Shown: in pieces, positions 1-64,000 of the stretch
How positions within the stretch are numbered: the first letter of the stretch is position 1
Layout: each line of letters starts with the position of its first letter
NCBI RefSeq assembly: GCF_003386795.1
Contig: NZ_QTUC01000001.1
Coordinates: 2,480,001-2,544,000, forward strand
Length of the DNA: 64,000 nt
Direction: 5' to 3'
DNA from: Thermasporomyces composti
Lineage (GTDB): Bacteria > Actinomycetota > Actinomycetes > Propionibacteriales > Actinopolymorphaceae
Translations under genes and position numbers: made by a program
The notes under the pieces: model-generated
The model's input: the letters and a program-made list of their open reading frames with translations, nothing else
What the model was told of the DNA's origin: nothing
The model's database searches: none

Positions 1-374
1 AGCGGCTGCTGTCCTCGTTCGGTGCCCCGGCGATGCCGATGGACGCCTACCGCAAGGACGACGCGTTCTACGTCCAGATGGACCTGCCGGGCGTCAAGCC
101 GGACGACATCGAGCTCACCGTCGAGCGGAACGTCCTGACGGTGCGGGTGGAGCGCCCGGACCTCGAGGGCGACGACGTGGAGGTCCTGGCCAGTGAGCGC
201 CCGCACGGCACCTTCACTCGGCAGTTCCACCTGGGGGAGAACCTCGACACCGACAAGCTGGAAGCCGAGTACGACGCCGGCGTCCTGAGCATCCGGATCC
301 CGGTCGCCGAGGAGTCCAAGCCGCGTCGTATCCCGATCGGCGGCGCCGCCCAGGCTCGCGAGCTCGCGGCCTGA
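1..374 (+). CDS. Hsp20 / alpha-crystallin small heat shock protein (5' end outside window)
   Basis: Small heat shock protein, an ATP-independent holdase that binds unfolding proteins in the cytoplasm. The frame is already open at the first base of the window (it reads RLLSSFGAPAMPMDAYRKDD), so the start codon lies upstream; the ATG at 33 is internal to the usual family N-terminus. The visible part holds the whole alpha-crystallin domain, with the DLPGVKPDDIEL strand and the family-typical C-terminal A-x-x-x-G-V-L element (EYDAGVLSIRIP). It ends in a short tail, RRIPIGG, resembling the I-x-I/V anchoring motif. A strong hairpin follows 24 bp after the stop. The family call is secure; the true length is unknown. 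Confidence 0.93.
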   Translation, partial: RLLSSFGAPAMPMDAYRKDDAFYVQMDLPGVKPDDIELTVERNVLTVRVERPDLEGDDVEVLASERPHGTFTRQFHLGENLDTDKLEAEYDAGVLSIRIPVAEESKPRRIPIGGAAQARELAA

Positions 375-397
375 CGCGGCAACGCCACGACACGAAG

Positions 398-433
398 GCG
401 GGAGGCCGGGGCCTTCGGGCTCCGGCCTCCCGC
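398..433 (+). terminator. Rho-independent-like hairpin after hsp20
   Basis: A perfect 12-bp inverted repeat (398-409 with 422-433) encloses an inner gcc-ttcg-ggc stem, giving a very stable GC-rich hairpin just after the Hsp20 stop. There is no U-tract, as is usual in actinobacteria. Confidence 0.75.
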
Positions 434-586
434 CTGTCTCCGCGCGCTCGGGACCCTGCTCTCTCTGTTGTTCGGAGCTCTCTGTCATTCGAGCCCCCAG
501 CCCGCGCGTCACTCAGCGCGAAGGGCGGGACGCTGGACGCTACGGTGACCTGCTGACGTCTCGACCCCGAGCGCGAGAGGGAGCTG

Positions 587-1716
587 ATGAGGATCCGGCA
601 GGTGAAGGTCGCTGGGTTCCGCGGTGCGACCCCGGCCGGTGGGTGGAGCGCGGAGCTCAACCCCGACGACGTCGTTCACACCCTGGTCGCCGTCCACACC
701 GACGAAGGGCTCGTGGGCATCGGCACTTCACCCACGAGGCGCTCGTGCGCGGTGCGCTGGAGGTCCTCGAGCCCCTGTACCGGAACGAGAACGCCCTCGA
801 GCCTGAACGAGTGACGGAGAAGCTCCACCAGAACACCTTCTGGATGGGGCGGGGCGGCGCCATCACCCACACGATCAGCGGCATCGACATCGCGCTGTGG
901 GACATCCTCGGCCAGGCGACCGGACAGCCGGTGGGTCGACTTCTCGGTGGCCGCTACCGGGACCGCGTGCAGCCCTACGCGTCCGTGCTCATGGACGAGC
1001 CGGCCCGGCTCGCCGAGGAGCTCACCCGCTTGCGTGAGCATGGCTTCCGGGCGTTCAAGATCGGCTGGGGGCCCTTCGGGCGCCGATCCACCGAGGTGGA
1101 CGAGCGCATCGTGGCGGCGGCGCGCGAGGCGGTCGGTCCTGCAGCGCTGCTCGCGGTTGACGCCGGCGGCAGCGACGCCCATTGGCAGGGCGACTACCCG
1201 TGGGCCATGCGGACGGCGCGGATGTTGGCGGAGTACGACGTCGCGTGGTTCGAGGAGCCGTTGGTGCCGGACGCGGTGGAGGACTGGGCGGCCCTGCGTC
1301 GACACGCGCCGGTTCCCATCGCGGGCGGTGAGGTACTGACGCGGCGCCAAGCGTTCACGCCGTACCTGCGGGCGGGCGCGTTCGACATCGTCCAACCGGA
1401 CACCACCAAGGTGGGTGGCCTGTCGGAGTCGCGCCGCATCGGATGGATGGCGCAGGAGCATGGTGCCCGGCTGATTCCCCACGGGTGGAACACGGCGGTC
1501 GGCTTGGCCGCCGACCTCCAGCTGGCCTCCGCCCTCCCGGACACAACCCTCGTGGAGTACAAGACCGGCTCGCCGTACATCGACGAACTCGTGGCCGAGC
1601 CGTGGCGGCTCGACGACGACGGGATGCTCGCGATCCCCTCCGCGCCCGGTCTCGGTCTTCGGCTCGACCACGACGCGGTCGCCCGCTACACCGGCGGCGC
1701 TGACCTCATGAGCTGA
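587..1716 (+). pseudogene. Enolase-superfamily (mandelate racemase / muconate lactonizing-like) enzyme, frameshifted
   Basis: The gene starts at ATG 587 (MRIRQVKVAGFRG, with a purine-rich GAGAGGGAG site upstream). It reads well to VHTDEGLVGIG at 716-724, then continues in another frame as FTHEALVRGALEVL from 727. A single base is missing at about 725. Repaired length is about 376 aa, normal for the family. The N-terminal capping domain is followed by a TIM barrel carrying the metal ligands D (LAVDAGG), E (WFEEPL) and E (AGGEVLT), a lysine in AFKIGWG and a histidine in LIPHGWN. The second lysine of the canonical K-x-K is replaced by Gly. Family members racemise or dehydrate sugar acids and related carboxylates; the substrate cannot be named. 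It is either a recent pseudogene or a sequencing error. Confidence 0.8.
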
Positions 1717-1758
1717 GGCCGACTCAGAGACCTGGGACTGAAGTCGGGAAAGAACACA

Positions 1759-1789
1759 GCGGGGTCGACCGGCTTCCGGTCGACCCCGC
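1759..1789. terminator. Bidirectional terminator hairpin
   Basis: A perfect 14-bp stem (1759-1772 with 1776-1789) with a 3-nt loop lies between two convergent genes, the enolase-superfamily gene ending at 1716 and the DUF805 gene ending at 1831. It could serve both. Confidence 0.8.
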
Positions 1790-1830
1790 CGCTTGGTCGT
1801 CGTCAGACGTGCAGACTCGCTGTTGCTTCC

Positions 1831-2230
1831 TCATGCCGGTGTGGGGCCACCCTGGTAACCCATGGCCTCCGCGGCCTTCGGGTCCGGACCGTGCTTGTTC
1901 GGTCCCTGCGTGCCGGGCAGGGCGAGGAGCACGATGAGCCAGATCCAGCCCACGAGAGGAATCAGCGCGAGGAGCACCCACCACCCGGAACGGTTGGTGT
2001 CGTGCAGCCGGCGGATGGCCACACCGAGGGCGGGCAGGAAGACCGCAAGCGAGTACAGCGCGACGAGCGGACCACTGCCAGTGGAGCTGGGCCAAGTTGG
2101 CCGCCCGCTCAATGATGTTCAGGATCAGCGTGATGATCCAGTTGATGAGCACGAACATCCAGTACTCTTTGCGGCGCGCCCGGCCGTGGAAAACGGCGTA
2201 CTTCTTGAGTACGTCGATGTACCAGTGCAT
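1831..2230 (-). pseudogene. DUF805 family membrane protein, frameshifted
   Basis: Small integral membrane protein of the DUF805 family, function unknown. The N-terminal half starts at ATG 2230 (MHWYIDVLKKYAVFHGRARRKEYW, the family signature, with GGAG 8 nt upstream). It carries the first transmembrane helix (FVLINWIITLILNII). The second half, LVALYSLAVFLPALGV and RRLHDTNRSGWW then LIPLVGWIWLIVLL, lies in a different frame that closes at 1831. The junction must be between about 2070 and 2110, where one base has been gained or lost. Both halves match the family pattern well, so this is one broken gene, either decayed or mis-sequenced. Confidence 0.82.
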
Positions 2231-2568
2231 CGGGTTCTCCACTCCTAGAGGAAGTGTGCGGGGCCGCACCGTACCGGATCACTGGGGACATGTGACGACG
2301 GCGCGGACACCGTGATTGACGACGCCTCAAGACCTTGCGCGGCGGCTCCGCGAGAGCCCACGTGGCCGGTCCCTGTCGGTGGCGTCGTCCGGCCGCGAGG
2401 AGTCGTTGACGCTTCCTACGCCCGTCTCTACTGTCGCGAGCGACGATCGCCTCGGCATCCGTATCCCCTGTGGTTGTCGTCGGGCTCCGCGCCACGTCGG
2501 CCGTATCCCTGTCGTTGTGGGCGTCGTGGGGAGGCTCAGCCGTTCGTCTGGGGAGGAAGGGCGCTCCG

Positions 2569-5500
2569 ATGACGAGAAGGCTCCATCGGCGAACCCGTAC
2601 CGGCGGACTCGTACCTGCCTTGGCCGCGGCGCTCGCGGCGGCGCTCGCGGTCACGGTGGGCGCGTTCAGCCCGGCCGCGCACGCCGCCCAGACCGTCGAC
2701 GAGGTGGTCGGCACGTTCGAGTCCGACCAGGAGGGGTGGATTCTCGGCCTCGGCGAGGAGTTCCCCGGCGCCAAGGGCTCGTTCGAGCGGGACGCCTCCG
2801 ACGCCAAGGTGGGCGCGTGGTCCGGTCTGCTGCGAGGCGACTTCAGCGGCGGCGGCAACTACGTGTCGGTGTCCCGCAACCTTCCCAGCCTCGACGCCCG
2901 CGCGTTACGCCTATGGGTTCGCACCTTTGACGCGACACACATTCGTCTCCGGATGGCCGACTCCACCGGCCAGTGGCACCAGCAACGCCTCGTCCTGCGA
3001 TCCACCACGGAGTGGCAGCAGGTGGCGGTGACGCGCTTCGACGGCGGGGACGGCTATACCCACTGGGGCGGCGCCAACGACGGTGTCTGGCACGGCCCGG
3101 CGACCGGGATCGCTCTCCTCCTCGACAGGAGCGAGTTGTCCGGAGGGCAGGTGTCCGGAGCCGTGCGGTTCGACGAGGTCACGATGGCGGTCACCGTCCC
3201 GGACCTGGTGCTGCGGCAGGTGGTCGACGGCAACATCGTCGTCCAGCCGGAGCCGGTCCAGGTCAGGGTGGTTACCCGTGCCGAGGAGGTCACCTGGCGC
3301 GTCACGGACTTCTGGGGCGAGCGGGTGGCCGAGGGACGTCTCGCCATGACAGCCCCCGAGGAGACGCTCACGCTCCCTCTGGACGAGGTTGGCTACTACC
3401 GCTTGACCGTGACGGCCGAGGCGGATGACGCGACGATCGCGACGGCGGAGACGAGCATCGCGGTCCTGTCGCCGTTCCAACGGCCAGCCGGCGTGGACTC
3501 CCCGTTCGGGATGTCCGTCCACTTCCTGCGCCCCAACTGGGGCTACCCGAGCTTCGGTGCGGTCGCGCTGGCCGCCAAGGCGGGCGTCGCCACCACCCGT
3601 GAGGACGCCAGCTGGAACGCGATCGAGCGGACGAAGGGCGAGTACACCTTCGACGAGTTCGAGCAGCTCAACACCGCTCTCGACGCGCACGACATCACGT
3701 GGCTGCCGATCGCCGTCTACACCAACCCGCACTACGACAACAACGCCACGCCCTACAGCGACGAGGGTCGGGAAGCCTTCGCGACCTACACCGCGGCGAC
3801 CATCGAGCACTTCGGGGACGAGACACCGTGGGTGGAGGTCTACAACGAGTTCAACATCCCGAACTTCGGAGACATCGGCGATGGTCCGGCCGACAACCGC
3901 GCCGACTACTACTTCCCGCTGCTGAAGCGGACCTACGAGAAGGTCAAGGCTCAAGACCCCGACGTCACGGTCGTCGGCGGCGCCACCGCCGGGGTTCCGC
4001 TGGACTGGCTCGAGGAACTCTTCCAGCTCGGCGGACTGGACTACATGGACGCTCTGTCGGTCCATCCGTACGTCTACCCAGCCGAGCCTGAGCAGATCGG
4101 GGAGAGCCTGGCGCAGCTCGACGCGCTGGTGCGCCGGTACAACGACGGGGAGCCCAAGCCGATCTGGATCACCGAGCTGGGCTGGCCGACGCACGTGACC
4201 AGCCGAGGCGTCAGCGAGGCGACCCAAGCGGCCTACATCGTGCGGAGCCACGTCGTCGCGTTCTCCAAGGGAGTTGAGCGGTTCTACTGGTACGACTTCA
4301 TGAACGACGGGCTCGACACGAGCTACAACGAGCACAACTTCGGCATCATCCGCAACGGCGCCGACCCAGCCGGAGCGTGGACGCCGAAGCCCGCCTACGT
4401 CAGCTACGCCGCCATGACGCGTCTGTTGACCGGCGCGACCTACCAGCGAGAGGAGAACGTCGTCGACGGGGTCCACAGCCACGTCTTCGCGAAGGACGGC
4501 TCGGACATCCGAGTGGTGTGGTCGGACGAGCCCACGACGGTGAGCGTCACGACTGATCACCCGCTCGAGGTCGCCGACCTCATGGGTGTGACGCGGACGT
4601 ACCACCCGCACGCTGGGCGGATCTACCTGTCGCTCGATGGCAACCCGCTCTACGTGCGGGGCGACGCCAGCCTCGCCGTCGACGACAAGATGACCTTGAC
4701 GCTCGAGGACGACGGTCGCGTCGTGGTCGGCGACCCGGTCGACGTGGTGCTAGGCATCGACAACACCAAGGAGCCGCGGAATCCCCTCCAGGGCCGGTTC
4801 GAGATCGCCGACACGTCGGTTCCAGTGTCGGCTCGTCCGGGACAGCGGGTCGCGGTCCCCGTCCCCGTGTCGGCCGGTGACGTCACGGGCGCCCGCCAGC
4901 TCGTGGGGCGGCTCGTGGTCCGCGGGAGGGCGGTGGCGCGGCTCGCGGTGTCCGTCGACGTCGTGCACCCGGTCTCGGTTCGGGCCACGCATGTCCTGCG
5001 GGACGGCGCCGAGACGCTCGCCGTGACCGTGACCAGCAACGCGAACCGTGACCTCGCCCTCGACCGCCTCACCTGGACGGTGGGCGGCACCTCGGGCGCG
5101 CAACCGCTGCCGTCCTCACTGCCGCCGGGCGCGTCCCACGTCGTCGACGTCCCGCTGCACCTGCCGACGGGGAGGCACTCCGTGGAGGTGCGGGTGAGCC
5201 TGCCTGAGTTCCCCGACGCCGTCCACCGCGGTACCGTCGTCCTCGTTGACCACGAAGGGCTGTACGGCATCGCGAGCCGGTCGATCAGCGTCGACGGCGT
5301 CCTCGACGATCTCGACGGCGTGCGCGGCGTCGACCTGGCCGCCGAGGGGACGGTCGTGATGGGCGACTATGGCGGCACGGAGGACCTCAGCGGCCAGCTG
5401 TGGTTGACGTGGGACGACGAGGCCCTCTACCTGTCAGCGCTGATCACCGACGACGCGCACGCCCAGCCCTACACAGGTTCCGACATCTGGTCGGGTGACT

Positions 5501-5868
5501 CGATCCAGATCGGTGTGGCCGTCGGGATGCCCGGTGAGACGACGGACTTCTACGAGTACGGAGTGGCGCTCACCCCCGAGGGTCCGCGGGCGCACCGCTG
5601 GATCACGGTCGAGGGCGAGCCCGGCCCGGTGACCGACGTCGACGTGGCCGTCACCCGTGCGGAGCACCAGACCGTCTACGAGCTGGCGCTGCCGTGGGAC
5701 AAGCTCACACCGTTCGACCCCGACGACGCCCTGCTCAGCGTGTCGTTGCTGGTCAACGACAACGACGGGAACGGCCGCAAGGGGTGGATCGAGTGGGGGT
5801 CGGGCATCGGCACGGGCAAGGACCCGGCCCTCTTCAAGCCCGCCCGACTCGACCCGACGTCCCGGTGA
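2569..5868 (+). CDS. Secreted multidomain glycoside hydrolase (clan GH-A barrel with CBM9-like domain)
   Basis: Predicted secreted polysaccharide-degrading enzyme of 1099 aa. I chose ATG 2569 because GGGGAGGAAGG precedes it and a signal peptide follows, with cleavage near AHA-AQ at residue 36. Domains in order: a jelly-roll carbohydrate-binding-like region (about 37-210, starting TFESDQEGW), an Ig-like strand region (210-300), a TIM barrel from about 312 (FGMSVHFLRPNWG) with candidate acid/base E427 in VYNEFN and nucleophile E536 in WITELGW, then beta-rich regions. A C-terminal CBM9-like domain (about 898-1099) contains LWLTWDDEALYL and SGDSIQIGV. The barrel resembles GH5/GH39/GH44-type clan GH-A enzymes; the exact family and substrate are undecided. 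It has its own upstream space of about 300 bp, in which I see no clear operator. Confidence 0.85.
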   Translation: MTRRLHRRTRTGGLVPALAAALAAALAVTVGAFSPAAHAAQTVDEVVGTFESDQEGWILGLGEEFPGAKGSFERDASDAKVGAWSGLLRGDFSGGGNYVSVSRNLPSLDARALRLWVRTFDATHIRLRMADSTGQWHQQRLVLRSTTEWQQVAVTRFDGGDGYTHWGGANDGVWHGPATGIALLLDRSELSGGQVSGAVRFDEVTMAVTVPDLVLRQVVDGNIVVQPEPVQVRVVTRAEEVTWRVTDFWGERVAEGRLAMTAPEETLTLPLDEVGYYRLTVTAEADDATIATAETSIAVLSPFQRPAGVDSPFGMSVHFLRPNWGYPSFGAVALAAKAGVATTREDASWNAIERTKGEYTFDEFEQLNTALDAHDITWLPIAVYTNPHYDNNATPYSDEGREAFATYTAATIEHFGDETPWVEVYNEFNIPNFGDIGDGPADNRADYYFPLLKRTYEKVKAQDPDVTVVGGATAGVPLDWLEELFQLGGLDYMDALSVHPYVYPAEPEQIGESLAQLDALVRRYNDGEPKPIWITELGWPTHVTSRGVSEATQAAYIVRSHVVAFSKGVERFYWYDFMNDGLDTSYNEHNFGIIRNGADPAGAWTPKPAYVSYAAMTRLLTGATYQREENVVDGVHSHVFAKDGSDIRVVWSDEPTTVSVTTDHPLEVADLMGVTRTYHPHAGRIYLSLDGNPLYVRGDASLAVDDKMTLTLEDDGRVVVGDPVDVVLGIDNTKEPRNPLQGRFEIADTSVPVSARPGQRVAVPVPVSAGDVTGARQLVGRLVVRGRAVARLAVSVDVVHPVSVRATHVLRDGAETLAVTVTSNANRDLALDRLTWTVGGTSGAQPLPSSLPPGASHVVDVPLHLPTGRHSVEVRVSLPEFPDAVHRGTVVLVDHEGLYGIASRSISVDGVLDDLDGVRGVDLAAEGTVVMGDYGGTEDLSGQLWLTWDDEALYLSALITDDAHAQPYTGSDIWSGDSIQIGVAVGMPGETTDFYEYGVALTPEGPRAHRWITVEGEPGPVTDVDVAVTRAEHQTVYELALPWDKLTPFDPDDALLSVSLLVNDNDGNGRKGWIEWGSGIGTGKDPALFKPARLDPTSR

Positions 5869-6326
5869 GCACAGCTCACGTTCCACGACGAGCTCGGCAC
5901 CAACGGGGCACACCTCGACCGGTGTCGGAGCGTGGGATCACTCCGACAGCTGGCACAGCGAGGATCCGTGTTCAGCGGGAGCGCGGTCGGCGGCGATCCA
6001 TGAACCCACGCAGCCGCCGCTGCGTCCCAGGCTTCCGGCCTTCGCGGCGGATCCGGCGGGTGAGCTGCTCTCCCTGTCGGCTGTGCAGGAACCCACGGAT
6101 GCGGTCGGTGAGCCGTGCCATGGTGCCTCACTTCCCGGAGTTCGTCCGCGACATACCGGTGGCCTAGCGACCAAGCGGACGACTCCGCGTCGTCGTGTGT
6201 TCACAGGGACAGACGAGCGCCGGCCGGGGAATGTTCCCTCGCACCCGCGGGACAGCCGTGTCTTCCTGACTCGTCCGTCCTCGACGGGTTCGCGAAACCT
6301 CGTCCCAGGTCCGACGTGTGCCCGGG
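5869..6326. other. 458-bp convergent intergenic stretch, no gene found
   Basis: Lies between the convergent glycosidase and DUF5005 genes. The open frames here lack coding-like composition and recognisable motifs. It holds a hairpin near its start (5923-5948) and a near-palindrome, GGGTT-CGCG-AAACC, at 6286-6299. I see nothing else. Confidence 0.5.
5923..5948 (+). terminator. Hairpin after the glycosidase gene
   Basis: TGTCGGAG (5923-5930) pairs perfectly with CTCCGACA (5941-5948) across a 10-nt loop, 55 bp after the glycosidase stop. Likely its terminator. Confidence 0.5.
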
Positions 6327-7493
6327 TCACTCGTCCCAGTCGAGGTGGATGTCGAGGAACCGTGGCCGGTTGTTGTTGGCGTTGGGTCTGATCCCGTCGA
6401 ACCCCTTCGACGAGTTGACGTTGTAGCTGATCGTCAGCGAGCCGGGCCGGCTGATCGAGGGGTGAGCGGCGATGTTGTACGGGGCGTACAAGTCACCGGT
6501 CGAGGCCTCCGGTGCGACGTAGACCGGTATCCGCTCGTCGAACGGCCCCACCGGCGAGTCGGCGATGGAGACGTAGACGGTGTCCCCGAGCAGGGCGTCG
6601 CTCGTCGTCAGGACGTACCGTCCAGCGACGGGAGTGACGCTGTAGGAGGCGCCCACGTTCCGGGCCAGCCGCGCCGACGAGGCCGGATCGGACGACCACC
6701 CGTCGCCGTCGTAGAACTCCCAGCTCGCCACATCGGTGAGCCGTCCGACGCGAGCGCGTGCGAGGTGCATGTGCTTGTCGAGCCAGACCGACTCGACGCC
6801 GTAGATGTAAATGTAGCCGCCGCAGCGCAGCAGCTCGACGCCCCACTGGACGCCGCCGTCGGTCGGGACGGGCGTCACCTTCTCCACGGTGAAGTCCTTG
6901 GAGAACGTCACGAGGTCCGTCGCCACCCAGCCGAAGTTCCACGGCGGCGGGTCGTCAGTCGTGGCCTGCTCGAACTCGAAGACCTGCAGCTTGCCTCGGT
7001 CGACGATGCCGTCGCCGTTCCAGTACCACTTCTCGCCGGCGAGGGACTTGGGATCGTCCTGGGTTCCGCCGGTCACCGTGGTGTCGGGGAGCCCGTCGCG
7101 GCCGCCCAGGACGGCGGAGTTGTTGACCATGCGAGGGCTCTCGGGGAAGCTCTCGTCCTCGTTGACCGGCCCCAGGAAGGTGTCGTTGAACAGCCACACC
7201 ACCTGGTGGCCGGGAAGCTCGGTCGAGTACGTCCCGTCGGCGGCGGCCCAGCCGTGCTGGTTGTCCCAGCCACCGCCGCTGTTGCCGAACTGGCGGAACG
7301 CCTCGGTGAACGTCACGTTCGGTGTCGCGCCGGTGACCTTGATGGGCCTGGTCTTGCCGGTGGTCTGGCAGGCGCCGGGACCGCCGGCGACCGGTACGTC
7401 GTCACCGGCGGCCATCGCGGGTGGTGACGCGGCGACGAGGAGGGCAAGGGGCAGGACCGGCGCGGCGAGAAGGGCACGGGCGGACGTCGTCAT
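6327..7493 (-). CDS. Secreted DUF5005-type beta-propeller protein
   Basis: Exported protein of 388 aa. Start ATG 7493 has GGAG 8 nt upstream and is followed by a signal peptide (residues 1 to about 27, ending PPAMAAG). The mature part is rich in repeated aromatic strands such as WLFNDTFLG, VNNSAVL, KWYWNGDG, YIYIYGVES and LTISYNVNS. These look like a five-bladed propeller of the DUF4185/DUF5005 kind, a fold related to GH43-type glycosidases. The family has no established reaction. It is convergent with the secreted glycosidase, which fits a role at or outside the envelope in carbohydrate handling. I cannot assign a catalytic triad. An alternative start at 7535 would add residues before the signal peptide and is less likely. 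Confidence 0.7.
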   Translation of the reverse strand: MTTSARALLAAPVLPLALLVAASPPAMAAGDDVPVAGGPGACQTTGKTRPIKVTGATPNVTFTEAFRQFGNSGGGWDNQHGWAAADGTYSTELPGHQVVWLFNDTFLGPVNEDESFPESPRMVNNSAVLGGRDGLPDTTVTGGTQDDPKSLAGEKWYWNGDGIVDRGKLQVFEFEQATTDDPPPWNFGWVATDLVTFSKDFTVEKVTPVPTDGGVQWGVELLRCGGYIYIYGVESVWLDKHMHLARARVGRLTDVASWEFYDGDGWSSDPASSARLARNVGASYSVTPVAGRYVLTTSDALLGDTVYVSIADSPVGPFDERIPVYVAPEASTGDLYAPYNIAAHPSISRPGSLTISYNVNSSKGFDGIRPNANNNRPRFLDIHLDWDE

Positions 7494-7596
7494 GATCCAC
7501 TCCAGGTCGGACGAAACGACTGGGAACGATCTCACCGAGCAACCGCGACGGCGTCAACAGGTCACCGTCGTCGGTGGAGGCCAGGAGCGGCCGCCC

Positions 7597-7686
7597 GTCG
7601 ATGACGACTGTCGATGACGATGGTCGATGCCGATGGTCGATGCCGATGCTCGATGGCATGGTCGATGGCGACGCTCGGTGGCGACG
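7597..7686. repeat. Seven tandem copies of a ~13-bp GTCGATGNCGATG unit
   Basis: Units begin at 7597, 7610, 7623, 7636, 7649 (12 bp), 7661 and 7674. The two central copies are identical and the outer ones diverge. They sit in the 419-bp intergenic region (7494-7912) between the divergent DUF5005 and nitroreductase-like genes. Nothing else is recognisable in that region. The array could be a protein-binding array or simple slippage. Confidence 0.8.
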
Positions 7687-7912
7687 CCGCCTCGACCGAG
7701 CCGTCGGCATCGCCTACCGCCGAGGGTGGCCGCAGGGCACGCCGATCGGAGCGTGAGGCCTTGTGCGGTGGCGCCAGCGCGGTCGCCAGCGAGCGGTGTC
7801 CCGCGCCGCCAGTGGGTGAGCCCTGACCGCTGCCTGGGTACCGGTCCAGACGGTCCGCGGTCCACGAGCGTCGGTCGCGCCGACCGCCGTCGAGGCCGAA
7901 GGGGTGAGTGTG

Positions 7913-9211
7913 ATGGGTCGTCCGGACGAGCAGGCGGAACCCCCCCGACCCCGTGCGCGAGCTCGCGACCTTCCCGCTCGTCGAGGCGCTGCTGGGACGA
8001 CGCTCGCGTCGGTTCGCGATGGGTGACACCCTCCCCAGCGGACCCCTGGCGTACCAGTCCCGACACGACCCGCTTCCCTTGACCGAGCTTGAGCGCATGC
8101 TGGTGCTGAGCGCCATGGGCGGGACCACGGGCTGGCACTACGCGATCTCCCACAACCCCAAGCTCGCGCCGCACGTACCCAGCTACTCCGCCGCCGCGGC
8201 GGGTCGGACCTTCCCGTCCGCGGCCGGTATCCACACCGCTGAGCTGTTCTTCACCGACGACACCGGCGTGTGCTTCCTTTCCACCCGCGATGCCGGTGCC
8301 CTGGTGGACCCGGCCACCGAGCGGGTCACACCGGAGCTCATGGTCGAGCGTCACCGGAGCCGGCTGCGCCGGCTCTCCGACGAGCGGCTGTACCTGCCGC
8401 GGGAGGAGCCGTATCTGGACGCGCACAACCACTGGTGTGTGAACGTTCCCGGATCCCTCCTGGTGATCCCGGTGGCCGACATTGCCCAGCACCTGATCGC
8501 CGTGCTCTGCTTCCTGCTCCAGAACGGCTACGTGATCTACGACGACGTGCACCGCCGGGCGATCCCCGGCCTCGACGAGTTCGGCGACCTGGTCGATCTC
8601 GACAACCCGTTCCCGCTGACCTTCGCCGAGCAGTACGCACTGACCGAGGCCACCGCCGAGCTCGCGACCGCCTGCTACGCGGGCCCGCTCATGCTGCAGG
8701 CGATGGGGCTCGGTGGCTGGATGTTCGATGGGATCGACCGGTTCACGGTGCTGGGCGCGTCGGGAAACCCTGAGGTGCCGGGCCTCGGGTTCCGGTACGA
8801 CGTGGACGAGCGCTGGTCGACTCCGAACCCCACCGGTCGCGACGGGGTCTTCGAGGCGTACTGCCCTCCGCACTATCCCGACATGGCCGCGGCCGTCGAG
8901 GCGTTCAGCCAGCGCAAGTTCGGTCCGGGCGGACCGTTCCACCCGGGCACCCCAGGAGCCTGGACCGACAGCCCGGGCTTCCGCGGTAGCGCCCAGGTGT
9001 ACGACGACCGGTTCAAGGCGTGCGTCACGCGCCAGGCCGACTACGTCCTGGCACGTTCGGCAAGTTCCCGGGCACGGTGCCCACGGTGTTCATCCTCACC
9101 TACCTCCAGGCGCACCACCTCGACCTCGAGTTCTACGACCGCTTCTTCGAACCGGGGGCGTACCTGCGCACCCACGCCACTCATCTGCGGACCTGGCACA
9201 GCCACCAGTGA
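7913..9211 (+). pseudogene. Nitroreductase-like FMN protein with two frameshifts
   Basis: Repaired, the reading frame runs from ATG 7913 (MGRPDEQAEPPDPVRELATF; GAAGGGGTGAG upstream) to the stop at 9209-9211, about 432 aa. Two indels break it. One is a run of seven C at 7940-7946, where six would keep the frame. The other is a missing base at about 9055, where YVLAR must join FGKFPGTVPTVF. The middle is one clean frame. RRSRRFAMGD near the N-terminus resembles the nitroreductase phosphate-binding segment, and GGTTGWHYAISHNPK and CYAGPLMLQAMGLGGWMF are further conserved-looking blocks. Nitroreductase-fold proteins bind FMN and reduce small molecules with NAD(P)H; substrate unknown. The family call is moderate. 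It precedes an ABC exporter by about 66 bp. Confidence 0.6.
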
Positions 9212-9235
9212 GGGCTCCATCACGAGGAAAATCCG

Positions 9236-9265
9236 TTGTGGGGCGTCAGTGGGCCTGCGTAGCGT
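9236..9265 (+). promoter_or_regulatory. Possible promoter giving a near-leaderless exporter mRNA
   Basis: A -35-like TTGTGG (9236-9241), an 18-bp spacer and a -10-like TAGCGT (9260-9265) end 12 bp before ATG 9278, with no ribosome binding site between. Transcription would begin about 6 nt before the start codon. Confidence 0.35.
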
Positions 9266-9277
9266 CGGGCTACGCCC

Positions 9278-11041
9278 ATGTCTCGTCCCACCTCGTCCCA
9301 CGCCCGTCGCACCGTTCTGCGCTGTCTGTGGCCAGGACGGCGTTCAGCCGTAGCCCTAGGTGTCGCGATCCTGGTCGCCACCGTCCTGCCGCTGCTCGCG
9401 CCGCAGCTCACACGCGACTTCGTCGATGGAGCGATCGCGGGGGAGCCCGTCCGTCACCTGATCACGCTCGCGGTGGGCTACCTCGCGCTGTCGATCGCTG
9501 GCCAGGCCGCGCGCATGGTGACCGCCTGGCTCGCGAGCCGGTTGGCGTGGGACGGCACCAACCGGCTGCGGGAGACACTCGCCGAGCACGCGCTCAGCCT
9601 CGACATGGGGTACCACGGCAAACGGACCCCGGGGGAGATGATCGAGCGGGTGGACGGCGACGTGGTGGCGCTCGCCGAGTTCGTCGTGGCGTTCCTCATG
9701 GACGTCGTCGCCAGCCTGCTGCTCCTGGTGGGCGTGCTGGTCGTCGTCCTCGCCGTCGACCTGCGCATCGGCGTGATCCTCGTCGTGTACTGCGCCGCGG
9801 TCGGCCTCGCCATGGCGCGCGCCCAGCGCATGGCGGTGCCGTCGGCGACCAAGGTACGGGAGGCCTTCGCAGCGCTCTTCGGCAACCTCGAGGAACGCCT
9901 CGCTGGCGCTGAGGACATCCGGGCGAACGGCGCCGGCGCGCACGTGGTCAACCGCTTTCACCAGACCAGCGCCGACGTCTTTCGGGCCGACCTGCGGGCC
10001 GAGCGGATCGGGAGCGCGCTCTTCGCCGGCACCAACACGGCGTTCGCGCTCGGGACCGCGATCGTCCTCGGTCTCGCGGCATGGACACAGCAGGCCGGCA
10101 CGCTCAGCGTCGGGACCGCGGTCCTGCTCTTCCAGTACATGCAGATGGTGCGGACGCCGTTCGAGCGGATCATCGACCAGCTGCAGCAGTATCAGAAGGC
10201 CCTGGCGTCGGTCGCGCGGATCGGCGAGCTGCTCGCCGAACGTCGGACGCTCATCGAGCCCGCGAGCCCGCGTCCACTGCCCGAGACAGGCCCGCTCAGC
10301 GTGGAGCTGGACCGGGTCAGCTTCGCCTACGCCGACGACGGTGAGCTGGTGCTGTCCGACGTCAACCTGTGGTTGGCGCCCGGCGAGACGCTGGGGTTGG
10401 TCGGCCGTACCGGTAGCGGGAAGACCACGATCGGTCGGCTGGTGCTGCGCTTGTACGACCCGACCGAGGGTGCCGTACGGGTCGGCGGCGTCGACCTGCG
10501 CGACACCGACCTGGCGTCGGTACGCCGGCGGATCGGCGTGGTCACCCAGGACGTCCAACTGTTCGCCGCGAGCGTCCGCGACAACCTGACGCTGTTCCGT
10601 CCGGAGCTCGCCGACGATCGACGCCTCACCGAGGTGCTCACCGAGGTCGGCTTGGCGGAGTGGCTCGCCGACCTCCCGGACGGCCTCGACACCGTGCTCG
10701 GGTCCCAGGCGAGCGGGGTGTCGGCAGGAGAGGCGCAGCTCCTCGCGTTCGCTCGGGCGTTCCTCACCGACCCCGGCGTGGTGGTCTTGGACGAGGCGTC
10801 GAGCCGGCTCGACCCGGTGACCGAGCTGCGGATCGAGTCGGCGATGGACCGGTTGCTCGCGGGGCGTACCGGCATCCTCATCGCGCACCGCCTGTCCTCC
10901 CTCGCCCGCGTCGACAAGATCGCGGTGATCGAGGACGGTCGGGTGGTCGAGTACGGCCTCCGCAAGGACCTGGTGGCCGATCCCGAGAGCCGCTTCTCGC
11001 GTTTGCTGGCCATGGCGGGCCTGGGGCAGGTGGTCACGTGA
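9278..11041 (+). CDS. ABC exporter half-transporter with degenerate signature motif
   Basis: Type IV (exporter-fold) ABC protein of 587 aa with an N-terminal transmembrane domain (six helices, residues about 20-310) fused to a nucleotide-binding domain. The Walker A GRTGSGKTT (about residue 375), Q-loop VVTQD, Walker B VVVLDEASS and H-loop LIAHR are intact, but the LSGGQ signature is replaced by VSAGEAQ. Such degenerate signatures are typical of one half of heterodimeric exporters, leaving one canonical ATP site. The partner gene follows with a 4-bp overlap. The cargo is not evident. The start at ATG 9278 lacks a Shine-Dalgarno site; see the promoter entry. Confidence 0.9.
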   Translation: MSRPTSSHARRTVLRCLWPGRRSAVALGVAILVATVLPLLAPQLTRDFVDGAIAGEPVRHLITLAVGYLALSIAGQAARMVTAWLASRLAWDGTNRLRETLAEHALSLDMGYHGKRTPGEMIERVDGDVVALAEFVVAFLMDVVASLLLLVGVLVVVLAVDLRIGVILVVYCAAVGLAMARAQRMAVPSATKVREAFAALFGNLEERLAGAEDIRANGAGAHVVNRFHQTSADVFRADLRAERIGSALFAGTNTAFALGTAIVLGLAAWTQQAGTLSVGTAVLLFQYMQMVRTPFERIIDQLQQYQKALASVARIGELLAERRTLIEPASPRPLPETGPLSVELDRVSFAYADDGELVLSDVNLWLAPGETLGLVGRTGSGKTTIGRLVLRLYDPTEGAVRVGGVDLRDTDLASVRRRIGVVTQDVQLFAASVRDNLTLFRPELADDRRLTEVLTEVGLAEWLADLPDGLDTVLGSQASGVSAGEAQLLAFARAFLTDPGVVVLDEASSRLDPVTELRIESAMDRLLAGRTGILIAHRLSSLARVDKIAVIEDGRVVEYGLRKDLVADPESRFSRLLAMAGLGQVVT

Positions 11042-12897
11042 ACATCCGGTCGGTCCTGCTGGTGGCGGCTCGGGCCATCTCGTACAGCCCACGTGAGTAC
11101 GTGGGTGGCGGCCTCCTGTGGGCGACGGTCTTCTCCATCCCGGTCCTCACCGGGCTCGTCCTCAAGGCACTGTTCGATCAGCTCAGCGGTCACCGCCCGG
11201 CGAGCTTCGAGGACGCTCTGTGGCTGTGTGCCGCGCTCGTCGCCGTGGAGGCCACGCGAGGGTTGACGCTGTGGCTCGCGATGAGCGTCTGGACCTCGTG
11301 GTGGAACAAGACGGCGACGATCATCCGCGCCAACGTGCTGCGGTCGATCCTCACCTCGCGAGGCCCAGCGGCGACCCGTCTCCCACACTCGTCAGGGGAG
11401 GCCATCGGACGGTTCCGGGACGACGTCCACGACCTGGTGATGCTGGTCGACAACCTGGTGGACGTCTTCAGCGCGGTGCTGATGGCCACCGCCGCGTTCA
11501 CCATCATGGGCTCGATCGACCCCGTGATCACTCTGGTCCTGGTGCTGCCGTTCACCGCCTTGGTGGTCCTGACCCGGCTGCTGAACGAGGTGATCCGGCG
11601 CGTCCACGCGCGTGCTCGCCGACTGGGCGCCGCGGTGACGGCGTTCGTCGGCGAGATCTTCTCCGGCGTCCTCTCGATCAAGACCGCCGGCGCGGAGGCC
11701 GCCGTCCTCGAGCGTCTCCGCGAGCACAACCGGCGGCGCCGCGAGGCTGCTGTCAAGGACCGGTTGGCGATGGACATGCTCGACACCGCGACCGAGGCGA
11801 CCGTCGGCCTCAGCATCGGCCTGGTTCTCCTGCTCGCGGCCTCTGCTATGCACCGCGGCGACTTCACCGTCGGCGACCTGGCGCTGTTCACGAGCTACGC
11901 CGGCTGGCTGATGATGGTGCCGCGCACCTTCGGCCGCATCCTGTACCGGCTGCCACAGGCCTCGGTGGCGATCGAGCGGCTCACCCGGTTGATGGCGGCG
12001 GACGAGGACGCCGACGACCTGTCGCGGAACACCGGATTTTGGTTCACCGAGGACCCACCGCCGGTGATGACCGCCGTGCCCGCCAGGGACGATCCGCTCG
12101 AGGTGCTCGAGGCGCGTGGTCTCACCGTGCGGTATCCCGAGAACGGCCGTGGCGTGGAGGCGGTCGACGTGCGCATCGAGCGAGGCTCGTTCACCGTCGT
12201 CACGGGAGCGGTCGGTGCTGGCAAGACGACGTTGATTCGGGCTCTGCTGGGACTGCTGCCGTTGGACGCCGGGCTGATCACCTGGAATGGCCGGCGGGTC
12301 GACGACCCTGGGACGTTCCTCGTGCCCAACCGGGTCGCCTACGTCAGCCAGGTGCCTCGCCTGTTCTCGGAGACGCTGCGCGAGAACCTCCTCCTCGGCT
12401 GGCCGGCGGACGGCGACCAGCTGGAGCGGGCGCTCACCCTGGCGGCACTCGACCGGGACCTCGCCGAGATGCCCGACGGGCTCGACACCGTGGTCGGCCC
12501 ACGCGGTGTCCGACTCTCCGGCGGACAGGTGCAGCGCGCCACGGCGGCCCGCGCGCTGGTCCGCGCACCCGACCTCCTCGTCGTCGACGACCTGTCGTCC
12601 GCGCTGGATGTCGAGACCGAGCAGGTGCTCTGGGATCGGATCGCGGCGGCGGCCAAGGACGGCCGTGGTCCGGCGACGTTGCTCGTGGTGTCGCACCGTC
12701 GTGCGGCGTTGGAGCGAGCCGACCAGGTGGTGGTGCTCGATCGCGGGCGTGTGGTGGGGTCAGGGTCGCTGCCTGACCTGCTGCTCACCTGCCCGGAGAT
12801 GCGCCGCCTGTGGAACGAGGAGCTCGTCGTCGAGGCGGAGGAGGACGGTCGTCGCGTGGACGCGCGGCGAGCCGGTGACGTCTCGTCGACGAGGTGA
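11038..12897 (+). CDS. ABC exporter half-transporter, partner subunit
   Basis: Second half of the heterodimeric exporter, 619 aa, starting at GTG 11038 inside the stop of the first gene (GTGA overlap), so the two are translationally coupled. It has an N-terminal transmembrane domain (about 20-310), then an NBD with Walker A GAVGAGKTT, a canonical LSGGQVQR signature, Walker B LLVVDDLSSALD and H-loop VVSHRR. The aspartate in VVDDL sits where the usual catalytic glutamate after Walker B would be. With the partner's altered signature, the two composite sites are unequal. It likely exports a lipid, peptide or drug. The C-terminal tail (VEAEEDGRRVDARRAGD) is charged. Confidence 0.9.
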   Translation: MNIRSVLLVAARAISYSPREYVGGGLLWATVFSIPVLTGLVLKALFDQLSGHRPASFEDALWLCAALVAVEATRGLTLWLAMSVWTSWWNKTATIIRANVLRSILTSRGPAATRLPHSSGEAIGRFRDDVHDLVMLVDNLVDVFSAVLMATAAFTIMGSIDPVITLVLVLPFTALVVLTRLLNEVIRRVHARARRLGAAVTAFVGEIFSGVLSIKTAGAEAAVLERLREHNRRRREAAVKDRLAMDMLDTATEATVGLSIGLVLLLAASAMHRGDFTVGDLALFTSYAGWLMMVPRTFGRILYRLPQASVAIERLTRLMAADEDADDLSRNTGFWFTEDPPPVMTAVPARDDPLEVLEARGLTVRYPENGRGVEAVDVRIERGSFTVVTGAVGAGKTTLIRALLGLLPLDAGLITWNGRRVDDPGTFLVPNRVAYVSQVPRLFSETLRENLLLGWPADGDQLERALTLAALDRDLAEMPDGLDTVVGPRGVRLSGGQVQRATAARALVRAPDLLVVDDLSSALDVETEQVLWDRIAAAAKDGRGPATLLVVSHRRAALERADQVVVLDRGRVVGSGSLPDLLLTCPEMRRLWNEELVVEAEEDGRRVDARRAGDVSSTR

Positions 12898-12909
12898 GTG
12901 CCTCGTGAC

Positions 12910-12931
12910 GGCTCCCCGCCGTCGCGGAGCC
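12910..12931 (+). terminator. Hairpin after the exporter genes
   Basis: GGCTCC (12910-12915) pairs with GGAGCC (12926-12931) across a 10-nt loop, 13 bp after the exporter stop. Modest stem, no U-tract. Confidence 0.4.
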
Positions 12932-13067
12932 ACGTGGGCGCGGCGGAAGCGGGGGCAGCCGCGAGTTCATGAGGATGCCCGTTCCTGGCCATCTCGTGGC
13001 GTACTCGTCGCCTCGACGCTGATCTAGCGTCGTTCGAGGATCACGACCGTGGGGGGAGGACCGGGGT

Positions 13068-14612
13068 ATGTCCGCGACGATGGATCGGCGCGCCCTGCTT
13101 CGTACAGGTGGGGTGCTCGCGGCTGGCGCCACCATCAACCTGCTTCCGGGGAACTTGCTTCCCGGGGTCGCGTTCGCCGCCCCGACCAACGGGGAGACGC
13201 GACAGACGAAGACGGTGACCGGGACGTTCCAGCCCAGCATCCCGGACTGGTACTACATCCCGGTCGACGTGCCGCATGGGGTGCGTCAGATCGAGGTCGT
13301 GTACTCCTACGACCGACCCTCCGTGCCCCCGGGTGTCCGGGGCAACGCCCTCGACATCGGCATGTTCGGACCCGAAGGCCACCAGGTCGGCACGCCTCGC
13401 GGCTTTCGTGGCTGGTCCGGCGGTTTCCGCGACCGGTTCACGATCAGTGCCTCGGAGGCGACACCTGGCTACATCGCCGGTCCGATCACGCCCGGTCGGT
13501 GGCACGTGATCCTCGGCCCGTACACCGTCGCGCCGCAAGGCATGAACTACCGCGTCGACATCACCGTGACGTTCGGACCGCCGGGGGCGCCGTTCCGGCC
13601 GAGCCCGGCGCCGACGACGGCGCCGGCCAAGGAGCGCGGCCGCGCGTGGTACCGAGGCGACGGGCACCTGCACACCATCCACTCCGACGGTCGGCGCACC
13701 CCGGAGGAGCTGGTCGCCGACGCGCGTGCGGCGGGACTGGACTTCGTGGTCTCCACCGAGCACAACACCCACAGCGCCCAGCTGGTCTGGGGTCAGTACG
13801 CCACCGACGACTTGCTGATCGTCAACGGTGAGGAGATCACCACCCGGTCCGGGCACTGGCTGGCGACCGGTCTGCCCGCCGGCAGCTGGATCGACTGGCG
13901 CTACCGCGCCGGGGATCCGAAGGACTTCCAACGCTTCGTGACGAAGGTGCACGCCCTGGGTGGCCTGGTCACCGCCGCGCACCCGTTCGCGAACTGCTTC
14001 GCGTGCGGCTACGAGTTCAGCTACCAGCTCGCCGACCTCGTCGAGGTGTGGAATGGGCCCTGGACGCCCGACGACGAGCAGGCCGTCTCGCTGTGGGACG
14101 GGCTGTTGCGCAGCGGCTGCTGGATCCCCGCGGTCGGCAACTCCGACGCGCATCGCCCGCCCAGTGACGGGTCCCCCGGCGACCTGGTGGGGTTGCCGCA
14201 GACCGTCGTCCTCGCCGACAGCTTGCGCACGCCGGACCTGCTGGCCGGACTGAAGGCGGGCCGCTGCTACCTGGCCGAGTCGGCGGAGGTCGAGGTGAGC
14301 TTCACCGCGTCGGCGGGCGGCACGTCGGCGGGGATCGGTGAGCGGCTCCCGGTCGACATCGGAGACCCGGTCACTGTCGAGGTGCGGGTGTCGGGGGTCC
14401 CAGAGACGACGGTGAGCATCCTTGACCAGAGTGGCCCGCGCGTGAGCGCTGACGTTCCGGCCGATGGCGCGCGGACGCTCACCTGGACCACCTACCCGAG
14501 ACACACTCAGTGGGTTCGCGTCGAGGTTCGGCGCGCGTCCGGCGGGCTCAACAGCACGACGCCGAACGCGATGGTGGCCATGACGAATCCCATCTTCCTC
14601 GGCCGTTCCTGA
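13068..14612 (+). CDS. Tat-exported CehA/McbA-type PHP metallohydrolase
   Basis: Predicted exported metal-dependent phosphoesterase-like protein of 514 aa. Start ATG 13068 follows GGGGGGAGG. A twin-arginine signal (DRRALLRTGG, then a hydrophobic stretch to about residue 38) suggests export of a folded metalloprotein. Residues about 40-180 form a beta-rich domain. The PHP core begins at about 200 with GHLHTIHSDG, followed by STEHNTH, VTAAHPFANC and AVGNSDAHR, all metal-binding motifs of the PHP/CehA superfamily. CehA and McbA themselves are carbaryl hydrolases, but most relatives have unknown substrates, probably esters or phosphodiesters. A short beta domain closes the chain. It follows the ABC exporter by 170 bp. 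Confidence 0.85.
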   Translation: MSATMDRRALLRTGGVLAAGATINLLPGNLLPGVAFAAPTNGETRQTKTVTGTFQPSIPDWYYIPVDVPHGVRQIEVVYSYDRPSVPPGVRGNALDIGMFGPEGHQVGTPRGFRGWSGGFRDRFTISASEATPGYIAGPITPGRWHVILGPYTVAPQGMNYRVDITVTFGPPGAPFRPSPAPTTAPAKERGRAWYRGDGHLHTIHSDGRRTPEELVADARAAGLDFVVSTEHNTHSAQLVWGQYATDDLLIVNGEEITTRSGHWLATGLPAGSWIDWRYRAGDPKDFQRFVTKVHALGGLVTAAHPFANCFACGYEFSYQLADLVEVWNGPWTPDDEQAVSLWDGLLRSGCWIPAVGNSDAHRPPSDGSPGDLVGLPQTVVLADSLRTPDLLAGLKAGRCYLAESAEVEVSFTASAGGTSAGIGERLPVDIGDPVTVEVRVSGVPETTVSILDQSGPRVSADVPADGARTLTWTTYPRHTQWVRVEVRRASGGLNSTTPNAMVAMTNPIFLGRS

Positions 14613-14770
14613 TCGACTCTGTCGAGAGCTCAGGCTCGCGGATGTACGTGGCTCGTCACGATCGACACGCGTTACGACGTCGTGGTGGCGGACCGTGACG
14701 CCGTGTCCAGGCAATGAGAAGTCCGTCTCATATTTTTGCCAGCCGCCTCGACGTTCTGTACTTTCGAGGC

Positions 14771-14850
14771 GCAGTCACGAGTGCCAGCGTCAAGCCCCGG
14801 CTTGCTGGCCGGCAACCCGCAGACGTGTGGGGTGCCCCGGGTGAGGACTC
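14771..14850 (+). promoter_or_regulatory. SAM-IV-type S-adenosylmethionine riboswitch
   Basis: The aptamer core is recognisable: GAGTGCCAGCGTCAAGC (from 14779), then CCCCGGCTTGCTGGCCGG with GGCAACC, and GTGGGGTGCCCCGGGTGAGGAC further on. The closing P1 stem pairs AGTC (14773-14776) with GACT (14846-14849). This order matches SAM-IV riboswitches of actinobacteria. An adjacent hairpin (about 14852-14873, one bulge) may be part of the pseudoknot or expression platform. Known SAM-IV elements turn sulfur-metabolism genes off when SAM is plentiful. It stands upstream of a leader peptide and the transporter operon. I worked from motif recall only, so the split between SAM-I and SAM-IV is less certain than the SAM call. 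Confidence 0.85.
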
Positions 14851-14897
14851 GGCCCGACCACGGCGGTCCGGGCAAACGTCGATCCTGAAGGAGCGTC

Positions 14898-14975
14898 ATG
14901 GTGCTGAACAGGTTGTTCACGCGCCGCCGTCACATCGATCTGCTCCGCGTCGCCAGCGCGTCCTGTTGTCGCTGA
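14898..14975 (+). CDS. Cys-containing leader peptide
   Basis: A 25-aa open frame with an AAGGAG site 4 nt upstream. It encodes TRRRHIDLLRVASASCCR at its C-terminus. Peptides ending RRRHIDLLRV...C are a recurrent class in front of sulfur-assimilation genes of actinobacteria. The two adjacent Cys codons just before the stop suggest ribosome stalling when cysteinyl-tRNA is scarce. It lies 48 bp after the SAM riboswitch and 201 bp before the permease start. The interval 14976-15176 has no gene, but partial inverted repeats that could form alternative hairpins. Confidence 0.75.
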   Translation: MVLNRLFTRRRHIDLLRVASASCCR

Positions 14976-15176
14976 CCTCGTCATCCCCGCTTCTCGCGAG
15001 GCGTCGCCGACGAACGTCAGCCGCCTGTTCCGGCGTCTCGGCTGTGGTCGCGCCTGATGCCGGCCCAGAAGCGAAGCCCTCCAAGCGACAAAGCGATTTT
15101 CCCTTATCTGCCGCGACCTTCCCGCTCGTCCGTTTTTGTCCCCTTGACGAAGCTCGATTTCTCACGGAGTCCGCGC

Positions 15177-15989
15177 ATGACGACGACCTCTGTGCCGTCG
15201 ACGGCATCACAGCGCCGCCGCGTGACGTTGGTCGCTGGCCAAGTGGCGCTGCTGTTCGGGCTGCTCGCGGTCGCGGAGCTTCTCGTCCGAACCGGGCTGG
15301 TGTCGAGCCTCTACCTCCCCGCCCCGACCAGTGTCGTGACCGAGATCGGGGAGCTTCTCGCCGGCGGTTCGGACTTCTACACCAACCTCAGCGTCACGCT
15401 CCGGGAGTTCATCACCGGATACCTCCTCGCGGTCGTCGGGGGGATCGCGACCGGGCTGTTCTTGGTGCTGGTGCCCCACGCCGAGAACTTCTTCCGACCG
15501 TTCCTCGCCGCTTTCATGGCGGTGCCGAAGGTGACGATCATCCCGCTGCTGACCCTGTGGTTCGGCCTTGGCCTCTCCCACAAGGTCATCATCGTCTTCC
15601 TGTTCTGCTTCTTCCCGATCGTCTACAACACCATCGCCGGGGTGAAGCAGACGTCTCCCGACCACGTGAAGGTGGCTCGGGCCTTGCGAGCTCGACGCCG
15701 GCAGATCATCGTCAAAGTGATCCTGCCCTCGGCGATCCCCACGATCCTCGCGGCGCTGCGAGTCGAAGCGGCGTCCGCGCTCGTCGGCGCCATCTTCGGC
15801 GAGATGGTCGCCTCGCGCGCGGGCCTGGGGAACGGCCTCAACGAGGCGACGGCACTCTACGACACGCCCAAGGCGTTCGCCCTGATCATCCTCATCACGA
15901 TCGTCTCGATCGTCAGCGTCTCCACCATCGACCTCCTGGAGAAGAAGGTCTTCCTCAAGTGGCGACCCTCGCCCGCGCGACTTCGGTGA
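15177..15989 (+). CDS. SsuC/TauC-like ABC transporter permease
   Basis: Inner-membrane permease of 270 aa for a nitrate/sulfonate/taurine-type importer. About six transmembrane helices are visible, the first at LVAGQVALLFGLLAVAELLV. The cytoplasmic coupling motif is present as VARALRARRRQIIVKVILPSAIPTILAALR. Start ATG 15177 has GGAG 9 nt upstream. The frame is open further 5' (to 15057), but that extension is low-complexity and has no site. It is the first structural gene after the riboswitch and leader peptide and is followed by the binding protein and the ATPase, so the operon is probably controlled by sulfur status. The substrate is inferred to be a sulfur compound only from this regulation. 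Confidence 0.88.
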   Translation: MTTTSVPSTASQRRRVTLVAGQVALLFGLLAVAELLVRTGLVSSLYLPAPTSVVTEIGELLAGGSDFYTNLSVTLREFITGYLLAVVGGIATGLFLVLVPHAENFFRPFLAAFMAVPKVTIIPLLTLWFGLGLSHKVIIVFLFCFFPIVYNTIAGVKQTSPDHVKVARALRARRRQIIVKVILPSAIPTILAALRVEAASALVGAIFGEMVASRAGLGNGLNEATALYDTPKAFALIILITIVSIVSVSTIDLLEKKVFLKWRPSPARLR

Positions 15990-16076
15990 CCGTGGCACCG
16001 GGGTGAGATCGACCAACCGGGTGAGAGCGAGATGGACGACGCGACGCGGACCCACATTGAGAGAAGGAACCCACCA

Positions 16077-17090
16077 GTGACGACGAAGCGTTCTCGCGCC
16101 ACCGCCTTGATCGGCGCCGTACTGTCGGCCGGGCTGCTGCTCGCCGGCTGCGGGGGAGGCAGCGGTAGCGGCGGCACGAATGACTCCGGACGCATCAAGA
16201 TCACCTACGCCTCCTTCGCCGGTGTCACCGGCATGCCGGCGAAGTTCGGCCAGGAGAAGGGATTCTTCGAGGCCGAGGGTCTCGACGTCACGTTCGTGAC
16301 CGCTGAGGACCCTGTGGCGATCGTGTCGAGCGGTGACGCCGAGATCGCCGACTGCGACACGACCTCAGCGCTGATCGCGGCGGGTAAGGGCGCCCCGATC
16401 AAGATCGTCTCCTCCATGTATCGCCACAAGGGCCCGTTCTACCTGATCAGCCGGCCCGACATCGATCGCGTCGAGGACCTCAAGGGCAAGACGGTCGGCA
16501 TCGCCCGCAAGGGCGCCGGCCTCGAGGCGTACGTGCGCGTGATCCTCAAGAAGCACGGGCTGACCGAGAAGGACGTCACCCTGGTCCCCAACGGCACGCA
16601 CCAGGAGGCGTACGCCAGCCTGACCAACGGCCAGGTCGACGCGACCATCATCCACGAGCCCTTCGTCTCCCTCGCCGAGGCCGAGGGGACGGGCAAGCTG
16701 CTCGCCCGGGGATGGGACTACCTCCCGACCTTCCACACCGGCGTCGAGATCGCCAGCGAGCGCTTCATCAAGGAGAACCCCGAGGCGCTGAAGAAGTTCC
16801 TCACCGCCTACTTCAAGGCCGCCTCCTACGCGAAGGCGCATCCGGAGGAGTACCTCGACTTCGTCGAGAAGCAGTCCGACGTCGACCGGGAGGTGCTGAA
16901 GGCGGCGCTGGAGCGGGAGGAGCCGATCTGGGAGAACGACCCACGGGTGGACCTCGACGACTTGCGTGACACCCAGCAGATCCAGAAGGACCTGGGATTC
17001 CAGGACACGGTCTACGACCCGGAGGACCTGGTCGACACCTCCCAGATCCCCAGTCCTCAGGAGATCTCCGCGAAGGCTGACGCGAGGTAG
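16077..17090 (+). CDS. SsuA/NMT1-like substrate-binding lipoprotein
   Basis: Periplasmic-type binding protein anchored as a lipoprotein, 337 aa. I chose GTG 16077, preceded by GAAGG at a spacing of about 10. An upstream ATG at 16032 is possible but would put a charged segment before the signal. The lipobox LLLAGC gives the lipidated Cys25, followed by a Gly/Ser linker. The mature domain has the NMT1/SsuA pattern: YASFAGVTGMPAKFGQEKGFF, then DTTSALIAAGKGAPI, LKGKTVGIARKG and QVDATIIHEPF. These proteins bind alkanesulfonates, taurine, thiamine precursors or related ligands. Ligand identity is open; the upstream SAM riboswitch favours an organosulfur compound. Confidence 0.88.
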   Translation: MTTKRSRATALIGAVLSAGLLLAGCGGGSGSGGTNDSGRIKITYASFAGVTGMPAKFGQEKGFFEAEGLDVTFVTAEDPVAIVSSGDAEIADCDTTSALIAAGKGAPIKIVSSMYRHKGPFYLISRPDIDRVEDLKGKTVGIARKGAGLEAYVRVILKKHGLTEKDVTLVPNGTHQEAYASLTNGQVDATIIHEPFVSLAEAEGTGKLLARGWDYLPTFHTGVEIASERFIKENPEALKKFLTAYFKAASYAKAHPEEYLDFVEKQSDVDREVLKAALEREEPIWENDPRVDLDDLRDTQQIQKDLGFQDTVYDPEDLVDTSQIPSPQEISAKADAR

Positions 17091-17096
17091 GCGACC

Positions 17097-17882
17097 ATGG
17101 CTGGCTTCACTATCCAGGGTGTATCGAAGGTCTTCCCAGGACCTCCGCCGACCCAGGCGCTCCAGGGCATCAACCTGACCATCGGGGAGGGTGAGTTCGT
17201 CACCTTCCTCGGTCCCAGCGGCTGTGGCAAGAGCACCTTGCTCGAGATCATGGCCGGCTTGCAGCAGCCGACCGAGGGAGTCGTTCGCCTCGGTGGCGAG
17301 GAGGTCCGTGAGCCGAGCGAGAAGGTCGGCGTGGTCTTCCAGGACCCCTCCCTCTTCCCGTGGCGGACGGTCATCCGCAACGTCGAGCTGGGGTTGGAGC
17401 TGCGCGGCGTGCCGAAGGAGGAGCGCCGCGCGGTGGCCCGCGAATACCTGGCCATGGTGGGGCTGGCGGGGGTGGAGACCAAGTACCCGCACCAGCTGTC
17501 AGGCGGCATGCGGCAACGGGTCGGGATCGCCCGGGCGTTGGCGACCAGCCCCGAGGTCCTGCTCATGGACGAGCCGTTCGGCGCGGTCGACCACCTGACC
17601 CGGCTGCAGCTGCAGCACGACCTGCTCGACATCTGGATGCGGCACCGCCGCACCATCGTCTTCGTCACCCACGACGTGTCGGAGGCGGTGTACCTCGCGG
17701 ACCGGGTCGTGCTCTTCTCGCCGAGCCCGGGTCGGGTCCGTCGCGTCTGGAACGTCGACGTGCCGCGTCCACGTGCCCGGGATGATCTCGCGCTGGTGAA
17801 CCTGCAGAACGAGATCTACGCCGAGATCACCAGCCTGACCGCCGAGCGGGACGCCCGGCTTGTGGAGGGTGCCCATGCGTGA
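17097..17882 (+). CDS. SsuB/TauB-like ABC transporter ATPase
   Basis: ATPase subunit of 261 aa for the same importer, starting at ATG 17097, 6 bp after the binding-protein stop. Walker A GPSGCGKST, Q-loop VVFQDPSLFPW, signature LSGGMRQR, Walker B VLLMDEPFGAVD and H-loop FVTHD are all present. The Q-loop with FPW and the DVSEAVYLADRV segment are typical of the nitrate/sulfonate/taurine (SsuB, TauB, ThiZ) group. The permease precedes the binding protein, so the order is C-A-B. Its stop overlaps the next gene by 8 bp, linking transport to the downstream enzymes. Confidence 0.92.
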   Translation: MAGFTIQGVSKVFPGPPPTQALQGINLTIGEGEFVTFLGPSGCGKSTLLEIMAGLQQPTEGVVRLGGEEVREPSEKVGVVFQDPSLFPWRTVIRNVELGLELRGVPKEERRAVAREYLAMVGLAGVETKYPHQLSGGMRQRVGIARALATSPEVLLMDEPFGAVDHLTRLQLQHDLLDIWMRHRRTIVFVTHDVSEAVYLADRVVLFSPSPGRVRRVWNVDVPRPRARDDLALVNLQNEIYAEITSLTAERDARLVEGAHA

Positions 17883-19248
17883 GATCGCCGGCACGCGGGT
17901 GGCGACCGAGGACGGCGCTGTCCGTCGTCCATACCCGGGCCTGGCCGAGCGGAGACGGCGGGAGCTCCTCGAACGTCAGAGCGCGATCCCTCCCGTGACC
18001 TCCCCGCACGCGGGCGCGCCGGCGGCGGTCCACCGCCGGCTGCGGGAGCGGATCGCCGCACTGCACGAGGCGCTGTGCGCGTTCTCCCTCGACCTGCACG
18101 CGCATCCCGAGCTCGCGTATGAGGAGCACCACGCCGCGGCCGCGCTGGCGGACCTGGTCGGCCGCTACGGCGTCGCCGCCGAGGTGGGCGCCTATGGGGT
18201 GCCGACGGCGGTGCGGGCGGTCGTGGGCACCGGGTCGCCCCGGGTCGCCGTGGTCGCCGAGTACGACGCGCTCCCGGGCATCGGCCACGCGTGCGGTCAC
18301 AACGTCATCGCCGCTAGCTCCGCGGGAGCGTTCCTGGCGCTGGCTGAGCTGCTCGCCGGACAGGACGCGCCCGCGGGAGCTGTCGAGCTGGTCGGCACGC
18401 CGGCGGAGGAAGGCGGTGGTGGGAAGCAACGAGTGCTTGACGCGGGCGGCTTCGACGAGATCGACTTCGCGATCATGGTCCACCCGGGCAACCTGGATCT
18501 CGCGGGCGGCCGCTCGCTCGGGTTCCGCCAGGTGGCGGTGACCTACCACGGTCTCGCCGCCCACGCCTCGACGGCGCCCCACCTCGGGGTCAACGCGCTC
18601 GACGCCGTGGTCGCGGCCTACAACGGCATCGCGCAGCTACGTCAGCACATCCTGCCGTCGGATCGGGTGCACGGCATCATCACCGACGGCGGACAGGCGC
18701 CGAACATCGTGCCGGCGAAGGCGTCGGCGGTGTTCTACGTGCGGTCGGCCGAGCTCGACACGCTCGCCGAGCTGCACACCCGGGTCGACGCGATCCTCCG
18801 AGCGGCTGCGCTCTCGACCGGCACGCGCGCGGAGATCACCTGGGACGCCGCCGCACCCTACCTTCCGCTTCGTCCCAACGAGCCGCTCGAGGCGCGCTAC
18901 GCCGTCCACCTCGCCGACCGTCGACGGGTGCTTCCGGGCTCCGCCCGTCCGGTGGAGACCGCCGCGTCGACCGACATGGGCAACGTGAGCGTCTACGTTC
19001 CCGCCATCCATCCTTCGGTGGCCATCGCGCCACCCGACGTGGCCAACCACACTCCGGAGTTCGCCGCGTACGCCGCGAGCGAGTCCGCCACGACCGGTAT
19101 CCGCGACGCGGCGATCGGCATCGCCTCGACCGTCGCGGACTTCCTCTACGACGAGCGGCTCCGCGCCGACGCGCGTGCCGACTTCGAGGCGCGCGGTGGC
19201 CGGCTCACGCTCGCCGACGCGCTGAACCCAGTCAAGGAGACACCGTGA
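17875..19248 (+). CDS. M20 family amidohydrolase / deacylase
   Basis: Zinc-dependent amidohydrolase of 457 aa, predicted to remove an N-acyl group from an amino-acid-like substrate in the cytoplasm. ATG 17875 lies inside the ATPase gene and has GGAGG just upstream. Metal and catalytic motifs are present: LDLHAHPELAYEE, EYDALPGIGHACGHN, GTPAEEGGGGK and VHPG. The lid/dimerisation domain has YHGLAAHASTAPHLGVNALDA, and the C-terminal part has ASTDMGNVSVYVPAIHP. The M20D group includes IAA-amino acid hydrolases, p-aminobenzoyl-glutamate hydrolases and the N-acetyl-cysteine-conjugate deacetylases of sulfur-salvage operons. Position between an SsuB-like ATPase and a flavin monooxygenase suggests deacylation of an N-acyl-S-substituted cysteine; that is inference. 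Confidence 0.85.
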   Translation: MREIAGTRVATEDGAVRRPYPGLAERRRRELLERQSAIPPVTSPHAGAPAAVHRRLRERIAALHEALCAFSLDLHAHPELAYEEHHAAAALADLVGRYGVAAEVGAYGVPTAVRAVVGTGSPRVAVVAEYDALPGIGHACGHNVIAASSAGAFLALAELLAGQDAPAGAVELVGTPAEEGGGGKQRVLDAGGFDEIDFAIMVHPGNLDLAGGRSLGFRQVAVTYHGLAAHASTAPHLGVNALDAVVAAYNGIAQLRQHILPSDRVHGIITDGGQAPNIVPAKASAVFYVRSAELDTLAELHTRVDAILRAAALSTGTRAEITWDAAAPYLPLRPNEPLEARYAVHLADRRRVLPGSARPVETAASTDMGNVSVYVPAIHPSVAIAPPDVANHTPEFAAYAASESATTGIRDAAIGIASTVADFLYDERLRADARADFEARGGRLTLADALNPVKETP

Positions 19249-19871
19249 TCGAACCCCTGCTCGACCACATCGTCTACGCCGCTCCTGACATCGACGAGCT
19301 CGTCGCGTCGTTCCGGGAGCGCACGGGCGTCGAGCCGCCGCTCGGTGGCCGCCACGTCGGCCGGGGCACCCGCAACTACCTGGTCGGCCTCGGCGGTCAG
19401 GTCTACCTCGAGCTCATCGGGCCCGACGACCCGACCCTGCCCGGCCGCGGGACGACGGCGTTCGGCATCGACAAGCTCACCGAGCCGCGCATCGCCGCCT
19501 GGGTGATCCGCCCGAAGGACTTCGACGAGCACATCGCCCGGGCACGCCGGAACGGCTACGACCCCGGCGTGGTCCGCCCACTGTCGCGGCGCAAGCCGGA
19601 CGGCACGCTGCTGGAGTGGCGGCTCACCCAGGAGCCGCCGAACAACCGGGACGGGCTGGTGCCGACGCTCATCGACTGGCTGGACGCCGAGCATCCCACC
19701 GCCAGTGGTCTGCCTGAGCTCACGCTGCGCTCGTTCGTCGGTTTCCACCCCGATCCGGACGCGGTGCGCGCCGACCTCGCCGCGCTCGGTGTCGAGCTGG
19801 AGGTGCGCCAGGGCGAACCCGGCTTCGAGGTGGTGCTCGACACCCCGAAGGGCGAGGTCATCTTGCGGTGA
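19245..19871 (+). CDS. VOC (glyoxalase-like) domain protein
   Basis: Protein of 208 aa in the vicinal-oxygen-chelate superfamily, Glyoxalase_3-like: LLDHIVYAAPDIDELVASF opens the first beta-alpha-beta unit with a likely metal ligand His. YLELIGPDD carries a second candidate ligand (Glu) and VGFHPDPDAVRADLAALG begins the second module. Start GTG 19245 overlaps the M20 stop (GTGA). The family includes isomerases, dioxygenases, epimerases and lyases acting on small oxyanion-stabilised substrates; the reaction here is unknown. Its fixed place between the deacylase and the LLM monooxygenase suggests a step in the same degradation route, or binding of an intermediate. Confidence 0.8.
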   Translation: MIEPLLDHIVYAAPDIDELVASFRERTGVEPPLGGRHVGRGTRNYLVGLGGQVYLELIGPDDPTLPGRGTTAFGIDKLTEPRIAAWVIRPKDFDEHIARARRNGYDPGVVRPLSRRKPDGTLLEWRLTQEPPNNRDGLVPTLIDWLDAEHPTASGLPELTLRSFVGFHPDPDAVRADLAALGVELEVRQGEPGFEVVLDTPKGEVILR

Positions 19872-19925
19872 CGGCGCCCTCGACGCTCGCGCACGAACCA
19901 CGTCACACGAGGAGAAGTCACGACC

Positions 19926-20912
19926 ATGGCCACCCCCACTCGCAAGCTCGGATTGACACTGCCCCAGCGTGGGGCGTTCTTCGGCGTGCTGACCGTCCCT
20001 GAGCTCGTCGAGACCGGTCACTTCGCCGACGAGTCAGGCGCGTACGACTCGGTGTGGATCGGCGACAGCCTGCTCGCCAAGCCACGCCCGGAGTCCATCG
20101 CGTTGTTCGGGTCGCTCGCGGCGGTCACGCGTCGGGTGACCCTCGCCGTCGGCTGCATGGCGAGCTTCCCGGTCCGGGATCCCATCCTGCTCGCCGACCA
20201 GTGGGCCACCCTCGACCAGATCTCGCAGGGCCGCATGCTGCTCGCGGTGTGCACCGGGATCGTCAAGGCCAAGGACGCGTCCGAACGTGAGGGCGCGCTC
20301 TACGGCGTGACCGACAAGTCTCGGGCCGGCCGGTTGGAGGAGAACATCGAGATCCTGCGTCGGCTCTGGACAGAGGACAACGTGACGTTCCACGGGCGCT
20401 ACCGCAGCTTCGAGAACGTCACGGTGCTGCCCAAGCCGGTGCAGAATCCGCCGCCGATCCACATCGCCTCCAACCCGAACCCCGCCTACGGGTACGAGCG
20501 GGCGCTGCGTCGCGTCGCCCGGCTGGCCGACGGCTGGATGACGACTCGCAAGCGGCCGGAGTACCTCACCAAGCTGTGGCCCGCCATCCAGGGCTACCTG
20601 CGCGAGGAGGGTCGCGACCCGGAGAACTTCCCGGTCGTGGCGTACCACAACGTCAACATCAACCCCGACCAGGACGCCGCGTACGAGGAGAGCTACCGCT
20701 TCCTCGGCGAGTACTACGGTCCGGTCTTCACCGAGGAGGACACCCGCTACTGGACGGCGGCCGGCTCGGTCGAGCAGGTGATCGCCCAGATCAACGAGCT
20801 CTACGAGGCCGGCGCCACTGAGGTGACGTTGCGCATCACCTCCTGGGACTGGCGGCGCCAGCTCAAGCTCCTCACCGAGGAGGTCGCGCCCGCGGTCCGT
20901 TCCGCCGGCTGA
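19926..20912 (+). CDS. LLM-class flavin-dependent monooxygenase
   Basis: Luciferase-like monooxygenase of 328 aa (FMN or F420 dependent) with a TIM-barrel fold. It starts at ATG 19926 after GAGGAG. Family patterns seen: LGLTLPQRGAFFG, GAYDSVWIGDSLL, RVTLAVGCMASFPVRDPILLADQWATLDQIS, GRMLLAVCTG, RRLWTEDNVTFHGRY and ADGWM. Relatives include SsuD alkanesulfonate monooxygenase, bacterial luciferases, nitrilotriacetate monooxygenase and N-acetyl-S-substituted-cysteine monooxygenases. As the last gene of the riboswitch-controlled operon (a perfect terminator follows), a C-S bond-cleaving oxygenation is the best guess. No flavin reductase gene is present in the operon, so it must use an unlinked reductase, or F420H2. 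Confidence 0.88.
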   Translation: MATPTRKLGLTLPQRGAFFGVLTVPELVETGHFADESGAYDSVWIGDSLLAKPRPESIALFGSLAAVTRRVTLAVGCMASFPVRDPILLADQWATLDQISQGRMLLAVCTGIVKAKDASEREGALYGVTDKSRAGRLEENIEILRRLWTEDNVTFHGRYRSFENVTVLPKPVQNPPPIHIASNPNPAYGYERALRRVARLADGWMTTRKRPEYLTKLWPAIQGYLREEGRDPENFPVVAYHNVNINPDQDAAYEESYRFLGEYYGPVFTEEDTRYWTAAGSVEQVIAQINELYEAGATEVTLRITSWDWRRQLKLLTEEVAPAVRSAG

Positions 20913-20962
20913 GCCTCCGACCACGCCTACCTCCTTCGCCACTGCACTCCTCCGCGGTCCGT

Positions 20963-20994
20963 TGGCCGGTCCCTGACGAGGCAGGGACCGGCCA
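20963..20994 (+). terminator. Strong terminator of the sulfur-scavenging operon
   Basis: A perfect 13-bp stem (20963-20975 with 20982-20994) with a 6-nt loop stands 50 bp after the LLM stop. It marks the operon end and separates the downstream FAD oxidoreductase. Confidence 0.85.
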
Positions 20995-21105
20995 GGACCG
21001 GATGACGGTGGGGCGTGCCCGGAGAACGCGCGCGACGCGTGGAATCATGGCGCACGGGCGCGGACGTGGTCGGCGTCCGCCCAGTGCGTTGAGGGAGGGC
21101 CGAGC

Positions 21106-22746
21106 GTGAAGCGGGAGACGCGTGCGGACGTTCTCGTCGTCGGCGGAGGACTGGGCGGCGTGGCCGCGGCGCTCACCGCGCTGCGGCTGGGTCGACGGGT
21201 GGTGCTCACCGAGGAGACCGACTGGTTGGGCGGCCAGCTCACCAGTCAGGCCGTCCCACCGGACGAGAACCCCTGGATCGAGAGCCGGTACGCCTCACCC
21301 AGCTACCGGAGCCTGCGCTGGCGGATCCGCGAGTACTACCGGCGCAACTACCCCTTGACGACGGCGGCGGCAGCCGACCCACTGCTCAACCCTGGCGGGG
21401 GCTTCGTGAGCCCACTGTGCCACGAGCCGAGGGTTGCCGTCGCGGCGATCCACGAGATGCTGGCGCCGTACGTGACCTCGGGCCGCTTGACGGTCCTGCT
21501 CGAGCACGTGCCGGTCGCCGTCCACAGCACCGGCGACGTCGTCGACGCCGTCACCGTACGCGGACGGGACGGCGAGGAGCTCACCATCAGCGCGCCGTAC
21601 GTCGTGGACGCCACCGAGCTCGGCGACCTCCTCGAGCTCGGTGGTGTCGAGCACGTCATCGGGGCGGAGGGCCAGGACGAGACCGGTGAGCCCAAGGCGC
21701 CCCCAGCGGCCAACCCGCTCGACCAACAGGCCATCACCTGGTGTTTCCCGGTGGAGTACCGGCCGGGCGAGGACCACACGATTGATCCACCGCCCAGCTA
21801 CGAGCACTGGAAGACGCACGCCGAGCCGTTCTGGCCGGGTCCTCAGCTGTCCTGGCACGACGTCGATCCGGAGACGTTGGAGCATCGGTACCGACCGCTG
21901 TTCAGCGGTGAGGACGTCGATCCCCGGGACTTCTGGCACTACCGCCGGATCGTGGCCGCCGCGAACTTCCGACCTGGCACGGTCCGCTTCGACGTGACGC
22001 TGGTCAACTGGCCGCAGAACGACTACTGGGAGACGCCCATCCTCGGCGTCGACGAAAAGACCCGGCAACGCGCTCTCCAACGCAGCCGGGAGCTCTCGCT
22101 GTCGCTGCTGTACTGGATGCAGACCGAGGCGCCCCGGCACGACGGAGGCACCGGCTACCCGGGCCTCCGGCTCCGTCCCGACCTGGTCGGCACCAGCGAC
22201 GGTCTCGCCAAGCGTCCGTACATTCGCGAGGCGCGCCGCATCCGGGCCGAGTTCACCGTGCTGGAGCAGCACGTCGGTGTGGACGCCTCAGGCGGCCGAG
22301 GGCCCGAGCAGTTCGAGGACTCCGTCGGGCTCGGCAACTACCGCATTGACCTCCACCCCAGCACTGGTGGTCGCACCTACGTCGACATCGACTCCTACCC
22401 GTTCCAGATTCCGCTCGGTGCGCTCATCCCGGTCCGGGTGGAGAACCTGCTGCCGGCCAACAAGAACATCGGCACGACCCACATCACGAACGGTTGCTAC
22501 CGCTTGCACCCGGTCGAGTGGGCGATCGGCGAGGCGGTGGGAGCACTCGTGGCCTATTGCCTCGACGTCGGAGAGCGGCCGCGGGGAGTGCGGGCGAACG
22601 CCGCCCGACGCGCCGACTACCAGCGGTTGTTGCGTGAGCGGCTGGGCATCGAGCTCGCCTGGCCGCCCGAGATTCGGAGCTTGCCGACCGCGCGCCGGCC
22701 GGCCTACCCCCAGCTCGTCGAGGACCCGCCGACCCACGTCTGGTGA
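21106..22746 (+). CDS. FAD-dependent oxidoreductase
   Basis: Flavoprotein of 546 aa of the FAD_oxidored (PF12831-like) type. The N-terminal dinucleotide-binding motif is [19 protein letters not shown], followed by [12 protein letters not shown], which is characteristic of this group. A second conserved block, [14 protein letters not shown], is the usual FAD-contacting strand. The C-terminus has [32 protein letters not shown], the family's FAD-closing helix. Start ATG... the codon used is GTG 21106 with GGGAGGGCCGAG upstream. The substrate is unknown. It lies after the terminator of the sulfur operon and so is probably a separate unit, possibly transcribed together with lpd. Confidence 0.82.
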
Positions 22747-22754
22747 GCCGTTGA

Positions 22755-22776
22755 CGGCGCCCCGTCGGGGCCGCCG
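22755..22776 (+). terminator. Hairpin between FAD oxidoreductase and lpd
   Basis: A nine-pair stem with one bulge and a 3-nt loop (22755-22763 with 22767-22776) lies 8 bp after the stop codon. Confidence 0.5.
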
Positions 22777-22802
22777 CGTTGCGGAGGAGCATAATCGGCG
22801 GC

Positions 22803-24203
22803 ATGAGCGAGGCCTTCGACGTTGTGGTGCTCGGTGCTGGTCCCGGTGGGTACGTCGCGGCGATCCGCGCGGCGCAGCTTGGTCTGCGGACCGCCGTCGT
22901 GGAGGAACGCTACTGGGGTGGTGTGTGCCTGAACGTCGGGTGCATTCCCTCTAAGGCGTTGCTGCGCAATGCCGAGATCGCCCACGTGGTCACCAAGGAG
23001 GCGGCGACCTTCGGGATCAACGTCGAGGGCCGGCTCAGCCTGGACTACGGCGTCGCCTACGACCGAAGCCGCAAGGTCGCCGAGGGCCGGGCCAAGGGTG
23101 TCCACTTCTTGATGAAGAAGAACGGCATCACCGAGATCGATGGCTGGGGCAGTTTCCTCGACGACCACACGCTGCGAGTGACCCGTCTGGACGGGGGAAG
23201 TGACACGGTGAGCTTCCGGCACTGCATTATCGCCACCGGTGCCAAGGCGAGGTTGCTTCCCGGGACGACCATCTCCGAGCGCGTGGTGACCTACGAGGAG
23301 CAGATCCTCAGCCGCGAGCTGCCGAGGAGCATCATCATCGCCGGCGCGGGTGCCATCGGTGTCGAGTTCGCCTACGTCCTGAACAGCTACGGCGTCGACG
23401 TCACGCTCGTGGAGTTCCTCGATCGCATCATGCCGACGGAGGACGAGGAGGTCTCCGCCGAGCTGGCCCGCCGCTACCGCCGGATGGGTATCAGGATGCT
23501 CACCTCGACACGCGTGGACGCGGTGGAGGATCTCGGCACCTCGGTCCGGGTGACCGTCTCCAGCGGCGGGCAGTCGCAGGTGCTCGAGGCAGACCGAGTG
23601 CTCCAGGCGCTGGGCTTCCAACCGCGCGTCGAGGGCTATGGGCTGGAGAACGCCGGCGTTCGGCTGACCGACCGCGGCGCGATCGACATCGACGCGCGCT
23701 GCCGCACCAGCGTGCCGCACATCTTCGCGATCGGTGATGTGACGGCCAAGCTCATGCTGGCGCACGCGGCGGAGGCGATGGGCGTCGTGGCGGCCGAGAC
23801 GATCGCCAACGCGGAGACCATGGAGCTTGACTACCGCATGATCCCGCGGGCGACGTTCTGCCAGCCACAGATCGCGAGCTTCGGCTGGACCGAGGCGCAG
23901 GCCCGCGAACAGGGGTTCGACGTCCGAGTGGCGAAGTTCCCGTTCACCGCGAACGGCAAGGCGCAGGGCATCGGGGACCCCGTCGGGTTCGTCAAGGTGG
24001 TGAGCGACGCGAGGTATGGCGAGATCCTCGGTGCCCACATGATCGGGCCCGACGTCACCGAGCTGCTCCCCGAGCTGACCCTGGCTCAGCAGTGGGACCT
24101 CACGGTCCACGAGGTGGCGCGCAACATCCACGCGCACCCGACGCTGAGCGAGGCGGTCAAGGAGGCGGTGCACGGACTGGCGGGACACTTCATCAACCTC
24201 TGA
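22803..24203 (+). CDS. lpd: Dihydrolipoyl dehydrogenase
   Basis: E3 flavoenzyme of 466 aa, reoxidising dihydrolipoamide of 2-oxoacid dehydrogenase or glycine-cleavage complexes with NAD. It has the FAD motif [19 protein letters not shown], the redox-active disulfide [13 protein letters not shown], the NAD motif [37 protein letters not shown] and the C-terminal catalytic His-Glu in [16 protein letters not shown] 22803 gives the normal family start; GGAGGA is 14 nt away, longer than usual. A -10-like CATAAT at 22790-22795 leaves open a leaderless transcript. No other complex subunits are adjacent. Confidence 0.95.
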
Positions 24204-24321
24204 CTCACCTCCACCTCAGACGCGACCTCCGTCGAGCGGGTGACGGTCGCCGCACACCGTCCGTCCGCCGGAGTCGTCGACAGTGCCCGAGCACGGCCAC
24301 GTCCACAGGCGAGGGGTGATC

Positions 24322-24350
24322 TTGTCGCCCCTCAGACCGGGCGATAAGGT
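24322..24350 (+). promoter_or_regulatory. Sigma-70-type promoter of the DUF574 methyltransferase gene
   Basis: TTGTCG (24322-24327), a 17-bp spacer and TAAGGT (24345-24350) match a housekeeping actinobacterial promoter, about 110 bp before ATG 24463. The rest of the 259-bp gap shows nothing. Confidence 0.5.
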
Positions 24351-24462
24351 GCAATCGGGGCCGGATGATCGTGCCGGCCGCCATGTGTGTTCGCCCCGCC
24401 GCCGGGCCCGGACCGACGGCTTCGACGCGTACCGACGCACCGTCCGCTCGACGAGGTGACGG

Positions 24463-25290
24463 ATGAGTGACGAGGGCATCACCCCGCAGCCGGGTCCATT
24501 GTCGGGCGTGAGTGTCGCCCGTATCTACGACTACCTGTTGGGTGGCACGAACAACACCGAGGCGGACCGCAAGGTCGTTGAGCAGATCAAGGAGCTATTC
24601 CCTTGGTTCGCGGACTGGGCTTGGTGTAACCGGTCGTTCCACCAGCGGGCGGTCCGGTGGTTGGCTGAGAACGCTGGCATCCGGCAGTTCCTCGACATCG
24701 GGTCCGGCCTGCCGACCCAGGAGAACACACACGAGATCGCGCAGCGGGTGGCGCTGGACGCCCGTGTCGTCTACGTCGACAACGACGCCACCGTCGCCGA
24801 GCGTGCCTCCGAGCTGCTGCGTGGATCGGATAAGAGCGTCTTCGTCGTCGGTGACCTCCGCGACCGGGACAGCATCCTGAAGCACCCCGAGGTCGTGAGA
24901 GTGCTGAACTTCGACGAGCCGGTCGCCTTGCTGATCACGGCGGTGATCCACTTCTTCCCCGACGAGGACGACCCGTGGGGGATTGTGCGGAGCTACCTTG
25001 ATGAGCTCCCGTCTGGTAGCTACCTCGTCTTGTCGAGCGGCACCCACGACAATCAGTCGCCCACCGCGGTCCAGCGTGCCGTCGAGGCCTACCAGAACGC
25101 GACGTCGCAGCTCTACCCACGGTCCAAGGCCGAGATCGAGCGCTTCTTCGAGGGCCTGGAGCTCGTGCCGCCCTACGAAGGCGCCGCGCCTGAGGTGACC
25201 TTCGGCGGTCTGTGGGGTGCCGACGTGCCCGAACTGGCTGACGACGAGGGGTCGCGCGCCCTCTACGTCGGGGTGGCCCGGAAGCCCTGA
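24463..25290 (+). CDS. SAM-dependent methyltransferase, DUF574 (PF04672) family
   Basis: Protein of 275 aa of the actinobacteria-specific DUF574 methyltransferase family. The signature N-terminus SVARIYDYLLGGTNNTEAD is present, followed by the SAM-binding motif FLDIGSGLPTQENTHE, VVYVDNDATV and the later strands ALLITAVIHFFPDED and GSYLVLSSGTHD. Family members are abundant in actinomycetes and mostly of unknown substrate; some act in secondary metabolism. It is monocistronic, with its own promoter upstream and hairpins downstream toward a convergent gene. Nothing nearby suggests a substrate. Confidence 0.92.
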   Translation: MSDEGITPQPGPLSGVSVARIYDYLLGGTNNTEADRKVVEQIKELFPWFADWAWCNRSFHQRAVRWLAENAGIRQFLDIGSGLPTQENTHEIAQRVALDARVVYVDNDATVAERASELLRGSDKSVFVVGDLRDRDSILKHPEVVRVLNFDEPVALLITAVIHFFPDEDDPWGIVRSYLDELPSGSYLVLSSGTHDNQSPTAVQRAVEAYQNATSQLYPRSKAEIERFFEGLELVPPYEGAAPEVTFGGLWGADVPELADDEGSRALYVGVARKP

Positions 25291-25307
25291 GCTGACGTCG
25301 TGTCACC

Positions 25308-25346
25308 CACCAGGTGGGGCAGGGGCGACGTGCTCACCGAGTGAGC
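25308..25346. terminator. Two small hairpins between convergent genes
   Basis: CCACC-A-GGTGG (about 25308-25318) and GCTCAC-CGA-GTGAGC (25332-25346) lie between the methyltransferase stop at 25290 and the stop of the minus-strand membrane protein at 25360. Confidence 0.45.
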
Positions 25347-25359
25347 GGAGGGCCAGGGA

Positions 25360-25872
25360 CTAGCCCGCGGTGTCGCCGACGAGATCAATGCCGAACCGCG
25401 CGGTGGGCACGGAGTCCTGAGGCGACGTGCGGTCAAGCGCTCCTTGTCCGAGCGCGGCGCTCACGATCCCGCCGTACACCAGGTGGTCGGCGAGCAAGGC
25501 GAGTCGCTCCACCGTGCTGGGCCGTTCCACGTGGGGGAGCTGGAGCAGCGGCGCGACTCCCTTGTCGAACACCAGCCAGAGCACCAGCCCGTACGTGGGT
25601 CCGGTCAGCGGGTGCCGCCGCAGTCGAGGCGGGACCAGGGTGTAGGCGAGGCCACCGGCGGCGCCGTAGAGCCAGTGCGCGAGCTCGATCAAGGCGCGTC
25701 GTCGCTGGCGCGAGAACTTGGCGAGGACGCTGGGCGCGCCCTGCTTCAGGACGGTCTCGGGCGGGGTCTGTCGGACGAGCCCGAGGCCAGTGGTGAGCTG
25801 ACGCACGCTCGACATCACCATCGACGCGACCAGGCCGCCCGCCGCGGCCTCGGCCATCGTTCTCGTCCCCAT
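25360..25872 (-). CDS. Small multi-pass membrane protein of unknown function
   Basis: Hypothetical membrane protein of 170 aa starting at ATG 25872 (GGAGGGAGGGG upstream). It has an N-terminal glycine-rich amphipathic segment (AEAAAGGLVASMVMSSV), then hydrophobic segments at LIELAHWLYGAAGGLAYTLV, PTYGLVLWLVFDKGVAPLL and LALLADHLVYGGIVSAALG. The layout of three to four helices, with conserved-looking H, W and G, resembles YagU/DUF1440-like proteins, but I cannot confirm the family. The C-terminal tail is polar. It is in tandem with the kinase gene ending upstream at 25994, 121 bp away. Confidence 0.65.
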   Translation of the reverse strand: MGTRTMAEAAAGGLVASMVMSSVRQLTTGLGLVRQTPPETVLKQGAPSVLAKFSRQRRRALIELAHWLYGAAGGLAYTLVPPRLRRHPLTGPTYGLVLWLVFDKGVAPLLQLPHVERPSTVERLALLADHLVYGGIVSAALGQGALDRTSPQDSVPTARFGIDLVGDTAG

Positions 25873-25993
25873 CGCCCCTCCCTCCGATGGCCTGGCCGTC
25901 GGATTCTGCCCGGTCACGGTCGGGGCAAACGAGAGACGGAGCCGGCTGGGCGTCGGTGGCGCCGACACGTCACTCTCTGCTGGCGCGGGTCCG

Positions 25994-27682
25994 TCAGGGA
26001 CTGGGGTCGTAGGCCTGAGGAGCGTGCCAGGCGAGCGCGGCACGGAGCTCACGCACCTCGCGGGCACGGCGCTTGCGCCGTCGTTCGTGCGCGATCGGGA
26101 ACAGCCGGAACCCGCCGTGGTAGGAGTGCCGAGCGCTCGTCGCCCACGCGGGAGGGTGGTTCCCGGGGGTGAGCCAGACGGTGAGCCACGGTCGTTTCGC
26201 TTCCCCGACGAGCTTGGCACGGGCGATGGCGTGCCAGGGCAGTCGCCACTGGTCACGCCCGCGGGTCAGGGACAGCCCGGCGGTCCCGATCTCCAGCCGC
26301 AGCGGTCGACGGAGCGCTCGAACGAGCTGACGGCATCCGGCGACGGTGAAGCACACGAAGGCCACGAGCGCCGCGAGGGCCGGCCCGCCCGAGCTGGCGT
26401 TGGCGACTTCGCCGGCCATCAGCGCGGCGACGGCGCTCGCGGAGCCCCACACCAACGCCGCGACGCGTGAGGTGTGGAAGGTCACGCCGCCGAAGGTCTC
26501 CGGCGTGGTCGTCGTGGTCTGGTGCCAGGCGGGCGTCGGGGGGACCGGTCCGGGGACGGTCTCGGCGATCCTCGTGGGCGCTGGTCGGGCCGGTGCGGAC
26601 AACGGCACCGTGAGCGCGGCGTCGGATGTCGCCGGAGCGATCGGGGGCGTCGGTGAGGCGGACGCCACGGCGGTGGGCCGTCCGGACACGGTGTCCGTCG
26701 CTGACCACGTGGCGCTGATCAATCCGGACGGTGTCGACGCTGCTGAGGGGGAGGCGACCGGGTCGCCGAGGCGAACGGTCGCCGCGTTGCTCGCGGCGAG
26801 CGTGTGAGCGCGCAGCTCGGTGTGGTAGCGCTCCACGAGCGTGCGCACGGGCGTGGGGAGCCACTCCGGCGCCGGATCGATCCGCCCGAGCTCCGCCAGG
26901 AGGGACGCTGGTGTCGGACGGTCGCGCGGGTCGCGGCGCAGGCAGCGGGCCACGAGGTCGCGCAGCCCAGGTGGTACGCCGTCGAGCCGGGGCTCCTCGT
27001 GCAGAGCGCGGTACATCAGCGCCGAGGTCTCGCCGTCACCGAACGGCCCCGCGCCTGTCGCCGCGTACACGAGGACCGCGCCGAGCGCGTAGACATCGCA
27101 GGGTGGGCCGACCTCGTCGCCGAGGATCTGCTCCGGCGCCAGGAATCCGGGCGTGCCGAGGAAGACCCCCGTCGAGGTCAGCCTCGCGACACGCTGGAGC
27201 GCTTGGGAGATGCCGAAGTCGATGACGCGCGGTCCGTCCGCGCCGAGCAGGACGTTGGACGGCTTGAGGTCGCGGTGCACCAAGCCGGCGCCATGGATGG
27301 CGACCAACGCCTCGCACAGGCCGGCCGCGAGCTGTCGAACAGCGGGCTCGGGGAGCGGGCCGTGCTCCTCGACAGCCTGGTCGAGGGTCGGCCCGGGGAC
27401 GTACTCGGTGGCGAGCCAGGGCCGTGCCGCGGTGGGATCGGCGTCGACGACGGCGGCGGTCCAGAAGCCGCCGACGGAGCGGGCCATCTCGACCTCGCGC
27501 CGGAACCGCTCGCGGAACTCCTCGTCGTCGGCGAGCGCCGCCCGGGCTACCTTGACCGCGACGGCTCGGCCACTGGGGGAGGTGCCGAGATAGACGGTGC
27601 CCATGGCGCCGGAGCCGAGGCGACCGTGCAGGACGTACGGCCCGACCTGGTGCGGGTCATCGTCCTGCAGGGGTCGCACCAC
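25994..27682 (-). CDS. Serine/threonine protein kinase with membrane segments and a PH-like C-terminal domain
   Basis: Hanks-type kinase of 562 aa. The kinase domain (about 12-275) is complete: glycine loop GRLGSGAMGTVYLG, lysine VAVKVA, catalytic HRDLKPSNVLL, IDFGIS and FLAPEQ. A Pro/Ala/Ser/Thr-rich linker (about 300-390) is followed by two hydrophobic segments (VAALVWGSASAVAALMAG and ALAALVAFVCFTVAG). A beta-rich tail, LEIGTAGLSLTRGRDQWRLPWHAI...RPWLTVWL, looks like a bacterial PH-like domain. Typical PknB kinases carry extracytoplasmic PASTA repeats instead, so this one probably senses from the membrane or cytoplasmic side. Its targets are unknown. Confidence 0.92.
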   Translation of the reverse strand: MVRPLQDDDPHQVGPYVLHGRLGSGAMGTVYLGTSPSGRAVAVKVARAALADDEEFRERFRREVEMARSVGGFWTAAVVDADPTAARPWLATEYVPGPTLDQAVEEHGPLPEPAVRQLAAGLCEALVAIHGAGLVHRDLKPSNVLLGADGPRVIDFGISQALQRVARLTSTGVFLGTPGFLAPEQILGDEVGPPCDVYALGAVLVYAATGAGPFGDGETSALMYRALHEEPRLDGVPPGLRDLVARCLRRDPRDRPTPASLLAELGRIDPAPEWLPTPVRTLVERYHTELRAHTLAASNAATVRLGDPVASPSAASTPSGLISATWSATDTVSGRPTAVASASPTPPIAPATSDAALTVPLSAPARPAPTRIAETVPGPVPPTPAWHQTTTTTPETFGGVTFHTSRVAALVWGSASAVAALMAGEVANASSGGPALAALVAFVCFTVAGCRQLVRALRRPLRLEIGTAGLSLTRGRDQWRLPWHAIARAKLVGEAKRPWLTVWLTPGNHPPAWATSARHSYHGGFRLFPIAHERRRKRRAREVRELRAALAWHAPQAYDPSP

Positions 27683-27722
27683 CGGCCTCCCTCTCGCTCA
27701 CCGTCTCAGGAAACGAGCTTAG

Positions 27723-27887
27723 AGCCTGGCGTGCTCCCTGGCGGCGACCACGGGCGCGCTCGGCGACCTGGTCCGCGGCGCGCCGAGCGTCGGCGACCAC
27801 GACGTCCAGCTGTTCGTGGATCCGTTCTCCACCGGGGTGGCGGTCGAGGCGCCCGCATACGTTCGGGCCCCCGGGGTACCGGAGTGA
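27723..27887 (+). pseudogene. Start-less coding-like fragment
   Basis: An open frame of 54 codons between a TAG at 27720 and a TGA at 27885 has strongly GC-biased third positions and reads as plausible protein (GDLVRGAPSVGDHDVQLFVD, then PFSTGVAVEAPAYVRAPG). It contains no ATG, GTG or TTG. It may be the remnant of a gene, or the end of one whose start was lost by an indel. I do not recognise the family. Confidence 0.25.
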
Positions 27888-27889
27888 CC

Positions 27890-28750
27890 ATGGCGGCCGC
27901 GAACCGGTCAGGGTTTCCGAGGCAGGCGCAAGAGCATCCGGGCCTCGAGCGAGAGATGCGGCCGGAGCCGGACTACGGGTACGAGACCTACCGTGGTCAC
28001 GGCCGGCTGAGGGACAAGGTCGCGCTCGTGACGGGTGGTGACTCCGGCATCGGCCGCGCGGTCTGCCTCGCCTTCGCCCGGGAGGGCGCCGACGTCGCGT
28101 TCACGTACCTCGAATCGGAGGAGCCCGACGCCCGTGAGACGGCCAGGGTCGTACGGGAGGCGGACCGTCGGGTGCTGAGCCTGCCGGCCGACCTCCACAC
28201 CGAGGCGACGTGTCGCCAGGTGGTCGAGTCGGTCGTCCGAGAGTTCGGTCGGGTCGACGTCGTCGTCAACAACGCGGCGTACCAGATGAGTTTCGACGGC
28301 ATCGAGTCGATCCCCGCCGACCAGCTCGAGCACACGTTCCGGGTCAACATCCTCGCGATGTTCTGGATCTGCCAGGCGGCGCTGCCCCACATGCCCGCCG
28401 GCGGGTCGATCGTCAACGTGACGTCGATCCAGGCGTACGAGCCCACGCCCGAGCTGCTTCCCTACGCGACGACGAAGGGCGCGATCGTCACCTTCACCAA
28501 GGGACTCGCGCAGGAGCTGGCGAGCCGGGGGATTCGCGTCAACGCCATCGCCCCGGGTCCGATCTGGACGCCGATCACCCCGGCGTCGAGGGCCCCGGAG
28601 AAGTCGGAGACGTTCGGGACGAACACTCCGCTCGGCCGGCCCGGGCAACCGGTCGAGGTCGCGCCCGCCTTCGTCCTCTTGGCGAGCGACGACGGCAGCT
28701 ACATCAGCGGGGAGATCCTCGGGGTGACCGGAGGCCGTCCGCTCCCGTGA
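27890..28750 (+). CDS. SDR family oxidoreductase (YhdF/YdaD-like)
   Basis: Short-chain dehydrogenase of 286 aa, NAD(P) dependent. Start ATG 27890 has GGAG 5 nt upstream. A 40-residue N-terminal extension (PRQAQEHPGLEREMRPEPDY) is typical of the general-stress SDR group related to Bacillus YhdF and GsiB-region proteins. Motifs: cofactor TGGDSGIGRAV, NNAAYQ, catalytic Ser in VNVTSIQAYEP, YATTKGA with the YxxxK pair, and a C-terminal GEILGVTGGRPLP. The substrate is unknown; relatives are induced by osmotic or oxidative stress. Confidence 0.92.
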   Translation: MAAANRSGFPRQAQEHPGLEREMRPEPDYGYETYRGHGRLRDKVALVTGGDSGIGRAVCLAFAREGADVAFTYLESEEPDARETARVVREADRRVLSLPADLHTEATCRQVVESVVREFGRVDVVVNNAAYQMSFDGIESIPADQLEHTFRVNILAMFWICQAALPHMPAGGSIVNVTSIQAYEPTPELLPYATTKGAIVTFTKGLAQELASRGIRVNAIAPGPIWTPITPASRAPEKSETFGTNTPLGRPGQPVEVAPAFVLLASDDGSYISGEILGVTGGRPLP

Positions 28751-28930
28751 CCGACGGGAACCACATGCGGGAGAAGCCGTACGCGGCGAGCGCGGAGGAC
28801 GGAGATTGCCGTGACCGCGACCGAGACCGCCACGCTGTTGGTGGACCAGGCCACGAGGTCGCCCGGGGCGATGACCGGCGGTAGGCCTCGAGGGTGAAGC
28901 CCTACGCGCACTGACCATGCCACCCGACAT

Positions 28931-28953
28931 ACCTACTACGACATGTAGTATGT
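28931..28953. promoter_or_regulatory. Palindromic operator before the tetra-Cys protein
   Basis: TACTAC (28934-28939), GACAT and GTAGTA (28945-28950) form a perfect 6-5-6 dyad that extends to nine positions per arm with one mismatch. It ends 16 bp before ATG 28969 and overlaps a -10-like TAGTAT (28946-28951), so a bound repressor would block transcription. It is AT-richer than its surroundings. The binding protein is unknown. Confidence 0.6.
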
Positions 28954-28968
28954 GGGTCAGGAGAAGCG

Positions 28969-29190
28969 ATGCCCCGACGACCACCGACGCCGATGTGCCC
29001 CATCCGGGTGGGCGACGCGTGCACCCTGTGCGTGCCCGGCGCGACCGGTCCGCAGGACTGCGGCCTGGTCTACCTCGTGCGGAGCGACCCGGAGCTCCGC
29101 GAGCAGCTCGCCGCCCGGCGCAGTGCCCACGCCGCGGTCCGCGGCCGCGCCACCTCGGACCTCAGCGCACCGGCTGCTGCAGCTCGGTGA
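28969..29190 (+). CDS. Small tetra-cysteine protein (DUF6767-like)
   Basis: Protein of 73 aa beginning MPRRPPTPMCPIRVGDACTL with an AGGAG site 6 nt upstream. Its core, CX7CX2CX9C (Cys10, 18, 21 and 31), with TGPQDCGLVYLVRSDPELRE, is a pattern I associate with actinobacterial DUF6767 proteins. Four cysteines suggest a small metal-binding knuckle. The C-terminus is Ala/Arg-rich and may not be conserved. A strong palindromic operator sits immediately upstream, so it is probably tightly regulated. Function unknown. Confidence 0.75.
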   Translation: MPRRPPTPMCPIRVGDACTLCVPGATGPQDCGLVYLVRSDPELREQLAARRSAHAAVRGRATSDLSAPAAAAR

Positions 29191-29299
29191 CCCACACGGT
29201 CGCGAGCAGGACCAGCGAGATCAGCGCCAGGACTCGCCACAGGGTGCCTACTGGCCATCCCGGACGCGGTGGCGTGGTGCTGGACCCGTAGCGGCACAT
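29162..29299 (-). CDS. Candidate 45-aa single-pass membrane protein
   Basis: An unannotated short frame from ATG 29299 to a stop at 29162 encodes MCRYGSSTTPPRPGWP, then one strongly hydrophobic helix (LWRVLALISLVLLATVWVTE) and a short tail, LQQPVR. The periodic hydrophobic design argues for a real membrane peptide. Against it are the lack of a good ribosome binding site and a 29-bp tail-to-tail overlap with the DUF6767-like gene. Confidence 0.4.
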   Translation of the reverse strand: MCRYGSSTTPPRPGWPVGTLWRVLALISLVLLATVWVTELQQPVR

Positions 29300-29365
29300 G
29301 GCGTGCTGCGGTGGAGCCTCTCGTCGCCGAGGCCCAGCGAGTCTGACAGGCCCCTAGATAGCGCA

Positions 29366-29550
29366 AACCCGGCTCGCCCACCGTCCGGAAGGCTGCCGGG
29401 TTCACTTCACGAGGCTAGTGCCCCGTGCGTTCACGAAGTGCTTCGTGTGGACCCGAGTCCACGCAGAGGAACGCAGAATTATCAACGTCTCCGTCAGGCT
29501 CACCGTCTCTGTCAGGCTCCTCACCGTCTCTGTTGGGCTCACGTCTCCGG
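29366..29550. other. Structured non-coding stretch: three hairpins and a short tandem repeat
   Basis: Part of the 594-bp gap between 29190 and 29785. It contains AACCCGGC/GCCGGGTT (29366-29373 with 29395-29402), CACGAAG-TG-CTTCGTG (29432-29447), and GTGGAC-CCGA-GTCCAC (29447-29462). After these come four direct copies of CGTCTCYGTYRGGCTCA-like units starting at 29486, 29504, 29525 and 29542. No coding frame here looks real. It could be a non-coding RNA, a terminator cluster or a REP-type element. Confidence 0.45.
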
Positions 29551-29784
29551 ACCTGCAGTTCTACCCGCAACCGGTTACGTGGGTTGGGCCGTGGTTAGGT
29601 GTGGGCCAGGTCCGAGATGGCCGTTCTGCCGCGTACCGACCCGCTCCCGGCCGCCTCACCGCCGACCGGGATGTGCGGGAGCTGACCTCCGGCACGACGG
29701 CAAGAGGGGTGGATCTCCACGTCAACGGGGTCGGTTTGGCCGTTTCGTCCGGCGATGTCGCGGCGAACCTGTCAGGCTGGCGTC

Positions 29785-30588
29785 ATGCGGGTCGCTGGTT
29801 CGTACGCCGTGGTGACCGGCGCGTCGAGTGGCATCGGGCGGGCGGTCGCCGAACGGCTGGCCGCCAGGGGATGTCGGCTCCTCCTCGTGGGCCGCGACCG
29901 CGATCGGCTGGCCGCTGTCGCCGAGCGGACGCGGGGTGAGATCGCGGTCGTCGACCTCGCGGACCCCGAGGCGATAGCTCGGTTCGCAGGGCGCCTCGCC
30001 GCCGGACCGTCACCGGACCTGCTCGTCAACAACGCCGGTATGGGCGCGGTCGGCGACATCGTCGACCCTCGCGCGTTCGGCGGGGACGCGGCAGCCGGCG
30101 CTCAGCCGCTCGACCACGACCTCGACCGCCTCGTGGCGGTCCACCTGCGGGCACCCATCGCGCTCACGCATGCGGTGGTGCCCGCCATGGTGACCCGAGG
30201 TCGCGGTCACCTGGTGTTCGTCACCTCCATCGCCGGGCTGGTCGGCGTGGCCCGCGAGTCGCTCTACGCCGCTGTCAAGGCCGGACTGCACATGTTCGCC
30301 GCCAGCGTGCGCGCGGAAGTCGCGCCGGCCGGCGTCGGAGTCACGACGGTGGCGCCCGGAGCCGTGCGTACGGCGTTCTTCGACCGACGAGGTGCGCCCT
30401 ACACGCGCCGGCTCCCGCGGCCAGTCGCGCCAGAGCGGGTCGCGGACGCGCTCGTCACAGCCGTCGAACGCGACCGCGCCGAGGTGATCGTGCCTCGGTG
30501 GCTGCGCCTCCCGGTGGTGATCCGAGCGGCGACACCGACAGTGTTCGGCCGGTTGTCGGCTCGCTGGGGTGGGTCCTCGACCCGATGA
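29785..30588 (+). CDS. SDR family NAD(P)-dependent oxidoreductase
   Basis: Short-chain dehydrogenase of 267 aa. ATG 29785 precedes the cofactor motif VVTGASSGIGRAVAERLAARG. Also present are LLVNNAGMGAVGD, the catalytic Ser in VFVTSIAGLVG and the YAAVKAG pair Tyr-Lys. The C-terminal helix pattern PERVADALVTAVERDRAEVIVPRWLRLPVVIRA is typical of the DltE/YqjQ-like membrane-associated SDR group. No strong ribosome binding site is visible. It converges on hpnH, whose stop is only 12 bp away, so it is probably not part of the hopanoid pathway. Substrate unknown. Confidence 0.9.
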   Translation: MRVAGSYAVVTGASSGIGRAVAERLAARGCRLLLVGRDRDRLAAVAERTRGEIAVVDLADPEAIARFAGRLAAGPSPDLLVNNAGMGAVGDIVDPRAFGGDAAAGAQPLDHDLDRLVAVHLRAPIALTHAVVPAMVTRGRGHLVFVTSIAGLVGVARESLYAAVKAGLHMFAASVRAEVAPAGVGVTTVAPGAVRTAFFDRRGAPYTRRLPRPVAPERVADALVTAVERDRAEVIVPRWLRLPVVIRAATPTVFGRLSARWGGSSTR

Positions 30589-30600
30589 GTGACGCGACGG

Positions 30601-31611
30601 TCAGTGGCCGACGAGTGCCCGCAGCGACTGACGAAGCGAGCCCATGGTGGCCAAGACCGCGGTGGGCTCGTAGCCGCAGTGGGCCATGCAGTTGTTGCAC
30701 CGTGGGTCGCGTCCTCGACCGTAGCGGTCCCAGTCGGTCTCCTCGATGAGCTCGCGATAGGTCTTGGCGTAGCCGTCGCTCATCAGGTAGCACGGGCGCT
30801 GCCAGCCCAGCACCGAGTACGACGGGATCCCCCACGCGGTGCAGGGAAAGTCGACCTTGCCCTCGAGGAAGTCCAAGAACAACGGCGAGTGGTTGAACCG
30901 CCAGCGGCGGCGGTTGCCGTTGGCGAACGCCTCCCGGAAGAGCGCTCGTGTCTGGTCGACGCCGAGGAAGTGCTCCTGGTCCGGCGCCTTCTCGTAGGCG
31001 TAGGCGGGTGAGACCATCATCTGGTCGACCTTGAGCTCGTCGTTGAGGAAGTTGAGGACCTCGATGACGCTGCGCGGGCTGTCGGTGGAGAAGAACGTCG
31101 TGTTGGTCGTCACCCGGAAGCCCTTCTCCTTGAGGAACTTCACGGCCGCCACCGCCTCGTCGAAGACGCCCTCCCGGCACACGGACTGGTCGTGACGTTC
31201 GCGCAGACCGTCGATGTGGACGGTGAACGTGAGGTAGCGCGAGGGTCGGAAGTCGAACCGGTCCCACCACTTCCGCAGCAAGACCGCGTTCGTGCACAAG
31301 AAGACGTACTTGCGCCGGGCGACGAACTCGTTCACCATCCGGTCGATCTCGGGGTGCATCAAGGGCTCGCCCCCGGCGATGGACACCATGGGGGCCCCGC
31401 ACTCCTCGATCGCCGTGACGGCCTGCTCGACCGGCATGCGCTGCCGCAGGATGTTGGCCGGATGCTGGATCTTCCCGCACCCGGCACAGGCCAGGTTGCA
31501 AGCGAACAGCGGTTCCAGTTCCACGATCAAGGGGAACTTCGTGCGGCCCCGCAACCGCTGGGCGAGGAGATATCGGGCGATCCGCATGCTCAGGTGCAGT
31601 GGCATGCTCAT
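30601..31611 (-). CDS. hpnH: Adenosyl-hopene transferase HpnH (radical SAM)
   Basis: Radical SAM enzyme of 336 aa that adds the 5'-deoxyadenosyl radical to diploptene, giving adenosylhopane, the first step of side-chain (bacteriohopanetetrol) synthesis. The iron-sulfur site is CNLACAGC (CX3CX2C), with [13 protein letters not shown] following. Three further cysteines, at [16 protein letters not shown] and [13 protein letters not shown], form the C-terminal family pattern. Length and sequence fit HpnH well. Its start ATG 31611 overlaps the stop of the hpnG-ispH fusion by 4 bp. It is the last gene of the minus-strand hopanoid run. Confidence 0.95.
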
Positions 31612-33110
31612 GACCCGCGCACCTCCTTCGGCAAGGTGAAACGAATGTCCTCGCGGGTGACCTCGCGTTCGTGCACCTGAAGTGGGCCAAGGCCGCGCAG
31701 CGCGGTCACCACGTCGTCGACGAGCGCGCTGGGCGCGGACGCTCCGGCGGTCACCGCGACGGTGTTGGCGCCGCGGATCCAGTCCAGGTCCACGTCGAAG
31801 GAGTCGTCGACGAGGTAGGCGGGAGTGCCGAGCCGCCGGGCCGTCTCGACCAGCCGATTGGAGTTGGACGAGTTGGCCGAGCCCACCACGAGGACGACGT
31901 CAGCGTCGTGGGCGACCGTCCGCAGAGCCCATTGGCGGTTGGTCGTCGCGTAACAGATGTCGTCCGAGCCGGGAGCTCCCAGCAGCGGGAACCGCTTGCG
32001 CAACGTTTGAACGATCTCCTCCACCTCGTCGACCGCGAGCGTGGTCTGCACCAGGTAGGACACCCGGCTGGGATCCGGCACCTGCACTCGTTCCGCCTGC
32101 TCGAGGTTCTCGACCAGGATGGTCGAGTCCGGGCGCTCGCCCATGGTTCCTTCGGTCTCCTCGTGACCAGCGTGCCCGATGAACAGCACGGTGTCTCCGC
32201 GATCGGCGAACCGGCGGGCCTCACTGTGCACCTTCGCGACCAACGGGCACGTGGCGTCGATGACGGCAAGCCCGCGTTGCGCGGCGACATTCCGAACGTC
32301 CGGAGACACCCCGTGGGCGGAGAAGACGACGGTCGCGCCGTCGGGCACTTCGTCCAGCTCCTCGACGAACACCGCGCCGCGTTCCCGCAGGCGGCGCACG
32401 ACGTGGGAGTTGTGCACGATCTGCTTGCGGACGTAGATGGGAGCGCCCCACCGTTCCAACGCTCGTTCGACGATGTCGATCGCGCGTTCCACACCAGCGC
32501 AGAAGGAGCGCGGCGAGGCGAGGAGCACCTGGCGGGGCCGCAGTGCCTCCCCCCACGCGCGCAGGACGGGGGCTACCGCGGCGAGGCCACGCAACGCCGT
32601 GCCGAGGTGGCCGATGGTGGCGGGACGCAGCAGCGGCTGGTTCGCCGGATCTGCGACGACTCGGACGCACGCGGTCGGTCGCGTGCCATGCCGCGCGAGC
32701 AACCACGCAGACTCCATGTCGACGGCGATCGCGCCGGTGGCGCGCAGCGCTTGGCGTTCGGCCCCCGTCACCACGTGGTCGGCGCTGATGACAGGCCCGG
32801 CGTGCACCCGCGCGCCGGTGCGTCGGACACTGGCCACGAGCAGCGGAGCGCTGGGACATGGAATGGTGACCCCGTCGGGCCCCCGGACTTCGGTTGCCAC
32901 CACGACGTCGCCCGGCGCCAGGTCAGGGTCGAGCGCTCCGCCGATCCCGGCGACCGCGATCCCCATGGCGTCCCGGACACCGGGCCACTCGGCCGCCCGC
33001 TCCGCTCGGCGACGGCCAGCGCCGATACGCCGGACGGCGCCGGCCGGCAGGGCCCCGCGCAGGCATCGGGCCTCCGCGTGGGTCGGCGCACACACGACGT
33101 ACGACTGCAT
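31608..33110 (-). CDS. ispH: Fusion of HpnG-type nucleosidase/phosphorylase and IspH (HMBPP reductase)
   Basis: Single 500-aa frame with two enzymes. Residues 1 to about 192 are a purine-nucleoside-phosphorylase-like domain ([52 protein letters not shown]). This matches hopanoid HpnG, which removes adenine from adenosylhopane. Residues about 195-500 are IspH, the 4Fe-4S enzyme making IPP and DMAPP, with cluster cysteines C204 ([12 protein letters not shown]), C288 (DATCPLV) and C386 (DDICYATTN), and the proton-transfer [11 protein letters not shown] 33110 has AGGAG 7 nt upstream; an ATG 6 nt earlier abuts the site. The fusion couples isoprenoid supply with hopanoid side-chain processing. Confidence 0.93.
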
Positions 33111-33158
33111 GACCATCTCCTGAAAGGCTTCTGACGGTGTCCTCCGGTGCTCCGCCTC

Positions 33159-35177
33159 CTAGGCGGGTTCGTGAGGGCCGCGACGGCGGTCGGTGGTGGC
33201 CTGGTGTCTGACGTCCTTCCGGCTGGGGTCCTTCACGACGGTCGTGACGCGCCGATCGCCGACCTGGGCGCCACCCCAGGAGAACCTGCCCAGCACCCGG
33301 CCGAGCGCGCTGATCGGGAACACCAGCCGGTACATGTGGTACTTGATGTAGAAGTCGCCCGGGAAACCAGTGCCGGTGAACTGGGGCTCGTCCCAGCTGC
33401 CGTCCTCCCGTTGTGTCTCCACCAGCCAGGAGATGCCCCGCCAGACTTCTTCGGAATCCCCCTCACCGGCCGCGTGGAGCGCCAGCAGTGCCCAGGCGGT
33501 CTGGGAGGGCGTCGAGGCGCCAACACCGCGCCAGCGCGGGTCGTCGTAGGAGCGCAGGTCCTCGCCCCATCCGCCGTCGTCGTTCTGGTGGTCCTTGAGC
33601 CAACGGACGGCGGCCTGGATCGCCCGATGGTGACGCGGCAGCCCGGCCGCCACGAGCGCTGGCACCACCGCTCCAGTGCCGTAGATGTGGTTGGCGCCCC
33701 AGCGACCGAACCAGGAGCCGTCCGACTCTTGCTGGTCAAGCAGCCACTGCACGGCCCGCCGCACACAGTGCTCCTTGGCCAGGCCTTCGTTGGCGAACAT
33801 CTCGACGATGTGGGCGGTGACGTCGGCACTCGGGGGGTCGATGACGGCGCCGAAGTCGCAGAACGGCAGCTCGTACGCCAGCTCGCGGGTGTTGTCGGCG
33901 TCGAAGGCGCCCCAACCGCCGCACCGGCTCTGCATGGCGCGAAGCCAGGCCAAGGCCCGGCCGACGGCGTCGTCGACCTCCGGTGCGGCCGCCGTGCGGC
34001 GCAGCGCCAGGACCACCTCGGCCGTGTCGTCGGTGTCGGGATAGCCGTCGTTGTCGAACTCGAACGCCCAACCACCCGCCGGCGCGTTCGGACGGCGAAC
34101 GGCGTAGTCGCCGCGTACCCGGACCTCCTCACCGAGCAGCCAGTTCCGCGCGCGGACCATCTCCGGGGCGTCGCTGGGCACGCCGGCGTCGCCCAGCGCG
34201 ATGACGGAGAGCGCGGTGTCCCACACGGGGGACTGGCACGCCTCGATGCGGCGGGTCCGTCCCTCGGGTGTGTCCTCGTAGAGCGTGAAGCGTTCCCAGC
34301 CGCGCAGGCCGGTGGCGAGGACCGGATGGTCGAGGGGGTAGCCCAGGGCGTGCAGCGCCATGAGCGAGTAGACCCAGGGCGGTTGGATGCCTCCCCACGA
34401 GCCATCCCGCTCCTGACGGGCGATGATCCATTCCGCGCACCGGCGCAGGGCCTGCCGGCGCAGCGGACCGAACGCGTGGCGCTCGTAGCCGTGCAGGATC
34501 CGGTCGAGGGCTTGGAACGCCGCCCGCCAGCTCACCGGTCGCACCGGGCGGCGGGGCGCTCGGCCGAGCCGCAGCTCTGCGGTGCTCACGCCGAGGTTCC
34601 GGCGTGGCCGTAGCGCGCCGAGGATGGTCAAGGGAACGATGGTCTGGCGGGCCCAGCACGCCCAGTCGTAGACGTTGAACGGGGCCCAGCTGGGCAAGAA
34701 GATCAGCTCCGGTGGCAGGGCGGGGACGTCGTCCCAGCTCCACTCCCCGAACAAGGCGAGCCATAGGCGGGTGAAGACACGTGTGGCCTCCAGGCCGCCG
34801 TTGGCCAGGACGAACTCACGCGCCAGCCGCATGTGAGGTGCGTCGGGGTCGTCGCCGGCGAGCTTCAACGCGATGTAGGCCTCGGCGGTCGTCGACAGGT
34901 CGCCCGGCCCGAGCCAGTACGTGGCCCACGAGCCGTCCGCGCGCTGCTGGCTGCGGATCCAGCGGGCGGTCTGCTCGGTCTGCTCGGGGGTGCGGATGCC
35001 GAGGAACTGCCGCATCAGCAGGTCCTCGGCGTCCATGGTCACGTTCGTGTCCAGCGCGCCCTTCCACCAGCCCTCCGGGTGTTGTTGGTCGAGCAGGTGG
35101 CGGACAGCCCGGTCGAGAGCGTCGTGGGCTCGTTCCCGGCGATCTGACCAGGCGGTGAGGTCATCGGTCGTGGTCAT
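33159..35177 (-). CDS. shc: Squalene-hopene cyclase
   Basis: Triterpene cyclase of 672 aa turning squalene into hopene, a monotopic membrane enzyme. The catalytic D-x-D-D acid is at residues 381-384 (PDTDDTAE). Several QW repeats are visible, for example QQHPEGWWKGAL, QRADGSWATYWLGPG, QERDGSWGGIQPPW, MQSRCGGWGAF and QESDGSWFGRWG, along with the C-terminal FPGDFYIKYHMYRLVFP. The C-terminal tail (KDPSRKDVRHQATTDRRRG) is longer and more basic than usual. Start ATG 35177, with a GAGGAGACAGG site upstream, lies 11 bp after the prenyl synthase stop. Confidence 0.97.
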   Translation of the reverse strand: MTTTDDLTAWSDRRERAHDALDRAVRHLLDQQHPEGWWKGALDTNVTMDAEDLLMRQFLGIRTPEQTEQTARWIRSQQRADGSWATYWLGPGDLSTTAEAYIALKLAGDDPDAPHMRLAREFVLANGGLEATRVFTRLWLALFGEWSWDDVPALPPELIFLPSWAPFNVYDWACWARQTIVPLTILGALRPRRNLGVSTAELRLGRAPRRPVRPVSWRAAFQALDRILHGYERHAFGPLRRQALRRCAEWIIARQERDGSWGGIQPPWVYSLMALHALGYPLDHPVLATGLRGWERFTLYEDTPEGRTRRIEACQSPVWDTALSVIALGDAGVPSDAPEMVRARNWLLGEEVRVRGDYAVRRPNAPAGGWAFEFDNDGYPDTDDTAEVVLALRRTAAAPEVDDAVGRALAWLRAMQSRCGGWGAFDADNTRELAYELPFCDFGAVIDPPSADVTAHIVEMFANEGLAKEHCVRRAVQWLLDQQESDGSWFGRWGANHIYGTGAVVPALVAAGLPRHHRAIQAAVRWLKDHQNDDGGWGEDLRSYDDPRWRGVGASTPSQTAWALLALHAAGEGDSEEVWRGISWLVETQREDGSWDEPQFTGTGFPGDFYIKYHMYRLVFPISALGRVLGRFSWGGAQVGDRRVTTVVKDPSRKDVRHQATTDRRRGPHEPA

Positions 35178-35188
35178 GTCCTGTCTCC

Positions 35189-36196
35189 TCAGTGGTCCCG
35201 GACCCGCAGCCGGTGGGCCAGGGCCGTGAGTTCGGCGTGGACGACGGGTGGCAGGTCCAGGCCGTCGAGCACCTCGACGGCGGCGCTGATCTGCCGGTCA
35301 ACCTCGGCTTGCGTCCAGGTCCGCCCGCCCGCGCTTTCCACCAGGTGGGCGGCACGTTCGAGATCGGGGCCGGTCAACGGGATGGGCTCGGCGTACAGCT
35401 CGCGGAGTTGGCGGCCGGGCGGATCGTTCGAGGACAAGGCCACCACGACGGGCACCGTCTTCTTGCGGGCGCGCAGATCGGACAGTACCGGCTTGCCGGT
35501 GACCGCCTGGTCGCCCCAGATGCCCAGCAGGTCGTCGGTGAGCTGGAAAGCCATGCCGAGGTGGTCGCCGTAGGTTGCGAGTCCTTCGACGACGTGCTCC
35601 GGCGCTCCGGCGAGCACCGCGCCGAGGGAAGCCGAGCAGGAGAACAGCGCGGCCGTCTTGTCGGCGGCCATCGCGAGGCACTCGGGAAGCGTGACGTCGT
35701 CGCGCTTCTCGAAGGCCACGTCGGCGCTCTGTCCGGCGATGAGGCGTCGAACCGTCGCGCTGAGCCGCGAGACGGCGGCCGGGGCGGTGGCCGATCCCAC
35801 GTCGCCGAGGACCTCGAGGGCGAGCGTGAGCATCGCGTCGCCGGCCAGGATGGCCTCGGCGACACCGAAGCGAGCCCAGACGGTCGGTCGATGGCGCCGT
35901 TCGGTGTCGCCGTCGATCACGTCGTCGTGCAGCAGTGAGAAGTTGTGGACCAGCTCGCAGGCGACCGCTGCGGGGACTCCTTGCTCAACGGGCACGCCGG
36001 CCGCCTGGGCGGACAGCAACGCCAGCGTGGGACGCAGGGCCTTGCCGCCATGACGGGCTGGCGGCAGGGACCTGCCGTCGGCGTCCCACAGGCCGAGGTG
36101 GTAGCCGCAACAGTGGCGCGTGTGCGGATCCAGGCGATCGAGGGCGGCCCGCAAGGCCTGGTCGACGAGCTCGCGCGGTCCAGCGGTCGGGCTCAT
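35189..36196 (-). CDS. Polyprenyl (farnesyl-type) diphosphate synthase
   Basis: Trans-prenyltransferase of 335 aa supplying farnesyl diphosphate (or similar) for squalene. The first aspartate-rich motif is LLHDDVIDGD and the second QLTDDLLGIWGD; the GGKALRPTLALLS substrate-binding segment is also present. ATG 36196 is chosen because GGAGG lies just upstream and the codon overlaps the hpnE stop (ATGA). The long upstream open frame is only hpnE antiphase sequence. Chain length cannot be read reliably from the residues before the first motif, but a place between hpnE and shc argues for C15. Confidence 0.93.
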   Translation of the reverse strand: MSPTAGPRELVDQALRAALDRLDPHTRHCCGYHLGLWDADGRSLPPARHGGKALRPTLALLSAQAAGVPVEQGVPAAVACELVHNFSLLHDDVIDGDTERRHRPTVWARFGVAEAILAGDAMLTLALEVLGDVGSATAPAAVSRLSATVRRLIAGQSADVAFEKRDDVTLPECLAMAADKTAALFSCSASLGAVLAGAPEHVVEGLATYGDHLGMAFQLTDDLLGIWGDQAVTGKPVLSDLRARKKTVPVVVALSSNDPPGRQLRELYAEPIPLTGPDLERAAHLVESAGGRTWTQAEVDRQISAAVEVLDGLDLPPVVHAELTALAHRLRVRDH

Positions 36197-37581
36197 GGCA
36201 GGGCCTCCGTGAGTGCGTCGTGAGGCGCGCGGTCGTAGCGGTCCAGCAGGTCCGCCGCGCGGAGGCCGCTCCGTACGGCGCCTTCCATCGTGTCTGGCCA
36301 ACCGGTGCGCGTCCATGCTCCGGCGAGGACCAGCCCGGGCACCTGCGTCAGAGGAAGTGGACGCAAGGACGCGGTACCCGGCCGTTGACGAAACGTCGCG
36401 TGCGGCTCGCGCGTGACGAACGCGTCGAGGAGGCGAGCGGCGCGGGCCTGCGGGAACAGGTCGGCGAGGGCGGCTGTGAACGCTCGGACAAGGACTTCCG
36501 TCGGTTTGTCCACCTGGTCGGACGCCGCAGACAGCGACACCACGAGGTACTGCCCGCGGCGGGCTCCGGCCGCGAGCGTTCGGTCGAAGACCCACTGGAC
36601 GGGCGAGTCGAGGGCGGCCGCGAACGGCAGGTTCGTGACTCGTCGATCGTAGTGCAAGTGGACGTTGACGATCGGCGAGGAACCCAGGTCCGCCCAACGG
36701 TGTCGGTCGGGTGCCGCCTCGGTGGGCACGAGCTGGCTCGCCGCCTGGTGCGGGACCGCGACGACGACGGCGCGAGCCAGGCACTCGTCGCGTCGCGTCC
36801 TCAGCACGAACCTCGCGCCGTCGACGGCGATCCGCTGCACCTTGGTGCTGGTGTGGAGGCGGACGCCGAGCCGGTCGAGCAGCCGGCTCGCAGGGTCAGC
36901 GTGCAACTGGCGCAGGCTGGTCGCGGGAATGCCGAGGTCGGCGGCGTCCGCCTGCTCGAGGAGCCCGGTGCGGAAGACGCGTGCCGCCAGGGCCAGTGAC
37001 GCCTGGTCTGGGGGTACGTTGAGCGCCGCCACGGAGATGAGCGCCCACAGTCGTTCGATCGCGCGCTCGGATTGCCGTCTCCGCCGGAGCCATGGACCGA
37101 ACGCCACCCGATCAGCACTCGAGTCATCGGGGTCGACGGTCCGTAGCGCGGCGGCCGCGGTCGCTGCGAGCGCGCGTTCTCGGACTGTCAAGGGGGAGTA
37201 GCGCGCGAGCCCGCTCGCGAGATGGAGTGGCGCCGGTGCCCACGTGCCACGGCGCAGCCACGCCGTCCGAAGCGGACCGTCCGGGCGCGGACGGTGGAGC
37301 ACCGGGATGGCGAACCGCTCTTGGATGGGGGCCAGGTGGCTCGTGCCGAGGCGCTCGAGCAGCTGTCGGTAGGACTGGTAACACCGCAGGAAGACGTGCT
37401 GGCCAGTGTCGACACTGAGCTCGCCCCGCTGGAACGAGTACGTCGCTCCGCCCAGGTGGGATCGCGCCTCGAACAAGATGACGGGGACGCCGCGATCAGC
37501 GAGGTGGAGAGCGGCGCTGATCCCGGCGAGGCCACCGCCGACGACAGCGACCGGTAGGTCGGTGGCAGGTGCTCCGCTCAC
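36193..37581 (-). CDS. hpnE: Hydroxysqualene dehydroxylase HpnE
   Basis: FAD-dependent amine-oxidase-fold enzyme of 462 aa that reduces hydroxysqualene to squalene, the last step of the HpnCDE route. FAD motif VAVVGGGLAGISAALHLADRG is followed by LFEARSHLGGATYSF. The C-terminus has LVLAGAWTRTGWPDTMEGAVRSG, the FAD-binding end of the family. I start it at GTG 37581, which overlaps the hpnD stop (GTGA), rather than at the longer upstream frame. Flanked by hpnD and the prenyl synthase with 4-bp overlaps on both sides, so translationally coupled. Confidence 0.95.
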   Translation of the reverse strand: MSGAPATDLPVAVVGGGLAGISAALHLADRGVPVILFEARSHLGGATYSFQRGELSVDTGQHVFLRCYQSYRQLLERLGTSHLAPIQERFAIPVLHRPRPDGPLRTAWLRRGTWAPAPLHLASGLARYSPLTVRERALAATAAAALRTVDPDDSSADRVAFGPWLRRRRQSERAIERLWALISVAALNVPPDQASLALAARVFRTGLLEQADAADLGIPATSLRQLHADPASRLLDRLGVRLHTSTKVQRIAVDGARFVLRTRRDECLARAVVVAVPHQAASQLVPTEAAPDRHRWADLGSSPIVNVHLHYDRRVTNLPFAAALDSPVQWVFDRTLAAGARRGQYLVVSLSAASDQVDKPTEVLVRAFTAALADLFPQARAARLLDAFVTREPHATFRQRPGTASLRPLPLTQVPGLVLAGAWTRTGWPDTMEGAVRSGLRAADLLDRYDRAPHDALTEALP

Positions 37582-38450
37582 GCATCCCCCCAGACGAGGG
37601 CGCGGACCGCGACCGCGGCCTTCTCTCGCGGGGTGAGGGAGACCCGCGTGGTTCGACACAGGTCGGGCTCGCTGTGGATACGGGCGAGCAGACGGTGGTA
37701 GATCCCCGCCATCGTGGCGGTGCAGGCGCGGCTGCGCCGGTCCAGGTAGGGGAGGAGCGTCAACCCGCGGGTGTACCACGCCTCGGCACGCTCGGCTTCG
37801 AATCGCACGAGCTTCGTGAACCCTGGAGGGTCGACGAGCCGCCCCTGGGTGTCGATGTCGAGCCGGCAGCCGAATCGGTCGAGGTCCTCCGCCGGCAGGT
37901 AGATGCGATTGCGTCGCCGGTCCTCCCGAAGGTCGCGCAGGATGTTGGTGAGCTGGAGGGCGATCCCGAGAGTGTCGGCGAGCGGCTCAGCGGTCGCCCG
38001 GTCCTCTGGGTCGAAGACGCCGAGCGAGAGCCGACCGACCGAGCCGGCGACGCAGCGGCAGTACCACTCGAGGTCGGCGAACGTCTTGTATCGGCGGCCG
38101 CGCACGTCAGCCTCACAGCCTTCGAGGAGCTCCTCGAAGGCTGTGAGGGGAATGGGAAAGCGGCGGGCCGCGTCCGCGAGCGCGACGAGCACCGCGTCGC
38201 TCGCGTTCCTGCCGCGCGGTGGGCCGTCCTGAAGCTCGTGGATCTGCTCGCGGAGCCGGGCGAGCTGGGCGAGCTTGCGTTCGGCGGGGAACGGGCCGTC
38301 ACCCACGTCGTCGATGCGCCGCGCCGTCGCGTACACCGCCGAGAGCGCGCGTCGCTTGGCTGGCGGTAGGAGGCGGATTCCGTAGGAGAAGTTGCGCGCC
38401 TCGCGACGGGTGATCGCCTCGCATTCGGCGTAGGCCGTTGAAATGTTCAT
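37578..38450 (-). CDS. hpnD: Presqualene diphosphate synthase HpnD
   Basis: Squalene/phytoene synthase family, 290 aa, condensing two farnesyl diphosphates to presqualene diphosphate. The two aspartate-rich sites are RRIDDVGDG and NILRDLREDRRRNRIYLP. WYCRCVAGSVGRLSLGVF is the usual central helix. Start ATG 38450 overlaps the hpnC stop. An oddity: the codons for LTAFEELLEGCE form a perfect 38-bp palindrome (38111-38148). Because of this the opposite strand encodes the same peptide. In the family this helix is normally acidic and conserved, so the protein itself looks unaffected. Confidence 0.95.
   Translation of the reverse strand: MNISTAYAECEAITRREARNFSYGIRLLPPAKRRALSAVYATARRIDDVGDGPFPAERKLAQLARLREQIHELQDGPPRGRNASDAVLVALADAARRFPIPLTAFEELLEGCEADVRGRRYKTFADLEWYCRCVAGSVGRLSLGVFDPEDRATAEPLADTLGIALQLTNILRDLREDRRRNRIYLPAEDLDRFGCRLDIDTQGRLVDPPGFTKLVRFEAERAEAWYTRGLTLLPYLDRRSRACTATMAGIYHRLLARIHSEPDLCRTTRVSLTPREKAAVAVRALVWGDA
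38111..38148. repeat. Perfect 38-bp palindrome inside hpnD
   Basis: The 19-nt arm 38111-38129 is the exact reverse complement of 38130-38148, with no loop. The flanking bases do not pair. It encodes LTAFEELLEGCE on either strand and could extrude as a cruciform or form an mRNA hairpin within hpnD. Confidence 0.95.
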
Positions 38451-39328
38451 CCCCACCCTCTTATCACGCTTCGTATCCAGGCGCTCGCGATCTGGCGCGA
38501 TGTTGGTTTGGGTACCCGCGAGAGCGGGTCGTAGTCGCTTCGGCGGAGGGCGGCGGCGGCCGCCCGTCCACCCGCGATGTAGCCGGACACCGCCAGCCTC
38601 GCCCGCCCGGACAGACCGGCCACCAGGGCGGCTCCGGCGTCCAGCCACGCCTCGGCGCGTCGCGTCTCGAACGCGATGAGTGCGCGGAGCTGGCTGGTCG
38701 CCGTCGGGCGAGCGAGGTCCTCCTCGGCGACGCCGAAGCGGCGCAGGTCCTCCTGCGGGAGGTAGACCCGACCGCGTCGGTAGTCCTCCGCCACGTCCTG
38801 CCAGTGCTCGAGCAGCTGCAACGCCGTGCAGACGCGGTCCGACAAGGCGATGCGCTCCGGCGTGGCACGGCCGAAGATGTGCAAGACGAGCTCGCCCACC
38901 GGATTGGCGGACAGCCGGCAGTACGCGAGCAGGTCGTCGAAGGTCTCGTAGCGGGTGACCTGTTGGTCCCACCGATTCGCCTCGATGAGCCGCAGCAGTG
39001 GGTCCGCCGGCAGCCGACGGCGTGCGATCGTCGAGGCGAGGGCCGCGACCACCGGATCGGTCGGCTCGCGGCGCTCCTCGTACAGGCCGCGCACGTCGGC
39101 CTCGATCCGGTCGAGCGCCGACAGGCGGTCACCCGCCCACTCGTCGCCGAGGTCGTCGACATGCCGTGCGTAGCGGTAGAGCGCCCGCAGGTCTTCCCTG
39201 ATGCGCGGGGGTAGGAGGCGCAGCGCGACAGGGAAGTTCTCCCCGCTGGCCTTTTCGATCGGGTCTCCGCCGGGGGCCGTGGGGGCCGACCACTGGGCGG
39301 GGACGGCGTCGGACGACTGGTCGGACAT
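38447..39328 (-). CDS. hpnC: Hydroxysqualene synthase HpnC
   Basis: Squalene/phytoene synthase family, 293 aa, converting presqualene diphosphate to hydroxysqualene. Motifs: RYARHVDDLGDEWAGDRL (first Asp-rich site), YCRLSANPVGELVLHIFG and EHWQDVAEDYRRGRVYLP (second). The N-terminus, PIEKASGENFPVALRLLPP, is characteristic of HpnC rather than HpnD. Start ATG 39328 is preceded by GAGGAGGG. It is the first pathway gene of the run, 89 bp downstream of the MurJ-like gene. That gap is AT-richer than its surroundings and might hold an internal promoter, but I see no convincing -10. Confidence 0.95.
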   Translation of the reverse strand: MSDQSSDAVPAQWSAPTAPGGDPIEKASGENFPVALRLLPPRIREDLRALYRYARHVDDLGDEWAGDRLSALDRIEADVRGLYEERREPTDPVVAALASTIARRRLPADPLLRLIEANRWDQQVTRYETFDDLLAYCRLSANPVGELVLHIFGRATPERIALSDRVCTALQLLEHWQDVAEDYRRGRVYLPQEDLRRFGVAEEDLARPTATSQLRALIAFETRRAEAWLDAGAALVAGLSGRARLAVSGYIAGGRAAAAALRRSDYDPLSRVPKPTSRQIASAWIRSVIRGWG

Positions 39329-39417
39329 GCGCGAACCCTCCTCGGTCCCCCTTTCCCCGAATCCGAGGATGGCTCGTCATGCGCGGTCGAAAAATCGTCG
39401 TGCGAGTCCGAAAATTG

Positions 39418-40983
39418 TCAGGCCGGCCCGGCGGAGCGGCCGATCCGCAGCTCGCGCAGGCTCGCCCACACGTCGGTGAGCGCCGAGACGCGCAGCAGGG
39501 TGAGCACGCCCAGGTAGGTGGCCAGGCAGACGGAGCCGGAGACGCCGAGCGCCAACAGCGCCTCGGGCCACCCAGGGCGTGCGGGCAGCGGCTGTTGCGC
39601 CAGCCACCCCGCCACCGCGGCGACACTCGCGGCGGTGACGACCCCCATCGTGGTCCGTACCAATGGCCCCAGGGCCACCGCGCGGTGTCGGCGGGCGGTG
39701 AGCACGCTCATCGTGGTGGCGGCGAAGACGACCGAGATGGAGGTCGACAGCGCCAGGCCTACCACGCCGTACCGCATGCCGAGTGTCAGGTCGCCCACGA
39801 CGTTGAGCGCCATCGCGCCGAGCGCGCTCAACACCGGTGTGCGGCTGTCACCGACGGCCAGACAGGTCCGGGCGACCACCTCACGAACCGCGAGACCGGC
39901 GAGCGCGACGGAGTACGTGGCGACGGCCAGGGAGGTCAGCTCGACCGCCCGGGCGTCGAAGTTGCCCCGCGCGAAGAGGAGGACGACGATCGGCCGAGCG
40001 GCCACCGCGAGCACGACCACGACGGGGCTGATCAGCACGACCACGACGCCGAGGACTCGCCTGGTCGCCTCCCGCAGCTGGTCACGGCGTTCCGGGGTGC
40101 CGAGGGTGCTGAACGCGGGGAACAGCGTGGTCGTGAACGCGGTGACCATCACCACCTCGGCGAGCGTCACGATGCGCCAGCCGTAGCTCAGCGAGGCGAT
40201 CGTCCCCGCCCCCTGCGCCGACCCGACCGCCCGGTCGACCATGGTGTTGACGTTGACGATCGCGCTGCCGAGGAGCAGTGGCGGCACCAGCCGGAGCATC
40301 TCGCGGAAGCCGGGGTCACGCAGACGGAACGACGGCCGCAGTCGCAACCCGATGGCGCGCACGGCCGGTAGCTGGACCAGGAAGCGAGCCGCCGAGCCGG
40401 CGACGAAGCCGCAAGCCAGCGCGGCGGCGCCGAAGGTGCCGCCGAACACGCCGACCGCGGTGATCATGACCAGGTTGAAGGGGATGCCCTGGAAACCGGC
40501 CCAGAAGAACCGCTGGTGCGCGTGGGCGGCGGAGGCGAGCAAGTTGGTCCCGGAGACGAAGACGGTGGCCGCCAGGACGATCCGCGTCAGGCGGACCGCC
40601 TCCTCCATCGTCGCCCCCTCGAAGCCGGGCGCGAGGACCGTGAGCACAGGTCGGGCGGCGACCGCCATCAGCACCGAGCCGAGGACGAGGACCGTCATGG
40701 CCACCGTCAGCGCGACACGGACCGTGCGGTGGCCGGCGTCCGTGCGCCCCGCGTCGACCGCGCGGGAGACGGGAGGGACGAGGGCGCGGGCCATGGCGCC
40801 GCTGATCAGCCCGAGGACCACGTTCATCAGTCCTTGGGCAACGAGGAAGGCATCGACCTCAGCGGACGCGCCGAAGACCGCCGCCATGATGGCGTCCCGC
40901 GCGAAGCCCAGCACCTGGCTCAGCGCGGTGAGGCACATGAGCAGCACGGAGGAGCGGACCAGCGCCCGCCGGGTCGTGCTCAC
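39418..40983 (-). CDS. murJ: MurJ/MviN-like lipid flippase
   Basis: Membrane protein of 521 aa of the MOP superfamily with about 14 transmembrane helices. The N-terminal MviN signature is SQVLGFARDAIMAAVFGAS.. and AFLVAQ, followed by ARALVPPVSRA. MurJ flips lipid II across the membrane. In actinobacteria the main cell-wall MurJ (MviN) usually lies near the chromosome end with trxB and a sigma factor and is much larger. This compact version beside hopanoid genes may be a paralogue, perhaps for another polyprenyl- or hopanoid-linked lipid. GTG 40983 starts it, 8 bp after the sensor kinase stop. Confidence 0.85.
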   Translation of the reverse strand: MSTTRRALVRSSVLLMCLTALSQVLGFARDAIMAAVFGASAEVDAFLVAQGLMNVVLGLISGAMARALVPPVSRAVDAGRTDAGHRTVRVALTVAMTVLVLGSVLMAVAARPVLTVLAPGFEGATMEEAVRLTRIVLAATVFVSGTNLLASAAHAHQRFFWAGFQGIPFNLVMITAVGVFGGTFGAAALACGFVAGSAARFLVQLPAVRAIGLRLRPSFRLRDPGFREMLRLVPPLLLGSAIVNVNTMVDRAVGSAQGAGTIASLSYGWRIVTLAEVVMVTAFTTTLFPAFSTLGTPERRDQLREATRRVLGVVVVLISPVVVVLAVAARPIVVLLFARGNFDARAVELTSLAVATYSVALAGLAVREVVARTCLAVGDSRTPVLSALGAMALNVVGDLTLGMRYGVVGLALSTSISVVFAATTMSVLTARRHRAVALGPLVRTTMGVVTAASVAAVAGWLAQQPLPARPGWPEALLALGVSGSVCLATYLGVLTLLRVSALTDVWASLRELRIGRSAGPA

Positions 40984-40991
40984 CGATGTCC

Positions 40992-42023
40992 TCAGGCGCG
41001 GACGTCACGTCGGGGGACGCCGGGCTGAGAGGAACGCGGCCGCCTCACCGACGTCTCCTCGACGACTCGGCCCGACGCTTGCCTGGGGGTGGCCGTGTGC
41101 GGCGCGGGCAGGTACGGCAGGACGAGCGTGAAGCGGGCGCCCGAGCCGGGTACGGAGTCGAGCACGACGTGCCCGCCGTGAGCGCGGGCGATCGCGTGGA
41201 CGATCGCCAGACCGAGGCCGGAACCCTCCGGCGCTCGTGTCGTGCCACGTCGAGATCGCCGGAAGATCCGACTCGTGTCGTCGTCCGGCACGCCAGGACC
41301 AGTGTCGCGCACCCAGAGGCGGACCGTCTTCGCGTCGACTCGGGCGCCGAACGCGATCGTGTCCCCTGGCGAGGTCACCTTGACCGCGTTGCGGGCGAGC
41401 TCCAACAACGCCTGGGTCAACCGCTGGCCGTCCGCGAACACCACCGCCTCGGACCGAGCGTCCACGTCCCAGGCGCGGTCACCGAGCGCCCGCGCTTTGT
41501 CGAGGACGTCGTCGAGCAGGAGTTCCACGTCGACGCCGGTCGGCTCGAGGAAGCCGGGGCGTTCGGCGCTGGCGAGTGTCTTGAGGTCCTCGACGAGACG
41601 AGTCATCCGGTCCAGCTCACCGAGCAGCAACGTCCGGGTCCTGTTCACCTCGGTCTGGTCGTCGACCCGAAGCAGTTCCAGGTGTCCACGCATGATCGTG
41701 ATCGGTGTCCGCAGCTCGTGACCCACGTCCTCCAAGACATGAGTCGGTCCAGTGGTGCCGAGAATCCGTCCGACGATCGGCCAGGCGAGCGCCCCGGTCA
41801 GGCCGAGCCCGAGCAGGGCCGCCACAGCGAACGGCGGCGCGAGCGGGATCGCGACCCCGATCGAGAACGGAGAATGGGCCGGCGTCACGATACCCGCCTT
41901 CGCGACGACATAGGCCGTGATCGCGGTCGTCATCGTCGCCAGAGCAGCGAACCCGACGATCAAGCCCACGAACCGGACACGCGTGCGCGAGGTGGCGTCA
42001 CGTCGTGCCCTGGTCAAGACCAT
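40992..42023 (-). CDS. Sensor histidine kinase
   Basis: Two-component sensor of 343 aa starting at ATG 42023. Two transmembrane helices (FVGLIVGFAALATMTTAITAYVV and PPFAVAALLGLGLTGALAW) enclose only a short loop of about 20 residues, so it probably senses the membrane itself. The H-box is VLEDVGHELRTPITIM, then the N-box LLELARNAVKV, G1 WVRDTGPGVPDDD and G2 GSGLGLAIVHAI. The longer open frame beyond 42023 only runs antisense to the response regulator. It is divergent from that regulator (101-bp gap) and lies just upstream of murJ and the hopanoid genes on the same strand. Confidence 0.93.
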   Translation of the reverse strand: MVLTRARRDATSRTRVRFVGLIVGFAALATMTTAITAYVVAKAGIVTPAHSPFSIGVAIPLAPPFAVAALLGLGLTGALAWPIVGRILGTTGPTHVLEDVGHELRTPITIMRGHLELLRVDDQTEVNRTRTLLLGELDRMTRLVEDLKTLASAERPGFLEPTGVDVELLLDDVLDKARALGDRAWDVDARSEAVVFADGQRLTQALLELARNAVKVTSPGDTIAFGARVDAKTVRLWVRDTGPGVPDDDTSRIFRRSRRGTTRAPEGSGLGLAIVHAIARAHGGHVVLDSVPGSGARFTLVLPYLPAPHTATPRQASGRVVEETSVRRPRSSQPGVPRRDVRA

Positions 42024-42123
42024 TCCCCGTTCGGCGGTTGATCGGATGCCGACCGAGCCGATTATTCCCACTTCGGTCCGGAAATGTTCCACCAATCGCG
42101 TTGGCTTGGTAGGAGGTCGTTCG

Positions 42124-42786
42124 ATGAGCCGAATCCTCGTCGTCGAAGACGAGCCCGCGATCTCGGACTTCGTGGTGCGAGGCTTGCGGGAGCACGGGTT
42201 CGCCGCTGCGGCCGTCACCAATGGGGCGGCGGCTCTCCACCACGCGGCCACCGGTGAGTTCGACCTGCTCCTGCTCGACATCGGACTTCCGGACCGAGAC
42301 GGGTTCTCCGTCATCCGACAGCTCCGCGCCAGCCGGAACGACATTCCCGTCGTCGTCCTCAGCGCTCGTGACTCGGTGACCGACACGGTGAAAGGGCTGG
42401 AGATCGGAGCGGACGACTACGTCTGCAAGCCGTTCCGGTTCGAGGAGCTCCTCGCTCGCATCCGATTACGTCTTCGCGACGCTCGGATGTCGTCGGGCAT
42501 GCTCATGCGGAATGGCGAGCTGGTCCTCGACTTGCGCACCCGCCGCGCGTACGTCGACGGCCGGACCGTCGAGCTCACCACTCGTGAGTTCCTCCTCGCC
42601 GAGCTGTTCTTCCGCCGGCCCGGTGAGGTGATCTCCCGAGAGGAGCTTCTGTCGCACGTGTGGGGTTACGACTTCGACCCCGGCTCGAACGTCGTCGACG
42701 TCTACATCCGCTACCTGCGGCGCAAGATCGGCGCGGAGCACATCGAGACCGTCCGCGGGGTCGGATACCGGCTGGTCCGACGATGA
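42124..42786 (+). CDS. OmpR/PhoB-family response regulator
   Basis: DNA-binding regulator of 220 aa. ATG 42124 has AGGAGG 7 nt upstream. The receiver domain has the acidic pair E8-D9, phospho-acceptor D52 (LLLLDIGLPD), VVLSARD and CKPF. The C-terminal winged helix (about 125-220) has LTTREFLLAELFFRRPGEVISREELLSHVWG and VDVYIRYLRRKI. The cognate sensor is the divergent kinase. Since that kinase heads the murJ-hopanoid run, the regulator may control it from the shared 100-bp promoter region. A perfect palindrome overlaps its stop codon. Confidence 0.95.
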   Translation: MSRILVVEDEPAISDFVVRGLREHGFAAAAVTNGAAALHHAATGEFDLLLLDIGLPDRDGFSVIRQLRASRNDIPVVVLSARDSVTDTVKGLEIGADDYVCKPFRFEELLARIRLRLRDARMSSGMLMRNGELVLDLRTRRAYVDGRTVELTTREFLLAELFFRRPGEVISREELLSHVWGYDFDPGSNVVDVYIRYLRRKIGAEHIETVRGVGYRLVRR

Positions 42787-42803
42787 GAGATCTCTCATCG
42801 TCG
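42778..42803 (+). terminator. Perfect 26-bp palindrome at the response regulator stop
   Basis: Arms 42778-42790 and 42791-42803 are exact reverse complements without a spacer and overlap the stop codon at 42784-42786. It likely acts as the terminator; an operator role is possible. Confidence 0.6.
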
Positions 42804-43026
42804 CGACATCGTGCTCTCCGCGCGTGGGAATGAATGCCGAGGGGAAGGCAGACAGTGATTTCCGTCGGTCGAGCCACGGGGGTGTTCCATTTCCACTCAC
42901 GGGACTTCTCAGCAAGAGACCTCTGAGACACCGCGCTGGTCGACGATCACCGTCGACGGCCAGTGCTTCCAGCGGCTGCCGATTCGCACGCACTGGCTCT
43001 CCGAGCACGACGACCTCGCTGAGGTC

Positions 43027-43596
43027 TTGCTCACGTACGGCACCGAGCGTCGGCCTGGCGACACGGTGGTGATCAGCGAGAAGATCGCGCTGCTGCTCAC
43101 CGACAGGACGATCCCCGCTGATCCCACGCGCGTGCAGGCGGATGCCCGATGGCTGTGTCGTTTCGTGCGGCCTCGCCCCGACTCCCTTGGGTTGGCGCAG
43201 CCTGTCAAGATGCAGTGGGTGATCGACACCCTGGGTCGCCCCCGGGTCTACGCCGCGGCGGCGGCTGCCGCTCTCACCCGGCCGTTCGGCATCCGTGGTG
43301 GGTTCTACCGGGTAGCCGGGCCAGCCGCCCGGGACATCGACGGTGGGCGTCCACCCTACGAGCACCTGCTGTTCCCGCCGTTCGACGTGGCTGAGGCGAC
43401 CGAGCTCTGCGAGGAGCTCGCCGCCAAGCTCGAGGTGGGTGTCGCGATCGTCGACATCAACGACTACGGCGGCACGATCCGCGCGCGCTCGGCGGGAGCG
43501 CTACCGGAGCGGACCCTGCTCGGTGCGCTCGCCGACAACCCCATGCGACAGCGGCGCACCGGCACGCCGCTGGCCTTGGTCCGCCCGGTCCTGTAA
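43027..43596 (+). CDS. F420-0:gamma-glutamyl ligase (CofE-like) domain protein, start unresolved
   Basis: Protein related to CofE, which adds glutamate to coenzyme F420. VDINDYGGTIRARSAGALPE, KMQWVIDTLGRPRVYAAAAA and RPFGIRGGFYRVAGPAARDIDGGRPPYE are typed with the actinobacterial subgroup. From the first permissible codon (TTG 43027) it is 189 aa. However, the same frame is open back to 42859 and reads family-like residues there (RLPIRTHWLSEHDDLAEVLL), with no ATG, GTG or TTG. An indel may have separated it from an ATG in another frame (about 42830), or a rare start (ATT 42889, CTG 42976) is used. It is shorter than canonical CofE; activity is uncertain. Confidence 0.72.
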   Translation: MLTYGTERRPGDTVVISEKIALLLTDRTIPADPTRVQADARWLCRFVRPRPDSLGLAQPVKMQWVIDTLGRPRVYAAAAAAALTRPFGIRGGFYRVAGPAARDIDGGRPPYEHLLFPPFDVAEATELCEELAAKLEVGVAIVDINDYGGTIRARSAGALPERTLLGALADNPMRQRRTGTPLALVRPVL

Positions 43597-43627
43597 GTCG
43601 CGTCCCAGGTCCCGTTCCGTCACCAGC

Positions 43628-44722
43628 TCACGGCCGGTCCGGCTCGGCTTGCCCTGGAGGCTGGGGTGGCCGGCGCTGCTCCGACCGGTTCCGCCAGGGC
43701 TCCGGGGTCGTTCTCGGACCGGGTTGCCCCGCGAGCCGCGCGGGCGTGGGGCTCTCAGGCCGGCCGGGCGGGGTGGTCGTGGACCGTCCCCACACCGGCC
43801 TGGCTGCGGCCTGGGCAAGCGTCCCTTGGTCCCGTGTGGGCCGCCCATGCGCGGGACGTCCCTGAGCCGGCCGACCCTGGGCCAGCCGACCCTGGGCCAG
43901 CTGACTCTGGGCTGGCCGACTCTGGGTCGGCCGGCTCGGAGCCGCCCGACCCGCACGGTCTTGAGCGGGGCGCCCCGGTCCCGATCGAGTGGCGTGGGTC
44001 AACAGGCGGTCGTCGGCGGTGCCGTCGATGACCTGATGAGCCAGCACGGCCAGGCGCATCTGGTTGCTGCGGGCAAAGCCGCGCAGGATGGTGAACGCCT
44101 CGTCGATGGGGATCCCACGTCGCTCGGCGAGAATGCCCTTGGCCTGCTCGATGACGAGCCGACTGTCGAGCGCGCGTTGCAGCTGCTGGGCGAGCGTCTC
44201 GGCCTGCCGTCGGCGACGTTCACGCACGAGGGTGATCGCCGCGACGCGCGCCAGGGTCTCGGCGAGCCGGCCGTCGGTGTCGCCGTCGTCGCCTGTCCCC
44301 TCGTAGTAGAGCTCGACCGCTCCGAGCACCTGGGTGTCGTAGCGGAGCGGCCACGCCCGCACCGACCGGAACCCGAGGCGACGGGCGTGTGAGGCGAAGT
44401 CGGTCCAGTGAGGCGGCGCGGCGTCCAGGTCGGGGCAGGTCACCGGGCTGGTGGACCGGACGGCGTCGTGTCCCGGCCCCTGGTCGTCCGGAGGGCTGAG
44501 CAGCGCGGACACCCGCTCTCGCGCGGCGGTCGACGGGACCGCGTCGAGGTGGCCGTGGTCGTCGGCGAGCCGAACGATCGCGGCGGCGGCGCGTAGCAGC
44601 TCCACGGCGGTGTCGGCGAGCCGGCCGGAGAACGTTCCCACCTCGAAGTCTGGAACCAGCGTGTCGGAGAGCTTGACGAGCGCCTCACTCACCAGGTAGT
44701 CACGTGACACATCAACCCCCAT
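43628..44722 (-). CDS. GAF-ANTAR domain regulator with repetitive C-terminal tail
   Basis: Cytoplasmic RNA-binding antiterminator-type regulator of 364 aa. A GAF-like sensor domain occupies about 20-165 (VPDFEVGTFSGRLADTAVELL, WPLRYDTQVLGAVELYY). The ANTAR three-helix domain follows at about 175-240: LAQQLQRALDSRLVIEQAKG, then ILAERRGIPIDEAFTILRGFAR. ANTAR proteins bind tandem hairpins to block termination. After residue 245 comes an unusual 115-residue Pro/Arg/Gln/Ala-rich tail with pentapeptide repeats (QGRPA), encoded by 15-bp tandem repeats. The tail looks disordered and is not part of the normal family. Start ATG 44722. Confidence 0.9.
   Translation of the reverse strand: MGVDVSRDYLVSEALVKLSDTLVPDFEVGTFSGRLADTAVELLRAAAAIVRLADDHGHLDAVPSTAARERVSALLSPPDDQGPGHDAVRSTSPVTCPDLDAAPPHWTDFASHARRLGFRSVRAWPLRYDTQVLGAVELYYEGTGDDGDTDGRLAETLARVAAITLVRERRRRQAETLAQQLQRALDSRLVIEQAKGILAERRGIPIDEAFTILRGFARSNQMRLAVLAHQVIDGTADDRLLTHATRSGPGRPAQDRAGRAAPSRPTQSRPAQSQLAQGRLAQGRPAQGRPAHGRPTRDQGTLAQAAARPVWGRSTTTPPGRPESPTPARLAGQPGPRTTPEPWRNRSEQRRPPQPPGQAEPDRP
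43870..43944. repeat. Five 15-bp tandem repeats in the ANTAR gene tail
   Basis: Units start at 43870, 43885, 43900, 43915 and 43930 with consensus GCCGACYCTGGGYCR; the last is diverged. Each encodes five residues (QGRPA-like) on the minus strand. The length is a multiple of three, so copy-number change keeps the frame. Confidence 0.9.
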
Positions 44723-44822
44723 GTTCGTTCACCGGGTCGGATCACTGGACGCACGACCAGGCCATCCGGTGTGCTGTGCGGTGGACGCGAGGCGGCCACC
44801 ACAGTGGGGCCACAGCGGCTCC

Positions 44823-44900
44823 CACGTGGGCGGTGACGGCGGCGCGGGCCATGCTCCACGTGGTCTGGGGGCCGCTCACGTGGTCTCGCTCCCACACGTG
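44823..44900. promoter_or_regulatory. Cluster of four CACGTG sites in a divergent intergenic region
   Basis: CACGTG occurs at 44823, 44857, 44877 and 44895, the first within a perfect 10-bp palindrome CCCACGTGGG. The 504-bp region 44723-45226 separates the minus-strand ANTAR gene from the plus-strand peptide importer. It also has TTGACG (45108-45113) followed 17 bp later by an AT-rich ATTTAC, a possible promoter for the importer. No gene is seen in the region. Confidence 0.5.
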
Positions 44901-45226
44901 GCCTCCGTCCCGTGCCACCAGCACCTGTCGCACATATACCCACGGGAGCGCGCTTACCCGTTCTTCCGGCTCCTCACAACCGTGCGCGTCTCATTTGTTC
45001 GCCGCGACTGACGTTCGCCGCGAGCAAGACGGCGTGAGCCGGCAGGCCGGCGTCGACAATCCGCCGCTGCGAGCGCGAGTTGGCCGGAGTTGGGCGTCTG
45101 GATCCTGTTGACGTGATCGACATCTCGGCAATTTACTTGCCCGCACCAGGTGCCGCTTGGCCCGGCATCGCGACGCACTCGTTTCAGCGGACGCGATGTG
45201 CTCATCGCACATGGAGGGCAGGCGTG

Positions 45227-47074
45227 ATGGGGTCGAACGGTCGCATGTACGAGGACGTCAAGGACATCCTCCGGCACCAGATGAGGAGTCGACGGGACGT
45301 CCTGCGCGCCGGGCTCGGCGCGAGCGCCGCGCTGCTGTTCGGTGGAGCCGCGGCGGCGTGCTCATCGGAAGGTGGGCAGTACTCGAGCGCGGGACGACGG
45401 CCACCCGAGGGTGCCGAGCAGCCACCCCGAGGCCGAGCCAACATCCCCACGCCCCGGGAGAAGACCCTGATCATCGGTCAAGTCGACTTCCAGGTCTTCA
45501 ACAGCTTCAACGGTCGCATCCCCAACGGCGTCCAGTCCGGCAACGGCTTCGACGTCGTCTGCAAGGAGTACCTCTTCTACCTCAACATGCCGACGGGTGA
45601 GCTGATCCCGTGGCTGGCCACCGGCTACGAGTACAACGACGACCACACCACGTTGACGTTCACCTTCGACCCGAAGGCGCGGTGGAGCGACGGAGAGCCG
45701 TTCACCTCCCACGACTTCAAGTTCACCGTCGAGTTGATGCGCGACAACCCGCAGTTGCTCGGCGGTGGAGGCGACTTGAAGGACTACGTCGCCAACGTCG
45801 CCACGCCTGACGACCACACCGCGGTCCTGGAGCTCAGCCAGCCCAACCCTCGGATGCACTACGGCTTCATCTGCACCATCGTCGCCGGCTTCGACGTCCT
45901 GCCCCGCCATGTCTGGGAAGGCAAGGACCCGACGAAGTTCAAGGACAACCCACCCATCCGGACCGGCCCCTACGTGCTGGACAGGGCGATCCCCAGCCAG
46001 AAGATGTTCGTCTGGAAGAAGAATCCGGACTACTGGAACAAGGACAAGCTCGATCCGGCGCCGGAGTTCGTCATCTACCAGTCCGTCGCGGAGTCGCAGG
46101 ACGCCGCGAGCCAGGCGTTCCGTCGGGCCGAGTTCGACGTGGGCTCGCTGGACGAGGAGCACGCCAAGGTCTTGCGCGCTGAGGGCTACCCGAACCTGGT
46201 GACCACCCCATTCCACGACCCGTGCCCGCGGGCGCTGTGGCTCAACTTCGACTCCTCGCGCGGGATCATGAGCGACCCGCGCATGCACTGGGTCATCAAC
46301 TACGTGATCGACCGAGAGAAGATCGGCAACACCGTCTGGCCCGTCAAGACCCCACCCGCGCAGTACCCGTGGGCGGACTACGACGGCAACAAGAAGTGGG
46401 AGGTCCCCCACCTCGCGGAGAAGTACAAGTTCGAGTACAACCCGCAGAAGGCCGCCCAGCTGCTGGACGAGATGGGCGCCACGCTGGGGCCGGACGGCGT
46501 GCGCCGGTGGAAGGGCAAGCCGGTCTCGGTCGAGATCATCACGCCGGCCGGCGTGGACGGCGCGGAGTTCATCATCGGCCAGCTCATCGTGGAGGAGCTC
46601 CGCAAGCTCGGGCTCAAGGGCTCCTCGGTGCGGAGCTACAGCGGCTCGGTCCACAGCGAGAAGTGGGAACGTGGCCAGTTCGACATCTCCTCGCAGTGGG
46701 TGTGCAACGTCTCCTGGGACCCCAACCAGCTGTTCAGCGCGCTCCAGAGCCGCTGGGCCACGGACGTGGGCACCAACGCCGTCGGCCGTAACCAGGTGCG
46801 CATGCGGAACGCCAAGCTGGACGAGCTGTCTCAGCGGCTGCAGACCATGGACCCGGAGAGCGCCGAGGCGAGGACGCTCATGGAGCAGGCGCTCGAGGAG
46901 TACTTCCGCACCTTGCCGGTGATCCCGGTCATCCAGACCGCCTACCCCGCGTACTTCAACACCACGTACTGGACGGGCTGGCCGACCGAGGATGACCTGT
47001 ACCAGGTCCCCAACAACTGGTGGGGTCAGTTCCTGTTCGTCATCGGCCGACTCAAGCCGACGGGAGCGAAGTGA
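45227..47074 (+). CDS. Peptide/oligosaccharide ABC transporter substrate-binding lipoprotein (SBP_bac_5)
   Basis: Extracytoplasmic binding protein of 615 aa (cluster C, DppA/OppA-like). ATG 45227 has GGAGG about 10 nt upstream. It carries both a twin-arginine motif (SRRDVLRAGLG) and a lipobox (GAAAAC), suggesting Tat export and lipid anchoring. Typical segments: YEYNDDHTTLTFTFDPKARW, SDGEPFTSHDFKFTVELM, RTGPYVLDRA and NPQKAAQLLDEMGA. Proteins of this family in saprophytic actinobacteria bind either oligopeptides or plant oligosaccharides; the ligand cannot be told from sequence alone. It heads a five-gene importer operon with overlapping or close junctions. Confidence 0.92.
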   Translation: MGSNGRMYEDVKDILRHQMRSRRDVLRAGLGASAALLFGGAAAACSSEGGQYSSAGRRPPEGAEQPPRGRANIPTPREKTLIIGQVDFQVFNSFNGRIPNGVQSGNGFDVVCKEYLFYLNMPTGELIPWLATGYEYNDDHTTLTFTFDPKARWSDGEPFTSHDFKFTVELMRDNPQLLGGGGDLKDYVANVATPDDHTAVLELSQPNPRMHYGFICTIVAGFDVLPRHVWEGKDPTKFKDNPPIRTGPYVLDRAIPSQKMFVWKKNPDYWNKDKLDPAPEFVIYQSVAESQDAASQAFRRAEFDVGSLDEEHAKVLRAEGYPNLVTTPFHDPCPRALWLNFDSSRGIMSDPRMHWVINYVIDREKIGNTVWPVKTPPAQYPWADYDGNKKWEVPHLAEKYKFEYNPQKAAQLLDEMGATLGPDGVRRWKGKPVSVEIITPAGVDGAEFIIGQLIVEELRKLGLKGSSVRSYSGSVHSEKWERGQFDISSQWVCNVSWDPNQLFSALQSRWATDVGTNAVGRNQVRMRNAKLDELSQRLQTMDPESAEARTLMEQALEEYFRTLPVIPVIQTAYPAYFNTTYWTGWPTEDDLYQVPNNWWGQFLFVIGRLKPTGAK

Positions 47075-48144
47075 GCATCGCGAAGTCGAGCGCGCTGGCG
47101 ACCGGCACGCGTTCGATCCGGTCCTTCCTCGCCGCGCACCCCCTCCTGAGCTACGCCCTGCGACGCTTCGGGCTCTACGTGGTGGAGCTGTGGGGCGCGA
47201 TCACCGTCGCGTTCTTCTTCTTCCGGCTCATCCCCGGCGACCCGATCCAGACGTTCATCCAGACCCTCCAGCTCAACTACGTCTACAACCAGCAGGCGAG
47301 CGCGGAGGTGATCGCTCGATACCGGGAGGAGTTCGGGCTGGACGGCAACATCGTCACCCAGTACCTGCACTACCTCCACCAGGTCCTGATCCGCCAGGAC
47401 CTGGGCCCGTCCCTGCTCAACTACCCGACTCCCGTCCAGGACGTGATCATGCGGGCGCTGCCGTGGACGGTGGGTCTGTTGGGCATCTCCGCTGTGCTCG
47501 CCTGGTTCCTCGGCCTGCTGGCGGGCGCGGTCGCGGGGTGGCGTCGCGGCAAGTTCGGTGCGGACCTCGTGACGAACCTGGCGATCGCCTTGTCGCACGT
47601 GCCGTACTACTTCCTGGCGCTGATCCTCACCTTCATCTTCGCCTACCAGCTGAACTGGCTGCCGGCGAGGTCGGCCTACGACGCGCGGCTGGAGCCCACG
47701 TTCAGCCTGGAGTTCATCGCCAGTCTGTTGCGCTATGGTCTGCTGCCGAGCCTGTCGATCGTGGTCATCGGGGTGTTCAGCTGGCTGCTGTCCACCCGGA
47801 TGCTCATGGTCCCGGTGCTCGGTGAGGACTACCTGGTCTACGCGCAGGCCAAAGGGCTACGGCCCAGGCGCATCCTCACCCGCTACGCCCTGCGCAACTG
47901 CTACCTGCCGCAGGTCACGGCGTTCGGGATCTCGCTCGGCTTCATCTTCAACGGCAACGTTCTGGTCGAGCAGCTGTTCAACTACCCCGGCCTGGGCGCG
48001 ACGTTGGTGAACGCCATCAACATCTTGGACTTCAACACGATCATGGGTGTCACCAACCTCGCGATCTTCGCCGTCCTCACCGCCAACTTGATCCTCGACC
48101 TGATCCTTCCGTTGCTCGACCCGCGGGTGAAGTACTGGCGCTAG
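47071..48144 (+). CDS. DppB-like ABC transporter permease
   Basis: First permease of the importer, 357 aa, six transmembrane helices. GTG 47071 overlaps the binding-protein stop (GTGA). The N-terminal helix (LYVVELWGAITVAFFFFRLIPGD) with RLIPGDP is the DppB signature. The coupling loop is DYLVYAQAKGLRPRRILTRYALRN, and FNYPGLGATLVNAI is the usual C-terminal pattern. The loop between helices 1 and 2 is as long as in DppB relatives. Confidence 0.93.
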   Translation: MSIAKSSALATGTRSIRSFLAAHPLLSYALRRFGLYVVELWGAITVAFFFFRLIPGDPIQTFIQTLQLNYVYNQQASAEVIARYREEFGLDGNIVTQYLHYLHQVLIRQDLGPSLLNYPTPVQDVIMRALPWTVGLLGISAVLAWFLGLLAGAVAGWRRGKFGADLVTNLAIALSHVPYYFLALILTFIFAYQLNWLPARSAYDARLEPTFSLEFIASLLRYGLLPSLSIVVIGVFSWLLSTRMLMVPVLGEDYLVYAQAKGLRPRRILTRYALRNCYLPQVTAFGISLGFIFNGNVLVEQLFNYPGLGATLVNAINILDFNTIMGVTNLAIFAVLTANLILDLILPLLDPRVKYWR

Positions 48145-48163
48145 CCGCGACAGGAGGTGTGCG

Positions 48164-49039
48164 ATGAGGCTGCTGCGCGGGGTGGCGAGGGCCCTGACCA
48201 GCAACTGGAAGCTCACGACCGGGTTGGTGCTGTTGCTCACGCTGATCGCGCTGGCGTTGCTGAGCCCGCTCATCTCGGCCGCGATCGGCAAGGGCAAGGA
48301 CCCGGTCGCGATCGCGGCCTACCAGAAGTGGCTGGTCCCCTCTCCGCAGCACTGGCTCGGTACCGACCAGTTCGGCCGTGACGTGTTCGCGATGACCATC
48401 GAGGCGCTGCGCGCGTCCCTGCAGGTCGGCGCGATCGCCGGCGTCATCTCGACGGTCGTCGGGGTGATCATGGCGTTCCTCGCCGGCTACAAGGGCGGCG
48501 TCGTCGACGGGGTGCTGTCGACGGTGACCGACATGGTGCTCGTGGTCCCGAGCTTCCCGCTGCTCATCGCCCTCTCGGCCTACACCAAGAACGTCGGGAT
48601 CGTCGAGGTCGGGATCATGCTGGCGGTCTTCAGCTGGCCGTTCGCGGCCCGGACGATCCGGTCGCAGGTGCTGAGCCTGCGCGCGCGGCCGTACGTCGAG
48701 CTGGCGAAGGTCACGAAGTTCCGCGACATCGAGATCATCGTCTACGAGCTGCTGCCGAACATGCTCCCCTACATCGGCGTGGGCTTCGCGTCGTCGGCCC
48801 TGGGCGCCATCTTCGCGCTCGTGGGTCTGGAGGTGATCGGGCTCGGACCCGGCGAGACCATCGACCTCGGGAAGATCATTTTCAGCGCCATCAACACCGG
48901 AGCGATGACGTTGGGCGCCTGGCCCATGTTCGTCGCTCCGATCGTCCTCCTCACACTGCTGTTCGCGGCACTCAACCTCATCAACATCGGGTTGGAGGAG
49001 ATCTACAACCCGCGTCTGAGAGGAGTCGCCGGTGCCTGA
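48164..49039 (+). CDS. DppC-like ABC transporter permease
   Basis: Second permease, 291 aa, ATG 48164 with AGGAGGTG 8 nt upstream. It has an N-terminal helix (LTTGLVLLLTLIALALLSPLI), the conserved PSPQHWLGTDQFGRDVF segment of DppC proteins, and the coupling motif VELAKVTKFRDIEIIVYELLPNMLPYI. It overlaps the next ATPase gene by 8 bp. It forms a heterodimeric channel with the preceding permease. Confidence 0.93.
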   Translation: MRLLRGVARALTSNWKLTTGLVLLLTLIALALLSPLISAAIGKGKDPVAIAAYQKWLVPSPQHWLGTDQFGRDVFAMTIEALRASLQVGAIAGVISTVVGVIMAFLAGYKGGVVDGVLSTVTDMVLVVPSFPLLIALSAYTKNVGIVEVGIMLAVFSWPFAARTIRSQVLSLRARPYVELAKVTKFRDIEIIVYELLPNMLPYIGVGFASSALGAIFALVGLEVIGLGPGETIDLGKIIFSAINTGAMTLGAWPMFVAPIVLLTLLFAALNLINIGLEEIYNPRLRGVAGA

Positions 49040-49913
49040 GGTGACCGCCGCCCGCGTGCCCGGGACGGAGCTGACCGACGAGCCCTTGGTCGAGATCAAG
49101 GACCTTCGGGTTCACTACCGAACGACCAAGGGGGACGTCCCCGCGGTGAACGGCGTCGACCTGGCGATCCGACGCGGCGAGATCCTCGGGATCGCCGGAG
49201 AGTCCGGGAGCGGCAAGACCACCTTGGCGGTGGCCCTGCTTCGGCTGCTGCGGCCGCCTGGGTACGTCGCGGGTGGTGAGATCGTCTTTCGTCCTCGGGG
49301 CTCACCTCCGGTGGACTTGCTCGAGCTCGACGAGCGTCGGCTGCGGGCGCTGCGCTGGAAGGCGCTGTCCTACCTGCCGCAGGGGTCGATGAACTCGATG
49401 AACCCCGTCATGCGGGTCGCCGACCAGTTCCGGGACGTCATCCTCGAGCACCGGAGGGACCTCCGTGGTGACGTCGACGCGATGATTCGGCGGCTGTTGC
49501 GTCAGGTCGGGCTTGACGAGAACGTCGCTCGCATGTACCCGCACGAGCTGTCCGGTGGGATGAAGCAGCGGGTGCTCATGGCGATCTCGATCGCGCTCGA
49601 GCCCGACCTGGTCGTGGCGGACGAGCCGACGACCGCGCTCGACGTCACCATCCAGCGGGTGATCCTGCAAAGCCTCGGCGACCTGCGGGATCAGTTCGGT
49701 GTCACCTTGGTCGTGATCTCGCACGACATGGGCGTGCACGCTCAGCTCGTCGACCGGGTGGCCGTGATGTACGAGGGGAAGGTGGTCGAGGTCGGGGACG
49801 TCCGACAGGTGTTCAAGCGACCTCAGCACCCCTACACGAAGAGCTTGATCGAGTCGATCCCCAAGATCGGGGAGGCTCCATGGCGGGAGGAACAGCGGAG
49901 TCGGGTGCCATGA
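49032..49913 (+). CDS. DppD-like ABC transporter ATPase
   Basis: ATPase of 293 aa. GTG 49032 lies within the end of the permease gene. Walker [10 protein letters not shown], signature LSGGMKQR, Walker [14 protein letters not shown]-loop VISHD. The C-terminal extension ([21 protein letters not shown]) is the Oligo_HPY region of dipeptide-type ATPases. In DppD relatives this region often binds an iron-sulfur cluster through four Cys; no such cluster of cysteines is seen here. Confidence 0.93.
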
Positions 49914-50797
49914 CCGGGCCAGCGATCGAACTGCGTGACGTCGAGCAGCGGTTCCACGCCCGCGGCACGGAGACGGGCTTCCTCACGGCGGTCCACAAGA
50001 CGTCGTTCACGCTGAGCACCGACCCGCCGCGCATCGTCAGCCTGGTCGGCCAGAGCGGCAGCGGAAAGAGCACGCTCGCGCGGATCGTGCTGGGTCTGCA
50101 GCGGCCGACCTCCGGCACGGTGACCTACGGGGGCAAGGACATCTTCCGGCTGTCCCGAGCCGAGTACGACGACTTCCGCCGCAACGTCCAGCCGGTCTTC
50201 CAGGATCCCTACGCGATCTTCAACCCCGTCTACCGCGTGGACCGGGTGCTGAAGACGGCGATCCGCAAGTTCGGGTTGGCGTCGTCGAAGGCGCAGGCCG
50301 AGGAGCTGATGGAGGAGTCGTTGCGCGCGGTGCGGCTCGACCCGGGCCAGGTCCTCGGCCGCTACCCGCACCAGCTGTCCGGCGGGCAACGACAGCGGAT
50401 CATGCTCGCCCGGGTGCACATGCTCCGCCCGTCGTACGTCATCGCGGACGAGCCGGTCTCGATGCTCGACGCACAGGTGCGGAAGGCGTTCCTCGACATC
50501 CTCCTCGACTTCCAGCGCTCGTACGGCATGACGACGCTGTTCATCACCCACGACCTGTCCACCGTCTACTACCTCGGGGGCGAGGTGATGGTCATCACGC
50601 GTGGCCGCATCGTGGAGAAGGGGCCGGTCGCGGAGGTCATGCACCAGCCCAAGCACCCGTACACGAAGCTGCTGCTGGCCTCGGTCCCGCAGCCCGACCC
50701 GGACCAGCGCTGGACGGATCGCATCGACCTGGATCAGGCCGAGCGCGAGGAGGCCGACCCGATGGTGTCGGGAGAGCCCGACGCGAGGGTTCCCTGA
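49910..50797 (+). CDS. DppF-like ABC transporter ATPase
   Basis: Second ATPase of the importer, 295 aa from ATG 49910, which overlaps the previous stop (ATGA). An ATG at 49880 with GGGGAGG 4 nt upstream would add ten residues and is an equally possible start. Walker A GQSGSGKST, Q-loop PVFQDPYAIFNPVYRV, signature LSGGQRQR, Walker B YVIADEPVSMLD (with Val-Ser replacing the more usual Thr-Ser), H-loop FITHD and the Oligo_HPY tail HQPKHPYTKLLLASVP. Forms a heterodimer with the DppD-like protein. Confidence 0.92.
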   Translation: MTGPAIELRDVEQRFHARGTETGFLTAVHKTSFTLSTDPPRIVSLVGQSGSGKSTLARIVLGLQRPTSGTVTYGGKDIFRLSRAEYDDFRRNVQPVFQDPYAIFNPVYRVDRVLKTAIRKFGLASSKAQAEELMEESLRAVRLDPGQVLGRYPHQLSGGQRQRIMLARVHMLRPSYVIADEPVSMLDAQVRKAFLDILLDFQRSYGMTTLFITHDLSTVYYLGGEVMVITRGRIVEKGPVAEVMHQPKHPYTKLLLASVPQPDPDQRWTDRIDLDQAEREEADPMVSGEPDARVP

Positions 50798-50857
50798 CCC
50801 GGTCCGCCCTCGTAGGGTGGCGGGACGGAGACGAGTCCGCACGGCGAGAGGCGCACC

Positions 50858-52069
50858 ATGGCCACGTGTCCGAAGGCGACGGACGTGGAGCGGGTCGATG
50901 CCGCCGACCTGCGGCACCGGATGGTCGACGACTTGCGCGCCCGCGCGGTGGTCACCAGTCCCGCGGTGGAGGCGGCGCTGCGCGTGGTACCGCGGCACGT
51001 CTTCGTCCCCGAGGTGCCGCCAGAACGGGCGTACGCCGACGAGGCCGTCGTCACGAAGGTCGGCGACGACGGCATGCCCACCAGCTCCGCCTCGCAACCC
51101 TCGATCGTCGGGCTCATGCTGGAGCAGCTCGACGTCGCCCGTGGTCACCGGGTCCTCGAGATCGGCGCGGGCACCGGCTACAACGCCGCGCTGCTTGCCG
51201 AGCTGGTCGGCCCCGAGGGCGCGGTGACCACGGTCGACCTCGACGCCGACGTGGTGGAACGCGCGGCGGCCGGCCTGCGGGACGCAGGCTTCGACCAGGT
51301 GCGGGTGGTCTGCGCGGACGGCGGCCTCGGCTGGCCGGACGGCGCTCCGTACGACCGAATCATCGTGACGGCCGGCGCCTGGGACCTGCCGCCGGCGTGG
51401 ACCGGGCAGCTCGCGCCGAGCGGGCGGTTGGTGGTCCCGCTCGGCATCAGGGGCGTCTACCGCAGCGTGTGCTTCGAGCCGGTGGGACGGACGTGGCGCA
51501 GTGGGTCGATCGTCGACTGCGGCTTCATGCCGCTGCGTGGGGAGTTCGCCGGACCCGGCCGCTACGTCAAGGTCGGAGAGTCCGGATCCGTCTGGGACGA
51601 CGGCGACCTGCGCGGCGACGTGAACGTCCTCGCCGAGCTCGGCCCGGGCCAGAGCCCGGCGGTCGAGCTGGCCACGACGGTGACGGCCACGTCGACGCAG
51701 CTGTGGCGGTCTTTGGCGCTGTGGCTGGCCCTCACCGACCCGGCGTTCGTACGGTCCTTCGGCGGCCTTCCCGACGACGTGGTGGGCGGCCTCGGGCTGC
51801 TGGAGGGCGAGAACCTCGCGGTCCCGTGCCGTCCGCACGGGCGGCACGGCGACGAGCCGTTCCAGGTCATGGTGCGTGGCTACGGCCCGGACGGGCACGG
51901 GCTCGCGAGTCGACTCGCCGAGCGGATCCGAGCCTGGGACAGGCGCACGACCGCCGGGCTGCGCATCGACGCCTACCCCGTCGAGACACCGGACGCGGCG
52001 ATCCCGGCAGAGTGGATCGTCCCGAAGCGGCACACCAAGCTCGGCATTTCCTGGAACGCTCCCGGGTGA
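50858..52069 (+). CDS. PCMT-like (protein-L-isoaspartate O-methyltransferase-type) methyltransferase with C-terminal extension
   Basis: SAM-dependent methyltransferase of 403 aa. The N-terminal 210 residues follow the PCMT fold: VPRHVFVPE, TSSASQPSIVGLMLEQL, SAM motif VLEIGAGTGYNAALLAEL and VTTVDLDADVV, YDRIIVTAGAWDLPPAW and GRLVVPLGIRG. True PCMT is about 210 aa and repairs isoaspartate; here a 190-residue C-terminal domain of unknown function follows. This size resembles the methyltransferases associated with FxLD-type lanthipeptides. I see no FxLD precursor or lanthionine synthetase nearby. A -10-like TAGGGT is at 50813-50818. Confidence 0.82.
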   Translation: MATCPKATDVERVDAADLRHRMVDDLRARAVVTSPAVEAALRVVPRHVFVPEVPPERAYADEAVVTKVGDDGMPTSSASQPSIVGLMLEQLDVARGHRVLEIGAGTGYNAALLAELVGPEGAVTTVDLDADVVERAAAGLRDAGFDQVRVVCADGGLGWPDGAPYDRIIVTAGAWDLPPAWTGQLAPSGRLVVPLGIRGVYRSVCFEPVGRTWRSGSIVDCGFMPLRGEFAGPGRYVKVGESGSVWDDGDLRGDVNVLAELGPGQSPAVELATTVTATSTQLWRSLALWLALTDPAFVRSFGGLPDDVVGGLGLLEGENLAVPCRPHGRHGDEPFQVMVRGYGPDGHGLASRLAERIRAWDRRTTAGLRIDAYPVETPDAAIPAEWIVPKRHTKLGISWNAPG

Positions 52070-52095
52070 CACCGGCCGGAGGTTCTCCGCCTCCC

Positions 52096-52121
52096 CGGGG
52101 CGTCGCCCTTTCACCGCCCCG
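52096..52121. terminator. Hairpin between convergent genes
   Basis: CGGGGCG (52096-52102) pairs with CGCCCCG (52115-52121) across a 12-nt loop, between the methyltransferase stop and the stop of the Mrp-type gene. Confidence 0.4.
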
Positions 52122-52132
52122 AGCCGGGTCGC

Positions 52133-56124
<3,992 letters not shown>

Positions 56125-56964
56125 TCACGCGGCGGTGTGCCGGCGGATGAACGCCAGCATCCGACGCCAGGCGTCGGCGCACTCGCTGGTGTGGTCGTGG
56201 TGGCTGCGGTCGAAGAAGCTGTGCGGCGCACCCGGGTACGTGTGGACGGTGTGCTCGACGCCCGCCTGGCGCAGGCCCGCGGCGAACGCCTCGACCTGCT
56301 CGGGCGGGATGCTCGAGTCGGCACCACCGAACAGGCCGAGCACCGGGACCCGGGCCTTCGGCGCCTCGCTGATCGGCGTGGGGCCACCGGGCACCCTGGG
56401 TCGCATGCCGCCGTAGAAGCCGATGACGCCGACGAGGCCCGAGCGTGTCGTGGTGTCCGTCGTCCCGGTGCGCGCTGTCCCGGCGTCCGTCCCATCCTCC
56501 TCTCGGGGCTCGACGAGCCGTGGGTTGGCCGCTTGGAGGAACGAGTAGCTCCCACCGAAGCAGAAGCCGACCGTGACGATCCCGCGGACCCGGTTGCGCC
56601 GCCGGAGGTGGTCGACCGCTGCCTCGATGTCCGCGGCGACAGTCTCCGGGGTGGTCTGGGCGACGTGGGCGCGGAAGTCGAAGTCGGCGCCGCGAGGCTC
56701 GAGTCCGGCCGTTCGACCGAAGTAGTCGATCGCCACGGCGTCGATGCCCAGCCCGGCGAACCGTTCGGCGAGCCGCTCGTAGTAGGCGAACAGGCCACGA
56801 ATGTCGGGGAGGATCACCACGCCGGCGCCGGACGGCTCAGGTGCCATGGCCTCGAAGGCCGCGAACGGCGTGGCGTCGGTCGACGTGAGGACGACTCGCT
56901 TGCCCTCGACGGGAACGCAGCTCTCCGGTGGCTCCGGCGGGATCGCGTCATAGTCGAAGCACAT
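56125..56964 (-). CDS. Dienelactone hydrolase family protein
   Basis: Alpha/beta hydrolase of 279 aa. ATG 56964 is preceded by GGAGGAG. The nucleophile elbow is GFCFGG with Cys, as in true dienelactone hydrolases; Asp is in LGLFGGADSSIP and His in PGAPHSFFDR. A Thr/Arg-rich insertion (DGTDAGTARTGTTDTTTR) in the middle is unusual. Dienelactone hydrolases act in chlorocatechol breakdown, but the family is broad and no catabolic neighbours are present. It lies 21 bp upstream of the beta-galactosidase gene on the same strand and may be co-transcribed with it. Confidence 0.9.
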   Translation of the reverse strand: MCFDYDAIPPEPPESCVPVEGKRVVLTSTDATPFAAFEAMAPEPSGAGVVILPDIRGLFAYYERLAERFAGLGIDAVAIDYFGRTAGLEPRGADFDFRAHVAQTTPETVAADIEAAVDHLRRRNRVRGIVTVGFCFGGSYSFLQAANPRLVEPREEDGTDAGTARTGTTDTTTRSGLVGVIGFYGGMRPRVPGGPTPISEAPKARVPVLGLFGGADSSIPPEQVEAFAAGLRQAGVEHTVHTYPGAPHSFFDRSHHDHTSECADAWRRMLAFIRRHTAA

Positions 56965-57029
56965 CGGCGGCTCCTCCACGGTGAAGGCGAGCTGGCATCC
57001 GAACCTACCCCGTGATCGCCATGGTGTCG

Positions 57030-57035
57030 TAGGGT
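57030..57035 (+). promoter_or_regulatory. -10 element TAGGGT of the pnt operon (leaderless start)
   Basis: TAGGGT ends 8 bp before the GTG start at 57044, so transcription would begin at or next to the start codon. The same CGTAGGGTGGC context occurs before the PCMT-like gene (50811). No clear -35 is seen. Confidence 0.4.
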
Positions 57036-57043
57036 GGCCGGCC

Positions 57044-58165
57044 GTGAGGATCGCGGTCTTGCGCGAGCGACGTCCCGGCGAACGCCGGGTCGCCATGCTT
57101 CCGGAGTTCGTGCCTCGGCTGCTCTCGACCGGGGTCGAGGTGGTGGTGGAGACCGACGCCGGCGCGGAGATGGGGATCCCCGACGAGGCGTACCGCGACG
57201 CCGGCGCGCGCGTCCTCGACGACGTCTTCGACGCCGACGTCGTCGTGTCCGTGCAACCGATCAACCTCGCGACCGCTCGCGCGCTGGCGGAGGGAACCGT
57301 CACCATCTCGTTCCTACCGACCAGGCAGGAGCTCCCGCTCGTCCGGCGCATGCGCGAGCGGAAGCTCACGTCGTTCTCGATGGACCTGGTGCCCCGAACC
57401 TCACGCGCCCAGCCGATGGACGCGGTCACCTCCCAGTCCATGGTGGCCGGGTACCGGGCGGCGATCGTCGCCGCCGAGCGACTGCCGCGGTTCTTCCCGC
57501 TCCTCATGACCGCGGCCGGCACGGTCGAGCCGGCGACGGTGCTCGTCCTCGGCGCCGGCGTGGCCGGGCTCCAGGCGATCGCGACCGCACGTCGGCTCGG
57601 GGCGAACGTGCAGGCGTACGACGTGCGGCGAGCGGCCGCCGAGGAGGTCGCCAGCCTGGGCGCGCGCTTCCTCGACCTGGGCCTCCCGCCGTTGGAGGGA
57701 GAGGGCGGCTACGCGCGCGAGATGACCGAGGAACGCTCCCTGCGGCAGCGGGAGCTGCTCGCGCCGTACGTCGCCGACGCGGACGTGCTCATCACGACCG
57801 CGGCCGTCCCGGGGCGACCCGCGCCTCTGCTGGTGACGTCGGAGATGGTCGAGGCCATGCGGCCGGGGTCGGTGGTCGTCGACCTGGTCGCCGACCAGGG
57901 AGGCAACGTCGCGGGCAGCGTTCCCGGCCAGGAGCTGTCGGTCAACGGCGTCCTCATCTGGGGCGGTCAGAACGTCCCCAGCCAGCTCCCGATGCAGGCC
58001 AGCCGTCTGTACTCCCAGAACATCCTCAACATGCTCATGCTCTTGCTGCGCGACGGCGAGCTGCGTCTCGACTTCGACGACGAGATCCTCGCCAGCGCGT
58101 GCGTCACCCATGCCGGTGAGGTGAGACACCGGCCGACAGCCGAGCTGATCCCGGAGGTGGGCTGA
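57044..58165 (+). CDS. pntAA: NAD(P) transhydrogenase alpha subunit, NAD-binding part
   Basis: Domain I of proton-translocating transhydrogenase, 373 aa, cytoplasmic. It binds NAD(H) and exchanges hydride with the NADP domain. Start GTG 57044 gives the typical RIAVLRERRPGERRVAMLPE. The nucleotide fold is VLVLGAGVAGLQAIATARRLGA; RSAYDVR-type residues are AYDVRRAAAEEVASLG. The mobile loop is in TAAVPGRPAPLLV. In this split arrangement, the membrane helices are in the next small gene. Possibly expressed from a leaderless mRNA. Confidence 0.95.
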   Translation: MRIAVLRERRPGERRVAMLPEFVPRLLSTGVEVVVETDAGAEMGIPDEAYRDAGARVLDDVFDADVVVSVQPINLATARALAEGTVTISFLPTRQELPLVRRMRERKLTSFSMDLVPRTSRAQPMDAVTSQSMVAGYRAAIVAAERLPRFFPLLMTAAGTVEPATVLVLGAGVAGLQAIATARRLGANVQAYDVRRAAAEEVASLGARFLDLGLPPLEGEGGYAREMTEERSLRQRELLAPYVADADVLITTAAVPGRPAPLLVTSEMVEAMRPGSVVVDLVADQGGNVAGSVPGQELSVNGVLIWGGQNVPSQLPMQASRLYSQNILNMLMLLLRDGELRLDFDDEILASACVTHAGEVRHRPTAELIPEVG

Positions 58166-58454
58166 GTGGCCGAAGGGATCGCACTCGTCATCATCCTCGT
58201 CTTCAGCGCGTTCACCGGCTACGAGGTCGTCTCGAAGGTGCCGACGGTCCTGCACACGCCCCTGCTGTCCGGGGCCAACGCCATCGCCGGCGTGATCCTC
58301 CTCGGCGCCGTTCTCGTCGCGGGGCGGGCCAGCACCACGGCCGAGCTCGTGGTCGGGCTGGTCGCGGTCTTCCTCGCCAGCCTCAACCTGGCCGGTGGGT
58401 TCGTGGTGACCGACCGGATGGTGGAGAAGTTCGGTGGGCGAAAGCGGGTCGACC

Positions 58455-58462
<8 letters not shown>
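58166..58462 (+). CDS. pntAB: NAD(P) transhydrogenase alpha subunit, membrane part
   Basis: Membrane domain of 98 aa with three helices (ALVIILVFSAFTGYEVV, LLSGANAIAGVILLGAVLV, ELVVGLVAVFLASLNLAGGFVV). It starts at GTG 58166 directly after the pntAA stop. TPLLSGANAI and the terminal GGFVVTDRM are the family pattern. It helps form the proton path with PntB. Confidence 0.95.
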
Positions 58463-59819
<1,357 letters not shown>

Positions 59820-59831
59820 CCCGCACCTCCG

Positions 59832-59876
59832 CCCCGGCGCGCCAGCGCTGGGGGACCGTCGCCACCCTGAGTGGCG
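59832..59876. terminator. Two hairpins between convergent pntB and glycosyltransferase genes
   Basis: A 9-pair stem with one G-T wobble and a GCCA loop (59832-59853), then CGCCAC-CCTGA-GTGGCG (59860-59876). Placement between stops at 59819 and 59898 suggests a bidirectional terminator. Confidence 0.6.
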
Positions 59877-59897
59877 CGGGCCCGGGTCAGCGTCTGG

Positions 59898-61442
59898 TCA
59901 GTCGGGCGGCTCCACGCTGACCCTGAGGCTCAGCTTCCCCAACGCCGTCCAGTACGGCTCGACGAGGAAGGTGCCGTCGGCGCCGAGCACCCGCTTGGGC
60001 TGCGGGGCCTGGATCTGCACCGAGGTGGGCCGACTGAGCCGCCGTTGCACGACCCACCCGCAGGTCTCCATCCGGACGAAGAGATCCCAGATGCCGGGGT
60101 CGAGCGGTCGGCCCAGCTTGCCGGACCGCACGTCGATCCGGGCCGTGCCTTGCAGGACGAGCTGCTCGAGCCCGCCTGACCCCTCGGGCACCAGGTGGGA
60201 GGTCGTGGGGATGGCGAAGTCGCCGCCGTCCTGGCGATCGCGGACATAGATGTCCAGCCGGCTTTCCTCGATCACCTTCGTCACGTCGAAGGCGTCGTCG
60301 GATAGGGGCGTCCGCAGCTGCACGGGCGGTTCCCACAGCAAGCGACCGTCGTTCCGCTGGAACCGCACGGGGCGGCCGTCGGCGTAGGTGAGCCGGCCGG
60401 TCACCCGGACGACCAGTTGGTTGCCGTCCCAGTCCACCCGGTCCAGGAAGGGGACGACGGTCAGGCCGCGCTCGGCCCGGGCGAGCCTGCTGATGTCGGC
60501 GTAGGCGCCCGCGTGGAGCAAGCGTGCGCGGACCCGCATGGAGACCGGCAGCCATTGCTCGACGGAGGGAGCGAAACGCTCCTTGGCGAGCTTGCGGATC
60601 TCCCGGGCCTGGATGTACCGGCGTGGCCGGATGAAGCGGTTGAGGAAGGTCTGCCCGCCCAGCAGGCGGAGCATCTTGCCGTGGTACCAGTGGGCGTAGA
60701 GCTGGTCGCGGTCGTCCCCGGGGATCGTGTAGGCGTCGACGACGTCGAGCACGGCACGCAGCGCCTTGTAGTACTTCACCGGGTCGAACCGACGCGCTGA
60801 GTAGTGCGCCCGCCCCCGCTGCTTGACCCAGTGGCAGCAGACCTCGTCCGCGAGCACGCTGATCTTCTTGGCGAGGAAGAACGCCTCGACGACGAAGCGG
60901 TGGTCCTCCAGCCAGACCGGCCCCTCGGGGAACCGCAGGCGGTGTCGGAGGAGGAAAGCCGTGCGGAAGAGCTTGTGCGGCGTCAAGAGGCCGAAGAGGT
61001 TGTCCTTGATCAGGTCCGCGGAGTCCTTGGACTCCCGGAACAGGCGCGAGGGCACCCCGCGGCCGCCGTGACCGACCACTTTCCCGATGACGATGTCGGC
61101 GCTGTTGCGGACCGCCATGTCGTACATCCGTTCGAGCGCCCGAGGCGTCAGCCGGTCGTCGGGGTCGAGGAAGTAGACGTACTCACCCTTCGCCGCCTCG
61201 ATTCCGATGTTGCGCGGGCGGCCCGGTCCACCGGTGCGAGCCGCATGGATGAGCCGGATATGGGGATGCTGTTCGACCACGGTCTGGAGCCGTTGGGTGC
61301 TGCCGTCCGTGGAGCCGTCGTCGATGAACAGCACCTCGTACTCGCTCGGCGGAAGGGTCTGGTGGAGGACCGACGTGAGGCAGGTCTCCAAGTAGGGCCC
61401 CGGGTTGTAGACCGGAATCACCACACTGACCTTCACGCCCAT
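59898..61442 (-). CDS. GT2 family glycosyltransferase with C-terminal beta domain
   Basis: Inverting GT-A glycosyltransferase of 514 aa. N-terminal 230 residues: VSVVIPVYNPGPYLETCLTS, FIDDGSTDGS, the acceptor-side GGPGRPRNIGIEAAKG, FLDPDDRL (the DxD-type metal site) and WLEDHRFV. A helical linker (about 240-330) precedes a beta-sandwich-like C-terminal region (about 340-514). The arrangement resembles teichoic-acid glycosyltransferases such as TarS/TarP, which act at the membrane on wall polymers. No transmembrane helix is seen. ATG 61442 is the start; no wall-polymer genes lie beside it in the window, so the acceptor is unknown. Confidence 0.88.
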   Translation of the reverse strand: MGVKVSVVIPVYNPGPYLETCLTSVLHQTLPPSEYEVLFIDDGSTDGSTQRLQTVVEQHPHIRLIHAARTGGPGRPRNIGIEAAKGEYVYFLDPDDRLTPRALERMYDMAVRNSADIVIGKVVGHGGRGVPSRLFRESKDSADLIKDNLFGLLTPHKLFRTAFLLRHRLRFPEGPVWLEDHRFVVEAFFLAKKISVLADEVCCHWVKQRGRAHYSARRFDPVKYYKALRAVLDVVDAYTIPGDDRDQLYAHWYHGKMLRLLGGQTFLNRFIRPRRYIQAREIRKLAKERFAPSVEQWLPVSMRVRARLLHAGAYADISRLARAERGLTVVPFLDRVDWDGNQLVVRVTGRLTYADGRPVRFQRNDGRLLWEPPVQLRTPLSDDAFDVTKVIEESRLDIYVRDRQDGGDFAIPTTSHLVPEGSGGLEQLVLQGTARIDVRSGKLGRPLDPGIWDLFVRMETCGWVVQRRLSRPTSVQIQAPQPKRVLGADGTFLVEPYWTALGKLSLRVSVEPPD

Positions 61443-61551
61443 GCCTGGAGCATCGTCCGTTCACGCCCGTGACAAACCTCTCAGCAACGGTGTGGCGGTG
61501 GCGCGAACGGTGACCGCACGGCGCGGCCTGTCCGACGTTGCGTGGTCGCGG

Positions 61552-62193
61552 TCAGTCGACCACGCCGTACAGCCGGTCGCCGGCGTCGCCCAGTCCGGGA
61601 ACGATGAAGCCCTGGTCGTTGAGGCGTTGGTCGAGGCCCGCCATGACGATCGTGACGGGAACCGTGCAGGAGGCCAACCGCCGCTCCAGGTGCTCGAGCC
61701 CCTCCGGGGCGGCGAGCAGGCAGACCGCCGTGATCTGGCTCGCGCCTCGGTCGACTAGGAAGCCGATCGCGTCAGCGAGCGTCCCACCCGTCGCCAGCAT
61801 CGGGTCGAGCACGTAGCACTGCCGACCGGTGAGGTCGTCGGGGATCCGCTGGGCGTAGGTCGAGGCCTGGAGGGTCTTCTCGTCGCGGATCATGCCGAGG
61901 AACCCGACCTCGGCGGTGGGCAGCAGCCGGACCATGCCCTCCAACATGCCGAGGCCCGCCCGCAGGATGGGGACGACCAGGGGCTTGGGGTCGGCGAGGC
62001 GGACCCCCTGGGCCGGAGCCACCGGAGTCTGGACGGTCACCGGCTCGGTCCGCACGTCGCGGGTCGCCTCGTACGCGAGCAGGGTGACGAGCTCGTCGGT
62101 GAGCCGCCGGAAGATCGGCGAGCTCGTGGTGACGTCACGCAGCACCGTGAGCTTGTGGGCGACGAGCGGGTGGTCAGCCACGTGGATCCGCAT
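61552..62193 (-). CDS. upp: Uracil phosphoribosyltransferase
   Basis: Pyrimidine salvage enzyme of 213 aa making UMP from uracil and PRPP. ATG 62193 follows GAGGT 7 nt upstream. Motifs: [26 protein letters not shown], the PRPP-binding [18 protein letters not shown], and the uracil-binding YGVVD-type C-terminus with DAGDRLYG. A -10-like TAAGGT on the minus strand (62297-62302) is a possible promoter about 100 bp upstream. The location near tadA is common in actinobacteria. Confidence 0.97.
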
Positions 62194-62343
62194 GGGCGAG
62201 ACCTCGCTTGTGTCGAAGGCTTCGTCGGCGTCCGCGCCAGGGATGCGGCCGAAACTGGCCCCGCCCAGACGTTGCTTGGGCACCTGGCGGACAGCCACCT
62301 TAGTGGGACGCGCGAGAATCGTCGGCGGCCGCTCCAGCGTTCC

Positions 62344-62393
62344 TGTCTGGTCGGTGGGAGGCCGGCACTGTCTGGCATCGGTGGGAGGCCGGC
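62344..62393. repeat. Tandem duplication carrying a ribosome binding site
   Basis: TGTCTGGTCGGTGGGAGGCC...(62344-62366) is repeated with a 2-bp insertion at 62369-62393. The second copy supplies the GGGAGG site of the small gene starting at 62397. Confidence 0.8.
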
Positions 62394-62396
62394 GCG

Positions 62397-62696
62397 ATGG
62401 CACAGCGTCGAGCAGCTGCGGGCAAGGGACGTCGTTGGCGGCGCGGGGAGGCACCGGCCCTGGACGACACCGACACCGGTCAGCGGGGACCGACGACGTC
62501 GCCGAGGGACCCGTCGGACGTCGCCGAGTGGGCGAGACCAGCGGAGGAGAGCCAGGCCGATCGGCTGCGCCGTCGAGCCGCTCTGCTCCGTGACTTGGCC
62601 GAGGCGCGGGAGCTGCGGGCCCGCCTCGCTCCACGGCGGACGCGAGTGGCGCGCCTGCGCGCGATGCTCCGGCACGCCAGCTACCGCACGCTGTAG
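62397..62696 (+). CDS. Small basic hypothetical protein
   Basis: Protein of 99 aa starting at ATG 62397 with GGGAGG upstream. The N-terminus is basic and low complexity ([14 protein letters not shown]). The C-terminal half, [20 protein letters not shown] then [23 protein letters not shown], is a charged helix that could form a coiled coil. Similar short Arg-rich helical proteins occur next to upp and tadA in actinobacteria in my recollection, but I cannot name a family. It is divergent from upp. Confidence 0.5.
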
Positions 62697-62768
62697 TGGC
62701 CCGGGGTACGCTCAAGAATCGACCGACAAATGCGTGTGGGCGCCCGTGGTGTCTGTCACGATTTTTCT

Positions 62769-63128
62769 ATGGCCGAGGAGAGCAGGACGACGGTTGCCGT
62801 CGCCGCCTACCTCCTGACCGGCTGCCGGCGGGCCACCGAGCTCGCCAGGACGGCGACTGGTGACCCTGACTCCCTGGTGGGGAGCGTGCGTGAGCTTTCT
62901 GCGGGCGATGGCCGTGGTGGGCTTCCCAGCGTCGTGGACCGGCTCTCCGCGACCGACGAGTCCGGGCCGGCCCACGGCGGTGACGTCCTGGTGGATCTGG
63001 GCGTTCCCACCTTCGGCGCGCTGTGTGACGATGTCGACCTCGGCCCGGACCAGATGCTCGGCACAATCGCCTGGCGTCTAGGGTGCGAAGCCGCGTCCCC
63101 GCACGCGGTCCACGCGGCGTCCGACTGA
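62769..63128 (+). CDS. Hypothetical protein resembling the C-terminus of the TadA-associated protein
   Basis: A 119-aa frame from ATG 62769 with GC-rich third positions, so probably coding, though no strong ribosome binding site is seen. N-terminal part AEESRTTVAVAAYLLTGCRR is followed by a module, DLGVPTFGALCDDVDLGPDQ to AWRLGCEAA. It aligns by eye with DLGVPSDELHQLA to AERLGCVDA at the end of the next gene. It may be a diverged partial duplicate. It could also be a chance frame; the call is moderate. Confidence 0.45.
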   Translation: MAEESRTTVAVAAYLLTGCRRATELARTATGDPDSLVGSVRELSAGDGRGGLPSVVDRLSATDESGPAHGGDVLVDLGVPTFGALCDDVDLGPDQMLGTIAWRLGCEAASPHAVHAASD

Positions 63129-63211
63129 CGTGCACCAGGGCAGGGGGGAATCTCGCCGTCCGGGTGCGACAACTCGACGAACAACTGGCACGAACGAAGG
63201 AATGGTGCGCG

Positions 63212-64000
<789 letters not shown>

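Follow-up and report, generated by a model that had tools for sequence, protein, structure and literature searches.

The six genes that a preliminary description had placed at positions 15177 to 20912 of the window, the 64-kb stretch of Thermasporomyces composti DNA analyzed here, were all found there, and profile searches confirmed their families. All are on the + strand. They encode an SsuC/TauC-like ABC permease (15177–15989; PF00528 BPD_transp_1, 100.4 bits), an NMT1-type substrate-binding lipoprotein (SBP; 16077–17090; PF09084, 129 bits), a TauB/SsuB-like ABC ATPase (17097–17882; PF00005 ABC_tran, 122.6 bits), a PM20D2-like M20 amidohydrolase (17875–19248; TIGR01891, 212.3 bits, cut-off 153.75), a VOC protein of the Glyoxalase_3 family (19245–19871; PF13468, 131.1 bits), and a luciferase-like (LLM) oxidoreductase (19926–20912; PF00296 Bac_luciferase, 158.9 bits). 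The coupling reported from the ATPase gene through the VOC gene was borne out: the SBP and ATPase genes are 6 nt apart, the ATPase and M20 genes share 8 nt, and the M20 and VOC genes share 4 nt. The VOC stop and the LLM start are separated by 54 nt. Downstream lies a hairpin (20963–20994, +) with a perfect 13-bp stem (arms 20963–20975 and 20982–20994), which folded better than 200 of 200 shuffles (z −4.81). The stem agrees with the earlier designation of a perfect terminator, but inspection of the sequence showed no T tract; because of this absence, terminator-like hairpin is the safer name.

Upstream of the permease gene, cmscan identified a SAM-IV riboswitch aptamer (RF00634; 14773–14884, +) that aligned over the full model (positions 1–116) and, at 91.9 bits, far exceeded the gathering score (38). 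It is the only SAM-IV in the window and one of two in the whole 4.37-Mb genome. Between it and the permease gene, starting 13 nt past the riboswitch end and preceded by GGAG, is a leader-peptide ORF (14898–14975, +) of 25 codons encoding MVLNRLFTRRRHIDLLRVASASCCR, which ends in Cys-Cys-Arg and so has tandem Cys codons near its stop. This ORF is absent from the list in the preliminary description. It scored 33.0 bits with NF042934, the NCBI model named 'putative leader peptide' (cut-off 27), and was the highest of eight matches in the genome, two of which exceed the cut-off; it also matched the Ms4527A and Ms5788A leader families weakly. Because the NF042934 cut-off was passed, the operon sits behind two sulfur-type sensors in series. 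A hairpin starting from the stop codon of the leader (14971–15021, +; arms 14971–14982 and 15009–15021) is a candidate attenuator element, with an MFE of −23.6 kcal/mol when that stretch was folded alone. The whole 306-nt leader folded no better than its shuffles (z −0.34), and neither an intrinsic terminator nor a sigma-70-type promoter match was found in 14600–15400.

Downstream genes were read for NF042934 matches 2 through 5 (matches 6–8 aside), which scored 28.8 (over the cut-off) and 26.4, 25.2, and 24.5 (under it). These genes encode proteins resembling 3-mercaptopyruvate sulfurtransferase, a flavin reductase, DszC/SfnB, and a dicarboxylate/amino-acid symporter, all scoring under the cut-offs of their equivalog models. 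Two of the four matches fall in a single locus, which also encodes an NtaA/DmoA-family LLM (512.9, cut-off 279.7) and a binding protein of the peptide/nickel type. Elsewhere in the taxonomic order, a SAM-IV lies upstream of a SufS-like aminotransferase and cysteine dioxygenase (L156), and another upstream of two alkanesulfonate-monooxygenase-like LLMs and a family-5 binding protein (L171); in the 19 of 20 SAM-IV stretches read (all except L165), a recognizable sulfur gene was not present behind every riboswitch. The preliminary description had proposed sulfur-type RNA control, and the evidence for it is now stronger than before, because the riboswitch is supported by the Cys leader and by the genes downstream of the next four leader-type matches.

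The same six genes in the same order were found in Prauserella endophytica, P. flavalba, and Sciscionella marina, with 59–78% identity per protein. The search that had been suggested, for M20-VOC-LLM beside an SsuABC-like importer, thus yielded a set conserved in three other species, and because gene content and order are the same in these genomes, the set is more than a chance assembly. At the three full orthologous operons no SAM-IV over the gathering score and no Cys leader was found (NF042934 matches were compared by coordinate only), and each has a divergent GntR/FCD gene. Among 196 genomes of the order, the only match at E ≤ 1e-40 was the T. composti genome itself, a distribution that raises the idea of horizontal transfer; the GC content and GC3 of the operon genes showed no contrast with neighboring genes. 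Searches of an open-access library listed no paper that describes the six-gene set, as judged from titles and abstract openings.

The closest solved chain to the M20 protein was PM20D2 (222 bits); YxeP scored only 39. Its residues C140, H142, E178, E179, H203, and H392 were invariant across eight sequences and are presumably metal ligands. The M20 protein was tried and rejected as a marker of the system; 96 of 396 genomes of the phylum, T. composti included, matched at E ≤ 1e-30. No VOC gene was seen within the wide flanks of 18 further M20 loci (L059–L076), whose neighbors gave only scattered weak ATPase matches and, at L074, a single 30% LLM fragment at a distance of about 3 kb. A tRNA-Sec was located near 7 of the 15 loci in this group that were scanned with Rfam.

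In the VOC protein, H8 and E56 were invariant across 17 sequences. Its predicted structure (mean pLDDT 80.3, with five uneven models) gave weak fold matches to HPPD, methylmalonyl-CoA epimerase, and 3p8a. VOC matches at E ≤ 1e-10 occurred in 23 of 296 class genomes, including our own; only there and in G265 did an M20 gene adjoin, the other 22 genomes having been read with wide flanks (17 genomes, about 9 kb unless a contig end came first) or with 1.5-kb flanks only (G081, G114, G235, G273, and G288). Beyond G265, operon-type neighbors were a peptide-SBP fragment with a G265-like LLM (L087) and one weak ATPase match (L085). VOC matches were also present in 19 plasmid records, and five neighborhoods were viewed: two Ti plasmids carry an importer, an amidohydrolase-family protein, and VOC together, a Paracoccus seriniphilus plasmid has VOC with cystathionine beta-lyase and hypotaurine aminotransferase, and those of Comamonas and Nocardia showed nothing clear. 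VOC alone was therefore not diagnostic, although a role in amide or sulfur metabolism would suit two of these contexts.

Neighboring genes were named by eye unless a family search backed the name, with an ORF picker that may take the wrong frame, and the gene-by-gene reading excluded 30 loci (L121–L150). In two Pseudonocardia, a VOC-LLM pair (LLM 73–74% identical) lies behind UbiD, UbiX, an SSF symporter, and a metabolite/H+-type symporter; at one of these loci (L111) the names are our assignments by eye. UbiD, which the ORF picker missed, was recovered by a separate search. The UbiD/UbiX and symporter context points to an aromatic acid. The preliminary description had held that conserved neighborhoods indicating a non-sulfur substrate would refute it, and the two Pseudonocardia loci provide this in part. 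G265 has relatives of the M20 (53%) and VOC (44%) proteins beside a different LLM, TIGR04027 (502.9, cut-off 412.9), and what we take to be a peptide-type importer. In G664 a SAM-IV lies upstream of a TIGR04030 protein (235.9, cut-off 233.15).

The SAM-IV directly upstream and the Cys leader over its cut-off, both rare in the genome, the genes behind the other leader-type matches and behind SAM-IV at L156 and L171, the gene order kept in three species, and the M20-VOC pair of G265 lead us to conclude that the operon probably imports and breaks down a sulfur compound when cysteine and methionine are scarce. In its fuller form, which we consider reasonably likely, the proposal is that sulfur starvation induces the operon to scavenge an organosulfur compound with an amide linkage. 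Expression would be permitted when the riboswitch senses low SAM and the Cys leader senses low charged Cys-tRNA; the NMT1-type importer would take up the compound, and the M20 enzyme would then hydrolyze its amide. The LLM enzyme would oxidize the sulfur-bearing fragment and thereby break its C–S bond, releasing sulfite or a thiol, with reduced FMN supplied in trans, for example by the flavin-reductase-like protein behind a Cys-leader-type match; the VOC protein may act on a labile intermediate or by-product. Against this reading stand the three orthologous operons, which have a divergent GntR/FCD gene instead of either sensor; the SBP score under the SsuA-family cut-off (TIGR01728, 130 bits against 163.5); the lack of a flavin reductase among the six operon genes; the UbiD/UbiX and symporter context in two Pseudonocardia; an F420-named top match for the LLM protein, F420-biosynthesis genes next to its distant relatives, and CofD in this genome; the lack of a terminator or promoter match in the 14600–15400 region; and those SAM-IV of the order that precede no recognizable sulfur gene.

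The cofactor bears directly on the C–S cleavage step. The top NCBIfam match of the LLM protein was TIGR03619, F420-dependent by name, at 158.2, a near miss of the cut-off of 166.9. F420 enzymes were among its nearest solved structures by sequence and by fold, distant relatives adjoin F420-biosynthesis genes both in Sinorhizobium meliloti pSymA (28%) and in a Dehalococcoidia bacterium (32%), and the T. composti genome encodes CofD. It is therefore possible, if rather doubtful, that the LLM protein is an F420-dependent reductase or dehydrogenase that performs no oxidative C–S cleavage, which would be compatible with a sulfur role. In the fold search, the Z scores of an FMN luciferase (33.4) and an F420 alcohol dehydrogenase (33.2) were about equal, and fold was discarded as a discriminator. 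Against F420 are also the leader-linked flavin-reductase-like gene and the close loci L108, L110, L111, and L112 (L109 is the fifth), in whose inspected parts no F420 gene was recognized by eye.

Degradation of an aromatic or heteroaromatic amide, with sulfur not required and the leader captured secondarily in this lineage, would account for the Pseudonocardia context and for GntR/FCD control of the other three full operons. It is also consistent with G531, where a 40%-identical LLM accompanies a TauABC-like importer, a gamma-glutamyltranspeptidase-family protein, and an M24-type hydrolase, and with another distant LLM near what we take to be a xanthine-dehydrogenase-type protein. However, two sulfur-type RNA elements upstream make little sense for a sulfur-free substrate, and we consider this explanation unlikely. 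Less likely still is the pathway proposed in the preliminary description, in which mercapturates (N-acetyl-S-substituted cysteines) are taken up, deacetylated, and cleaved at the C–S bond as in Bacillus ytm/scm. The kinds of parts are the same (importer, TIGR01891-type M20, and LLM), and alkylcysteine salvage in Bacillus proceeds via N-acetylated intermediates (PMC12757645; PMC10863075). But the LLM protein scored only 46 bits with the NtaA/DmoA model TIGR03860 (cut-off 279.7), the M20 protein is nearest PM20D2 and far from YxeP, the importer is NMT1-type, and, as had been noted, none of the six genes is of the N-acetyltransferase family; the UbiD/UbiX context is also left unexplained. The sulfur-controlled importer, M20, VOC, and LLM operon was thus upheld, and its mapping onto the Bacillus mercapturate route was not.

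An NMT1 importer and an M20 deformylase also serve thiamine or pyrimidine-precursor salvage in ThiXYZ/YlmB. In sequence, THI5/THI13 and the formyl-aminopyrimidine-binding protein are among the solved SBPs closest to ours, but these matches are weak (43–49 bits). The 64-kb window, where SAM-IV and the Cys leader were found, gave no TPP riboswitch over threshold, and LLM and VOC proteins are not known to take part in that pathway; such a role is very improbable. The SBP itself carries what we take to be a lipobox, LLAGC.

A bolder and rather tentative extension of the sulfur-scavenging proposal is that VOC-LLM forms a portable C–S-cleaving module for a new organosulfur class. It might be fed by an importer and amide hydrolase in T. 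composti and by symporters and a UbiD/UbiX decarboxylase in Pseudonocardia; the serial sensors here would let it run only if methionine- and cysteine-derived signals were both low. If sulfur scavenging is correct, the operon represents a further salvage route with testable genes, built from parts with no substrate assigned to them (a PM20D2-like M20, a Glyoxalase_3 VOC, and an LLM that belongs to none of the SsuD, SfnG, and NtaA/DmoA families), and the VOC-LLM and TIGR04027-type clusters, which lack an assigned substrate, would become tied to sulfur. Its single 5′ leader combines two chemically different sulfur sensors, the SAM-IV aptamer and the Cys leader peptide.

Like the T. composti operon, the ytm/ytn, yha, and scm sulfur-salvage clusters of B. 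subtilis combine an importer, an M20 amidohydrolase, and an LLM-type flavoenzyme, and the TIGR01891 subfamily of M20 is common to ytm/scm and our operon. The latter differs in its NMT1-type importer, added VOC protein, PM20D2-like M20, SAM-IV plus Cys leader, and an LLM outside TIGR03860, to which CmoJ/ScmK belong. SsuABCD and TauABC, used under sulfur limitation, have an importer of the same superfamily and share the LLM fold; our operon adds the M20 and VOC proteins, its SBP is under the SsuA-family cut-off, and its LLM protein is far under that of SsuD (TIGR03565, 45.5 against 518.2). The KPN_01854/KPN_01858/Avi_7169 set (TIGR04027, TIGR04028, and TIGR04030, whose NCBIfam names carry no substrate) has related VOC and M20 proteins in G265, whereas the importer type and LLM differ. 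Finally, Cys-rich leader peptides occur in mycobacteria (Canestrari et al. 2020, as cited in PMC9094748); they too are short ORFs that contain Cys codons and precede an operon, whereas the T. composti ORF follows a SAM-IV riboswitch within one leader.

All six genes of the operon set out in the preliminary description were present as given, and the names assigned there matched the results of family searches. The genes encode a permease (15177–15989), an NMT1-type binding protein (16077–17090), an ATPase (17097–17882), an M20 protein (TIGR01891; 17875–19248), a VOC protein (PF13468; 19245–19871), and an LLM protein (19926–20912). In NCBIfam searches the M20 protein scored above the TIGR01891 cut-off (212.3 vs. 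153.75), and the binding protein came close to the SsuA-family cut-off but stayed under it (130 vs. 163.5). The top NCBIfam match of the LLM protein, TIGR03619, was a near miss (158.2 vs. 166.9), and its scores fell far under the cut-offs of the models for SsuD (45.5 vs. 518.2), SfnG (64.5 vs. 382.95), and NtaA/DmoA (46 vs. 279.7). Immediately 5' of the riboswitch, and outside the conserved unit, lies a gene for a CehA/McbA family metallohydrolase (13068–14612; 243.8 bits, cut-off 80). The stretch at 21106–24203, 3' of the hairpin that follows the LLM gene, encodes a FAD-dependent oxidoreductase (PF12831) and a dihydrolipoyl dehydrogenase, with no conservation with the operon.

The SAM-IV riboswitch of the operon (14773–14884) scored 91.9 bits against a gathering score of 38 and is one of two in this 4.37-Mb genome; behind the other stands an aminotransferase gene, which by eye we take to be cysteine-desulfurase-like. 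Thirteen nucleotides past the end of the operon riboswitch starts a leader ORF (14898–14975; MVLNRLFTRRRHIDLLRVASASCCR, then a stop codon), with GGAG before its start. This ORF scored above the cut-off of the NCBIfam "putative leader peptide" family NF042934 (33.0 vs. 27), ranked first among the eight matches to that family in the genome (two over the cut-off), and also matched two Cys-rich leader families weakly, under the cut-offs of both. A regular expression for the leader core had no second match within the window; in the fetched loci it found one unrelated ORF (L167) and L001, which is a copy of the operon region, so that its match is the same leader. A hairpin starts at the stop codon of the ORF, the position that attenuation would need. 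The whole leader folded no better than shuffled sequences (z = −0.34), and neither an intrinsic terminator nor a sigma-70-type promoter match was found. The mode of action of the two sensors, riboswitch and leader peptide, is an inference.

Matches two through five to NF042934 in the same genome were examined; the other three score 12.7–17.8 bits. The four examined matches (leader scores in brackets; cut-off 27) precede proteins resembling 3-mercaptopyruvate sulfurtransferase (28.8 bits, over the cut-off), flavin reductase (26.4, under), DszC/SfnB (25.2, under), and a dicarboxylate/amino-acid symporter (24.5, under), each protein being under the cut-off of its best-matching equivalog model. 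The flavin-reductase-like and DszC/SfnB-like genes, with their two sub-cut-off leader-type matches, lie in one locus (4023001–4042000 of the genome) that also holds a peptide/nickel-type binding protein, an NtaA/DmoA-family LLM protein (512.9 vs. 279.7), and what by eye we take to be an ATPase. This is a second organosulfur-type locus, of a more familiar kind, and its flavin-reductase-like protein is a candidate trans partner of the operon LLM protein.

SAM-IV was present in 65 of 147 genomes of the order, this one included; 20 of these stretches were fetched and 19 read. Family searches confirmed a SufS-like aminotransferase (under the SufS cut-off) and a cysteine dioxygenase behind one riboswitch (L156), and two alkanesulfonate-monooxygenase-like LLM proteins (200.1 and 430.9 vs. 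518.2) and a family-5 binding protein behind another (L171). Reading by eye showed no clear sulfur gene in several of the 19 (e.g., L154, L160, L162, and L166–L170); wrong frames chosen by the ORF picker may account for part of this. In Streptomyces lividans a cysteine desulfurase gene lies downstream of SAM-IV (PMC8079986). This case and our survey together indicate that SAM-IV frequently precedes sulfur genes, though this could not be shown for every stretch. At L172 (genome G670; SAM-IV at 521–638) family searches identified a PotD-like binding protein and hydantoinase B behind the riboswitch, which might serve to recover sulfur from a hydantoin or lactam that contains it. At L179 (genome G664; contig C49, 61890–61998, minus strand) SAM-IV precedes a CMD/alkylhydroperoxidase protein over the TIGR04030 cut-off and, presumably, an iron-complex-type importer recognized by eye; this riboswitch links the TIGR04027–04030 gene set, itself unassigned, to sulfur.

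A single contig scan with the LLM alignment gave 13 loci, three of which carry the complete set of six with its order unchanged: those of Prauserella endophytica (L108), P. flavalba (L109), and Sciscionella marina (L112), with 59–78% identity per protein. The genes flanking the operon (CehA/McbA, FAD oxidoreductase, and lipoamide dehydrogenase) had no match in these 21-kb loci; therefore, the conserved unit is the six genes. The three loci had no SAM-IV above the gathering score and no Cys leader by regular expression, and in their genomes no NF042934 match lay near the operon by coordinate, contig names not being mapped. In each, a divergent GntR-type gene adjoins the permease gene; these regulators are 70% identical between the two genera, and a family search confirmed GntR and FCD domains in that of S. 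marina. Two Pseudonocardia loci have a VOC–LLM pair, with LLM proteins 73–74% identical to that of the operon. In L110, the pair lies behind genes that family tests identified as those of an SSF symporter, UbiD (349.2 vs. 244.85), UbiX (233.8 vs. 108.9), and a metabolite/H+-type symporter; the neighbors in L111, read by eye, are presumably the same. The remaining eight loci had 32–43% identity and mixed neighbors, L119 having no readable ones. LLM matches at E ≤ 1e-45 occurred in 3 of 396 sampled genomes of the phylum, including this one. At E ≤ 1e-40 this genome alone matched among 196 of the order, and the seven other listed genomes of the family had none. Probably either this lineage gained the operon or its relatives lost it.

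Because of the double sulfur-type leader, a function in sulfur starvation is most likely for the operon in this bacterium. The ABC importer would bring a compound in, the M20 protein would hydrolyze an amide, and the LLM protein would cleave a C–S bond, with the VOC protein perhaps working on an intermediate. This reading has weak points: the cofactor may be F420 or FMN, UbiD and UbiX accompany the VOC–LLM pair in Pseudonocardia, and the orthologous operons lack the sulfur sensors. Fold comparison of the LLM model (pLDDT 88.7) gave practically the same Z for luciferase (33.4) as for an F420 alcohol dehydrogenase (33.2); Z was near 29 for SsuD, MsuD, and SfnG, and near 27 for CmoJ and RutA. Distant relatives of the LLM protein, on S. 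meliloti pSymA and in a Dehalococcoidia bacterium, are encoded next to genes for F420 biosynthesis, and CofD is encoded in this genome (363.7 vs. 257.45). On pSymA, a symbiosis plasmid (L107; CP130049.1, 41167–74072), npdG, cofD, cofC, and cofH adjoin the LLM gene, as do ArgE-type deacylase, CoA-transferase, and xanthine-dehydrogenase-type genes.

The M20–VOC pair is also a partner of another LLM and importer type: in genome G265, M20 (53%) and VOC (44%) relatives adjoin a TIGR04027 LLM protein (502.9 vs. 412.9) and what by eye we take to be a peptide-type importer. TIGR04030 is named in NCBIfam together with the TIGR04027 set, and the two co-occur, as seen in Paracoccus. Genome G531 again combines importer, hydrolase, and LLM, with an LLM protein 40% identical, a TauABC-like importer, a gamma-glutamyltranspeptidase-family protein, and an M24-type hydrolase. 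On two Ti plasmids (L173 and L176) VOC relatives (about 30–33%) stand behind importer genes and a gene of the amidohydrolase family, and on a Paracoccus seriniphilus plasmid (L175) such a relative is flanked on one side by a gene for cystathionine beta-lyase and on the other by one for hypotaurine aminotransferase. When 15 further actinobacterial M20 loci were scanned with Rfam, seven (L059, L061–L064, L068, and L070) had a selenocysteine tRNA gene about 1–4 kb from an M20 gene 54–58% identical; in these genomes there may be a link between selenocysteine functions and an enzyme of PM20D2 type.

The Bacillus pathways that have been characterized process alkylcysteines by acetylation, cleavage, and deacetylation (PMC12757645; PMC10863075). 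The preliminary description had compared the operon with the Bacillus clusters and suggested a mercapturate-like or another organosulfur substrate; a mapping onto the mercapturate route is unlikely. The LLM protein comes from a different family than that of ytm/scm, the solved chain nearest to the M20 protein is PM20D2 (222 bits; YxeP, 39 bits), and none of the six genes encodes an acetyltransferase. For SsuABCD, both the binding protein and the LLM protein were under the cut-offs of the respective SsuA-family and SsuD models. Although membership tests place it outside both ytm/scm and SsuABCD, the operon resembles organosulfur salvage in its working.
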